Below are positions 1 through 64,000 of a stretch of DNA of 64,000 nucleotides, in pieces. The notes below the pieces were generated by a model. That model was not told the origin of the DNA. It saw only the letters and a list, made by a program, of their open reading frames with translations, and searched no databases. Both the position numbers and the translations under genes were made by a program. Positions within the stretch are counted from its first letter, which is position 1, and the number at the start of each line of letters is the position of its first letter. The DNA comes from Beta vulgaris subsp. vulgaris (taxonomy: Eukaryota > Streptophyta > Magnoliopsida > Caryophyllales > Amaranthaceae): the NCBI RefSeq assembly GCF_026745355.1, contig NC_079202.1, positions 42,802,561 to 42,866,560 on the forward strand. The letters run 5' to 3'.

Positions 1-918
1 CAATTACCGTATTTTTAAAAACAACTTTTGGATATTCAGGGTCTTTTTCTGAAAGAAAAGTCAACAAGGAAATAAAGTTACCTCTTCTCAAGGAACTTTC
101 TGTTTCATCGTGACCACAGAAGGACAATCCTTGGAGTGGAAGCTATTGCATAGTTTCAAGCGAAGCTTCAAGTCGCTTCCTATAAGCACTCATAGTTTCC
201 TTTGTTTGTTTTGACAAGTGCAGAGAAGATACTTGACTTTTGTTTCTTGAATAAATTCATGCCTAATATTGCTTTGTTGTGAGCATTCGTGTGTTTCCTG
301 AAATTATTTTTTATCGTATCTAATCTATTCCAAGATTTGAAACCCCACTAACAAAAGCATCACCTCCAATTGCATTTTCATCCTTGAATAAATTACAAAT
401 GAAACAATAAGCAACATCTTTTCAACACTATACTCAAGCCAACTCCATGTTTCAAACCACTTGGCAACAAATCGATGGTTTTTTTGTTCAATAAGTGTTT
501 GAGGAAATCAAAAGTCTTTGGGTTTATAAGGTTTTCTCTCAATGTATGTTCTCCTCACTAAATCTCTATCATTTTTATAGAAATCACGCACTCATTTTCT
601 CCTCAATCTCGGGTCTTGTGGAAGATTGGTGCAATCAATTTCATTTAGTCCTTGACCAAAGACCGGAACGCTAGGAGGATTATGAGGGGAATTGTGAGGG
701 GAATTATGAGGGGATTTTTTAGGAGAAATTTGAGGGGAATTTTGAGGAGCATTTTGAATTGAATTGTGTGATGGAGAGGAATGTTGTTCGCTTGCTGGTT
801 GAGGAGACAATATTTGTTCATTTTATGTTGAATGTGGATGAGAATTTTCAGTTGGATTTTTATTAGTGAAGACACTAGCAATATTTTGCATTTTGTTTGG
901 AGTAAGTTTTCTCTTCAT
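1..918 (-). pseudogene. TTF-zinc-finger/ZMYM1-like hAT-related transposase, N-terminal part, broken
   Basis: Read on the minus strand from an ATG at 918 the frame starts MKRKLTPNKMQNIASVFTNK, then an Asn/Ser/Pro-rich low-complexity stretch with an in-frame TAA near 830, then LPQDPRLRRK. After a frameshift near 590 comes DFYKNDRDLVRRTYIERKPY, then WFETWSWLEYSVEK and, after another shift, DVAYCFICNLFKDENAIGGD and FKSWNRLDTIKNNFRKHTNA. Near the left edge are YRKRLEASLETMQ and GLSFCGHDETESSLRRGNF. This order is that of the plant 'zinc finger MYM-type protein 1-like' family: TTF-type zinc finger (the CFIC pair), then DUF4371, then a hAT dimerisation domain that would lie beyond position 1. At least four lesions make it non-functional. 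Family call from recognised motifs; the rest of the protein lies outside the window. Confidence 0.72.
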
Positions 919-1850
919 TATCAAATTTGAAAATCAAGTAACAATTGAACTAAATGAAGATGTATCTCGCCAAATGAAACATGTGCCAATTTGCCATAGA
1001 CCATAAACTATAATCAACAAAATCATCATTAACAATGATAACACACAATTCAAATATAATGTCATTTCAATCTTCAAACACCAACAACACTCAAATAAAA
1101 ATACAACAAAATCAACATTTATAACAATTCTAAATTATATAATCTGATATATAAACATCCATAACAAGTAAAATTGCAATTTATTTTCCAATTCTCATGA
1201 AATTCATAAACCCTAATCTATAAAGTAAAAAAAGAAATCAAGCAAATTGAGCAGATTAAGATGTACCTAGTCACGAGTCATGACTCTTGGAGGTTGTCAG
1301 TCCACCATCGTCCACTAATTTCGATCGAATCTGCGGCTGCAGGTCGATGAGTCACGATTATGCGATACGAAGCAGAAGCAACCAGGCAACGGCCTCCGAG
1401 ACTCCTAGTCAAATTGCACGATGACCGTCTTTAGGTTCGCGCATCGATGCCGCCGGTGAGGTCGTATGACGGGAGGGAGAATTGACGGTCACTGCATCTG
1501 AGGACTGAGATTCTATGAGAGAGAAAGGGAGAACTGAGGTCTGAGAAGAGGTGAGATGTGAGAAAAGAACCCGTGAAAAAATCGTGCATGAGGGTTAAAA
1601 TTTTTTTTTATTTTTTTTTTATTGCTGGTGCACGTGCACCATGGTGTTGGTAACTAAATCTGTCATTAATAATGGTGAGAGAAGGCTTGTCAAAATTGGT
1701 TCATAAATAGTGATCAAATGCCAAATGGTGCAATTATTTTAAAACGGGAGAAGTATAATAGACATATATTAAGATCAAGATTGTGTAACAAAAAGTCAAA
1801 ATCCTACTCACAGTCCTTTACAAATGAATGCTGACGTTTCTCTCCTTTAA
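919..1850. other. Upstream region of the ZMYM1-like pseudogene; no coding gene
   Basis: About 930 bases without a supported gene. The part from about 1266 to 1570 is more GC-rich than its surroundings and, on the minus strand, ends in a good splice donor (ACTAG|GTACAT near 1263). It could therefore be a 5' untranslated exon of the pseudogene, with the AT-rich 919-1262 as intron. A 14-base perfect palindrome, GGTGCACGTGCACC, lies at 1627-1640 beside a T-run. No inverted terminus that would close the hAT-type element was found here. Confidence 0.3.
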
Positions 1851-2439
1851 GAGCATCTACAATGGCTTGGTTTTAGTTGGTCTAGCAAAAAGTAAAGCTA
1901 GCTTTACTTAGTCTAACCATTGGGACACTTGGTCCTTGGAGCTGGTTGGTCTAGAATTCCAGACCAACAGCCCCTCGGATGGCGTGCACACAGCTAATAA
2001 CGAGCAGCCACGTGGCGAAGAAAACTGGCGAAAAAAAGCATGAAACGCTGGGTTTAAGGGTGAAAAAGGCGGAAGAAAGCATGGGAGTTGTGCGTTTCAG
2101 TTTCTGTGTGGGGCAAAGTGACTGCTGAGCTGTCAGTGGCTCTGACGCGCGTCAGATGCCACTGAGCAGCAAATCAGTTGCTGCCAAGTGTGTCTTCCGC
2201 CAGCTTTTGTAACGTTACAAATTTATGTTTCCATAAAACAGTAATTTGTAACGTTACAAATTTTGTAACGGTAAAAAAAAAAATGACGTTAAAATTAAAA
2301 AATAAATTACAATAACGGCTATAAAAATTTTATCTATAAATTGAGCCCAAAATTTCAATATATTTTACCACACCTCTTCCTAATATATTTTTTATCTAAT
2401 TAGCTCTCTACCTAATATTACTTAAAGTAAGTCAATATT

Positions 2440-3494
2440 ATGGATTCAAATAATCCTAATTACTCCCAAATAATCCAAACCACCCACAAAATCCCCAAAA
2501 TAATTTCCGATTCGATCCAAGTGTGCTACAAAATCCAGAATTTCAAAGAATGTTTATGTTTTTCCAAAGCCAATCGAATTACCAAAATTCTCAACAAGTT
2601 ACACAACAATCTCCACAAAGTTCTAATCATCTATCCCAACAACAAGTTCAACCATCTTTTCCTATATCCCAACATATTTCACAACAACATGAACAACCTA
2701 ACGAAAACGACGATGTAGTTGAAATCTAATCGCAGGAAAATGAAAACACCCCTAATTCAAAAAAAGCCACAACATCAAAGTTTCAATGGAGTGTAGATGA
2801 AGATCATGCACTCATTTCGGCATATCTAGAGTGTGGAGGAGATGTGTTAAAGGGAACCGACCAAAATGGTGACGGTTTTTGGGGTTCGGTATTTGAGAGG
2901 GTTGAAGAGTCACGACGACTCAATCCAACTTTACGCCAAGGACATTCAAAGCTATCACTAGTCATTGGAAAAAAAATCAACGGAGATGTGAATGCATGGG
3001 TCGGGATATATACCGAGGCGAAAAGGAAGAAGGGTCCGGCTGCAATGTTGAAGACGTCCTGACTGAAGCCCCTGAGATGTGGATAAAGTCCATGGGCCCC
3101 GATTTACATTGGAGCATGCATGGAATGTTCTGAAACACTACGACAAATGGACAGATGACACCCAAATGAGCGGCGGAAGCTCAAAACGGTCTGGTCCAGA
3201 TGAAGGTGTGAGCTCAATACGTCTTGACGGCGTCAAAGTCAAGAGTAGGAGAAAAGCCCCAATATCCAGTTCTACATCTCCATCTCCATCCTCTTCGGAA
3301 TTTATGAGGAGGATTCGTGTGGAGAGGACTTACTTGAGTATCAAAAGGAGCGTGATGCCTTGAGAGAATCAACGAAAGAGGAAGATAGAAAGTTCAAAAT
3401 TTGGAATATATTAATGGCTAAGTCTTCCCTTGATCCGGATGAGAGAGAGATGTATGAAAAACTTAAGCTACAATTTAAGGACAAATATGTTTAG
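2440..3494 (+). pseudogene. Harbinger ORF1: Myb/SANT-like DNA-binding protein, frameshifted
   Basis: The start ATG at 2440 gives MDSNNPNYS and the reading then moves to the next frame with a Gln/Asn-rich segment (PEFQRMFMFFQSQSNYQNSQ). A stop at 2727-2729 interrupts it. The conserved Myb-like block follows: FQWSVDEDHALISAYL, DGFWGSVFERVEESRRLNP, then VNAWVGIYTEAKRKK. Further shifts lead to WNVLKHYDKW, a Ser-rich linker and a C-terminal block like the NAM-associated domain (ERDALRESTKEEDRKF, then LDPDEREMYEKLKLQFKDKY) ending at TAG 3492-3494. In PIF/Harbinger elements ORF1 binds DNA and brings the transposase to the nucleus and ends. Degenerate: no single frame spans it. Confidence 0.8.
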
Positions 3495-3648
3495 TTAGTG
3501 TTCATGTTTTTAAATTTTTAGTTTGCAATTTAGTTGTATCGTAATTTTTAATTATGAATATGTATGTGTCTTAACTTTTGATTATGAATGTATCATTATC
3601 ACTATCATTATCGTTATAATTATTTATTACCATATCATCATCGTTTTC

Positions 3649-3809
3649 ATTATTATTATTATTATTATTATTATCATTATTATTATTATTATTATTATTA
3701 TATTATTATTATTATTATTATTATTAGTAGTAGTAGTAGTAGTAGTACTACTACTACTACTAGTAGTTGTATACTAGTATTAGTAGTATTATTGTTATTA
3801 TTATTATTG
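3649..3809. repeat. Compound trinucleotide microsatellite (ATT/AGT/ACT)
   Basis: A run of ATT triplets passes into AGT triplets and then directly into ACT triplets, which are the reverse complement of AGT, before returning to ATT. The AGT-ACT junction is an inverted repeat able to fold into a hairpin. It sits in the noncoding gap between the Harbinger ORF1 and transposase. Long runs of Ile, Tyr or Ser codons here are not genes. Confidence 0.95.
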
Positions 3810-4081
3810 CATTGAATTGTCTAATCACTCACAAATAGTACTGCATTGAATTGTCAACTCACCTGACGTTGAATAGTATGATGCATAGTGCTGCATTGAA
3901 TTGTCTGCTCCTACATTGCATTGATATGTCTAATCTGTAAATGAATTACTGTTATGTACATATGATGGATTTTTCCAATATAATAGAGCATAACTTCAAC
4001 AATAAAATCACAACTCCATTCACTTTTCCTCTCAATTTTTTATTTTCTAGAAAGCACCTCTTCAATCGACATATCTCCAAA

Positions 4082-5410
4082 ATGAACTATGATTCAAGTT
4101 CTTCTAGTTCAGGTTCTGAGTTTTTTAATTACATGGTTCAAGATTACATAGAATGGAGTCAATCCGTTGATGCTGAGCAACAAAATGAAGAAGAAATTGT
4201 ACCCCGCACTAGAAATTTTGTGCGTAGGGAACGTGAGGAAGCTCATGAAAGATTGTTTCATGATTATTTCAGCAACGAACCTCTATACCCCGAAAAATTT
4301 TTCGTCGTAGTTTTGTATGCATGGCATGTTTTCCTTCGTATTGTCGAAGGTGTAACAATTCAAGATGCTAAATTCTTTGTGCAAAAAACCAGATGCTACT
4401 GGAAGGATGGGTGCATCTAAACTACAAAAATGCACAGCGGCTATCAGGATGTTGGCATATGGTTCATCATCTGATGCTGTTGACGAGTACCTGAAAATTG
4501 CTTCAAGTACCAGAGAATGCCTTCTTCATTTTGTCGAAGCGGTTGTTGCTAGATTTGGAGATGAATACTTGAGGAAGGCAAATGCAAATGACATTTAACA
4601 TCTCCTACATGAAGGGGAGCGTCGTGGCTTCCCAGGCATGATGGGAAGCATCGATTGCATGCACTGGAACTGGAAGAATTGTCCTCGGGGCTGGAAAGGA
4701 ATGTTTCAAGGAAGAAGCCAAAACAGCAACCATAATCTTAGAAGCGGTTGCTTCAAGTGACTTATGGATATGGCATGTTTTTTTGGCACCCGGGTTCATG
4801 CAATGATATAAACGTATTGCAGAGGTCTCCCGTCTTTGATGATGTCCTTCAAGGAAGAGCCCCAGAGGTCAATTTCTCGGTGAACGGGCAACTTATAACA
4901 TGGGTTACTATCTTATGATGGCATCTACCCGAGATGGTCAACATTCATCCCCGCAATAAAGCTCCCCCAAACCCCCAAACAAAGACTATTCACACAACAT
5001 CAAGAAGCTGTTAGAAAAGATGTAGAGCGTGCATTTGGAGTATTGCAAGCTAGATTTGCAATTATTTCGTAAACCCGCTCTCGCGTGGATAAAGACATAT
5101 TGTGGAAAATAATCATGGCATGTATCAGCATGTGCACAATGTGATTGTCAAAGATGAGCACGATACTTATGAAAATTACCGAGATCCAAACAAATATGAT
5201 CAGCTTCAAACTCAAAATAATGAGGGGTCATCTAACCAAGTCGGAGAAGACTCATTCGTTGTGCACAACAGAAGACTCGATGCGCGAAATTTAGGTGCAT
5301 ACATGGAGAGAAGATCTGAGATGCGAGATGCGGAAACTCACATCTCACTAAAAAATAACTTGGTTGAACACATATGGCGTAAGTTTGGGCCTAATCGTCA
5401 AGTTGATTAA
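4082..5410 (+). pseudogene. Harbinger DDE transposase (HARBI1/ALP1-like), frameshifted
   Basis: I take the ATG at 4082 (MNYDSSSSSSGSEFF), since the Ser-rich start fits the family better than the in-frame ATG at 3941. Conserved pieces in order: FVRREREEAHERLFHDYFSN, KPDATGRMGASKLQKCTAAI, RMLAYGSSSDAVDEYLKIAS, then FPGMMGSIDCMHWNWKNCP with the first catalytic Asp, HPGSCNDINVLQRSPVFDDV with the second Asp, DGIYPRWSTF, and AVRKDVERAFGVLQARFAII with the acidic third position. The end is HIWRKFGPNRQVD. The HARBI1-like DDE nuclease cuts and joins the element's ends. Breaks: a shift near 4300-4400, a stop at about 4596-4598, several shifts between 4750 and 5000, and a stop after FAII. Related to the domesticated plant ALP1 genes, but this is the transposon copy. 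Confidence 0.88.
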
Positions 5411-5589
5411 CTATAACTTTATTTAATTAATTATGGTTTAAGTTAATTTCAACTTTCATGTATTTGTGTGTGTTAAATTATCTATCTTAGCTTTATGTAT
5501 CAATCTATCATGTATTTATGTTTTAAATTATCTATGTTTATGTATCAGATTTCATGTATGTGGTTTTTTTAATTATCTATTTATGTAAT

Positions 5590-5795
5590 GTGTTCGTTTT
5601 TTAAATTATAATGTCAAGTTAACGTAATTTAATTTAAAGTAAGCTAATTAACACATATTTACTATAATCTCAAGTTAACGCTAATTTAATTTAACGTAAG
5701 CTAATTAGCTTGTAACGTAATTTAATTTATCGTAATTAATTTAACGTAAGCTAATTAGCTCGTAATTAATTAACGTAGTCTAATAAGCTTTTATT
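5590..5795. repeat. AT-rich tandem-like subterminal repeat of the Harbinger element
   Basis: Variants of AACGTAAGCTAATTAGCT and GTAATTTAATTTAACGTAA recur several times between the transposase stop and the right inverted terminus. It lies within the element; no coding content is seen. Confidence 0.5.
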
Positions 5796-6067
5796 AATTT
5801 AAATCATCTATTTCATATAAAAAAAACTAAACATTGAATATGGTGAGGTTTGGTAAAAGTAGGAGAGAGAGTATATGGTGGGGTTTGGTAAAAGTAAGAA
5901 AGAGAAATAGAAAAACCAAGTAAGACCAACCAAGCTATTGTGACAAAAAAAAGATGAGTTGGTTGGAGTTTTAGGGATGTGAGGTGTAAGAAGAAGGAGG
6001 GAAGGAGAGAGAAAGAAAAAAGCTCCAAGACCAACCAAGACCAACCAAGCCATTGGTGATGCTCTAA

Positions 6068-8456
6068 GTAAGGTAACAAAATAAAGAACCAATTTAATTT
6101 CAGAATACATATAGAAAGAAAAGAAAGCAAACAAAATAAAATACCTGACACCAATGGGATGAAATTAGACGAAGAGACAGTAATTCGTAAAAATTCTCCT
6201 AAATACTTCAAATAAAATAAAGCCCATCTTTCTTTCCTCTTCCTCCCAGTTTTTTTTATCATCGTCATCATCTCCTCTCTAACACCCAATTTTCAACAAA
6301 GATCTCTCCTTTTCACTCATCTTTTCCCTTTTCAAACCCTAACCCACCTTCCACTTTTTTTCACTACATTTTTTGCGCACTTCAAAGTTGTCAACTTTCA
6401 TTTTCTTCGATTTTAATTCTAATGGGATGAACTAAAAGAAAAATTTAGAAGAAAAATAAGAACAGATGATTTTCTAAGTCATACAAACTCTTCTCACCAT
6501 ACATTCATATTTATCCTGTCTGAAGGAATGGAAGGGATATATGTTTTGCATTAAATTTTTTTAGTAAATTGCAAAATATATCTAATAATTAGAGTGATTA
6601 GTTAACAAAACTCATAATCAGCTATAAGAAAATCTCAAGGAACCCTTGACCATATCTCTATATCAAATCAAATCAATAAACACACTAAGAGTCTAAGACC
6701 TCAAATATCTAGACCATATGTATGAGTTTGATGTCTTTGTAATTACCTCAAATTTCATCGCTAGTTTGATATGATATGATTAGAACTCAATAGTAAACAG
6801 TGTATCTTTAGTACTACACATTTCTGTAAAAACTAACACTTCATAGTAGTATAGGGGCACAACAGCTTTTCTGTAGAATGTTGTTCCCCATGAACAATTT
6901 CATCATGTTTTTTAAGCAAGACAGTCCACGTAAAAGAACATAACTAACTTACAAAAGGCTCACTGGTTATGTCTTTTATAGTTACATAACAAGTCAGTGC
7001 TCAAAAGAGCGAAAATAGCAATCTAATCACGGTATTATTAAACTATTGCTGCTTCTTTGATTACTTGGTCGATGGTCCTTCTTGTTTGTGCTCGTTGAAA
7101 TTGCTATGAATATTTCAAATAATTCTAAAGTATTACTTTATCAGATGATGTCTTTTCTCTTTGACAAAAATGATCAACATAAAGCCATATATGAGCATAT
7201 TTATGTCAATTTAGCCGACCACATTTACATTATGATAATATGATACACTTATTGAGTAATAAATAGCAAGTTTGAAAAATATTCGAAACTTAAAAACATA
7301 CCTTGAATTGTTAAAGCGAATTGCAATCACTCAAAAGTTTCTCTCGCAAACTCCAATAACATCAAAACATAACAACAACAAATAAATAACAGAACATTAA
7401 AGTTTAATGACGTAATTGAAAGTTACCTTACTGAGATTAGAGTTTAGGATGTGATATTTAGGGATTGGAGAAAGGATAACTATGAAAACAACATTAGAAC
7501 GTCAAAAACAGCCAAAAATATCATTTAATCTAACAAAAATTGCAAGAAATTTATGAATTACTCGGCGATTATCGAAGAAATGAGAGTTTAATGAATCAAC
7601 AGAAAGCTTCATGTACAATTATCAACAAAACCTATGTTTATACTCCGACGACTACAGAACTTTAAGGGAAAAAAATTGATACTTGGGAGAGAAATTTAAG
7701 AAGAAGAAGAGAGATAAATTAAAATGATAAACTCAATTCTTTTTTTTTCAAGTTTGTAGAGAAGAAAATAAAATTACTTTAAATGTCAGATCTTTATAAT
7801 CACTCAAATTTCAGGAAACCTAACCCACACAAAAAAATGAAGAGAAAGAAAATGAAAAGTAATGAAACCTTTGCATTATCATGTTAACAAAGAACCAACA
7901 AAAGCAACAAAGTATAAAATCATATTAAAATTGCCAACAAAAAGCTAATCTTACCTAGATCCGTGAAATCCATGAGAATAAAACGATTTTCGGGAATAGA
8001 ATGAATTTCGCTACAAAAAAATCAAATGAAAATATTTCTTGATTCTTCAAGATTAATTTCCTTTATAATCTACCAGAATTTTAAAACAAAAAATGTAAAC
8101 GAAGTAATATATTCTGCAACTACAAATAATGCAACTAATTAACTTGCATGTTTAACACCAGTTAGAACTCTAAAATCAGTAATCAAGAAAGAACCCTACA
8201 AAAATTAAGCTTAAATCATCAAGAAATTATAAACCCTGAAAAATACCTTCAATATATACAACTGGGTGCTAAGCTTTTTTCTGAATTTTAAGTAAATCAG
8301 ATTTTGATGTCTTCTTTTGTTGAGCTTCCAAGTCCATCACTTGCATTTCTTCAACATCTACATCCACATCATCACCTTAACCTCGTCCATCTTCCTCTCT
8401 TTTCTCATTAATTTTCTCTAAGATCTAACAATATATATTTAAAAAAGAACTAAATG
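6068..8456. other. AT-rich intergenic stretch, no supported gene
   Basis: About 2.4 kb with no open frame of interest. Several sequences resembling minus-strand splice sites are present (for example near 7300, 7425, 7955 and 8245), so a multi-exon untranslated or very diverged transcript on the minus strand cannot be excluded. No protein similarity was recognised. Confidence 0.4.
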
Positions 8457-8459
8457 TAA

Positions 8460-8885
8460 GAGCATCTACAATGGGGTGGGTTGGTCTTACTTGGTCTTGG
8501 AGTTTTTTTTTTCTCTCTCCTCTTCTCCTTCTTACACCTCACATCCCACTAAAACTCCCACCAACTCATCTTTTTTTTGTCACAATGGTGTGGTTGGTTT
8601 TACTTGGTTTTTCTATTTCTCTCTCCTACTTTTACCAAACCCCACCATATACTCTCTCTCCTACTTTTACCAAACCCCATCATATACAATCTTTATTTTT
8701 TATATAAAATAGATGATTTAAATTAATAAAAGCTACTTTTTGTGCACGCCATCCCATACTCATATGGTCTGGATTTCCAGACGAACCAAGCCAAAGAGTC
8801 AAGTTCCACAACAATAAAACCAAGTAAAACTAGTTTTACTATTTGCTAGACCAAGCTAAACCCACCCCATTGTATGTAGATGCTC
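8460..8885. mobile_element. Harbinger-derived MITE (internally deleted copy)
   Basis: The inverted termini GAGCATCTACAATGGGG (left) and GAGCATCTACATACAATGG (right, reverse-complemented) are flanked by TAA duplications (8457-8459 and 8886-8888). The left 250 bp match the reverse complement of the right end of the Harbinger at 1851-6064 (about 5815-6064). The right 145 bp match the reverse complement of its left end (about 1851-1990), including the GGATGGCGTGCACA stretch. It is thus the full element with the middle removed, inserted in the opposite direction. Length 426 bp; no coding capacity. The long Pro/Phe-rich frames read across it are spurious. Confidence 0.92.
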
Positions 8886-8888
8886 TAA

Positions 8889-9756
8889 GTGTCCTCTTAA
8901 TCGTGCTTTTCGCTCATCACAACTCTTCCTCTCGTGACCACTTATCTGCCTCCCCCAACGCCGCCGTTGAAGAGGATAAGAGAAAATTCGAGGTGGAACA
9001 TCAGCTGAAGCCACAATGGAGGTGGAGGTAGAGGTTCGACGTACTTCATCGAGAAGAAGCATTAGATCGACGACGAGTATCATGAAAGTCGAGCTGCGTC
9101 CGTCAGATGCGATTGGTAATTTTCGGAGTATCACAGAAAGAGCGAGTGATTGCAACTGATATTCTAAAATTCAAAACAATTTAATTCCAAAATTAGCCAC
9201 ATTCATCCAACACGAGCGATTTACTTTCACTTCCGGCCACAATTTTTCACACTTCAGATGTATGATTTAGTACCAATCACTTCTCTAATTGTTAATTATT
9301 CGAAATTATGGCCTCAAACTTAACCAGATTTGTGTTAAGTATGTTGCATTTCAAATTTGTTTTCTTCATTGTAGTAAAAGTGTGGCCCCCAGCAGCGAAG
9401 CAAATGGAAGAGATTCATAAGAAGTTGACAAATTTGAGTTATCCAAGTACTAATTGGTGAGAAAATGGAAGAGATTTAGAAGAAGTTTAGAATTTTAAGT
9501 TATCCAAGCACGAAAATGAAAGAGATATTAATGATATAAGTTTGTTAGAAATATAATGATAAAATGATAGAGATTTGGTTTAAAACGATGTAAAAGTTGA
9601 TAAATATGAAATCATTTATCTTATGAATAATATTAGTTTGTGTAATAATGTTAACGAATATAAAGAGTTAAAAAATAATAATAAAATAGGAGAAGATATA
9701 TAAGTTTCCTTAGAAATGACATAGTAGTCCATGTTAATGATATTGTTTCTCTTATA
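8889..9756. other. Intergenic, no supported gene
   Basis: The first 250 bp are more GC-rich and open in several frames (a 99-codon frame on the minus strand at 8856-9155), but that frame runs into the MITE and shows no recognised domain. It may be a short piece of coding or 5' untranslated sequence that the MITE split. The rest is AT-rich. Confidence 0.3.
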
Positions 9757-10000
9757 CTCCTTCCGTTTCATTTTAATCTACACACTTACACTTTTCACGC
9801 ATGCCAATGCAAAACTTTGAGGACATATATCTTTAGTTTTGTATTTGTAAAAATTAGAAAAAGTACATACTAAGACGAATCTAACAACATCCCACATGAC
9901 TATGTTTTTATTCCCGTATAAATCACAAACGAGGGTCAAAGTGCAATTTGTGAATAGTGTAAAATGTCAAAGTGTAATAGTTAAAATGAAAAGGAAGGAG
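9757..10000. mobile_element. Stowaway/mariner-type MITE
   Basis: The left end CTCCTTCCGTTTCATTTTAA and the right end, reverse-complemented, CTCCTTCCTTTTCATTTTAA match at 19 of 20 positions. The left side is preceded by TA; the right side has TG, a likely mutated TA duplication. 244 bp, noncoding. Confidence 0.75.
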
Positions 10001-10935
10001 TGAATGATATCAATTATGTAATAACTACAAAGTATATAAAGAGTTGATAATGATAATTAAATAGCGGAAAATGATACAAATTTGCTGAATAATAATAATA
10101 AAGTGAATAATGAAAATATCAGTTTCTCCTATTAAATGATAATTAAATAGGAAAAATGATGCAAGCTAATTTGCTAAAAAATAACATAAAAGTGATTGAT
10201 AATGATATCATTTCTTTTATAAATGATATCAGTTTATGTAATAATGATAAAGTATATAAAGGGTTGATAAATGATAATGAAATAGGGGAAAATTATATAA
10301 TTTTGTTGAAAAATGAGATAAAAGTCAGATTAATTATATGAAACATACCAATGATGACATGAGTTTTATAAATGACATGCAACAGATTGAAAAGTGACAT
10401 GAAATAACTTTAAAATTATATGAGGTAAACTAATAATGACATGAAAGAGTTTCATAATGACATAAAGAATTATATTAGATCTTACATATAAAATGTTTCT
10501 ACAAAATAAGTTATGGTGTCAGGTATAACATGTTGCACCAAGACGCACTCCTAAAAAAAGATTTTAAAATAAGTTAAATAATGAATAAAACTAATTAATA
10601 TTTTTAATGAACTTTATTAAATTAATATTGGAAGAAAAAGAGTTTTCATAAATGGGCTTTTGTGAAACTATTTTTAAAAGAGTTGCGAAAGTGGTTTAGT
10701 AAAACTATGTAAAACAATTTTTCGAAAGAGGACTTAGAATATGGGTTATCACATGAATGGACTTGAATTTCTATATTTTAGGATCATTCTTTATTATTTC
10801 TTGTTCGATTCGGATCAATTAGATGGGAGTAGTAGTCAACATTGAGTATTAAAATAGGGAGATAGATTTATGTGTCTATGAATTGGTAGAATTAATGTAA
10901 CATGGAAAAGTTTATGAAAGGCACTACTTCGCTCA
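10001..10935. other. Very AT-rich stretch with simple repeats of ATGATA type
   Basis: Irregular repeats of AATGATAAT, GTATATAAAGAGTTGATAA and ATGACATGA fill this region. The 61-codon frame at 10156-10341 is composed of this repeat and is not a believable gene. Confidence 0.5.
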
Positions 10936-11459
10936 TCTCTATTATATAAGTCAAGGGAGGAAGTGTGGTGTCTTCTTTTGAAGTGACTAAAATACCCTTA
11001 ATGATCTAATTAATGGAATGAAAAAAATTACAAAAGCAAATCATTTGAAAATCATCATTCCAACTTGCCATTTAAAACAAGTTTATAATGGTATATGCAT
11101 CAAATACTTCAATCAAAAATTAAATGGACAAAATATTTATACCTTATAAAAAAGATGGCATACATAACGCACACATGAAAAGCCTGAACATTCACTACCT
11201 TTGATACTCTTTAATCCAGTTAAACCAACTCACTATTTTTGTTCTTTCTATTCAATATTCATTCACAAAAAATTAATGTTAACAATCAATCACAACCTTT
11301 TTATTTTTTTTACATTATTAGCGAATTAATATATCTAAATTCATCTAACTGTTGAATTTTTCACATTTAAGTTTAATCATAAATAAAGTATGAATGGAGT
11401 ATTTAATAAAATAACAAATTTTAAAATTAACGCACGCATCGCGTGCATATGAAGGCTAG
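10936..11459 (+). mobile_element. Short non-autonomous Helitron
   Basis: The 5' end TCTCTATTATATAAGTCAAG follows an A at 10935. The 3' end is CTAG at 11456-11459 followed by T, and a GC-rich hairpin (GCACGC and GCGTGC arms) stands about 10 bases before CTAG. TC at the start, hairpin plus CTRR at the end and insertion between A and T are the Helitron signature. 524 bp, noncoding. Confidence 0.68.
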
Positions 11460-11708
11460 TAAGTATATATTGCAAGCAATTATGTGGCACTTGCCATAAC
11501 AAATCCATCATTGTAATTCTTAGAAGCAAAGAGGATATTCCATCATTGTTGGAAACTTTAGCTCACAATTTATTTATTCAAACCACTAGGATATATAGTT
11601 TAATCATCTACCCAGATAGGGGCAGACACCAAATTTATAGTTTAGATAATCAGATACTCTAGGGACAATGAAAGTTTTCATATTCTCCAAACTCCTGGAG
11701 TTAGGGGC

Positions 11709-14472
11709 TCATTCAAAGGTGCGAGACTGAAGGTTCCTCACAATTCTAGGATCGAGTTGGAAGGCCCTAGTTAAAACATCAATGGAGATAGGCGGCTTAG
11801 CGCCAAACACGGCAGCAGCAGTGGTGACAACGCCAGGGTTTTGGCTGCTAAATGCAGAAAGGGCTACACCGGGAGTATTACCAATATTGGTCTCAAAATG
11901 AATGAGTCCTTGAGGAAATACGAAAACATCTCCTTTTTTAAGCACCTTGGCGAATAGCTTGTTTTCGCCGTTTTGGAGGTTGGAGGTTACGAAACCAGCG
12001 TAGAAGGTACCTTCAATAATGGTGATGACCTCGGTTGCACGAGGATGATGGTGGGGAGTATTTACGCCGTATGGTGCGACGTCAATTCTAGCCAATGATA
12101 TACCTAAGGTATTGAGCCCTGGAAGGTTTGCTGCAGTCACTCGTGTAACTGCCGAACCTACCTGGTTGCGTGTATTTCCGGGCTTGTCTAGCCCCTCGAA
12201 AACGAAATCCTCCACTTCGACAGCCATTGGATCCTTACAGAACAATCCATTTACGAATACTGATTCAACAAAGAAAGATATGTATTATCATTCAGTTGAC
12301 AATATGTTATTTCAACTACGTATCATGATAACAAAGAGTATGATAATTACAGATTCTCTAGTACTTATATGGTTCGCTATTGTGATGGTTAGCTATTATT
12401 TCCAATTTCCATTATGCGTCACACCCAGTCACCCACATGGCCACATATATACTCCTTCAGTCCCCAATTTTAAAACTATTCCCATGTATATGTTGCACAT
12501 AAATATAGCTTATAACGTTGTTGTAACTTCTCATGGTGTTTCAATCTCAGCTAAATCGCATCGACCAAAAAATATAAACTTGAGGGGAAATGTTGAGAGG
12601 AATAAAGACAAGCAATTTTTTTTTTTTTTTTTTTGGGAATTCAAAATTTGTATTGACTATCAAAAAACATTTGGTAAGGGTAACAACCAAGCTACAATAT
12701 AATGTAAACTGTTTTTTTTTCCTGAGAAAACTATTATACCAATATACCATTATTAACCCGTTTTGACTTTTTTTTTTTATGATCTTCTATTATTATTCTT
12801 GTACAGCGTAACATTACTAATTAAATTTAGGAAACGTTTTTGTTAAGTAAACTCGTTTGAGGCTTTGACGCTAACCAAGTTTTTAGACAGAAAATTGCAA
12901 GAAAATACAAAATTAATTAAATTAATCCTACAATTGCACAAAAAGAACAATTCAAATGGCCATGTACTATATTATTGCACGGTTTTTTTTTTCTAATTTT
13001 GTATTTTAATCAGATTATCTAATAGGTGCATTATAGATTAGCCTCAAAATTTTGTCATTGAGTCATTAGAGGGGAGAGAGTGAGTTGACTGAGGCTGATT
13101 GCTGGAAAAAGATAGCCAAGGAAAACTTTTGGCTGGAGCTGCTTCGTTATTTCTTAAAAAAGTCAGTTTGTCCTACTATATCTTGTTCTTAACACAACGA
13201 GAAAAGAGTTTGGTAGACGATTTTTTTTTTACAAATTTTATAATTACTGTCACACTATAGAAGAAATAATCATATACAATCATTTGATATGATTAATTAT
13301 TATTTCATTGTTTAACATCTATAAATATACTAGAAGACAGGGATAAAATTCAAGGATCAATAATAGCAAATAAAATTGTGATCTTGTCCATTTATTTTCT
13401 TACATTTTAGATATCTAGATCTTCATTTATAATAGACAAAATATAAATTGATTCCCAATACCCCTTTTTCTTTTCTTATATATTCATGTAAGCAAAGGCG
13501 GATCTCGTAAGGGGCCTGGATGGCCCATGCCCTCCAAAATAAAATAGAGTTCCGATTTTGGACTTTTCCACCAAGTTTTTGTAACAACATAAGTTAATGC
13601 CCGCATAAATAATAAGTGGTGGAGGGAGTGGCTCAATGATAAGTGGATCGTGCTGGTTTGAATCTGTGTGGTGTAAGGAAACTGTGTTCGAATCTTCCTT
13701 CTTGCCTTTTCTTTTCTTAATATGCTCATTACTTTGTTATTTCTTCTTAACCTCTCTTCTTTCAGCTTTTCTTTTTCCTTCTTTAAGTTAATCTTGCTTA
13801 TATCTTTTGGATTCATTAGGTTTATCTTTAGAGGACAAGGAACTTTAGTTTTTTTTATAAAGAAAATCCAACTTTAATCATTATTTAGTTCCAAAATCCA
13901 TTCTTAAGTCCTCACAATTATAAAAACACAATATTTTTGAAACTTCTTCTAGTTCATAATACTTGTTATAATTCTCCCACTTTCTTTCTATTTTTTAAAA
14001 AGCTCCTCACTTTTTTTTATATATAGCAAGTATTATGAAACAGATCAAGTAGTATTGCGATAAATTATTGATGATTCAGTGTAATAGACGTATGGTAGAC
14101 TACTGATTAGTTTATGTGATTTAGTAATTATCTGTTACACTAATAAAGGCCCCCCAAACCAAAATTTTTGGATCCGCCCCTGCATATAAGCTTGCAATCC
14201 GAACTTTCAGAATAGGAATATTGAACCATCCATTTCCGAGTCATACAATTTAGAAAATTTGTAATCAAAAATAAGTTCAATACTGTATAAACTTAAAGCT
14301 TAGCTTTGCGTAATGAAAGTCTAGTAGAATCAGATATAAATATTTTACCTCCATCAGAAGGGTTATTTACCCCTACACAGAAATCTTGCAGCTGAGTTGG
14401 ATCAGTACCATAAGCAACATAAAAAGCCACGGTTAGAAGACCGGCGTAAGCGAGGATGTTACTAGGTGGCAT
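11709..14472 (-). CDS. Germin-like protein, two exons (14349-14472 and 11709-12259)
   Basis: Exon 1 (ATG at 14472) encodes 41 residues: a hydrophobic signal peptide ([20 protein letters not shown]) then [18 protein letters not shown]. It ends at donor GGAG|GTAAAA. The acceptor ATCAG|TATTCG restores the frame (phase 1) as [11 protein letters not shown]. The joined product is 224 residues, the usual family length. Germin box 1 carries His111, His113 and Glu118 (PHHHPRATE) and box 2 His162 (FPQGLIHF): the four Mn ligands of the cupin barrel. Cys32 and Cys49 fit the conserved disulfide. Germin-like proteins are secreted, usually hexameric cell-wall glycoproteins, some with superoxide dismutase or oxalate oxidase activity; which applies here cannot be read off. 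No stop or shift was seen. The 2.1-kb intron is long and holds a hAT element. Confidence 0.92.
13493..14182. mobile_element. Non-autonomous hAT element inside the germin-like intron
   Basis: The right end, reverse-complemented, begins CAGGGGCGGATCCAAAAATT; the left end is CAAAGGCGGATCTCG. Flanks are the 8-bp duplication CATGTAAG (13485-13492) and CATATAAG (14183-14190), differing at one base. 8-bp duplications and such termini point to hAT. 690 bp; the 110-codon minus-strand frame at 13484-13816 has no recognised domain. It lies between the exons, so it must be spliced out with the intron. Confidence 0.85.
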
Positions 14473-14487
14473 CCCTCTCTATTAAGA

Positions 14488-14550
14488 TTAAGCTTTGTTA
14501 TTAATTAAGACCGATGTAAGTGAAGACGTTACTGATAATTTTTTTGGCAT
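14488..14550 (-). promoter_or_regulatory. Possible upstream ORF in a duplicated leader of the germin-like gene
   Basis: The segment 14507-14550 is a diverged copy of 14438-14472, the stretch holding the germin-like start codon (both read ATGCCA on the minus strand and end ...TCGGTCT or ...CCGGTCT). The upstream copy keeps the ATG and would open a 20-codon frame that stops at 14488, 16 bases before the true start. If transcription begins farther upstream this would be a uORF. The transcription start is not known. Confidence 0.4.
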
Positions 14551-14959
14551 GTATATAACAACTATCATTCCTTTTATAATGGATATAATCAACTACTCGA
14601 ACGTGTATTTGCTCATAAGATTTACTATCCCCGATTGTTTACGCATAATAGATCGATCCTCAAAAACACGATAAGTTTTTCTATGTGGGTGGTTGATCAC
14701 CAAGTTCACTTGCCCATATATTTTATTTTATTTTGGGTGCAGTCGACATTACTTCCACTAGCCATTAGCATCATATTGCCAATTCCCTGTCATAAAATAG
14801 TTACCACAAAAAACTGTTTTCCCAATATTTTAAGCAAAGTTTGATGTACTTAGTTAGAAGAAATTGACCTTTTAATCTTGAGCTAATAAACACAAATCGT
14901 CCTAATTACGGAACAAATATACGAATTTTTTTTTTTAAAATAATTTTTTCCAAAGGAAA

Positions 14960-15220
14960 AGTTCATAAAATAAGTTTCGGATTGGATCATCAAATATTTC
15001 AAATATCAAGTCTTAAAAATGGATATTTTTGAATATTTCGGATCGTATATCCGAAAAAATTTCAACGTTCGGATATTTTCAGATACCCAAAACTGAAAAT
15101 TTTCGATCCGTATCCAATCCAAAAATTTTCAGATATTCAATCCGAATTATCCGAAAACTAAAAAATCGAATCGGATATCCGATTTACCGGATTGGATATT
15201 TGTGAACACCCCTACCCCTA
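14960..15220. repeat. GGATATCCGA-rich dispersed repeat, probably a hAT-type remnant
   Basis: Short motifs TCGGATAT, ATCCGAA and TTTTCGGAT recur in both orientations. The right end TGAACACCCCTA resembles a hAT-type terminus (TAGGGGTGTTCA reversed). The left terminus and a duplication could not be found, so the class is uncertain. Confidence 0.45.
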
Positions 15221-15310
15221 GTACTCCCAAGTATTGGGTTCACTACTATAAGTCCAAGGTACCACGAGGTTTCATGTTTGGACATAATTTTTTTCTTTAT
15301 TTATCAACTA

Positions 15311-15537
15311 CTCCCTCCGGTCTTTATTAGTTTACCCGTATTTCTTTTTGGGATGTCCCTTATTAGTTTACCTCTTTCTTTTGTTTCTATTTTTGGAATG
15401 GGACCATTAACTTTTCATCACATACATTCAACTTCAATATATAATAATAGTTTTTCTTTCTTTCTATGACCCACAACATTATTTCTCATAAAACTCTATG
15501 CAAAAGAAAGGAGTAAACTAATGAATACCAGATGGAG
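15311..15537. mobile_element. Stowaway MITE
   Basis: The left end CTCCCTCCGGTCTTTATTAG and the right end, reverse-complemented, CTCCATCTGGTATTCATTAG are flanked by TA on both sides (15309-15310, 15538-15539). 227 bp, noncoding; the hydrophobic 63-codon frame across it is spurious. Confidence 0.85.
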
Positions 15538-15549
15538 TAATTAATAAAA

Positions 15550-15876
15550 GGCAAAATTCAAAAAAATATATTTTATTAACAATTTTTTTTTCAAAAACCT
15601 ACATTATATAACAAATTTATTTCAATAAAAACTACCATTTTATGGTTATAGTTAATATTGATTATTAAGTGACTCACACCTTAAGGGTTGCTGACGACGA
15701 GATAGAAAATCATTTGGTAGTGACCCCATTATTGGTGCTTAAACCTCATTAATAGTCAAATGTTAGTATATTGAATTTTTTTTGTTATATGAGATAGTTT
15801 TTTGAAAGAAAGTTTTTTAAAAGTAGTTTTGTGATAAAAGTTGGTTATAAAAAGGTAGTTTTATGAAAATTTTTCC
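15550..15876. mobile_element. Mutator-type MITE with perfect 9-bp duplication
   Basis: The 9-bp direct repeat TTAATAAAA (15541-15549 and 15877-15885) brackets a 327-bp segment. Its ends, GGCAAAATTCAAAAAAATAT and, reverse-complemented from the right, GGAAAAATTTTCATAAAAC, are imperfect inverted repeats. A 9-bp duplication is the Mutator signature. No coding sequence. Confidence 0.85.
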
Positions 15877-15885
15877 TTAATAAAA

Positions 15886-16422
15886 CTATTTTACAATATA
15901 TATAAAATTTGTTTGCTTTCTTAAACTTGTCCTTATTTTATAAATTGTGATTGAACTTCACAATATGATGAATCTTAGAATTAAGTGATGAGAAATGAGA
16001 AAAAATGACACTCAACAATGTGGTCATTTGGTTGAAGATGTAAAACTTTTTAAGCAGTTTTACCGTCAATGAAGTTATATTTCACGGGAAATATGAAAAA
16101 ATATATCTTTGAGAATGAGAAGTAGAAATATTCATAGGAATTTCCACTTATTACATAGTTAGGGCATACTGGAAAAATTAACTCCTCCATCTTGTGAGAA
16201 GTATAACTTCTACGAGAGTACTCCTGCTAATGCTAATACAAGACACTTCACTGTTTTCATCTCTCGATAATTTCCACTTCCAATTCTTTCCGATGTACAC
16301 CAAAAAATAATTATGTATCACAAAAATTCTGTAAATTTTAAATTGTATTATATCCTTATTTAAAGATTTGACAATAAACTACTACCTATTCCCTAATAAA
16401 TATATATACTAGGGGTTATACT
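15886..16422. other. Intergenic, nothing recognised
   Basis: AT-rich sequence without an open frame or terminal signature that I could support. Confidence 0.5.
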
Positions 16423-16430
16423 GATACAAT

Positions 16431-17100
16431 TAGGGATGGGCATGGGTCCAGGACCCTACCCAGACCCTGTTGGACCCGACCCTAATTTAAGGGTCTGGGT
16501 CCAACTTTTTCAGACCCTAAGGGTCCGGGTCCGGGTCTGGGTCCAAGTAAATTTTTTAGGATCCGGTCCGGGTCTTAAAGTTTTGGACCCAGACCCTACC
16601 AGACCCGACCCTTAGACCCTAAACTTATGTAATATATACATTTTAACTTTTTTTTGAAAAAACAAACTGATTTTCTAAAAGACTAAAACCTAAACTAAAA
16701 CACCATTCTAAACTCTATGTAAGTTGTGTTCATTTCGTTTTTTTTCAGTTTGTATGTTGATTTTTGTTTCGTTTTTTTTTCAGTTTATATGTTGTGAATT
16801 GTGTTTGTTTCGTTTTTTTTCAGTTTATAAGTTTGTGTTTGTGTTTGTTTCGTTTTTTTTAATTTATATGGTTGTGTTTGTTTCATGCGATTTTTTGTGT
16901 TTGTTTCATGCGAATTTTAGATGATTATTGATATTAATAATGTTGAAAATTTAGCAAACTAAAAAATTTAGACCTGGACCCTCCAGACCCTCTAGACCCT
17001 CCAGACCCTAAGGGTCCGGGTCTGGGTCTTCAAAAATATTTAGGGTCCGGGTCTAGGGTCCAGCTGGACCCGACCCAGACCCTACCCTTGCCCATCCCTA
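16431..17100. mobile_element. Non-autonomous hAT element (GGGTCC-rich) with perfect 8-bp duplication
   Basis: The left end TAGGGATGGGCATGGGTCC and the right end, reverse-complemented, TAGGGATGGGCAAGGGTAGG are flanked by GATACAAT on both sides (16423-16430 and 17101-17108). The subterminal 150 bp on each side are packed with GGGTCTGGGTCC and its complement, which would fold against each other. The central part is AT-rich. TAGGGATG termini and an 8-bp duplication indicate hAT (Ac-like). 670 bp. Confidence 0.92.
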
Positions 17101-17110
17101 GATACAATAA

Positions 17111-17900
17111 TCTATACAAATATATTAAAAGACGTGCGAAAGAACGTCTACGTGCCACGTGGCACTCTACTCAAATTTCTAATGCAAATGTTTTATGTTC
17201 ATGTATACTCCTCACTTTTAAAAAAATTGTGTAAGTGTAAGGTATTGAACACGTGACCTTTGAAATGAAAAGTAAGAGGTTAACCATCAATATACTATGA
17301 CTTTGTTGTTTAATGTTTGAAATAAAATATGATAAAGTCTTATAATAATTGTAGTTAACTAAAAAGACTTATCAAGTATATACTCCCTCCCTTTTTTTAA
17401 TTGCTAGATTGTTGTATGCAGAATCATTCATGCAATGTCACTTTCAAGCTTTTTGGAGTGTATTTTTTGATGCATTTAATGTAAAATAATAAGAAAAGGT
17501 GAAAAAAATAGTATTTTTGGGTCAAAAAAGGGAAAAACAAATATAAAAGTATCAATTTATGGTGGGCCAAATAAGAAAAATGTAGAAATTTTAAAAAAAC
17601 AACCATTTAAGGAAAATGTACCAATTAAAAAAAACGGAAGGAGTACATCTTTAACAATCTTACTAAGTAACTTCCAAGAGAATATTGATGTCATATTCCC
17701 TTACCACAATTCTTCTTAACGTATTGTTTTCAAACTCAAAGCTTTCATTTTTTTTTTACTTATCACGTCGTGCCGTGAATTTTTCAATTTCTTAATGGAC
17801 AAAAATTAAGGAAAGTAGCAATATAAAATATTAAATAAAAAATAATAACGTATTTATTTATTGTAACAGACCCGAGGCATCGCCCGGACAAAAATACTAG
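17111..17900 (+). mobile_element. Non-autonomous Helitron, with a nested Stowaway
   Basis: The 5' end TCTATACAAATATATTAAAA follows A at 17110; the 3' end is ACTAG at 17896-17900 followed by T. A GC-rich imperfect hairpin (CCGAGGCATCGCCCGG) stands about 12 bases before the end. It carries the GCCACGTGGCAC motif near the 5' end, similar to the other Helitron starts in this window. Interrupted by a Stowaway at 17383-17643. No coding content. Confidence 0.7.
17383..17643. mobile_element. Stowaway MITE nested in the Helitron
   Basis: The ends CTCCCTCCCTTTTTTTAATT and, reverse-complemented from the right, CTCCTTCCGTTTTTTTTAAT are bounded by TA at 17381-17382 and 17644-17645. 261 bp. Its interior matches a more decayed copy at about 62725-62955. 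Confidence 0.85.
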
Positions 17901-17972
17901 TTACTTCCTATATCTAAAAAAAATATTCGAGTATACAAATTAAGTTAAACCTAGACCAGTTTCAATAAGTTA

Positions 17973-18196
17973 TAATAAGTTTCAATAAGTTTAAAAAGTT
18001 AAGATAAGTATTAATAAGTTGGGATACGTAATTGAAGCATGTCAGAAGGTGTCATCTTGGTGCAACTTAGAGAATGAGCTAGTATGATAAGTTTCAATAA
18101 ATTTAGAAAAGTTAAATTAAGTATTAATAAGTTTGGATACAAAATTGAAGCATGGTTAGAAGGTGACATCTTGGTGCAACTTAGAGTATGAGCTAT
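17973..18196. repeat. Tandem duplication of about 113 bp
   Basis: Two head-to-tail copies begin with AATAAGTTTCAATAA(G/A)TTT and end with CATCTTGGTGCAACTTAGAG plus a few bases. They differ at scattered positions. No gene is associated; the short minus-strand frame across it only mirrors the duplication. Confidence 0.8.
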
Positions 18197-18470
18197 GATA
18201 TACATTGTTAAGGATTGAGAACATTGTGCTTATCATGGCATGATGAAGGCATAGATCCTTCTATAATGGAAAATCAACTTTGAAACCTTGTAATTGGTCA
18301 TATATTAACCAATCTCGAATGCATTATTTATAGATGATGAAACGGGTTGGAATCAACACATTATCTATTGTCAATGGGTTATTGATCACTAGCGTGGGTT
18401 ACCCCTTCTTTCCCTTCAAAAAGTCACACACATGTGAAGTGAAGAAGCTTTGTGCAGCTTTTAAATAAAA

Positions 18471-18575
18471 GGGATATTCCATTTGGTACTATTGAATTTT
18501 TGGCTTTTTCATTTGGTACCACTGTTATTTTAAAATTCCACATGATACCACTCTAATTTAATATTAATCTTTATC
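18471..18575 (+). repeat. Left terminal inverted repeat of the 8.6-kb MULE
   Basis: It matches the reverse complement of 26940-27043 along about 100 bp with scattered mismatches. The motif TTTGGTACCACT recurs inside it. MULE transposases bind such terminal repeats. Confidence 0.9.
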
Positions 18576-18922
18576 ATACCATTTTTTTTAAGTAAAATGT
18601 TAGTTAACGGTTAAACAAGAATACAATTTTGTTTGTGTTTGCATGTTTCTATTTGCAATTGCAAACATTTAATAAATTAAAATTTTAGGGTGTCGTTTTA
18701 ACCCTTAAAGCTCTATTTTTCAGTCAAAATTTTCATAAAAATAAGGGGGTTGCTAAACGCAGCCTCACTTTACTAATGCAGCCTTTAAAAACCCCAAAAA
18801 ACCCTTATTATCATATTCTTTCTAAAAAACCCTTTCTCTCTCTAAAAATATTCTCTCATCCTCTCTAACTGTTAGATATAAAAAACTTCATTGAAGATCT
18901 ACAAATTTTAATTTTAATTTCA

Positions 18923-21900
18923 ATGGACCATAATTTTGACCCAATTGAGTTTCAATCTGATGTAAGTTGTTAATTTTTTTTCGCAATTATGATTCAAGTT
19001 GTGAACTTTTTTCGCAAATTCGTAATTACACGAAACAATTTATGCGCAAATTCAATCTGATGTAAGTCTATTTCGTGTAATCTACACGAAACAATTTATT
19101 CCGTTTCGTGCAGACTACACGAAACAGATGATTCCGTTTCGTGCAACTTGCACGAAACAATTGAATCTGTTTCGTGTACCTTGCACGAAGTGCTTAATAT
19201 TCCGTTTCGTGCAAGTTGCACGAAATCTGCTATTTTGTTCCGTGAAAAGTTTCCGAGACAATATCATCTGTTTCATATAAACCGCACCAAGCAATGTTTA
19301 ACACATATAAATACAAAACAAACCAATTTACTATTTGTGTTTGAGATTGATTTGGTTGAGACTTAATTTATGACTTTGAAGATGTAAAATTGATGATATT
19401 TTTCAAATTTCAAAAATGATATATAAATAGTTTTTTTGTTTGTCATTTATTGTATAATTTATGATTGATTATGTTTATCAAATTTATGATAACATGTATT
19501 TTGTGGTTTTCATAAATTGTCAGGATGATGTCCATGTAGAATAGGTTGATGAAAATACACCTAATTATAGTGAATTTTTCACCACTACAACTATATTTCC
19601 CACTCGAAAAGCATTACGTGATTGGGTTACTGAAATAGGTAGGCTGCATAATATGGTGATAATCATCGCTCGATCACAATATGGTGAAGGGCAAGGCTTG
19701 GGGAATGCAAAAGCTACCCTCACTTGTGAAAGAAGCGGGAGATACAGACTGCATAAGTCTAGAGAACGTGTAGATGTGGAGAAATTTACCGGTACAAAAA
19801 AAAGATTGTGTCCTTTTCGACTTCAAGCGATTGAGTGTTGTGGTGGTGGTTGGAGTGTCTATGTCATTAATGGAAAGCACAATCATGATCTTCCCGATTT
19901 CAACGAGGGACGTGCACTTATTGGCATGTTAAGTAAAGATGAGCTCAATTTGGTAGAAGAATTAACTAAATCTCATGTACCGCCTAGTCAAATCATGAAA
20001 GTGCTTAGTAGGGTGGATGAAGAGACTTTGACTACAGTGAAACATATTTATAATGCCTGTCAGAAGTTGAAAACCAAGGCAATGTGTGGTAGGTCTGTGA
20101 TGCAACAACTAATGAAGGTGATTGTTGATAATAACTATCTACAATGGCATCGTGAAGAAGTGGGAACAAATGTGGTTAGTGACATAGTTTTTGCTCATCA
20201 TGATGTTGTTGATCTATTGTTTTTGTTTCCTTATGCTTTAGTCATTGATTGTACATATAAGACAAACAGATACAAAATGCCTTTTTTGGAGATAGTTGGT
20301 ATAGTTCCAACTGGAAAAAATTTTGCTGTCGCCTTTGCTTGGTTGAGAAACGAAAAGGAAATAAATTACCAATGGGTCCTGGAATGTGTGAAACAGTTAT
20401 TTGATCCAGAGAAGTTGCCGGGTGTGATTGTAACTGACAGGGAATTGGCTCTTATCAACGCGGTTAGACAAATATTTCCTAATTTGGCTCATCTTTTATG
20501 TACAAGACATATTGGGAAAAATGTGGACAACTATGTGGGCAAGTTGACTAAAAATGAAGATATTGTCAAAGCATTTCTTCTAGATGGTATAAGTTAGTGG
20601 ATGCACCAAGTGTTGCATCGTATGAACAACGATTAAAAGAAATGAATGAAGCCTTTAAGTCTATGCCAGCTGTGTTAGATTATGTGAAATCTACTTGGTT
20701 GGATCCATATAGTGATAGATTTGTCAATGCTTTTACAATGAACATCCTACATTTGGGCACAAGAACGACCAACAGGTAAATAAAAATTTCAATTAATTAA
20801 ATTATAATTCAAATAAGTAAATGATATATTATATAGTGGTAATGTTTTTTATATGTGTTATCGTTATTATTATTAATTATATTACAGGGTGGAAAGTGCT
20901 CATGCAGCACTAAAATCATGGTTAAAGACTTCGACATGAAGTTTGGATACAATATGGCCAATTATTCATTCGTTTTTGGAAGCCCAGAAACGTGAAATAA
21001 AAGCCTCTTTCCAAAGGTCCCAAAACAGAGATCCTCATGCGACAGTGTTACGTCTATTTATGTCATTGAAAGGTCGAGTATCACACAACGCTATACGCTT
21101 GCTTGATAATGAATATAAACGTGCAAATGAAGTTGGTGTTGATGGTTTCGTTTGTGGATGTTATTTAAGACTTACACATGGACTTCCGTGTGCTCATGAG
21201 ATGATGGAGATGGAAGAAAGAAATGCAAGTATTCAACTTACGGATATCCACCCTTTTTGGAGGACTCTTAAACTTAGAAGTGCTGCTCCACATTAAAATT
21301 TAGATGAAGAATCTCATTTTCAGATCCGGCATGATATTGATAAGGAATTGCAAGTGTACTTCAAGGATATTCTAGATCTACCTGAACAAAGTAAAAAAAT
21401 AATAGCAGCTCAATTGGAAAAAATAGTGCACCCCAAATTCACAAGATTGAACGAGCCACATACTAACCCAACCTAGAGGTCTCCTCCAAAAAAACTCACA
21501 AGAAGAGATCCATCTGATTGGGAATACACAGAACAAACATGCTCCAAGAATTCTAAAACTGAACGTGGTGGATGTGCTTCTACTTCTACATCAGCTAAAG
21601 GTCGGGTCGTGGACGTGGACGTTCTTCGTTGACACTCTCAAATGCTTCACAAATAATTCCTCCCAATATCTTTCCATTTCATGATCAACTCCCCTCCTAC
21701 ATATTACCTTATATTAGTAGTATACACAATGTTGGAGCTGATGGTAATTGTGGTTATAGGGCCGTTTCTCAATGGATTTATGAGGATGAGGAACGATGGC
21801 CAACTGTTCGGGAAGAGTTAGCTATGGAGATTAAGACTAGGCTAAACATTTACAGTGATATTCTAGGAGGTCACGATAATGTTAGATCAACTTTGATCTC

Positions 21901-22362
21901 CCTTCAACACTATGTCGGATCCGCTACTAAAGATTACTGGATGTCATTACTTGACATGGGTTTTGTGATCTCCACCAGATATAATGTGGTAGTTGTTTGT
22001 TGGTCTCTTGATCAACCAATTACTTTTTTGCTAATAATTGCTCGTGAGGGGAACCACGCACCTGATCGAGTCATCACATTAGGATTTTTGCAGCGGATGG
22101 AGCATTACGTTGTGGTAAGTTTAACTTGTTAAAATGTGTATATTACAATAATTTACTAGTTTTTTTACATCTTACTTTTTATTAGGTTGAAATGAAAGAA
22201 GGTTTTCCTATGCCGCCGATTTACCCATATTGGCGTCATCATCATGATCCTAGTGTTGCAGGTTGGTCAATACCTTATCATTCAAGATTTGAAAGATGGA
22301 AAGTCATTGCGGGTGTGCGAGATCGACAAGATAATGTAGACCCTTTTGAGCTTGATCCTTGA
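18923..22362 (+). pseudogene. MULE transposase (FAR1 finger, DDE, SWIM) fused to OTU cysteine protease domain, broken
   Basis: Exons read from splice sites: 18923-18961, 19524-20775, 20888-22114, 22186-22362. In order: FAR1/WRKY-GCM1-type finger (FPTRKALRDWV, then LTCERSGRYR, CPFRLQA, NGKHNHDL); MULE transposase with Asp in VIDCTYKTNRYKMPF, Asp in VIVTDRELALINAV, CTRHIG, and Glu in RVESAHAALKSWL; SWIM finger CGCYLRLTHGLPCAH; then an OTU fold with VGADGNCGYRAVSQWI (Asp and catalytic Cys) and MEHYVVVEM (His), ending PFELDP. The transposase cuts and inserts the element; OTU proteins are usually deubiquitinases, so the fused domain may act on ubiquitin, which is inference. Lesions: TAG near 19542, shift near 20585, TGA near 20936, TAA near 21294, TAG near 21475, shift near 21600. 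Domain residues themselves look preserved. Confidence 0.9.
19028..19232. repeat. Array of palindromic GTTTCGTG...CACGAAAC units in the transposase intron
   Basis: Five or so units alternate GTTTCGTG and CACGAAAC about every 20 bases (for example TTTCGTGCAAGTTGCACGAAA near 19205-19230), separated by AATTTATTCC-like spacers. Adjacent arms can pair in several ways. The array lies entirely in intron 1 of the MULE transposase, close to the left terminus. Confidence 0.85.
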
Positions 22363-22667
22363 TATAATGTTTGGTAACATCACTTTTTATATTTGGAGGT
22401 TGTAATTTACTATTTGTTAACACATTTGAATTGAACTTTGGTGTTGGAATCACTTTTTGTCAAACATAAGTTTAAGCTTTTAAGTTTTCATAATGTGAAA
22501 ACACATCATAGATAATATAAGGATTGGTTACTTGCTAATATCGAACAAATACTAAAACCAATAATTTTTTAATCTACTATATAATAAAAATACCAATACT
22601 ACAAAACGTTATAACATAAATTCTCCTGATAACAAAAGGTAGACAATCTCATGCATTTTCCCGATAA
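22363..22667. other. Spacer between convergent genes of the MULE
   Basis: About 300 bp of AT-rich DNA separate the stop codons of the transposase-OTU gene (plus) and the PMD gene (minus). It would hold both 3' untranslated regions and polyadenylation signals. Nothing else is seen. Confidence 0.6.
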
Positions 22668-24637
22668 TCATCGTTGTGACGAATGTAGTTTTTCAAACTC
22701 CAACAGAATGTCAATAGCCTGGTCAATATGGTGAAATTGGTCCTCCAAACTCAATTTTGATCGTACTTCAGGATATACTGGACGTAGATAATGAGCAATC
22801 AAGTGGAGTCGCTGTAATGTAAAGAAGTATTAAAATATTATCATGAAACGAGAAAATAGAAAATATAGTTTCATAATACTTAGTAGATTTTACCGCTTCG
22901 GCAGTAAGTTGGTGTTGTCTTGGCATATATCCATTAGGGGCATGTTCAGGATTTTGCAACTTTGGATGTGAATATTGTAAAAACCATTGCATGTAGTCGG
23001 AAGAGCAATCCCATGGATTGGAAGCTTCCTTACCTAGACGGTGCATACTTAAATAATGGGATGAAGGATCATCCCAAAAGCACATCATAGATTCCGGATA
23101 TTCGATGGCGTAAAAATGGGCCGGTTTGTTCTCTTTGTTTGGTGTAATTGGAGACCTAGGACGAGTCTGTACATATCCAAATTGTCGTAGAACACGGTCC
23201 GGCATATACGGTTCAATTATAGAAGCGTACCGAATGCATCCATGATACAATGATAATGGTAAATTGTGTACTACATTGATACCATAAGGCACCCATATAA
23301 CCTGTATTTAACATTATATTATTAAGATAATATAAACAAAACTCCAACTAAAAAATCTAATCAAACAAAAATATAAATATATACCTCTTGAGCTGTCATG
23401 TCATCTAACCTCCATCGGTGTTGTTGTAGTGTAGAAAGTAATTTCGGTGTCCGAGTCTAAGCATCCCATTTCATAGCGCGAGGGTGCTCACCGGGCAAAT
23501 AGTTAGAATTCGTCATGGGTCGAAACATTGGAAAGTGCTCATATATCCAAACCTTAAAATAAAAGAACACAAAAATTAAATTGAGAATTTAAGTCGAGCA
23601 ATTTTTAAATGTAAGAAACAAATTACCTCAAGAAGAGTAGATGATCCTGCCAGTTGCTTAGTCTCTGCTCTTGTAGCTTTGCCAAGTTCCCGATAAAGAT
23701 ACGCAAGAGCTGCCGAAGCCCACGAGTACGACTTAACACTAACAAGGTCGCGTACTAGAGGAAATAATAGAGTGGACGTTCGATCTACAGTTTTGTCAAT
23801 AAATATAGTGGACCCAAGTAATGTAACTAAAAAGCCTCTAGCTATATCATCCGCATCATACTTATTTTTTGGATCCATCAAAGTCTCTCCAATTTTTGAA
23901 ACTTAATTCCACCATGTGCATGTTCAAACTTTATCTCTTTTGTATCTATATTAAGCAATTTACCAACAAAAGAAAATAGTGAATTTCATGATTCCTTCTG
24001 TTGCATTGGGTGGTTAATAGCAACACCGTTAATAGGAAGACCCAAAATCAAAGATACATCATGTAATGTAATTGTCATCTCTCCAAAGGGCAAATGAAAA
24101 CTATTAGTTTCAGGGTGCCATCTCTCAACAAAAGCTGATATTAATGACCCAACCCAGTACTTTTTACTAATAGATACCATGCATCACGAGGCTCAAATCG
24201 AAAGAGATCAATCGCATGTGTTCTTGACTGAATGACAAAAACAGCTCAATCTGAGAAAGTGAACACAACTCAATTAAAATACTACCACATTGATATTGTG
24301 TTTACGAATAAATTACTACATAAGTACTCACATTTTTCTCCCAAATGTAACAAGCTACATGACCTCGATAACCACGTAGCAAATCTGTAGAAAGTGGCCC
24401 TCCTGGTGCTGGTGCAGTCAACATCCAATCAGAAGTGCGAGGACGTTTTACCCATTTACGTTTGCCATTGTCTTCCTCGGGTTGCTCTGGTTCGATAACA
24501 TGTTCCTCGTTGGAACCGCCAACACCCGAATCAGGATCCTGGGATGATCTCCTAGCCGAACGAGTAGCCCTAGCAGAAACAATCACTGTCCTACCGTCTA
24601 AACGAGTCTTCTTTTCAATTTTGTCTGTCATCTGCAT
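22668..24637 (-). pseudogene. Plant mobile domain (MAIN-like/PP7-long-form-like) gene carried by the MULE, broken
   Basis: Exons on the minus strand, from GT-AG sites: 24332-24637, 23627-24250, 23385-23552, 22894-23301, 22668-22811. Exon 1 starts MQMTDKIEKKTRLDGRTVIV and is basic and acidic by turns. Exon 2 holds the diagnostic PMD core, SAFVERWHPETNSFHLPFGE then MTITLHDVSLILGLPINGVA, then DADDIARGFLVTLLGSTIFI and SVKSYSWASAALAYLYRELG. Later exons contain VWIYEHFPMFRP, DDMTAQEV, WVPYGINVVHNLPLSLYHGC and PEHAPNGYMPRQHQLTAEA. PMD proteins such as MAIN and MAIL1 act in silencing and gene expression, and transposon-borne versions are known. Lesions: frame shifts near 24200 and 23885, TGA after QQKES near 23985, stop in WDA*T near 23460. 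Transcribed toward the transposase gene. Confidence 0.87.
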
Positions 24638-26939
24638 ACATAGGTTAATATATACTAAGTAAATTATTTATCATCAACACAATCCCACAGTCATGACATT
24701 TGAGTTTTTGTTTGTTTGTTTGTTATAAGGAACTTGTTGTTGGAGTTTCAATTCAGATTTTTTTTTTTTTACTATATATGATTATGAAGTTCAATTCATA
24801 AAAGAATTAGTATTTCCTCAAACCTTACAGAAGACAACTAAAACATTGTAAGTGAAGAGAAACTCAAAACTGACACCACATATAAAAGAGCATAAACAGA
24901 TTTAGTATTTCAGTTTAGAAGTTTTCTCTTGCTTGGCAAAATTTGAACCAATCTCACTCTTGCATTCAACCTTTGTCTACTGTTTGTAGTCCTCCTGTTC
25001 AATCTTCTCATGACAGTAAATATAAAGCTTTTTCACCTACCTAACTCATGTTACCCATGTTTGGACTATTGAAAATGTGAAATGGGTAGACAGACTACCT
25101 AATGCTTATTGGAAAGGAAATCTAGAAACATGCAACTGAATATACCTTAATAAATGCAATTCAAGTAGAAAATGGAATACTGAGATCTATGAACAGGTAA
25201 CACATGAATACATTATCTTTTTTCACTACTGGAAACTATTATTGGATCTTATTAATTTGATTTTTTTGGTTTGTTTAGCAATGGGCACTTGAAGTTAAAC
25301 ATGGTTTTAGAGAGTCGAATATAGCAGATCAATGTAACTACAGGTAAGTTTCAATTTCTTCATCTCAGTTTTTGATTAGAGGGATTTACAGTAACTTCTT
25401 ATAAAAAAATCAAAGACCATAAATCCACATCGGATTCATATAAATAGGTTTGCTTATGACTAGGCATAGAACTACAGGTAAGTTTCAATTGCTGAATTAG
25501 GTGATGTAATCTTATTAAAGAAGAAAATTTGAGTATAAGATAAGTACTCATAACACATTGTAGTAAATAGTAATGCTTTGCTTATGACTAGGCATAGAAC
25601 TGAGAACACGACCCCTTTAGTAAACTTCTTCAAGCTAAACCAGCTCACGTATTGAAAATGGAAAAGATTGTTACTTCCATTACTGATCAGCAAGCAAGCT
25701 TTCAGTTCCTACACGCATCTGCTACTATATGGACAGTTGAAGAGCTGAACTTATATATAATGAAAGTACCAAGTAGCCTATAACAACAGAGATGGCCTAA
25801 GAAATATAACAACCATTTCATTGAGTTTATATGAAACGGGAGGAACCACTTCATCCCAGTTACATGAAACAGTACCAATTATTTTGTTCAATATACGTGG
25901 AATAGTAACTTCTATTTCATTCAATTTATATGAAACGGGAGGAACCACTTCATCCCAGCTACATGAAACAGTACCAACTATGTTGTTCAATATACGTGGA
26001 ATAGTAACTGCTATTTCATTCAATTTATGTGAAATTCTAACAAACCAATTAACAAACGAAGCAATTTCGAAAAAACAACAATGCACATATTTTGGGACCA
26101 ACAAACCAATTTCAAACAAACGGGTTGAACAAATTTCGCAATTGCTTATCACCAATTCCGCAACAACGGGTTGAACAAACGAAAACTAAGAACATTTTTG
26201 AAGGAAACGAACGAACGATTTTGAAGGAAACGAACAAAAATCCAGAAAACTAAGAACAATTTTGAAGGAAACGAACGAAAATCCAGAAAATCGCAATGAA
26301 TTTCGTAGTTTACTTCAAAATTGTAACTTCCATTTCCTTCAAAATTGCCATAGAAACTGTAGAGGGAGAACGTAGAGAGAAATTGAGAAAACTAACCTGA
26401 AATTACGAAATTTTGATGGACGATTTTCCAATAATTTCTTCACTTCAATTTCGTGTAAAGGATCTAAATTTATCAATTTTCCAACATTTCATAAAGATTA
26501 AAGTGATTGCAATTCGGGTATAATGGTGGACGGTTTGTGCGATTTTGAACAAGAATAGAGGAAATGAAACCCGAGAGAATGGAGGTGAGAGAGGAAAGCT
26601 ATTGGGAGAAATGGAAAAATAATGAATGAATGAGGGATGGAAGTCGAAAAGGGAGAGGGAGATGAGAGAGGAAAGGAATTGGGAGAAATGGGTTATGAAT
26701 GCATGAGGGTATTTTTTGGTATTTTTTAGGGTTGTATAGGGTAAATGAGAGTTGTATTTAGTCATCATGAAAAATAATCATAATATTCTATGTCTTTTTA
26801 TTGTCAAATATGACCTCAACTTTGACCTTAACGACTAAAATGATTACTAAAACCTTAACGCAAATTAAAACATGTACATCGAAGTAAAACTCTAGCCTAT
26901 TCTAACTTAAATTGACACTTTACTTAGTTGAATGTTATA
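24638..26939. other. Noncoding right arm of the MULE
   Basis: No gene is supported between the PMD start and the right terminal repeat. It should include the PMD promoter. Two repeat clusters occur: a tandem duplication at 25815-26035 and, at about 26165-26290, recurring GAAGGAAACGAACGAA and AATCCAGAAAA motifs. Short frames here are not believable as proteins. Confidence 0.5.
25815..26035. repeat. Tandem duplication of about 110 bp in the MULE right arm
   Basis: Two successive copies contain TATATGAAACGGGAGGAACC, CATCCCAG(T/C)TACATGAAACA and TTCAATATACGTGGAATAG. A third partial copy begins at the right. The open frames on both strands across it simply repeat themselves. Confidence 0.85.
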
Positions 26940-27043
26940 ATAGAGAATAAAATCAAATTATAGTGGTACCATGTGGAATATCTGAAAAATAGTGGTACCA
27001 AATGGAAAAGTCAGAAGTATAATGGTACCAAATGGAATATCCC
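26940..27043 (-). repeat. Right terminal inverted repeat of the 8.6-kb MULE
   Basis: Reverse complement of the left terminus, ending ATGGAATATCCC at 27032-27043, with three TGGTACCA-containing motifs. The 9-bp duplication TTAATAAAA follows at once. Confidence 0.9.
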
Positions 27044-27061
27044 TTAATAAAATAACATGTT

Positions 27062-27535
27062 TTTTAATATTCTCGTCGGACCACTTCAATTAGAAGCACT
27101 TGTGCTTCAGTTAGGCTTACTTGAGTTTCAGTTGGTCTTTATTTTTTTTCAGGTAGTCTTCATTTTTTTTCAGGTAGTCTTCCTTTTTTTTCAGTTGGTT
27201 CTTGTGTTTCAGTTAGACTTACTTGGGTTTCAGTTGGTCTTTATTTTTTTTTCAGGTAGTCTTCCTTTTTTTTTCAGGTAGTCTTCATTTTTTTTCAGTT
27301 AGTCTTCTTTTTTTTCAGTTGGTTCTTGTGCTTCAGTTAGACTTACTTGGGTTTCACTTGGTCTTTATTTTTTTCAGGTAGTCTTCATTTTTTTCAGGTA
27401 GTCTTCATTTTTTTCAGTTAGTCTTCTTTTTTTTCAGTTGGTTCTTGTGCTTCAGTTAGACTTACTTGGGTTTCAGTTGGTCTTTATTTTTTTTCAGGTA
27501 GTCTTCATTTTTTTCATGTAGACTTACCATATCAA
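27062..27535. repeat. Minisatellite, about four units of 120 bp
   Basis: The unit contains CAGTTGGTTCTTGTG, TTCAGTTAGACTTACTTGGG, CAGTTGGTCTTTATTTTT and several copies of CAGGTAGTCTTC(A/C) followed by T-runs. Unit starts near 27072, 27191, 27315 and 27434, so the period is 119-124 bp, with a shorter 20-bp period inside. It begins just outside the MULE duplication. The Phe/Val/Leu-rich frame across it is not a gene. Confidence 0.9.
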
Positions 27536-27565
27536 GTATCATGGATTCTTAGTTTTATTATTCTT

Positions 27566-27951
27566 TCATGTAACCTCTGCTTTGTTGTTGTTGTGATTGT
27601 GGTTGCTTCCTAAGCCGTCTGATCTAGAATCAGAAAAGCTGAAACAATTGATTGATGGAGGAGATGGTGAATTATTGAACATGAGTAGTTGCTGTTGTTG
27701 CTGGTTCAGAAAAGTTGGCCCATTTGAAGAATTTGAAGCATTTGGGTTGCTACTATTGTTATCATTATTCAAGATTGCGCTTGAATCACTATCAGATGGA
27801 CCATCTTTAAATTCAGCAAATACATTCTTCACCTTTAACAACTTTGCATCTTCTTCCGATCCACCACTTAGTGATTCTGGTGGGGTGATTGGTTTGACTA
27901 TTGTCGTGTTGTTATTGTCAGATTCAAATCCTACTGGTAAATTTTTGGAGG
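27566..27951 (-). pseudogene. HD-Zip I transcription factor fragment (ATHB-6/16-like C-terminal exon)
   Basis: Read from an acceptor-like TTTTTAG at 27952-27958, the open frame gives NLPVGFESDNNNTTIVKPIT, then PPESLSGGSEEDAK, FKDGPSDSDSSAILNNDNN, QQQQQLLMFNN and SINCFSFSDSRSDGL, ending at a stop at 27566. FKDG-SDSDSSAILN followed by LLM and INCF-F is the linker after the leucine zipper in ATHB-6/16-type HD-Zip I proteins. The homeodomain and zipper are not found upstream within the window, and the usual acidic-aromatic C-terminus is missing. It looks like a transposed or truncated exon rather than a working gene. Moderate confidence in family, low in function. Confidence 0.6.
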
Positions 27952-28856
27952 CTAAAAACCAAGTATGGAGGAACTCATTTCTCTCTCCTCTACAATAATG
28001 GCTGCCACCAGTTGGATCTTTCTCTCTTGAACGTCCACCGTCGACACAACAAGGTGGCGGAGGAAGAAGATGAAGAAGGAGCAGCGGCGCGGCGGCGGCG
28101 GAGGAAGAAGATGAAGGAGCAGTGGCACCGTTCTCGCGGCTTCGTCCGACGAAACATATTGGGTTAGACGGTCTGACCCAATAGTTTCATTTTTTAAAAT
28201 TGTCATCCTTGTTTTCTTTTAATATAATCGTACTTTCTTACACTAATATACCATGTAAAAATTAACCTTTTCAACATAATAATATTTTTTCTCATATAGT
28301 CACTATAAACACTAAAAAATTATTAGTGTTCTATATTATAATAAGTTTATTATTACTGAGCTAAAATAAATATAATTAGTTAAATTTAATTAAAATAGTC
28401 CACCTAAATATACAAATTAAATAAAAATTTAAATAAATTGGGTTGTCAACTATTTGGGCTAGTCCATGTTACCAGTCCAAATAAAATTGTCCTACGTAAG
28501 TTAACATGGACAGAACGTCATTCTACCCTCAAATTCAGGTCGATATTAACACGTGTCACTTTCCATCTATGAAACAGAATTAGAGAACTTGATTTATTTT
28601 TAATCTATACTGTCTATAGAGATTGTAGTCAATACATTTTTTGAAAATGAAATTTCTTTATTACTTTGTTTACTGTCTATAAATATTGTAGTCCATACAT
28701 ATTTATTATGTACTTTATATAGAGAGTGTATACAATTATATTGGCACGTGCGGTGGGAACATCTCTGCCGCTCATCTCTCTTTCGTCATCAACAACAAAT
28801 ATGAGAAATGACGGCTTTACCGTGTAACTAATAAGAATGTGCCTTTTTTTGTAACA
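27952..28856. other. Intergenic; short GC-rich patch
   Basis: Between the HD-Zip fragment and the Helitron end. A GGCGGCGG/GAAGAAGA-rich patch at about 28045-28130 opens several frames but shows no recognised protein. Confidence 0.4.
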
Positions 28857-28867
28857 CTAGCTTTTAA

Positions 28868-28887
28868 CCCGTGCAAAAATGCACGGG
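28868..28887 (-). terminator. Helitron 3' terminal hairpin
   Basis: Perfect 7-bp stem CCCGTGC/GCACGGG around an A/T-rich loop, about 7 bases from CTAG. It serves as the transposition end signal of Helitrons. An identical hairpin stands at 32649-32668. Confidence 0.85.
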
Positions 28888-29070
28888 AAGTTTATTTTTT
28901 GAGATAATTGTGTACATCAAATGTAATATCTGTAAATATTGTTGCAACATATTTTGAAGACTTAAAGTTCGCATGCAATATAAATCATGAAAATCTGAGG
29001 TAAAAAAAATACATGTCAACAAAGTGGATGAAAATAAAAAATTATTGAGTAACATTAATAATAAGAGTAT

Positions 29071-30723
29071 TTAACCAACATTCTGAAATACTTCTTTGTA
29101 CACTATGTTCGTGGTAACATTTGATGTTCCACGTTCTTTATCAACTATTAAAATTTTCAAACCCTTCTTGCTAGTAACTCTTGATACGGCCACATAAAAT
29201 TGTCTGTAGCTGAAAACAGACGGAGGAAGATATAGGCCAACATGCGAAAGTGATTGTCCTTGACTTTTATTGATTGTCATTAAGCACACAACCAAAGGGA
29301 ATTGTCTCCGTTGGAACTTGATGGGAAATTTGTTGAGTCTGACGAAGTCAGCGTCATTCATGGAATGAAGACCTTATTGCCCAAATTACTACCAGATACC
29401 ACAATAGCCTCTATAATGCGATCGCCTAAGTGCTTAACGACCAATCTTGTGCCATTACATAGCCCAGAACTTTGATCAATATTCCTTAAGAGCATCACTG
29501 GTGCTCCAACCTTCAGTCGTATACTATGGTTTGGTAATCCTCCGCATTTAATTGTATTTAGGAACTCTGTTGAATACATCTCATGAATTCCAAAATTTCC
29601 TTCCTCTACTGAAATTGCATCTGAACTCAAGTAAGTTCTTTCTTCACCTGGCAATTGAGATAACACGTGATCGTTAACCGTCTGAGCAATTTCATTGGTT
29701 GGAGCAAGAATAGCTCTTTCTTGAAAATAACTTGGTTCCCAAATGTGATCCGCTATGTCAGGATATGTGCTTTCTACTATTTTCGCAAAAGGGTCATGTC
29801 CCCCATCTACAAACATTTCATGGCGTATTTCAATATCGGCCTCACCATCATTTGGCCCTCCAACTTAGCCATCTCCAACATTGAGTATCCATTATGAAAA
29901 TTCTCTAATTTCATCAACATTTTAGTTACTTGAACCTGTTGTAAGGCGCATGTTCTTTGTCAGCCTAAGTACTCGGCAAAAGTCCCATAAGTAAGAACTA
30001 TTTATTGCTGAGAAGACAATGTCTTGTCTGCTTCCTTTAGGCACCACGGGTAATATTTTTCTTAAATCACCAACAAAACTACAACCTTGCCACCAAATGT
30101 GATATCTTGATTTGCAGGATTCACAAACTGCATAACATCCTTTAAACTCCTATCTAGAGCTTCAAAGCAGTATTTATGCATCATGGGAGCTTCATCCCAT
30201 ATGATTAACTTTGTCTTCATAAGGAGTCTGGTTAATTCCGAGCCTGGCTTAATGCCAACACATGTTGAGTTCTCAGCAACATTTAACGGGAGTCCAAACC
30301 TAGAATGAGTAGTTCTTCCTCGCGCGCAGAAGCAATAAAGAAGCTATCCGCTTGATGCGACTGGCAAAATGGTATCTCCTTTACGCCTTAATGAGGCACA
30401 CAACAATCTCCAAAGATACGTCTTACCTGTTCCTCCGTATCCATATACAAAGAACACCCCTCCTTTTCCTCGTGATACAGCTGACATAATTTCATTGTAA
30501 ATTCCACGTTGCTCAGTTGTTATCCTTGAAACAGTCGCTGGAACTCCTCTTCTAACTTCCCTCGGTCATAGGAAAGCTCGTCCATTATCATTTTGTTTTG
30601 CCCGTCTTCTATGATAAGATCATTAGGATATGGCATTTCGCTGAATTTACGTAATGTGCTGCCATTGCTTTGTAGCTTAGCTTCAATGTCTGCTAGCGCA
30701 AAGTTTTGCAGTTTTTTTTCCAC
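29071..30723 (-). pseudogene. Helitron Pif1-like DNA helicase, C-terminal two thirds, broken
   Basis: From 30723 downward: KKLQNFALADIEAKLQSNG, then the Walker A motif in VFFVYGYGGTGKTYLWRLLC, GRTTHSRFGLPLNV, Walker B in KLIIWDEAPMMHKYCFEALD, GGKVVVLxGDLRKILPVVPK, LRLTKNMRL, RAILAPTNEIAQTVN, VGAPVMLLRNIDQSSGLCNG, then [20 protein letters not shown] and [17 protein letters not shown]. These are SF1 helicase motifs I to VI of the RepHel protein that unwinds DNA during rolling-circle transposition. A stop inside PVASSG*LL near 30345, shifts near 30080, 29960-29830 and 29360, and the missing Rep domain disable it. Ends at TAA near 29071. Confidence 0.9.
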
Positions 30724-31749
30724 ATCATCAAACTTTACAATCTATATTTACTCAGATATTATATCTATTTTTTTTATATAGTGATTTATTTTTAATAAAT
30801 AACATGAATTAGCATAGATCCATACGATTTTAGTGTGGGCCAAGTCCATATAATTTTTTTACACATTTGAATATCTGAAGTGGTAAGTTCTTTCCTTTAG
30901 TGAAAAAGAGGAAATGGAAGCTAGTAAAATAGTGTTTATTTAAAGATTAACTTTGATTGTAAAAGTTATATTTTCTTATATTTGGACACAATCAAAATGC
31001 TTCAAATTTTGTATTCTCCATAAATGAGCATACCACTTTACTATAATGATGCTTCAAACAATTTGTCCCTTGGTTATAAAATAATGCTCTAAGTCCACTA
31101 TGTGTTCTAACTTAATAAAAAAATATCATACAATCTCTCTTATTACAACTACATACATCATCTTTTCCATAAATTGATTCTAAATCTCTCTCTACATACA
31201 ATTTCTATCTTATTACAACCCACGCCTAGATGATTCTAAAACTTATTAGAACCAAAACTATCTTATTACCGATTATTGCATACAACTTATCTACGTTTTT
31301 TTAGCAAATCTCTCTTAGCTACATTTTTTTTATACTTTAAACCTACAAATTATCCATCAAAATTATACTCCAAGTCATCGATTTTTGCATCAACAACAAA
31401 TATAAAACTCATGCATGTGGGTTTCATGAAGAAATTAAGCCTTTGATCTCCATGTTCTTTGCATTTGAAGCATGGTTACTATAACTCCTTGATACAACCA
31501 AGGTGTAGAATCATTCGATCTACAAAGTGAAGAAGATTTAAAGACCGCATGCAAAACCGCAAATAAATGGAGTTGGATTTTTTTTTTTTTTTGAGGGGAA
31601 TATATGGAGTTGGATTGATATGGAGTTTGAAGAAATTGTCTAAATGGGTCAATATAGATTGAAATTATTTGGTAAGTTCATTTAAAAAATTTTGATTTTG
31701 ACTAATTATGATGAAATTGAACTGATTTTATGTTTCCATGTAGTTTTTA

Positions 31750-31751
<2 letters not shown>

Positions 31752-31789
<38 letters not shown>
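31752..31789. repeat. (TA)n microsatellite
   Basis: Uninterrupted TA dinucleotides within the 5' half of the Helitron, in otherwise featureless AT-rich DNA (30724-32636) that contains no gene. Confidence 0.95.
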
Positions 31790-33044
31790 TAAAATGAGTC
31801 ATATAATTCTTAAAATTGATAATAGTGAGTGAGAAAAATCAATACTATAAGCTAAGGTTGGAATGAAATAGTCAATATGCCAATGTATTGAAAATTTTGT
31901 AATTTATTACAGTTAGTGAGTGAGAAATTTATTGAAAAATTAAGATTCTAAGTTTTAACAGTTAGTGAAAATTAATTCAATATATTAGTAGTATAACTGT
32001 CAATTAGGAATTTAAAAATTACCCATCAAATAAAAAAATTTAGAATTAAGATTATTGAAATAAGGATGATTTCTACCGGTGAGTGACACAATAATTTTAA
32101 AGTTAGTAAAAAATAAATAGACAATATAAGTTTGTTCCATTGTTAAATATTTAGGGTTTTATGAATTTAAATTTTTTGTAGTAAACTTCATCTTTTTTGC
32201 TTTTGTTTACGGTAACGCCATTTTGTTTTTGTGCTAACATGGTAGTTTTATTTTTTTTTATTTGAGATTCATTTGAATTTTTTTTATTTTTCGTGTAAAG
32301 AAAGAAGTGGAAGAAAATCAGTTTATATTAAGGTGTGATTACATGAACATCTTATATAGTAACATTTATTTTTTTGATAAGTTACATAAATGGTAATGTA
32401 AAATGGTAAGTTTTATCAATATTAATATTGTTTACTATTAGTTAGCAACTGTGCCGTAAATAATATGATTGTAAAGCAATTCCATTTGTTGAGTTAAACT
32501 TACCAAATTTATAAGATTGTAATTGATCCATTGTACACGTGGCACTAAAAGAATAAGAATAAGTATAGTGATGACATGTGGCAAAATGAGCATTAGCTTG
32601 ACACATAAGCCAATTGAACCTTGTTTTATATATATACTAGCTTTTGGACCCGTGCAAAAATGCACGGGAACTTTTTTGTTTAATAAGCGTGTTTATATAC
32701 CAACTACAGTAAAAGCATATAAAAGATTCTCTACGTTTACTCGATTTAATATAAGCTTATGTATTGCTCGAAACTCAAATGAGTTTAACCTCTATACCAT
32801 ATTAGATTAATAAACTTTGAACGATGTATTGAAATACAGAATAATCCTATACATATTTAACCAAAAACAAAGCATCAATGATGCACTTTACACAGAAAGA
32901 CAAAAAATGCTCCTTTATGTTAATTATGAAGTTGTTTTGCAAATAAATGACACTCTTAGGGTTGTAGAAGACTTAATTATATATGTCATTAGCTGTAATA
33001 TTAGACATATCATGTTCTTTCTCACTAATCAGTATTATTAACAC

Positions 33045-33210
33045 TTTCTACCCGTGACTTTAAAATGACCACATAAAATTGGCTATGGCTGAAAACCGAA
33101 CTTGGGACAAACCCATATGTGATAGGGATATATTTGACTTTTATTTATAATCATTGCAAAAACAATTCAAGGGAAATTTTATTCCATTTGACAGAATGAG
33201 TGTCATACGG
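33045..33210 (-). pseudogene. Remnant of Helitron helicase C-terminus
   Basis: On the minus strand the segment still reads, across shifts, TPYDTHSVKWNKISLELFLQ and YGFVPSSVFSHSQFYVVI, matching [19 protein letters not shown] in the neighbouring helicase at 29071-30723. It is much older than that copy. Confidence 0.7.
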
Positions 33211-33635
33211 GGTATAAATACCATACTACTCCCCTTTCCTTGACATACTCAGACCCCCTTTAAATGATTCTCTAGAAAATACCAAATTTATGTTTCTACT
33301 ATATATAGTTGATATAGGATCATTTCCCTTTCCCCAGCTAAAAAAATAACGTGATTGATTTTCTTGTTGCTGGCTCCTTAAGCCACCCCGTGTCCTTACC
33401 ACCGCCTGATTGGTTGTTTTTCTATCTTTTTTTATTCTCATTTTAGTAGTGTAGTCTCCTTTTATTTGGAGCCCCTTAGCTTGAATATGTCTATGACCTC
33501 GAATATGAATGTTCGATTATCCATGTACCACAATTAACCAAATTTAGTAGAAGTAAGAAATACGCTACCCATTGGTAGAAAATATGACTTGTTTTGTAGA
33601 AAATTAAATAATTCATAATTTACGTTTAATAAAAA

Positions 33636-33660
33636 TGCACGGGATGAGATAGCCCGTGCA
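33636..33660. repeat. Perfect hairpin TGCACGGG...CCCGTGCA
   Basis: An 8-bp perfect stem around a 9-base loop. The stem sequence is the same as in the Helitron 3' hairpins, but no CTAG follows at the expected distance on either strand. Confidence 0.75.
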
Positions 33661-34741
33661 ATAAAAAAAAACTCAAACGGCATGAGATAAATAAATCACG
33701 TTGATGTCATTATTTGTATAATCCATGTTATTTAAAGTCATTAATTTTACTCAAACAAAATTATGGTTTTTCTTTAAAGAATTATAAGAGAATACATAAA
33801 GAATTATGATTACCATAACTATCATAACTTACTAATAGAATGTGGTCCTAGTCGACCAAAATGCACACTAAACCACACCTCTATTATGAAACTTAGTAAA
33901 ATTAGAATTTAGCATATACTATTTTTCATATTGTTTTGCCCTACTTAATGTAAACCAACCTTAAATAGAAACCACCCTCATCCCTTTAATTTTATTCCCA
34001 TAGCCACCCCTAATCATACAATAAACTTCAAATTGAACAAAAATATTGACTTCAATTTATACTTGACATGCACCTATCGTTTATCTCTAGAACAAAGGGG
34101 TATTATAGACATTTATTTAGTTCCACTATAAAAATCATGATATGAATATATAGGTGTTAAATAAATTTAACATGCCAAGTTTGGATTTGTCAATATTTAA
34201 ACTTATAGTATGATTAATACGATTCGATAAGTGTTTCAATAAAATAACCAACCCATTTCTTTACATTTGAAAATTTTATGTGATAGAATAGATCTAGTTC
34301 GATCTTGGTTATGTATTAGTTCTAGGTGATTATGCTCCACTTATGATGAAACTAATTTTAATTATGTTATAATCTTCACATGTATTTATTGAGATATAAA
34401 GAGTTTTCTAACTTTCTTCCGTCTTTAATATATCATAATTGCATAAATGAAATCTCCTAATCATCTACAAACTTTATTTAAGTTATCAAATAGTTACCTA
34501 TTTTCTTCCCATTGAGATCTAAAAAATTCCTTAAATCTAAACCATAATGTTATGATGTTATCAACTGAACTTTCCTTTGATCTTTTTTGTTTTTTTGACT
34601 AAAAGTATCTTCATAATCTTTTGTGTTCCTTCACCAAGTGATATCTACCATTTTGTTTGATGACTCAATTTTTTAGCTTCATTGAAAAATTCTCTAACTT
34701 CAAACCATGTGGCTTCAAGGATTTTGTTTTAGATATAGAGA

Positions 34742-35372
34742 TATTATAATTCAAAAAAAAATTAAATACATACCTTATTTAATGGTTGTGTACAAATTTA
34801 ATAAATTTTGATAGTCATTATTAAAATCCATTTCAACCAACAATCACGATTTTCAAAATTATGAGTAGATAAAGGAAATGTTAACACAATAATCTATTAT
34901 ATTTATAAATGTGATCAATTATAATGAAAGTGAAAATAAGTTATCTATGGACTTTACCTACAAAAAATAAGAAAAAATTATAATAATTCTATTACATATA
35001 ACTATACCTTTACCTACAAAAAATATGCATACTTACACTCCCACCTTTTTTCGCTATCATAATGTTAACTTTCACCAAACAAATTTAACGACAATCTTTC
35101 ATACGGCAAGTTATAAGCTCTCCCTCTTTTACAAATTGTGCACCTTAGACCCAAAATTTAGTCAGAGTAGATTAACACCCCCCTCCCCCCAAACACTCCA
35201 CACACACATTTTATTCAATGCTCAATATGATTTAACCCAATTTAATTATATGAACATTTAAAATATTCATTTCTTTTTTGTAGAAGATTAATTAACATAT
35301 AATATTTTCTGGATTTTATAATTGTAAGACATAATTATACTTTTACCCATGAAAATATATATATGTATAATA
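34742..35372. other. AT-rich intergenic, nothing recognised
   Basis: No gene, terminus or clear repeat. The 78-codon plus-strand frame at 35025-35261 has no recognised domain and AT-driven composition. Confidence 0.5.
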
Positions 35373-35374
35373 TA

Positions 35375-35691
35375 CTCCCTCCGTTTCCTATAGATCTTCC
35401 CACTTACTATTCCTACAGATACTAAGGAAAATCAAGTTGTGTGGGGCATGGTGTGAGTAAAGTAGGAGAGAGAAAGGGGTTAAGATAAATAAACAAATAA
35501 AAAGGGGTTAAAGTAGGAGAGAGAAAGGGAGTAAATTGAATTAATAATGTAATGGTGGACCATATGATAGTGACATGAGAGGGTAAATAGGGAAATTTGT
35601 TTTGCCAAATAAGGAATAAAGCAAAAGAGGGAAGATCTTTTGGAAACACCCTTAAACGGAAAGAGGGAAGATCTTTAGGAAACGAAGGGAG
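35375..35691. mobile_element. Stowaway-type MITE
   Basis: The ends CTCCCTCCGTTTCCTATAGA and, reverse-complemented from the right, CTCCCTTCGTTTCCTAAAGA are flanked by TA (35373-35374, 35692-35693). Inside is a direct repeat of AAAGTAGGAGAGAGAAAGGG. 317 bp, noncoding. Confidence 0.85.
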
Positions 35692-35693
35692 TA

Positions 35694-36668
35694 CATAATA
35701 CACTTTCCAAGTGTTTTCTCTCTGCAACATGAACTCTCACCCTAAAAATTTATGGTCATCTTTCATGATATTTTTCATGATTTTCGTGATTGATAATGTA
35801 TCATATGATTCACCATATCATAAATGCTTTAAAATTTAGGGTGCGTTCTCCATTGATTTTATGACTTAAATCTCCATTGATTTTAAACTCCAACAAATTT
35901 GTTCACACTAATGATAAATACTTCATCTTTTACCTCTCAAACTTTTGTGTTATTGGTTGCCTATCAGATTAACTCAAAGGCTTATATTCTTTATTTTAGT
36001 TCATTTCATTTTATTTAAAATAATTGAAATCTTTCCCATTTTTAAAGTTATATTGGCTTTTTCGATTACAAAAGAATATAGAGGGAGTGGTATTTTAACC
36101 AAAATTATTTTTAAAGTTTATTATTACTTTGTTGAAAAAATATATTCATTTTGAACATATTGCTATACTCCAGTGTAGGTTGCACACAAAACTTTAATAT
36201 TCCGATATGCTTGAGTATTTATAGTATTTTACTGTATACTTAATTACATCTAGTGTCTTTTTGTAGTTGGTGTTATATTCTATAAAGTTGTAGATATTAT
36301 TAATATCACAATTTAAATTATTCTACTAAAAATCACACCAAAAAAATCGCTTTTGTTGTTACTTCCTATTACAATTTGATTATGCCTTCTATATTATGGC
36401 AAACAATTACACTATATAGACTAATATGTTTATCCTTAATATATATGATTGAAACGATTTAACAGCAACTATATAAAATAAATAAATTAACAAAACAAAG
36501 CTATAGATCTTACATTAAGATTAATAAGAACCTTCGTCAAAATTTTATGATTGGCATGTACTTGTTGAACTTGAAATACCACTATGTAATTTTCTTGTCA
36601 AGATTCTCATATAGTTATATACCTTTTGCTTAACTGGATTATATATATATATATATATATATAATATA

Positions 36669-36701
<33 letters not shown>

Positions 36702-39189
36702 ACATTTACTTGTATCTATTTTTGTCCCAAATCAATAGAAAAGAATTCAATAGATTTACTTGCAATAGAGTTGACTCACATTATGCTTATCCCAAATTTA
36801 AAAATGATCGTTATTTAATAACTGTTACAATATGAGTAAACGCAAATACTCGTAAAGAAATCAGAAATATCTGGAAAAACACATGCAAAAATATCAAATT
36901 TAAAAACTTGATTATTAATTATACATAACAACCTAAAAGTTATCTCTTACAGAAATTATATTATGATTTTAACTTGTGCATTCAGTTCTCTCTTATTATC
37001 TTGCACCACCGATGTTCTGTATTGTTGGCTATTTTGGCAGACGTTATCTATATAGAAAATTTTGGCAGTAACTACAAATAAGGGAGTGATTGCACATAAA
37101 TAAGATTCTTTAATAACATGTGATAAAAGTCTTATAATAGTTTTGTTATATATACTTGGTTTTAATTTATAGTTTTATAGCATTGATTATTCGTGTGCTT
37201 TTATCGTTTACTGAATCTTTCTCACCTACATCATTTTCTGTCTCCAATATTTTAATAATGGTTCTTTTATATTGTTCCAAAAATTAGATATGCTTTTGTT
37301 GTACTTCTTTCATGCTTTTTTCAGAATTGTCTTGGTTCTCCCCCAAAGTGAAGTGTAACAATTATTTGTAAATGGAGGGAGTATGTGATAAATAATTTCA
37401 GGCATCCATATTAAGGAAGTGTGAAGAGATTATGCGATAGAGGTATTATAATTGATGAATCGGGGGATCTCCACATTTATTAAGAAATCTGTAGTCATCT
37501 ATCTCAATTATAGGTATTATATTCCCCTCAATAAAAAAACTATTGGTACTGTGTGAAATCATGAACCAACCTGATATTGACTTGGGAGGGTGGTGCACTT
37601 GGAGACTTGGAGTGGAAGAAACCAGCTGGATTTTGAGGGTAGTACTTGCATCAACGGTCAATTTTTTATTTTATTGAGTCTATTTGCAGCTGAAGTCAAG
37701 TGATAGCTCGACATATCTTGATTTATAGATAAGATCGTACATGATAGATTAAGGGCTTGCCATTTTTGGCTTCATCCGTCCTCTTTTACGTGGGTGGCGT
37801 TATTTGCTACCCTTTTAAATGATATACTACAGAGAAAGAGGAATATAAGATGCCGTTGATGGTGTATACCTTCTGGCTTCTGCTATTCTCTTCTAGGAAC
37901 GTTTATTGAATCTGATCTTTTTTCAGTTTCAACTTTCAACAGTACCTCCATATTTCATTCTTTTTTCTATTCATTATTTGTTTTTATGAATATGTCAAGT
38001 ACTTTTATAATTTAGTTTGGCCAGCTTACTTATTTAAAGATCAGATTCTTCCGTTTTATTAGTACTAATAAGATAAAGAAAATTCTATAATACTAATAAA
38101 ACGACTTTGTTTTTTTCCATAAGTGAAAAGTAAGATTAGAAAATTCTATTATCAAACTCTAGATGATTTGGACTTTGAATTAGATTAGTGGGATGATTTG
38201 GATAAGTGCTATTGGTTACAGATGATTTGGACTTTGAATTAGATTAGTGAGAGATATATTGGAATTTGCCTGATGATTGAAGATTGTATGAAAGTGTGTT
38301 ATGAATTTGATTGCTAGTAATGCAAAAGTAAGGAAATGTTCAATTTGGTTAGAAAGTCATTAGGATGAGTGCTAACGTTTTTTTAGTAAATTTTTCTTTG
38401 GTTCATCCCTTCAACTCCAAACATTGTTACAAAAAAATAATGATATAGAAGAAACTAATGACAAATTGTGTTACAATCACGACAAAAATAAAATGACAAA
38501 TAATGTTATTGTTACAAAAAAATATAATGCAATCCCATGCAAAAATATTAAGCAACCACGTGAGATATGCTACACTATTTCATTCACGCAAGCCATGAAT
38601 AACGAATTGATATTCCCATTTGATGTTGTGACGAATTCACCTTCTACAGAAAATTGGATATTGTTGCAAACCGTGAATGATGATTGACATAATTTTTTTT
38701 TTCTCAAATGATGTATGGATACGTGTTTAGGGTTATAAATTTTGATGTTGTAGTGCAATGCAAATATGAGTAGGGTATTTATAGTGAAAAATAAAGGTTG
38801 TTTTTTTACTCATTTTTTTAAAAAAAAATTAATAAAATATCATTAAATTACGAATTTCCATATTAAAGCTTGATTGAATCAATCCCTAAAATTACGTCAT
38901 TCAAATTATGAATGATTTTGATTTAGGTGATCAACTTGTACATGATTGAAGATTGTAATTGCTTATTTCCATATGGAGCGAATCTCCAAATTTTTCGGCC
39001 AAATTTAAACAAATTTAAACATGATTATGGGAATAAACGTTTCCTTAATTATGTAGATTACATATCAATTAAAATCCTTAATTGACGTCAATTTCACAAT
39101 CTTTGAACCGTGTGACATGTGGACAGTCTAAATGAGTTTCAAAAAAATACTGATCAAAGGAGCATGCCATGTCATGCCACGTGGGATTG
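35694..39189. other. 3.5 kb of AT-rich DNA without a supported gene
   Basis: Contents: a TA-rich microsatellite (36641-36701); an end-like GGAGGGAGTA near 37374-37384 without a partner; and a 30-base direct repeat AGATGATTTGGACTTTGAAT... near 38160 and 38220. A plus-strand frame of 87 codons at 38424-38687 (ending ENWILLQTVNDD) resembles nothing I know and may be chance. No RNA gene was recognised. Confidence 0.5.
36641..36701. repeat. (TA)n microsatellite, interrupted
   Basis: TA dinucleotide run broken by AATATATTATTAATATA in the middle. Confidence 0.95.
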
Positions 39190-39253
39190 AAATCGCTAAC
39201 AGAACGACACGTGGCCTCAAGGATTCTACTTTAAATATATATATAGATATAGA
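39190..39253 (-). mobile_element. Helitron-like 5' terminus
   Basis: Read leftward from 39253, after an A, the sequence begins TCTATATCTATATATATATT and continues with AGTAGAATCC, TTGAGGCCACGTG. The start and the CCACGTG motif resemble the 5' ends at 17111 and 34741. Its matching 3' end was not identified: none lies between here and 34742, so it may be orphaned or may pair with 32637. Confidence 0.5.
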
Positions 39254-39776
39254 TTCTTGCAAGGAAACAAAACAAAAATCGTTAAGATTCAAAATTTTAA
39301 AAGAAGCACAGTCCGTAAACAAAAAAACATGATAAGACACGTACAATCGCAACAAAAACCATAAATTTATGTGTTAAAACCGACGACATGACATGAGCAA
39401 CAACAAAAACTACAAAATACCATATGACTAATTGACGGGCAGTAAAAAGCAGTTTAAACACACAAGACAGATTGCTCAAATTTGATATAACTTCAGTTGA
39501 CTTGTATATCCTTTATTTTGTCTATCAATATAGTTCTCAATGTGAAAGCATATCATATAATGGCTAGAAGTAGCCTAGAGCCTAGCAATTATCTTTTTCT
39601 TACACATCACACCAAATCGATACTCGTAGTTATGTTCATGTAAATATTTAATGAGTTGATGATGACTTTATAAATCGATTTGATGTTTCATTGAATAGTT
39701 GAATTCTATAGAACAGTTATCATAATATCCTAAAAACATGTTATGAGAATTAATGTTCTTCAAATAAATTTGTGGT
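39254..39776. other. AT-rich intergenic left of the copia element
   Basis: No gene or repeat was recognised. GAACT at 39777-39781 is the left target duplication of the copia insertion. Confidence 0.5.
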
Positions 39777-39781
39777 GAACT

Positions 39782-39973
39782 TGTTAGAGATATTATTGTG
39801 TGCATATCTTGTGTATATCTTTCCTATTTATCTTGTGTATATCGTTTCCTTATGTATAACCTTTCCTATTATTTAGGATCTCTAAATTAGTTAGCTTTAC
39901 TAATTTGTATCATATATATTGTAAAGCAGATTAATGAGAAACACAAGATTAAACCCTATTCTCATCTTTCACA
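39782..39973 (+). repeat. Left LTR of the copia element
   Basis: TGTTAGAG...TTTCACA, containing a short internal duplication of CTTGTGTATATC(T/G)TT. It should hold the promoter and polyadenylation signals of the element. Confidence 0.96.
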
Positions 39974-39985
39974 TGGTATCGGAGC
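39974..39985 (+). other. Primer binding site (initiator Met tRNA)
   Basis: TGGTATCGGAGC directly follows the left LTR. The usual plant copia sequence is TGGTATCAGAGC, so one position differs. Confidence 0.9.
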
Positions 39986-40034
39986 ATTAGGTTTTTTTTT
40001 TCTATATTCTGCCGTCAAGCAGTGGCCGCCCTCC

Positions 40035-43000
40035 ATGGCCGGCGATGTTGTCTCTCCTCCTCCTCCGCCCCCACCCACGTATCTCCCCAGTTCTCCCTTC
40101 TATCTTTCTGCTTGTGATAAACCAGGAGATTATATCACTCCTACCCGTCTCCGTCACGATAACTATGATGATTGGGATGCCGACATACAAATGGCGCTTG
40201 AGGCACGACGAAAGTTTGGTTTTTTGGACGGTTCCATCACCGAGGCAGTTCCTCCATACACCGCCTCTGATTGGAGTCAAGTCAATGCGATGCTTGTTTC
40301 ATGGCTCACTAATACCATTGATCCTGAGGTAAAAGCCACCCTTTCTAAATTTCGTGATGCATCTCGTCTTTGGGAACATTTAAAGACTCGTTTCGCGCTT
40401 GTTAATGGTCCCCGTATTCATCAATTACGGACGGCCATTGCCAAGTGTGAGCAAACTCAATCTATGTTTGTTTCTCAGTATTATGGTCAATTAAATAGTT
40501 ATTGGGAAGAATTATTTCGCCATGAGCCATTACTTGATTGTCAATGTTGTTCTAAGTGTCTTGTGGGTTCTCTTCATGCTAAACGACGGGAGCAACGTCA
40601 ATTACATGAATTTTTAATGGGTCTCTATTCACCATATTACTCTCACTTGTGCACCACTCTTCTTTCCACTGAGCCTTTACCCACTCTCGATCATGCTTAT
40701 CATCTGGTTGTGCAAGAAGAGCGTGTTTGGCTCTCTAGTGTTCTGTCGCAGCCCCGCCGGCTGATGCTCTCCGCTGTGCGGTCCAAGTGCCGAAAGCTCG
40801 TGGTAAGGGAGATCGTCCGGTTTGTACTCACTGCCACAATGTGGGTCATGAGGTTACTAAATGTTTTTCTCTTAATGCATGCTTTCACTGCAAAAAGCAT
40901 GGTCATGATGCTTCTTCTTGTTATGAATTGGTTGGTTATCCGGAGGGTTGGACGCCTAAACCGCCTGGGTCTACTCGCCCAGCTTCTGCCGATCGCGGCC
41001 GCGCGCCTGCCAAGGCTCATGCTGCCGCCGTCTCCTCGTCTGCTGTCCCTACCGCCACCTCGGCCTCGGTGGCTGCTGTCTCTGCGGGCAGCATGTTTAC
41101 CGCAGAGCAGTGGCATGCTCTTGCGGCTATGATTGGTAATACTACGGTCTCAGATGACCGGTTGACTGGTGAGTGTTTTTTTAATTTCTGGATTATTGAT
41201 ACTGAGGCAACCCATCATGTCACGGGTGAGAAAAATTGGTTATTTGATGTTCAAAATATTGTTCCTTGCCCCGTGGGTCTTCCTAATGGTACTACTGTCA
41301 TTGCTACGCAACAAGGCTCTGTTCGTTTGTCGGATTTGCTTACTCTTACTCATGTTCTTTATGTTCCTAACTTTAGTTGCAATTTACTTTCGATTTCACA
41401 GCTTACTCATGCTTTGTCATGTACTGTACAATTTACATCTTCTTTGTGTGCTATTCAGGACCCCTTGAAGAAGCTGATTGGGATGGGACGTAAGCGGGAT
41501 GGACTGTACTATTTTTGTGGAGGTCGCATGATTACTAATATCACCGTTCTTGAAGAGTCCTCTGACTTGGATCTTTGGCATAGGCGCATGGGGCACCCTT
41601 CCGAACGTGTGGTGAAGTTGCTTCCTCCTTTGTGTGGTTATAAGGGTAGTTTGAATAAGGCATGTGACATTTGTTTTCGTGCTAAACATTCTAGATCTCC
41701 ATTTCCTTTGAGTGATAATCATGCTAGTCGTATCTTTGAGAAAATTCATTGTGATTTATGGGGTGCTTATAGACATGAATCCTCTTGTGGAGCACGTTAT
41801 TTTTTGACTATTGTTGATGATTTTTCCCGTGCTGTTTGGATATATCTTTTAATGGATAAAACTAAAGTGTTTCGTATGTTCATGTCTTTTGTTGCCTTGG
41901 TTACTCGCCAATTTTCCCAAATCATCAAAATTGTTCAAAGTGATAATGGTACTGAATTCAATTGTCTTCATGATTATTTCAATGCTAATGGTATCATTTT
42001 TCAAACCTCTTATGTCAAAACACCACAACAAAATGGGCGGGTAGAACGTAAGCACAAACATATCTTAAATGTGGGCCGTGCCCTTCGTTTTCAAGCCCAC
42101 TTACCTATATATTTTTGGGGGGAAAGTGTCCTAGCTGCTGCACATCTCATTAATCATACTCCTTCTCCCCTTCTTGACAATAAATCTCCCTATCAAATTC
42201 TTTATGACACTATTCCTTCATATGCTGCTATTCGTACTTTTGGGTGTTTATGTTTTGCTCACAATCACAACACTCATGGTGATAAATTTGCTTCTAGAAG
42301 TCGAAAATGTGTTTTTGTGGGGTATCCTTTTGGGAAGAAAGGATGGCGTTTATATGATCTTGAGAAACGAGAATTCTTTGTTTCCCGTGACGTCAAATTT
42401 TTTGAGGACATTTTCCCTTTCTCCCAACCCCATGACATTCATGTTGATCTTCCCATCCACTTAAACTCTACCATGGATGACGTCCATGACGATTTTTCTG
42501 CCATCCATTCGCCTCCTCTCACAAATGAGCCCAGCCCACTTCTCACTACTCCCACTTCTCAAACACGGCCCCTCTCCGTTTCCTCTTCGGCCCAAACTTC
42601 TCTCCCAAACCCGCCTACTTCCACGCGTCCACTCTCTTCCTCTTCGGCCCAGCTCACCTCTCCTTCTCGGGCCTCACCTGCTCCTACACACGCAGCCATC
42701 CCGCCTTCTCCCTCTTCGGCCTCTATCTCTTCCTCTCCAGCCCACAATTCTTCCTCACCTACATCTAGCCCCCTTTCCTCACCTACATCTAGCCCGTCTT
42801 CTTTTTCCGCTGCTTCTCCTACTTCCTCTTCTTCTCCTCCATCATTGGGTAAGGGTCATAGGCTCAAATTTGACTCGGTTTTATTACGTAATTTTGTTAC
42901 TAACATAATTATGGCTACTAGTCCATCTTCATCGTCTCCGCCTTCTCAGTCTTCCTCAGGTACTCCTTATCCATTAGCTCACTTTATAAATTGTGCAAAT

Positions 43001-44587
43001 TTTTCTGTGAAATATCGAAAGTTTCTTGCTTCTATTGTCTCTCATACTGACCCCAGGAATTATAAAGAAGCTATGTCTCATGATGGTTGGAAAGCTTCTA
43101 TGCAAGATGAAATTCAAGCTTTGGAGGATAATGGTACTTGGTCTTTGGTTCCGCTTCCATCTGGGAAACGGGCCTTGGGTAGTCAGTGGGTTTATCGCAC
43201 CAAGTACAAGTCCAATAGAGATGTGGAGCGTCTCAAATCTCGTCTGGTTGTCTTGGGCAATCATCAGGAAGCTGGCATCGATTATACTGAGACTTTTGCC
43301 CCTGTTGCCAAAATGACTACTGTTCGTACTTTTCTTGCCATTGCAGCTTCCAAGCATTGGGAACTTCATCAGATGGATGTTCACAATGCCTTCCTTCATG
43401 GTGATCTTGATGAGGAGGTGTACATGAAACCTCCGCCTGGCTTTGCTCCTGCTGACTCTTCTCTTGTCTGTCGTCTGCATAAGTCCTTGTATGGTCTTAA
43501 GCAGGCCCCTCGTTGTTGGTTCGCCAAATTGGTATATGCTGTTAAAGGGTATGGCTTCTCTCAATCTTATTCTAATTATTCTCTTTTCACATATGCTCGG
43601 GGTTCGATTCAGCTCAATGTTCTTATCTATGTGGATGATCTGATCCTTGCTTGTAATGATTCTGCTGCTCTTACTACTTTCAAAGCCTACTTGAGTGACT
43701 GTTTCAAGATGAAAGATTTGGGCCCGTTAAAGTATTTCCTTGTCATTGAGGTAGCTCGCAGTGCTTCTGGTCTTTTTTTATGCCAACAGAAATACACTCT
43801 TGATATTATTGTTGAGGCAGGTCTGTTGGGTGCCAAACCCAGTGCTTCTCCCATTGAACAGCATCATCGGCTTGGTCATGCCACCGGGCCACCCATTGCA
43901 GATGCTGCTTCCTATCGTCGGCTGGTAGGCCGTCTCATCTATCTCTCTGTTACTCGTCCTGATCTGGCCTATTGTGTGCATATCTTGTCCCAGTTTATGC
44001 AGGCTCCCAAGCTTGAGCACTGGGAAGCTGCTTTACGGGTTGTTCGTTACTTGAAGGGTACTCCGGGATTGGGTATTCTTCTTCGCGCCGACAGTGATTT
44101 ATCTTTACAGGGCTGGTGTGATTCTGATTGGGCTGCTTGCCCTCTGACTCGTCGCTCATTGTCTGGTTGGATTGTTTTCTTGGGCTCTTCCCCCATTTCA
44201 TGGAAAACCAAGAAGCAACATACTGTCTCCCGCTCATCTGCTGAAGCCGAGTATCGCTCCATGGCTGCTATTACTTGTGAGTTGAAATGGCTAAAGGGTC
44301 TTCTACTTAGTTTGGGTGTCCATCATCCCCAAGCTATTCCTTTGTTTTGCGATAGCTAGTCTGCTCTGCATCTTGCTCAGAATCCCGTCTTCCATGAGCG
44401 TACGAAGCATATTGAGGTGGATTGCCATTTTCTTCGTGATGCTATCATTGATGGTCTTATCTCCCCCTCCTATGTACCGACTACCACTCAGCTGGCAGAC
44501 ATCTTCACAAAGGCTCTAGGCAAAGCTCAGTTTGATCTTTTGCTTTCCAAGTTGGGCATTCTCGACCACACCCATGCTCCAACTTGA
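40035..44587 (+). pseudogene. Copia Gag-Pol polyprotein with one frameshift and one nonsense codon
   Basis: Gag starts at 40035 (MAGDVVSPPPPPPPTY) and stays open until the frame must change near 40730-40760. The pol frame from about 40760 continues to 44587. Pol shows two zinc knuckles (CTHCHNVGHEVTKC, CFHCKKHGHDASSC), a protease site at 41198 reading DTEA instead of D(T/S)GA, the pre-integrase block LWHRRMGHPS...CDICF, integrase with Asp in IHCDLWG, Asp in QSDNGTEF and Glu in NGRVERK, reverse transcriptase with QMDVHNAFLHGDL, LYGLKQAPRCW and YVDD at 43628-43639, and RNase H with SAEAEYRS. A TAG at 44357 replaces the Gln of the CD-QSA motif; sense reading resumes with [19 protein letters not shown] to the end. 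Few lesions, consistent with the close LTRs. A Ser/Pro-rich linker separates integrase and reverse transcriptase. Confidence 0.96.
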
Positions 44588-44594
44588 GGGGGGG

Positions 44595-44786
44595 TATTAG
44601 AGATATTATTGTGTGCATATCTTGTGTATATCTTTCCTATTTATCTTGTGTATATCTTTTCCTTATATATAGCCTTTCCTATTATTTAGGATCTCTAAAT
44701 TAGTTAGCTTTACTAATTTGTATCATATATATTGTAAAGCAGATTAATGAGAAACACAAGATTAAACCCTATTCTCATCTTTCACA
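44595..44786 (+). repeat. Right LTR of the copia element
   Basis: Identical to the left LTR except at position 2 (A for G), one T for G in TATATC(T)TTTCC, and two changes in TATATATAGCC. It ends TTTCACA before the GAACT duplication. Confidence 0.96.
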
Positions 44787-44791
44787 GAACT

Positions 44792-47175
44792 TGTGGTGAC
44801 AGAGAGAGTGAGGGAAGTGGTAGAATTGTCTCATTCATTTGGTTTCAAATATTTAGAGAACCTCCCTAGCTCCCTCGGAGTGTTAGATTAACATTTATTA
44901 TTTTTCTAAATAGTGGCGGACCAAGATTTTGTACCTCATTCCTCATGCTTTAGCTTTTTCCTTAGCATACTCAACATCTTTCCTAACTTCTTTGGCTTCC
45001 ATTATAGTATCCTCGTCCCTTTTCTAGCATTTTGAGAAAAAGCAAATCAGAATTCTAAATTGTGGGAGACAAATCTACCAACTTTCAATTTCAAGGCTAA
45101 ACAAACCTGTACAGCCATAAAGTTTAATATAACATTGGCAGGGTCACCTATAATGACTAAAATTATCCAAGCCCTTCACCAACATCTTTAACAAACAAAT
45201 AATAATTATAATATCAGCCATTAGAGACTCCAAATTAAACAATTGAATCAAAAAAGCATAATAAAATAGGTGTATATATTAGCTGAATCTCAATAATATT
45301 ACATAATATACCATTTATTACAAGAAAAATATATATAGTATAACCTGGAACTAGAAGAAAAGTGGAAATTCATCAGAATCAAAATCCAAAAAAAGAGGGT
45401 TTGAAAAGTTAGGGATGATATTAGAGGAGAGATCGACAAAAGTATATCGATTTCAAATAAGAAGATGAGTAGATATAAAACAATTCGAGATTGCACGTAA
45501 CAGCTCGAATTCTCCCGACCAGCTTACAGAGGATTAAGCACACTGGAAGAGACTCTAGTCGAGATAACCCGGACTATTACCATCACATTCACCAAAAACA
45601 TCGGAGAATGTGGAACTTGATTTCCAATTCTATTCAAAATAATTAACTATTACAACAAGTCCTTGATTCTCAAACTCTGTTCTAATAAATTTCTATAGAA
45701 AATCCGACAAAGTTTCCTTTGAAAATAGGACAATCCTAGAGCGGGAAATATTTTAATCCTGTTTATAATATCAATTAAAATATTTCCAACTCCCGAAAAT
45801 AAAATAGTCTCAATGCTTTGCGGAGCAACAACCAATGGAGCATTATCGACTCTTTAGTATAGAATTATAGTATAAATAACTAATACAAAGTCGAGCGTCC
45901 TCGCCTCGAAAATAATACAACACAAGTAGTCTTCCAACATGTAGCGGCTTCAACTTTAGAAAGATTAACTTGAAACTTCAATATGAAACATTTAGGGAAA
46001 CTGCCAGGAACACCCACCAAGTGGCAGGCCATATAAATGACAAAACAACATATGCACACATCATGACATCAGCAAAGCTAAGTACTAAACCCGTAAACAA
46101 GATTAACACATGCTTTGGTGGCTTTTACTTGAAAACGACTCTCATACAATCAACATAAGTTCAACAATCACATCCATAACAGCATGCTTAGCAGCAATAT
46201 TCTTGTTGAACATACATATTATATTTCTATCCAATTCCTCGTTTCATAATACATCATCAATCACATATAGTAATAAACACAATAAGGTGACTCTCACAGA
46301 CATATTCCATATATTCTCAGTTAATCAACCTTTCAGCTTACCACGATTCCTTATAAGGAATTTGAGGTCACCAACTTTGATATAACAATATTCTTCATGT
46401 CCTTTAGTCGATTTCTTAACGAAAATCCAAACTTATGCACTCATACTCTATCAATCGCTTTCTTATATTTTATTAGATAAACTCTCATCTTGAAATAAAT
46501 AGCATAATAACTTTCCCTAAAATGATTCCTTACCCAGAATCTGATCACATAATTCGATTCCTTACTAGGAATCCAACATTACTATAACTTACTATGATAT
46601 GCTCCCTTGTCAGGAAGCCAATAATGATATTCATATTCAAATACTTAATAAACATCCATTACATTAATATATGACTCCTTATCGGGAATCCAATATAGAT
46701 ATAACTTACCACGATAAGATTCCTTATCGAGAATCCAACATCGAAATAACTTACCATGATACGATTCCTTATCGGGAATCCGATATCAAAATCACTTTCA
46801 TACTTTGAGACAACTTTGTTTTTAACCATGGGAAAAGAGAACGTGGCGAGGGGGAGACAAAGCTTACATTCCGACAATGGGGGTCGTCACCCAACCATTC
46901 GCTTTACTTTTGGCCAATAACCGCGACTAGTTCGGAGTATATTTTTCGCTGATTTCATCAGCAATCCACAGGTTTCGCATTACCTGATATATCGCCCGAT
47001 TATCACCCCACAGAGCATAGGCAGGTTTCCTAGTTGGGCCCCCAAGGTTCATAGTCCATGGGGAAATGTTTATGTCACTTCATCCGTCGACTCAAACGAG
47101 GCTACTTTCTCTTTTAGATCACTTTTGATTATCATTCATAACACAATCATCATTCTGGGAACTCATCCAATAATA
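44792..47175. other. Repeat-like region, possibly LTR-derived, without a gene
   Basis: The segment about 45480-47100 is less AT-rich than its surroundings. On the minus strand it contains TGACGACCCCCATTGTCGG near 46885, which resembles the start of some gypsy LTRs. I could not find paired ends or a duplication. No open frame is believable. It also contains the palindromic tandem array described separately. Confidence 0.3.
46335..46800. repeat. Degenerate tandem array of GATTCCTTATCGGGAATC palindromes
   Basis: About six to seven copies of GATTCCTTA(T/C)...GGAATC, near 46345, 46525, 46555, 46595, 46675, 46712 and 46763. The better ones are spaced 45-55 bp, linked by CCAACATAGATATAACTTAC-like sequence. 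Each copy is itself a near palindrome. Confidence 0.8.
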
Positions 47176-47180
47176 CTAGT

Positions 47181-48637
47181 TGTTGTATTCTATGTTTTGA
47201 TGATGTCAAATACTTAGGTTAATTTTGCTATATACTCCGATCCCTCCGTCCCATAATATAAGTCCTGATTATGTTTTTACACGGGAATTAAGGTAAACTA
47301 GAATCTTGTTTTTATTTAAATAAAAAGATTCATTTTTATTGAGAAACACTTACATTGTTTTTTTCTTTTTAACAAAAAAATAAAAACTTAGCATTAATAT
47401 TGCATAGTTTAATGTGTAGAGGAGTTTAATGGGTTATGAGATTCTACTTTATCATTAATAATGGTACATTGGAAGCTGAAATTATGATTACTTTTTGGGA
47501 GTTAAATTATTCTCATGAGGGTATTTTGGGTATAATTATTGATTGAAAATAGAAACAAGACTTATATTTTGGGACACTTTAAAAGGAAAGGGGACTTATA
47601 TTATGGGACGGAGGGAGTAGTATTTATTTATTTAAGCGAAAATGATAAAAACCTAAAAATAATGTAATGTCCTAATTTGAATCTATATCTTGTTGAGAAA
47701 GATTAATTATTTAATCTAAGTCAAGATATTTATCTTATACTCTTTGAATTTTTATCATATGGTATGTTTAATATTCTAGTAACTTAGAAATCTTTGGATA
47801 AAAGATTATTTAAGTTAGTAGATATTTTATGGTTGTTATTACGCAAGAAATCAGATGAAAATGGCGTGGAGAAGATCGTGGAGATAATCCGTTTAATATC
47901 TCCAACAAACTCTCATGGCGTGGCAAAGATTGTGGAGCTGATTCCTTGAAGCTCTCCAACCAATTCGTACTAACGGCTAACACAAGGCGGTTTATTTCCG
48001 TTGTAAAAGATATGGAGGAAGTGCAGCGAAAATTGGCCCATGATCCCCATCATCCCACTTGCGAAATTTGAGGAGAACGTGGAGCACAACATGTCCAGAT
48101 GAAGGAAGGATTGCATAAGCTATTTAAGGAAGAAAATTGTTCAAAGAAAAACTTGAGAACTTTCATGCAAGATCAAGTTAATTATTACTTCGAAAGTTTT
48201 TCTTGAAATTATTTCTTCATTTAAACGTACACATTTGTAATATTCTTAGAGTGTTGGTTGAGAGAACTCAAATCTTGCATTCGAGAGTGAGAAAAGAGAA
48301 AGAGAAAAAGAAGAGAGAAAGAGAAGACTTCTAGTGAAGTCAAGTGAGGAAGTCACGTGTTCAGGGGGAACAAGGTGACTGGGAACTGGTTCCTAGAGAA
48401 ACTGAGTGAGGATTGATTTATAATAAGTTGTAATAACTTGTATAAATAAAAGAGCAAGGTTTCTTCCAAAAGAATTGAGGAAGAGAACCTTATTAAAAGG
48501 ATTTTCGAGTGTTCTTCCTATATTATTTCTCTTCATCATCTTTCAAGTCTTATTATCCGAAAAAAGTTTAAAAAATCTCCCCAACTACAATTCACCCCCC
48601 TTCTTGTACTTGTTCTAGTGTTTATACGAGACTAACA
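47181..48637 (+). mobile_element. Solo LTR (probably copia), with a nested Stowaway
   Basis: It begins TGTTGTATTCTATGTTTTGA and ends TTTATACGAGACTAACA, so TG...CA. CTAGT is duplicated on both sides (47176-47180, 48638-48642). No internal region or second LTR is attached, so the element was reduced to one LTR by recombination. The TGATGATGTCAAA stretch near the start is common in plant copia LTRs. Without the Stowaway at 47235-47617 the LTR is about 1.07 kb. Direction is assumed. Confidence 0.85.
47235..47617. mobile_element. Stowaway MITE nested in the solo LTR
   Basis: The right end, reverse-complemented, CTCCCTCCGTCCCATAATAT matches the left CTCC(GAT)CCCTCCGTCCCATA apart from a small insertion. 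TA flanks it at 47233-47234 and 47618-47619. 383 bp. Confidence 0.85.
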
Positions 48638-48642
48638 CTAGT

Positions 48643-49025
48643 AATTCTTAACATCCTTTGAATATGCCACCACACTAGAAGACCTCATTTTAGAGAACTA
48701 TACTCATTAATCATAGTACCTTCATATGTATTTCAAGTTCAATATATTTAGGCATTTACGTTCAATCCAATTCCATTCATAAAACTTACAGGATAATTAC
48801 TCCAAATCATGTTCAATAGCACATCCATTACAATGACAAAAGTCTCTCAGTTACGATTAACTAACAAGAATTACTAAACCACTTACGTACTAACTCATAC
48901 TCCTGTATATAAATAGTTTATACTCTTTTATACTTCATGATTATTAATCGACATTTTTTCTCATAATGATAACAACCGTTATCAAGCACTAACAACAATT
49001 ACCATAAGTCTCTCTCTTAGAATTA
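48643..49025. other. Intergenic between solo LTR and gypsy relic
   Basis: AT-rich, no gene seen. Confidence 0.5.
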
Positions 49026-49882
49026 ACTAAGGAAAGTTAGCTTAAACACCACTCTCAAGGTTCATTATTCAAAAGTCGATTAATGAAAACAATTAGATAT
49101 GCTTTTGTTGGTGCAAATTCAGTTGGATGACTTTGCAAACAAGTCAATGCACACCCAATAGTTAGATACTGAATGTCATGAGAGTCTTAGTCACTGGGGG
49201 TTACCGGTTTTAATTTGATAAAACCTTGCTAACGTACTTTGTTATATCTTAATGTAATTGAACTATAACGCCTAATAAATTCAGGCGACGAGTATTAAAT
49301 ACGATGATCAACACAATAATTAATCTATTAATTAAAGCTGAATGTTCCCACTTATGTCACAAACTTCTAGCAAGATTTTATAGCACACATAGAGATAGAC
49401 CAGGCTGGACAATTAAAGGATAAACATGAAGATGAATACCTCCATTGATTTCGACTAAAATTGGAGACTGAACAAACTTGGTAACTCAATACATGCTCTA
49501 ATTCTAGGCTAAAGGCTAACTGTAACCCTGGAAGGGGGTTGGCTAATATAGGTAAAGCTACGCTAGAAAAAGTAAATTGCACGTTTGTTGTGTGTTGTGT
49601 TTGTTGTCTTGTTCTGATATTCCTTCTTGTATTTATACTACAGAGATGTTTGTAACTTCTTTGCTTCTTGAGGGAAATGATTTGAATCATTTATGATGCA
49701 AATCACAACTGACGTCTTCTGGCGCCATGATACTCACGTTCCATTACCCACGTTCTTGCATGCTTTGTAATCAGATTAACTTCTAGCCACGTCCTCGTGT
49801 TCAGCGTTGCTTTGGCTTTCAACTCTTAACTGCTATCTCTTGATTATTATTGAAGGTTGGGCTTTCTTTTATGAATTGTTGA

Positions 49883-51432
49883 CACTAGTAGAATAAATGC
49901 TTATTGTTGCGGTCATTAAGTGGCCTATTGCGGCGGTTTTGGACGCGCAGCAATTAAGAGAGCAGCAATAGGTAATTAATATATTGTTGCAGTTTTTAAC
50001 CGCAGCAATATATCAACATATTTTTGCGGTTCCTAGCCGTAACCGCAGCAATATGCTTTTTTTTAATTTTAAAAAAGTGTACATATTGCTGCGGTTTTGG
50101 CCCAAAACCGTAACAATAGGGTCCTAGTACAGGTAAAAAAAATTTTTTTTTTTGCATTTCGCCGTTTAATTTGAAAAGATTAAAACTAAGCAACTAAAAA
50201 ATCCACTATTCACCAAATTCATAAAAAAAATGAAGATGAAATGACATATAAATCTCATTAATATATAAAAATAAAAAAACTAGTTACATAAATAATACAA
50301 AAGATCAAAAAGAAAAATGTAAAAGCAAAAATAAATAAAAAAAACAACAATTACAACTAAATAACTGATCATCGTATCTAATACTCGTCGCCTAAATTTA
50401 TTTAAAAAAGTAAGAAACTGAAAATCAAAAAAATCCTAAAACGAAAATGGAAAAAAAAATCTACCAATAAATCTTAAAAAAGGAAAAAGAAAAAGGAAAA
50501 AAAAATCCTAAAAAAATTCCACCAACAGATCTAAAAAAAGAAAAATAAAAACGAAAAATATCCTAAAAAAATCTACCATCAACTGCGAGTCGAAGTACCA
50601 GTGGTTTGACCTAAAAAAAACGAAAAAAAAATGAAAAAAGGGGAAAAAAACTGAAACTTCGAATCCCGCAGAGAGAACCACCACCACAACCTGCGCCTCT
50701 CAAACACCACTAGATTTCGATCCACTATTTGTGAAAACTTATGTCTGATACGAAATAGAGGCCGAAAATGGTGTTTGCTTCGTCCAAGGCCGAAAATAGG
50801 TGACGAAACAGAGGGAGAAGAAATGGTCGGTCTGGTTTCGCCATAGTGGTTTCTTCTCGATGAGGACGAAAGACAGAGGTGTTGCTTCGCCATGATCGAC
50901 GGATGCAGCGTGTTGCTTCGCCATGGTACGAACGGCCGATGAGCGTGAGCGTGAGCGTGAGCGTGAGGGAGGTGAGGGTGAAGTCGAAGGTGAGGGAGGC
51001 GAGGGTGAAGTGAGAGAACGGCTTGTGAGGGAGGTGAGGGTGAAGTGAGAGAAACGACTAGTGGGGATGAGAGAATAAGCGTGACGGAAAAAAAAAATCC
51101 TACCTGATTGGCACGCCTTTGATAGTGTATTTTAATACTTTTTAATGATATTGCTGCATGATATTCTTGCTAGAAACCGCAGCAATATATTAAAATATTA
51201 TTTTTAATATTATTTTAATATAATGTTGCGGTTCTCGAAAAAAACCGCAGCAATATGTTTGGTTAAATGTAAACTTTTTTTCAAAAAATTTCCTGTCGAT
51301 ATCATATTGCTGCGGTTTTAGGCCAAAATCGAAACAATATCTTTATTTTATATTTTACTTTTTCCTTTTACGTGTTATATTGCTGCATGCGTATGGGTAA
51401 AACCGCCGCAATAAGCAATTATTCTACTAGTG
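49883..51432. mobile_element. Non-autonomous CACTA (En/Spm) element
   Basis: The ends CACTAGTAGAATAA and, reverse-complemented from the right, CACTAGTAGAATAATTGCTT are flanked by TGA on both sides (49880-49882 and 51433-51435), the CACTA signature. Subterminal regions of about 250 bp carry many copies of ATTGCTGCGGTTTT in both orientations. The middle (about 50580-51080) is GC-richer and contains a GAGCGT tandem run. No transposase (TNPD/TNPA) was seen. 1,550 bp. Confidence 0.93.
50579..50924 (-). other. Open, GC-richer segment inside the CACTA element
   Basis: Two overlapping frames starting MAKQH... (50893 and 50924) come from a 45-bp duplication of the start region, CTTCGCCATGATCGACG / CTTCGCCATGGTACGAACG. 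Composition differs from the flanks, as in captured host sequence, but I recognise no domain. Immediately to its right (about 50939-51062) is a tandem run of GAGCGT then GAGGGTGAAGTGAGAGAAC units. Confidence 0.35.
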
Positions 51433-51866
51433 TGACTGTTGACTATTTATCATGGGCTTCTTTATATGATTGGGCTTATACATTGACGTGATTATTAAAC
51501 CTTTTGGGGCTTAATTCAATGAATCATAATAAATGCCAACTATGACATAAAAATGGTAGTAACAGCTTCATACTATACGACTTGTTGAATTCCAAATAAC
51601 AGATTCAATAACAAAATCAATTTACAAAACCTACTCATATTTTATAGAGCAGTCTACCCCACTCTAGTGGGATTACACAACCATATGACGAAGCTACGTG
51701 GAAGTAATCCACAAACCTATACTCATTTAAGTAATCTATAATGGGCTTCTTTATATGATTGGGCCTATACATTGACGTGATCATTAAACCTTTTTGGGCT
51801 TGATTCAATGAATCATAACAAATGCCAACTATGACATAAAAATGATAGTAACAAATTGCCCCCCTA

Positions 51867-54800
51867 ATTTGTGAGGTGATGTACTCATAACCCACAAATT
51901 ATTAGTAGAAAGATATGCTCAATGGCCATACCCAATTTATTTTAAAAGCATCCTAAAAGTTGTTTCCTCCATAATTCTAAGATGATCGACAAATTTCTCC
52001 TTAGGATGGCTGAATTTAGTGGAAAAGAACAATCTATCATGTATTCCTTCCTTCTTTCTTCTAGCCATTGTCAAATCCATTAGAAAAGTTTGTTTAGGGC
52101 CTAATCCTAAAGGATAATTTCGTAACATCCAATGGGGATCTAGACCTAGGACCATGAGATTATGCCATACTTGGCACGTACATATGTATTGTACTATATC
52201 TCTTGAAGATGATCCTTCTTCCATTTAAACTCTGATTCATGTTATAATCTTAATAGAGGTGAAATTTTTTTTGTTTTTCCAGCCAAATCAACCATAAACC
52301 TCCTGACATAATTAATTTCTCCGAGGAATCTTTGCAATTCCTTTTTGTTAGAAGGTGGTTTAGCTGCCAATATTGCCTTTGCCTTTTTTTGATCAATTTC
52401 AAATTCCATTTTTATGGACGAGAAACCCAAGGAAGTTACTGGCCTTAACTCCAAACGCACATTTTAATGGGTTCATTTTTAGGTGATATTCTCTCATTCT
52501 TATAAATGACTTAATCAAGTGTTCTTTATATCTAGCAAAATCATTTGATTTAACAAGTATATCATCTACATAAACCTCCATGATCTTACCAATCATATCT
52601 TAAAAAATTGCGTCCATGGCTCGTTGGTATGTAGCACCAACATTCTTTAAACCAAATGGCATGGCTACATACTCATATAAGCCTAATGATTTTGGACATC
52701 TGAAAGCTGTTTTGTTAAAATCTTCCTGTGCAATTCTTAATTGGTGATAACCTGTGTATTCATCCATTCAAGATATATATTCATATCTTGATGTTGCATC
52801 TATTAGGAGATCAACTACAGGCATGGGATATTGATCTTTAGGTGTTGCTTTATTTAAATCCCTAAAGTCAATGCAAATTCTTATCTTGCCATTTTTCTTA
52901 ACCACTGGGACTATATTAGAAATCCTGTCAGCATATTGGCAGGGCCTTATGAACTTTGCCTTGAGGAGCTTGTTTATTTCCTCTTGTATAGGTTATGTTA
53001 GTTTTGGCGCTAGTCTTCTACGACTTTGGGCCACATGCTTATATCCTTCTTTGATAGGCAATTTATATTCTATTATTGTTCTATCAACACCAGGCATTTC
53101 ATGATGTTCCCATGTAAAATAGTCCTTAAATTCTTTTAGAATATTCATTAAATCGGGTGTCTCTTGATTAGTGAGAAGCTTACTTATATAAGTACAACGT
53201 GAATTTTCATCATCTCTTCGATTTATCTCTTCTAGTGGATCATGAACTTCTTGTTTAATATCCTCACTTTTAGCCCATACTTTTTCATCTTCCTCTTCTA
53301 GAGGTTCAGAATCATGTATGGTGGAACAACATGTACTAGAACTTTCGAGAAAATCCTCTTGGTATGTTTTAAAAACTAGATCTTTCATAACTTGATCAAC
53401 GATAGGGGTAAGCCCATTATAATATTCTTCATGGTTTACAGACATGATAAACTATTTAGAAAAATGTAGTCTAACCCTATAAACTAACTAAAGCTAGTGA
53501 TTGATCATAACTTGACGCCTGTTGAGTAAATCCATATTTTGATTGAATATCTTCAACTTCTTGGACATCTTCGATTTCTTCTATGAGAATTGCACTTGAG
53601 TCTTCTATCTCTTGGTGAGTTTGCGACTCAAATTGTAGAGCAACCTGAATTCTGATGTTAGGAACTGACTTTCGAGAGTCCCTACTGAAAACAGAATCAG
53701 GAGATGAAATTAGACAAACTTCCTCATCTGCTTGTACTATTTCAAAGGTATCACCATTCCACAGTATTAAAACCTGGTGGAGTGATGATGGAATATCATA
53801 ATTATGATGTAACCAGTCCTTTCCTAGTATGGCATTATAATCAGTGCCATTTTCCACTATGAAGAAACCAGTAAAAGTGGTTTTATAACCTACTTTAATA
53901 TTTAGAATAGCCATTCCTTCTACCTTCTCAAATAATCCGAAAAAAACCAGTTATATTAATTTGAATATTATGCAAATCTTTTCTAGTTTTTCTTAGCCTT
54001 TTAAACACAGACAATGGCATTATATTGACAGTGGCTCCAGTATCCACCAATACTTTACCTAAATGTTTTCCCTCAAAATCCACATTCAAGAATAAAGCCT
54101 TTGTATGTCTGTTATCAACACCTTCTGATCTAAAGATCTTATTCATGGTTAATTTCTCTAAATCAGCTCTTAAAGATGTTTTATTATTAGGTATTTTCTT
54201 TTGTGGGGGATTTATATAAGAATATAAGCTTCGAGAAGATTTAATTAATTTACCTTCTTTCTCTTCCTTATCAACTTTATCTGCCCATGATGTAGTAGTT
54301 CGCAATGTGGATTAGTGCTCTGTTATCTTGAACTATATTGGTAACATGACTACGTTGCACTGCATGTCTTGACCTTCCTGACCTCCTACTTGAGATTCGG
54401 TTGACAATTGGTCTCCATCCAATAACAAATCGCTATCTGATACCAATAAATCTATATTGTCAGATCCAAATTCTGAGCCATATTCTTCATTAGCAATTCA
54501 GCTTCTTTCATAAAAAAATCCTTTTCCTGTTGTTGCTGGGCATTCGTCTCTAGAGATGAAGGACCAGATTGATCCTCACTTAAAGGTAACAACTTAGTGA
54601 TTCCGGCTTGAAGAGCCTCTTCATCAATCCTTAAATTTGCAACAAGAGACTCTTGCACGTTTTGAGTGCTGATTTGAGCTCTTGCTGCAGCAGCCTTACG
54701 GCTCAGTTCCTTCATCTTAGATGACTTACTTTGACGTAAATTTTGGTCATCTTCTGGGGATGCTCTCATTACCATTGACTTAAGTCTTGTACCCCCTAGA

Positions 54801-57625
54801 TTCCCTTTAGATTTATCTTTTCTTTTAAGAATCTTGGGAAGGGGGATTTGACGTACATCCGCTTCTTTTTCTTTTGAGAAAAACTAAGATCCATATTCAT
54901 TAGTTTTTCTTGTCCCTTGACTCCTAGACCTTTTCTGAAATGGTCTTTGGTACGCAGGAACATAGGTAGGGTCATTTGGTATGACATGTGTTCTAATCAT
55001 TTCAAATGTTAGTTTATCTGAACATGATGAACACATACATGCCCTTAGAGCCTTCAATTCTTCTATTGCTCTAGTTTGCAATGGAAACTTTTGAGAAGCT
55101 TCTTTGTAAGTTTTAGCCTTCTCTTCAGGTATCACCAGACTTGGATTTGCCTTAGCATTAGTATGACTTTTAGCTTTGGCTAAACTCATACTGTACGCAT
55201 CTAAATCCATGGTCTAATGCTCTATCTCTGAAACAATTATCCTTTCGAGAGTCAATTGCCTAGTAAGAAAACCTCTGAAGACTTGGCATTGATCAGAAGT
55301 GTGGGACCCATTTATATGCCATCTGCACATATCCTCTAGTCCCTCTTCGTTAGCTATTTTTGGCATAATCGAAATTCCTTCATATAGTAATTTGTTAAAG
55401 AGATGATTACCAATTTCTATTGCCTGAGATGCCTGTAACATAACAGTAAAATCATTGTTAATTACTACCATATTACAAGACAAGTGAAATGGTTCATCCA
55501 CTTCAATCACATTAGCCACATTAGCAATTTCGTCATCAGGGAACATGATATTTTTCTATCAATCTCGTCTTGAATTTCATTTCTAAAGACAATGCACTCA
55601 GAAGTATCATGGGTAACTGCATCATGCCATTTACAGTATTTCTTTCCTTTATTTTCTTATTAGATAATAACCAGTCAAAGATGGCGCTAGACTTTTTAGC
55701 ATCAAAAGTATACGTTCTCTTTTGCTTTTAGATCTTTTGGGGCCGAGAATTCTTTTTTCTCAAGGGGGGAGCACTTATAAGGCACCCCTTGGACAATCTC
55801 AGCTACATCTACTTCTGGCGATGTTTCAAAGAGAAAATGCTACTCATTTTGAGCGAAGAAATTCTGGTGCCCTGCTGCACTTTCAGCTTGTAGGTTCCTT
55901 TCATACCTTATGGCCAATTCTGCTAATTAAACAAAATCGCCAAAAGCATGACCATCAAACCTTTTTCGAAACTGAATTAACATCCCTTATTGAGCCATTT
56001 GTACAAATTCTCTCTTGAAGATACTAACATGACACTTGATCTTAGCCATTTTGAACCTAGCTAGATAGTCTTCTACAAACTCTCCTAGATTTTGTTGGAT
56101 TCTAGCGAAGTCACTCCAGGTTCTGTGCATGCAAAGTGATTAGTAAATTGCACTTGCATATCCTGCAATGAGTGAATTGAATTGGGCGGTAGATTTGTAT
56201 ACCACCAAAAAGCAGTTTCAATAAGGGACATAGAGAACATTCTGAGTTTTATAAATTCATTATCAGCTGCTTCTCTACATTGACAATTAAACCTAACTAA
56301 ATGTTCTTCAGTTGACACTCTATCATTACCCGAAAACAAAGTAAAAATCCTAGGAAATGGATTGGCTCTATCAATCCACTCAGGGTAAGGCTTTTGACAT
56401 ATTTGCATATGACCTTTCCTAGAATTATCCCCCACCAGTCTTTGGACTATCGCCTCAACTTGTGTTGCTAAAGGATCTTGGCTTCTTCCCGGATGTCCCA
56501 TATTCCCATTGCACATACTTCCCATTTGATTATACATAGGAGTTGGACTGGGATTAAAACTTTTGTATTTTAATAACCTCCCATCGAGATATCCTGGCGA
56601 TGTACATAGTTAGGATTATTTTGTCCTTGTGCCGCTTGTGGCTGAAAAGTGTACCCATTATTGGGTATCTGTTGATAATTTTCATTTGTATGAGCAAATG
56701 GTGCCTGATTTGGCCATAACTTGGAACAACCCCATAATGAGACGTCCCAAAATTAGATGGTTGGTAGGCCATGAAGTTAGAAGAAGTAGGATTCCCAGCC
56801 ATAGTTGGTTGATATATAGGCACAAATGCATGAGGTGAACCATTGTTATTTGTAAAAAAAAAAAAGTACCATGCCTTTGTCCTCCATGTGATGGTCCAGA
56901 TTGGTGTGTGTTATCTCCAAACTGTCCAACACCCATGGGAAAAAAGAAGGTTGATGACGTCCTGAACCCTGACGCCTGGTGCCAGCCTGGCTCCACGCAT
57001 GCTGCCATTTGATCACTTCTCCTAAAATTCCTATGACTATTCTCTCCAAGGTTCAAGGGACTTGCCCTTGTTTAGCGTCCTTTTGTGGATCGTTTGAGAT
57101 CAGAGTGTCTCTATTCTCAATGTGGGAAAAGTGTACCCTTGTTGGGTAAGCCATTGGAAGATCTGGTGTTAACCCACAATCTCCATGCATTCTATTTAGT
57201 GGGATTTCTTCTAAAGCCTTAAGCAATCTTTCATTTAGTTGGTAGTGTTTTTCACCTAGCGGTTCTAGACGAGTAACTACTTCAGTAGCAAGAGATGTTG
57301 ACATTGCCATAAAGGTCGCACTCATAGTATCATTAATATCTTACAAGTATGCGGTCTATTTGCCTAGAGTTAATATCTTTATTCTCCTTACTTATACTTT
57401 GAAGGATATCTGTGAAGACTCTGGCTGACTCATGGGCTAAAGTCCTATAGTTAAAATCAAATTGATGCATTTGACTCTCCCTAGCCTCCAATAGTAATTG
57501 TTTCACTACTTCGATGAACTTTCCATACAATTGGTGCACGAATGCTCGACCAGTACTACCTGGAGATGAACTTTCCCTTTGGGGAGTTTCTCCTTGTGAC
57601 TCTCCTGAGACGTTATGAATTGGTT
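51867..57625 (-). pseudogene. Ty3/gypsy Gag-protease-reverse transcriptase relic
   Basis: Minus strand, from right to left. Gag: KPYPEWIDRANPFPRIFTLF, STEEHLVRFNCQC, AFWWYTNLPPNSI; two WH-containing blocks (KYCKWHDAVTHDTSECIVF, CRWHINGSHTSDQCQVF); a retropepsin with LVDTGATVNIMPLSVFKRL and TDYNAILGKDWLHH; reverse transcriptase from LPIKEGYKHVAQSRRRL through KNGKIRICIDFRDLN, MPFGLKN, EVYVDDILVKSNDF at about 52560, then LGFLVHKNGI and AILAAKPPSNKKELQRFLGE, ending KKISPLLRL at about 52245. RNase H, integrase and a chromodomain are not recognised: 51937-52224 is open but unlike them. The motif style suggests the Athila/Tat branch. Many stops and shifts; old. As in gypsy elements, the right LTR is its 5' LTR. 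Confidence 0.88.
51937..52224 (-). other. Unrecognised open frame between gypsy reverse transcriptase and 3' LTR
   Basis: 95 codons starting MEEGSSSRDIVQYICTCQVW and ending MEETTFRMLLK. It stands where RNase H and integrase should be. It contains no DDE or RNase H motif that I can identify and may be a fragment left after a deletion or a chance frame. Confidence 0.3.
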
Positions 57626-58799
57626 CACTAAGGAGAGTTAGCTTAAACACCACTCTCAAGGTTCATTATTGAAAAGTCGATTAATCAAAACAATTAGATA
57701 TGCTTTTGTTGGTGCAAATTCAGTTGGATGACTTTGCAAACAAGTCAATGCACACCCAATAGTTATATACTGAATGTCATGGGAGTCTTAGTCACTAAGG
57801 GTTACCGGTTTTAATTTGGTAAAACCTTGCTAACGTACTTTGTTATAGCTTAATGTAATTAAACTATAACGCCTAGTAAATTCAGACGACGAGTATTAAA
57901 TACGATTATCAACACAATAATTAATCTATTAATTAAAGTTGAATGTTCCCACTTATGTCACAAACTTCTAGCAAGATTTTATAACACACATAGAGATAGA
58001 CCAGGCTGGACAATTAAAGGATAAACATGAAGATGAATACCTCCATTGATTTCGACTAAAATTGGAGACTGAACAAACTTGGTAACTCAATACATGCTCT
58101 AATTCTAGGCTAAAGGCTAACTATAACCCTGGAAGGGGGTTGGCTAATCTAGGTAAAGCTACGCTAGAAAAAAGTAAATTGCACGTTTGTTGTGTGTTGT
58201 GTTTGTTGTCTTGTTATGATATTCCTTCTTGTATTTATACTACAGAGATCTATGTAACTTCTTTGCTTCTTGAGGGAAATGATTTGAATCATTTATGATT
58301 CAAATCACAACTAACGTCTTATGGCGCCATGATACTCACGTTCCATTACCCACATTCTTGTATGCTTTATAATCAGATTAACTTCTAGCCACGTCCTCGT
58401 ATTCAGCGTTGCTTTGGCTTTCAACTCTTAACTGCTATCTCTTGATTATTATTGAGGGTTGGGCTTTCTTTTATGAATTGCTGATTATTGACTTCTGTTG
58501 ACTATCTATCATGAGCTTCTTTATATGATTGGGCTTATACATTGACGTGATCATTAAACCTTTTGGGGCTTGATTCAATGAATCATAATAAATGCCAACT
58601 ATGACATAAAAATGGTAGTAACAGCTTCATACTATACGATTTGTTGAATTCCAAATAACATATTCAATAACAAAATCAATTTACAAAACATACTCATATT
58701 TTTATAGAGCATTCTACCCCACTCCAGTTGGATTACACAACCATATGACCGAAGCTACGTGGAAGTAATCAACAAACCTATACTCATTTAAGTAATCTC
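57626..58799 (-). repeat. 5' LTR of the minus-strand gypsy relic, outer end truncated
   Basis: Starts ACTAAGGAGAGTTAGCTTAA and runs in parallel with 49026-51732 (minus the CACTA insertion), with a few percent of mismatches and small indels. It lacks the outer 120 bp that the left LTR has next to its purine tract. At 58799 the similarity stops abruptly, so a deletion or a later insertion removed the end. Confidence 0.75.
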
Positions 58800-60040
58800 A
58801 TATACTCTTACTTCTGTAAATCCCAATATGTTGTATAATATGATCACTATAAGAGGGGGGTGAATTATAGTGAGAGAATAAGCATAACGTTTTGCGGAAT
58901 TAAAAGCCAGTTAGTGAATAAACAACGAAAATATAAGAGATTTTAGCAAGGAAAAACTTCCTATGCCCAATATAATAGGCCAACAACTCTGTTACAAACC
59001 TATTAATTCTCTCAAACCACAACCTCGGTTCCTAAACTCAAGTTCCCAACAACAGTTTCCACTAATTGTTGTTTCTCTCAAACTTCACTCGAAGTTCCTT
59101 TCTCTTTCCCTTTCTCTTGCTTCACTCAAAGCTTTCTCACACTTACATGAGTTCACTCAAACCCTTCAACCAAATAAATGCAATTTCTAATAACAACGGA
59201 AGAGTAAAAACAAAAGATCGTAAGTATGAACCATCTTGAGAAAACTGACACTTAGACTACATAGGATTTTAAGCTATGCCAGACACAAATTAATCTTGGG
59301 ATTAGGCGCATATTTATAGTAATTAACCATGAATTAATTTTCCACTAATTAACCCACTAACCCTATGATTTCCACTAATTAACTTTACTTGGGAACTAAG
59401 AAGCTAACCCACTAACTCACTTAGAATGTGTAGCAGAGCAAATTACGTTAAAAGTGGTTACTTGGGGAATAATTTAACAATTAAAACATAATTCAATTCA
59501 AGAAAAATATATTTTACATTTATTTTAAATCTATCCGAAAAATCAAATTTTATTTAAAGAATAAAATCGTTTTACTTAAAAATAGAAAAGATAAGATTTT
59601 GAAAATAAAATAATATCTTTTTCGAATAAAAAAAACTAATTAAAATCTTTTCCTAACTAATTCCCCAAAATAGTGGATCTAGGCCTAATTAAACTAGGAC
59701 TCCTAAATTTCTTATTATACGCTTAACATTAATTAGGCGCTTAACATTAATTAGGTTTAGGTGTTCCTAATTTCGTTTCCAAGTCAGTTCCCAACTGAAA
59801 TTCCTAAGTTGTGCTAGTGTCTATTCCTGTCATGGGAATAGAACTCAGTTCTTTTGAGAATTCAACACCAAACATCTTTTACCTCTACTCGACCTTAGCA
59901 TGAAGAATATAATACACCCTAATGTATTTTAATCTTCATTCCAAGCTTGATTCTTCATCTTAGGAACATCTTCACTTCAATCTTGATTAATTCTCCATCT
60001 TTAATCTTCGATCAAGTATTCTCTTTATTCTTCAATGAAT
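58800..60040. other. Unclassified, possibly retroelement-derived
   Basis: It contains AAGAGGGGGGTGAATTATAG near 58851, a polypurine-like stretch of the kind found in copia elements, then a Leu/Ser-rich 75-codon frame (58963-59190) without a known domain, then AT-rich DNA. The paired ends are not visible. Confidence 0.3.
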
Positions 60041-60044
60041 AACC

Positions 60045-60125
60045 TAGCAACATCATACATGAAATAATACAAGTATGTCTTTTGTGGTTAACATCATACA
60101 TGAAATAATACAAGTATGTCTTCTG
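60045..60125. repeat. Direct repeat of about 38 bp
   Basis: CATCATACATGAAATAATAC, AAGTATGTCTT occurs twice in a row (near 60051 and 60089). Confidence 0.85.
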
Positions 60126-60310
60126 TCGTTTCCTAATAGTACCGTAATAAGTGTGTTAGATATCGAAATACTTGTTTAAGTCTTTTTAGTTAAATATAAT
60201 TGTAGTATAAAACTTTATCATATTTTATTTGAAACATTAGACAATAAAGTTATGAGAAATTATTGGGTCAAACTTATTTGACCATAATCTTCAGACAGAC
60301 GGCTAGACCA

Positions 60311-60410
60311 TTGAATAGTTGAGAAGAACAATTGAATATCTAAGAAGAAAGATTGAATATCTAAGAAGAAAGATTGAATATCTGAGTAGAACAGTTGAAT
60401 ATCTGACGTA
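60311..60410. repeat. Minisatellite of 21-bp units
   Basis: About four copies of TTGAATATCTAAGAAGAAAGA with variation in the last unit. Weaker related words (TTGAATATTTGA) continue to about 60500. Confidence 0.85.
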
Positions 60411-60941
60411 ATATTTTGATTAATTGAAAAAACTTGAAAAAACCCCGAGATGATAAGTTGAATATTTGAGACAAATTAACTTTGAAATAGTTGAGTTGAA
60501 AATTCAATGTCTAACATGAAACTATGTAATATTTAGAGTCTAATGTATATTTAAGAATGGATAGTTGAGTTGATTATGAATATCTTACTTTAGAAATTGA
60601 ATAACTGATATATTATTTGAATGACTGATTCAAGAATTTCAATTCCTCAAATATATCCTCGTGCACTTTCCTCCAATCTTCTTTCTCCTCCTTCCTCATT
60701 TCTCCCCCATCATCGCCATCGCACTTCAACAAACCCTCACTAAGCATAGCGAGCAACACGATAACCGAAGTAAGGAAGTTGGAGTGCAGCGGCATTTCAA
60801 GGGTTTTTCTCTCCTCGTGCAGAGTCAACGCATGTGTAACGAGTTCCCGTGTGAGGATAGGCTAAAGATTCTGTTTGTATGTTGTGCTCCATGGTAGTGT
60901 TGGTGTTAAAGGGTCCACAACTTATCAGGTATGTTTGTGTA
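60411..60941. other. Intergenic; short open patch of unknown nature
   Basis: Both strands are open at 60613-60897 (plus: MHFPPIFFLLLPHF...; minus: MTLHEERKTLEMPLHS...). Neither shows a known domain; the minus-strand product is Lys/Glu-rich. This may be a captured exon or chance. Confidence 0.3.
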
Positions 60942-61550
60942 TGAAAATTGGAAAAGAATAATCCTACCTTTCACCATCTGCTCAAAACAATTCCACGTTT
61001 GGATTATTTCAAAATAATCCCACCTAGCTACCATATCTACTTATTTTGATCCTTTTAATCGATAACCGGTAAAATAGGTAAAAAGTTATGTTTTCCTCTT
61101 AGACCTGTGTGTTTATGTCAACAACACATCTTTCCTCATTAACTCAAACTTTAGCCATGAAACATCATAACTCCCCCCTCTCTGTGTTCCTCGGCCTTCC
61201 TTCCTCCTGCCACTACCCACTCCTCTCACCACCTACATAAAGCATCCCTCTTATATATTTCTCTCTCAAATTACCCAAACAAATATAATCAAGCAAAATT
61301 TTTCCTCAATCTTAAAACAAGGAAAATAAAACGTGAAATTAAATAAGTTAAAATGAAATATACTCGCAATAAGCAAAGCAGTGGTGGTATGGGGAATGAA
61401 TCTCATCGGCACTTGTAGACGAAGGAACGAAGGCAACACCATAAGGAGTGGTGGAGCGGGGATGTTGATGGATATTGGATATTTTTGAGATGTGGTTTAT
61501 CCAAAATTTGAGTAAAAATGGAAGTGGGGTTGGGGATCATGGCGGTGGTT

Positions 61551-61895
61551 AGGGCTGCTTATAGATCGACCCAAGCCCGAACTATGGTTGATCAGCTTGT
61601 GTTCATTTAAATTTATTCGAGCTCGATCCAAGATTGAAGCTTAATGAGACGAGGTTTGACCAAAGTTAAATTTGTCGAGCTTAAATTGTTCACAAATAGG
61701 CTTGATTTTTTATCACCTTATTTTTTTTTACATGTTTTCTTTGTTTTTTCTTTTGAATATCTGAGATCTATAGGATTTCTTTTAAACAATAACTATTAAC
61801 TTATTATTGTGTGATATCTAGGTTAAAATATTTATGTGTGTGCGTGCGTGCGTGCGTGCGTGCGTGCGCGTGCGTGCGTGCGTGTGTGCGTGCGT

Positions 61896-61928
<33 letters not shown>

Positions 61929-62121
61929 TTATATATATTTCCATATAAAAGTATAATCGAATATGTTCAGGAGCTTTCTAGCCGAGTTTTGCCTAACTCA
62001 GCTCAGCTCGTTAAAGTCTCGAGCCGAGTCAGAATCTGAGCCAAGCCCCCACGAGCCGAGTTTTAACTGAGTCGATCCAGAACTATTCGTAAACATGTCA
62101 GACTCATTAATACACCTAGTG
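61551..62121. mobile_element. hAT-like repeat nested in the MULE
   Basis: It begins TAGGGCTGCTTATAGATCGA and near the right end contains GAACTATTCGTAAACATGTC. Words such as GAGCTCGATCC, GAGCCGAGT and CAGCTCG recur in both orientations, as in plant hAT MITEs of the TAGGGCTG type. The right terminus and the 8-bp duplication are too decayed to fix. Confidence 0.5.
61834..61927. repeat. (TGCG)n(TG)n microsatellite
   Basis: About 60 bases of TGCG units then about 25 bases of TG units. The Cys/Val/Arg frame across it is not a gene. Confidence 0.97.
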
Positions 62122-62724
62122 TGGTGGCGACTTAGGAGAGTGGGGTTGTGGTGAAAGTGGCATGGTGGGATATTAGATGGGGGCTTAGGAGGGTTAGTAG
62201 GTCTGATGTATGGTTTGGGTAGGTGTAGTTTTAGTTTTTTATTTTAATTAAGTTGAATTATTTAGGAGGACATTGTAATTAATTAAGAGAGATAATTGGT
62301 CAAATGCAAGTAATCATGGTCAAACAAGTCAATTTTAAGTTATAACCTATTGTAACCGGTTAGTGTTGGATTGTGTCCAACATAAAAAGATAGGACAGTG
62401 AGGTGGGATCATATTTAAATATTCCAAAGATGGGAGTTGAGTATATAGTGTAAAGGTGGGGTTATTATTTTCAACTTTTCCATTTGTGTAACATCTTTTT
62501 GATTGGTTTGGATGTATGGAAAATGTCCATGAGTTTGGTAGTCTTTGTTAAGGAGAGAGAAAGGAGGGAGTCGAGAGTGAGATTTTTGTTTTATTTGGGA
62601 TTCAGCGGTGGATCGTCAAATCAAATGTTTGTTTCAGACGATTTAACCCAATACTTTCACTAAAGTTATAGTGTATTGACGGCTATATTGATTTAAATTA
62701 CTTGCTTTGTACCAAGAGACAATA

Positions 62725-62955
62725 TAATCCCCTTGTTTTTTCAATTGTTATATTGTGGTAAGTACAAAAGTTTAGGTAATGTTACTTTCAAACTTTTTAG
62801 AGGATATTATTTGACCCAGTGAATGTAAAATAAAGGAAAACAGTGAAAAAAGTACTTTTTGATAGCCAAAAAGTATTATAAATAAGGGAAGTTTTAACAA
62901 TGTAGCAATTAGAAAAAACTATTTAACATATATCAATTAAAATAAATGGAGGAAG
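62725..62955. mobile_element. Decayed Stowaway MITE
   Basis: The right end, reverse-complemented, CTTCCTCCATTTATTTTAAT and the left TAATCCCCTTGTTTTTTCAA are weak inverted repeats. The interior (TTACTTTCAAACTTTTTAGA, AATGTAAAATAAAGGAAAAC) matches the Stowaway at 17383-17643. Confidence 0.65.
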
Positions 62956-62957
62956 TA

Positions 62958-64000
62958 ATATGAATCTATGATTTCATGGAGAGCTGGCGATCTCAACCAA
63001 ACAAATGAAGTATGTAGTCGTGAATCGTAATCAACCAAAAAAAAATTTACTGTGTTTAAATCTAGATCCGTTAGCTAGATCCATGTTGAATTTGAATTTC
63101 TAGAGAATCTAATCAATTTTTTATGTTAAAATCTGTTGCATTTCTAACTGCCATAATGCTATCCTTGACTCTTACAAAAAATCCATCAGATAGTTATAGT
63201 TGTCCACTTGTCCCCCACTTTTTGAAAGTATATGTTCTCACTTGTTTGGCCCAAAATGGACGTATTTGCTTTGCCGTGCTTTTGGCAATTTAGTTGGACT
63301 AATTCTTTTTAGTGTAGAGAAAGTCATTTGGACAAATAATGTAGATGAAATTTAATTTTAGGTTTTAAACAACGTTTTTTAAGATTTTAATCAATTAAAT
63401 TAGTTGGTATTCACTAGTTTGAGTATACTATTACTTACTATGCTTTTCGAGCTTTGGTATGGTAGTATAAGAATCTAGGTAATTACTTTAAAAGACCAAC
63501 GTCATTTATCCAAACGCACATCGAGTGACTACACTCATTGTTGGCATTGTTCCTTCCAATCTTGAGGTTGAGGGTTCATTTCTCACTAGAGGTATTTTAA
63601 GAATAGGGAATTCCATTATCCCCCCTTATTATTAGAGTGTTTAACCCGTTATCCGGATTGGTTTGACCTGTGCGAGGCTCTGATTCGATAGGCCAATTCA
63701 TCTAACCAATCTGAAATAAAAAATCCCATCATGCATATATATTTTTGGACCATATATATATAGCATCAAAGTGAGGAACTTCATCACAAATTTGTCAATT
63801 TGGAGTTATGGCCCATATATGTTTTTTCGTCCCCGGACAAAGAAAGAAGTTACTAACTAACAAAATCCCTCTATTTCTTGAAATATTGCGTTCCCACTTA
63901 ACATCATGCATAGAAAAAAAATCGACTGTCCCTGTCCCTGTGCCTTGTGGTTTTACGGCAATTGCTAATTAAGGTTATATAATATTCAACCTATGCGATG
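62958..64000. other. Intergenic to the right edge, nothing recognised
   Basis: No gene, RNA or element end that I could support. Confidence 0.5.

What the first reader, a model, noticed from the sequence alone, without database searches (positions are those of the whole stretch)
18471..27043. A MULE that carries a transposase-OTU gene and a convergent plant mobile domain gene within one pair of inverted repeats
Seen: roughly 100-bp inverted repeats, a 9-bp target duplication with one mismatch, and two multi-exon genes converging between them. Known: FAR1-type MULE transposases, OTU or ULP1 proteases in some plant MULEs, and PMD proteins acting in plant gene silencing and transposon control, with PMDs found in transposons. 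Inference: this element paired a possible deubiquitinase fused to its transposase with a homologue of a host silencing factor. Such a two-gene cargo would be a counter-defence module: OTU acting on ubiquitinated chromatin or proteins, and PMD competing with host MAIN/MAIL1. The small number of lesions suggests intact relatives exist.
Basis: partly seen in the sequence, partly recalled or inferred. Interest (0 to 1): 0.86.

Follow-up and report, generated by a model that had tools for sequence, protein, structure and literature searches.

The report
Beet transposon with two helper genes
A family of jumping genes in beet carries, besides its own mobility enzyme fused to a protease-like domain, a second gene whose predicted shape matches a known protein that protects transposons from being silenced, and DNA repeat arrays that this protein might bind.

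The parts
18462..18470 (.). left copy of the 9-bp target duplication of the OUTER small MULE (TAAATAAAA)
   Evidence: right copy 27044-27052, one mismatch
   Evidence: at least 40 genomic matches to the first 130 bp; in copies L003-L008 it runs directly into the sequence of 26770-27043
26770..27043 (+). right part of the outer small MULE, with its right TIR
27044..27052 (.). right copy of the outer 9-bp target duplication (TTAATAAAA)
18737..18744 (.). left copy of the 8-bp target duplication of the INNER element (AAAAATAA)
   Evidence: 8 of 8 identical; 8-bp overlap in 7 of 7 empty sites
26770..26777 (.). right copy of the inner 8-bp target duplication (AAAAATAA)
18745..26769 (+). inner two-gene MULE (8,025 bp), nested in the outer one
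   Evidence: same ends in L012, L013, L014, L019
18745..18842 (+). inner left TIR (imperfect, ~100 bp; aligned part 18753-18842)
   Evidence: alignment score 31, best of 300 shuffles 25
26663..26769 (-). inner right TIR (aligned part 26663-26761)
18923..18961 (+). transposase-OTU gene, first coding exon (predicted)
   Evidence: ATG and splice-like junctions; no transcript evidence
19524..20775 (+). transposase-OTU gene, exon 2 (AFT/FAR1-like N part, MULE DDE domain); in-frame TAG near its start and a frame break near 20580-20588
20888..22114 (+). transposase-OTU gene, exon 3: SWIM-like CxC...CxH (motif recalled; no Pfam match) and OTU domain from about 21650 (DGNC motif); stops and a frame break before the OTU part
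22186..22362 (+). transposase-OTU gene, last exon (C-terminal part)
22671..24631 (-). PMD gene, convergent to the transposase gene; coding exons about 24631-24331, 24245-23627 (with frame breaks), 23558-23382, 23295-22894, 22811-22671
   Evidence: P0121 aligns exon by exon at 89-98%, first exon 73-82%
19071..19225 (.). left 33-bp palindromic repeat array (TTTCGTGCA..TGCACGAAAC), in predicted intron 1; candidate PMD binding sites
25815..26034 (.). right array, period 33/99 (TTTCATYCA..TATATGAAAC), upstream of the PMD start codon

Best explanation
SHOWN: in the Beta vulgaris genome a low-copy MULE family of about 8 kb has TIR - transposase fused to OTU (rightward) - PMD gene (leftward) - TIR, with 8-bp target duplications; the window's copy is dead and inserted in an unrelated high-copy small MULE. 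INFERRED: the transposase acts on the inner TIRs. The PMD protein is the element's VANC-like factor: a sequence-specific DNA-binding protein that recognises the 33-bp palindromic arrays in the element's own noncoding flanks and counteracts host silencing of copies that bear them, short derivatives included. The OTU domain is a deubiquitinase travelling on the transposase; it most likely removes ubiquitin from the transposase itself or from proteins at the bound element ends (weakest step).
Confidence: 0.6

Rival explanations
1. The PMD is a dominant-negative or decoy homologue of the host MAIN/MAIL1-PP7L silencing complex: it acts by protein competition, without binding element DNA.
For: PMD is the domain of MAIN and MAIL1, which silence transposons (PMC5418596 passages); Ikeda et al. 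find it tempting to speculate about anti-silencing use by MULEs; the PMD is under constraint.
Against: The fold match to a DNA-bound anti-silencing protein and the noncoding arrays fit a DNA-binding mode better. Closeness to host MAIN/MAIL1 was not measured, because the genome search for all PMD loci did not complete.
Confidence: 0.2
2. The 33-bp arrays are subterminal transposase-binding sites (or neutral minisatellites) and the PMD helps transposition, not anti-silencing.
For: Arrays lie in both flanks, and the left motif is kept in L032-L034, two of them short derivatives, as expected of any cis-required site or simply of sequence near an end; the shuffle control is not decisive for the window or for the right side.
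Against: The left array lies in predicted intron 1, about 330 bp from the end, and varies in unit number and motif between copies, which is what is described for VANC targets.
Confidence: 0.25
3. The PMD gene is a passenger or separate nested insertion beside the transposase-OTU gene.
For: Three of 11 other OTU loci have no PMD in the fetched DNA; six PMD places lack the OTU exon (C6:28.32, C2:29.91, C6:37.89 and three fragments).
Against: 8 of 11 are colinear across the OTU-PMD junction; in L010, L012, L013 and L014 one alignment runs from transposase to PMD; C6:28.32 and C2:29.91 still hold transposase sequence next to the PMD; no inverted-repeat pair of 25 bp or more brackets the PMD gene alone in the window; divergences of both halves correlate.
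Confidence: 0.03
4. One reading: the element is bounded by the repeats at 18471 and 27043 with a 9-bp duplication.
For: Those repeats and the duplication exist.
Against: Empty copies of the outer element with exactly the 8-bp insertion-site overlap, 7 of 7; in none of the 11 other OTU loci fetched does an alignment of 60 bp or more reach the outer repeats.
Confidence: 0.01

Closest known systems
MULEs with an antisense PMD gene (groups 42 and 45-50 of Dupeyron et al. 2019, PMC6446971; section 6 with Table 1 read, other passages seen)
   Same: MULE transposase plus a PMD gene, in most groups sometimes or often in the opposite orientation, inside one element; so transposase + antisense PMD is published as recurrent.
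   Different: Those groups are listed with 9-10 bp duplications where given and no OTU. Here the duplication is 8 bp, the N-terminal part is AFT/FAR1-like, and the transposase is fused to OTU. The table lists an ovarian tumour gene only for MuDR-6_HM of a cnidarian.
Jittery/FAR1-type plant MULEs (group 36 of the same table)
   Same: 8-bp duplication, FAR1-like N-terminus, SWIM-like motif.
   Different: No PMD or OTU is listed for that group. Placement was not tested with a tree against Jittery.
VANDAL21 (Hiun) with VANC21 (PMC5735166, PMC10398659, passages seen)
   Same: MULE with a further gene whose product has the same fold as predicted for the PMD here; tandem-repeat motif arrays in noncoding DNA.
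   Different: PMD here is not DUF1985 by Pfam's cut-off; motif and transposase differ; anti-silencing is shown for VANC21 and only inferred here.
Host MAIN/MAIL1 (PMC5418596, PMC8616336, passages seen)
   Same: PMD domain family.
   Different: Cellular genes that act for silencing; this PMD is in a transposon.
OTU deubiquitinases (OTUD5/DUBA, OTUD1, OTUD3)
   Same: Predicted fold; Asp, Cys and His positions conserved.
   Different: Fused to a transposase; activity unknown; the window domain scores below Pfam's OTU cut-off (14.9 against 23.3).

Membership tests
Mutator-like elements (MULE) | MULE DDE transposase domain PF10551 | tested here: met
   84.6 bits against cut-off 27.6
Mutator-like elements (MULE) | TIRs and 8-11 bp target duplication | tested here: met
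   inner TIR about 100 bp; 8-bp perfect duplications at 5 loci
Jittery/FAR1-type MULE group | FAR1-type N-terminal domain | tested here: inconclusive
   AFT 22.3 bits against 21.6; FAR1 15.7 against 28.1; two of the closest full-length relatives (P0005, P0006) carry a precomputed PF03101
Jittery/FAR1-type MULE group | 8-bp target duplication | tested here: met
   group value from PMC6446971 Table 1
Jittery/FAR1-type MULE group | transposase clusters with Jittery in a tree | not tested
   no reference transposases of the named groups were fetched
OTU cysteine protease | OTU fold | tested here: met
OTU cysteine protease | catalytic Asp, Cys, His | tested here: met
   D48, C51, H169 at least 90% conserved in 41 sequences; Cys in 73 of 75 rows that span the motif; a strict [NE]H[FYW][VI] pattern is found in 29 of 45 rows over 140 residues
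OTU cysteine protease | Pfam OTU gathering score | tested here: not met
   14.9 bits against 23.3
OTU cysteine protease | ubiquitin cleavage | not testable with these tools
   needs an assay
Plant mobile domain (PF10536) | Pfam PMD gathering score | tested here: met
   37.6 and 61.1 bits for two window exons against 34.9; 223.9 for P0121
VANC (DUF1985) anti-silencing proteins | DUF1985 by Pfam cut-off | tested here: not met
   P0121 no match; 18 of 56 PMD proteins match, best E 1.1e-4, the six seen singly all below cut-off; so not filed as VANC
VANC (DUF1985) anti-silencing proteins | VANC21 fold | tested here: met
VANC (DUF1985) anti-silencing proteins | tandem-repeat motif arrays in noncoding parts of the element | tested here: met
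   with the shuffle caveat; that the PMD binds them is not tested
VANC (DUF1985) anti-silencing proteins | sequence-specific binding and loss of DNA methylation | not testable with these tools
   needs binding and methylation data

The most novel reading that the evidence does not exclude
Plant mobile domain proteins and VANC proteins are one superfamily of sequence-specific DNA-binding proteins at the centre of the transposon silencing conflict: MULEs use members (VANC, element PMDs) as anti-silencers that bind co-evolving tandem arrays in their own noncoding DNA, and MAIN/MAIL1 are the host's members turned to silencing. This beet family is a second such system in an OTU-fused, FAR1-like lineage, with 33-bp palindromic arrays as its targets.
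Probability: 0.45. Interest if true: 0.87.

Novelty: new variant of a known kind. Interest (0 to 1): 0.66.

Why it matters
In the passages read, the function of the PMD itself is called undetermined, although MAIN/MAIL1 are needed for silencing and many transposons carry PMD genes. A predicted common fold with a DNA-bound anti-silencing protein, plus candidate binding arrays in the same element, turns that into a direct test: does a transposon PMD bind its own 33-bp repeats and lift silencing? It also adds to the MULE cargo listed by Dupeyron et al. a transposase-OTU fusion that recurs in many plants (77 of 120 listed homologues carry the domain; the query itself contained it, so this share is biased upward).

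Tried and rejected
Outer repeats as element ends: rejected. PMD as separate insertion: rejected for lack of its own ends and by colinearity. Profile search of PMD against PDB sequences: 10 matches to E 10, none of them VANC21. Rfam: no match in the window at gathering scores. A text search for VANC together with plant mobile domain found 0 papers; one for MULE, FAR1, OTU, plant, transposon, cysteine protease with at least 5 of 6 terms found 0; these cover only the held open-licence library. Contig-length matches between transposase and PMD hits of other species (spinach, Rhododendron vialii) were dropped as too weak, since a chromosome can hold many copies.

Not answered: genome-wide search with the transposase exon, all PMD loci (PF10536), DUF1985 loci (PF09331), the array pattern, and the right outer TIR (asked once); the genome search failed each time.

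Filters: alignments under 60 bases were not shown, and also short self-matches of the two arrays (under 200 bases); one search lists only pairs with the window, C6:22.59 or C5:20.38; one search tested the window against 6 of 11 other copies and shows wrong-frame controls against 2 of those. The OTU domain count covers the 120 listed of 173 homologues, from a candidate list cut at 7,993. Alignment A1 used 40 of the 77 OTU-bearing homologues plus the window; A2 used 56 of the 120 listed PMD proteins; one search looked at 10 of those singly. Fold tables show at most 50 rows (50 of 161; 50 entries).
Full report
WHERE IT IS. The window lies at C1:42802561-42866560 of a 569-Mb, 20-contig genome. So the host is beet (inference).

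THE OBSERVATION. The outer inverted repeats, the 9-bp duplication with one mismatch and the two converging genes are all present. But the outer repeats are not the ends of the two-gene element. The left outer repeat has at least 40 matches at 96% identity or more (40 of 335 candidates scored). Of the eight loci fetched with it, seven are other places (L002-L008). In all seven the sequence up to 18744 continues into that of 26770 onward with an overlap of exactly 8 bases; in L003-L008 the whole small element is about 541-543 bp, while L002 has extra DNA inside its left part. The two-gene element is therefore an insertion into one copy of this small MULE, with target duplication AAAAATAA.

THE REAL ELEMENT. 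It spans 18745-26769. Its ends (GGGGGTTGCTAAACGC... and ...TATTTAG-N4-CATG) recur in L012, L013, L014 and L019, which are flanked by GGCTAAAA, TTAAAGTC, AAAAAATA and TTTTCAAA, each 8 of 8 identical on both sides. The TIRs are about 100 bp and imperfect (score 31, best of 300 shuffles 25). Of 12 genomic matches to the OTU exon, one is the window. Of the other 11, eight have the PMD gene at the colinear place: L010, L012, L013, L014, L016 and L019 (the last with a large deletion in the transposase and only the end of the OTU exon), L015 (with a 3.8-kb insertion further on, inside the PMD gene), and C6:29.85 after about 19 kb of inserted DNA. The other three lack it in the DNA fetched: C2:3.97 (10.6 kb downstream read), L017 and L018 (10 kb each; diverged copies, 81% and 73%). 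Of 16 PMD-exon matches, one is the window, nine rows are these eight loci, and six are other places: C6:28.32 and C2:29.91 still hold transposase sequence but not the OTU exon; C6:37.89 has PMD and what looks like the right end; three are fragments. The left end (206 bp) has at least 41 matches from 210 candidates, coding copies included; of three further places fetched, L033 and L034 are short derivatives of about 0.8 kb, and no right end was found for L032.

STATE OF THE COPIES. The window copy is dead: four in-frame stops and at least two frame breaks in the transposase-OTU gene, two stops and at least two frame breaks in the PMD gene. Each of the 12 copies scored has at least one lesion in some part (indel counts depend on the alignment). 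The PMD on C12 is annotated as a 593-residue protein (P0121), so an open PMD frame is annotated; no copy with both genes open was seen.

SELECTION. Single-difference codons were tested against an expectation that uses the observed transition bias. PMD: ratio 0.39, 0.35, 0.39, 0.69, 0.76, 0.71 against C12, C5:28.97, C3:36.60, C5:20.38, C5:35.75, C6:22.59 (P 0.007, 6e-5, 2e-4, 0.054, 0.13, 0.028). Transposase: 0.61, 0.44, 0.44, 0.74, 0.69, 0.62 (P 0.12, 0.003, 0.002, 0.11, 0.17, 0.002). OTU: 0.98, 0.63, 0.58, 0.96, 0.63, 0.67, none significant (P 0.09-0.59; 202-224 codons). Wrong frames gave 0.92-2.62 (2 of 6 partners shown). So the PMD was maintained about as well as the transposase; for the OTU part these data cannot tell. 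The pairs share the window and are not independent. Distances of the two genes correlate across 8 copies (r 0.97); both trees join the window with C12 and C5:28.97 with C3:36.60, but they place C5:20.38 differently.

THE ARRAYS. VANC21 binds a 9-bp motif in noncoding parts of VANDAL21; VANC targets often form tandem repeats that change fast (PMC5735166, PMC10398659; passages). Here a 33-bp array lies at 19071-19225 and a 33/99-bp array at 25815-26034. Both are built on a palindrome TTTCRT-N-AYGAAA, CG-containing on the left and mostly CA/TG on the right. Units in first 800 bp / middle / last 1500 bp: window 4/0/2, L012 5/1/4, L013 6/0/4, L014 1/0/2, L019 5/0/4; none in the 55,975 bases around the window element (pattern written after seeing the arrays). 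The left motif occurs 7, 9 and 5 times in L032, L033 and L034. L014 has a changed motif. Against this: in a Markov-shuffle control the commonest left 8-mer exceeds the best of 100 shuffles in five copies but only equals it in the window, and the right side exceeds it in none of six. The layout is the one expected if the PMD is a VANC-like binder; transposase binding or neutral minisatellite growth would also fit part of it.

COMPARISON WITH WHAT IS KNOWN. Dupeyron et al. 2019 (PMC6446971; section 6 with Table 1 read) list PMDs, often antisense, in MULE groups 42 and 45-50, 'PMD and/or DUF' for VANDAL, no PMD for the FAR1-bearing groups 35 and 36, and an ovarian tumour gene only for a cnidarian element. 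Ikeda et al. [quoted passage not shown] So MULE plus antisense PMD and the counter-silencing idea are published. The transposase-OTU + PMD combination, its 8-bp-duplicating family in beet, the arrays and the PMD-VANC fold link were not found in the searches made (open-licence papers only; of the papers listed, passages of seven were seen).

VERDICT. The most valuable lead is the predicted PMD-VANC relationship with candidate targets in the same element.

Noticed in passing
window 18471-18744 + 26770-27043: A high-copy small MULE of about 542 bp (at least 40 matches, 96% or more over the first 130 bp) with 9-bp duplication here; its autonomous partner is unknown.
   Followed up: partly
P0179 and nine other PMD proteins (A2): PMD proteins match Pfam DUF7745 (P0179 26.6 bits, cut-off 26.0), suggesting that PMD, DUF1985 and DUF7745 belong to one superfamily.
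   Followed up: no
L032-L034: Places that keep the left end and left 33-bp array of the inner element without its genes; L033 and L034 are short derivatives of about 0.8 kb.
   Followed up: partly
window 29358-29864 (-): Pif1 helicase fragment (PF21530, 1.4e-24), probably a Helitron remnant.
   Followed up: no
window 39891-44359 (+): Copia-type retrotransposon polyprotein with an open frame of 1,206 codons (40739-44359; RVT_2 5e-72).
   Followed up: no
window 11709-12284 (-): Cupin (germin-like) gene with an open frame.
   Followed up: no
window about 27100-27300: Short imperfect direct repeats around TTTTTTCAG(T/G)TRGTCTT just outside the outer element.
   Followed up: no
G000:C6:29842798-29870843: A copy of the family interrupted by about 19 kb of inserted DNA between OTU and PMD and by further insertions inside the PMD gene.
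   Followed up: partly
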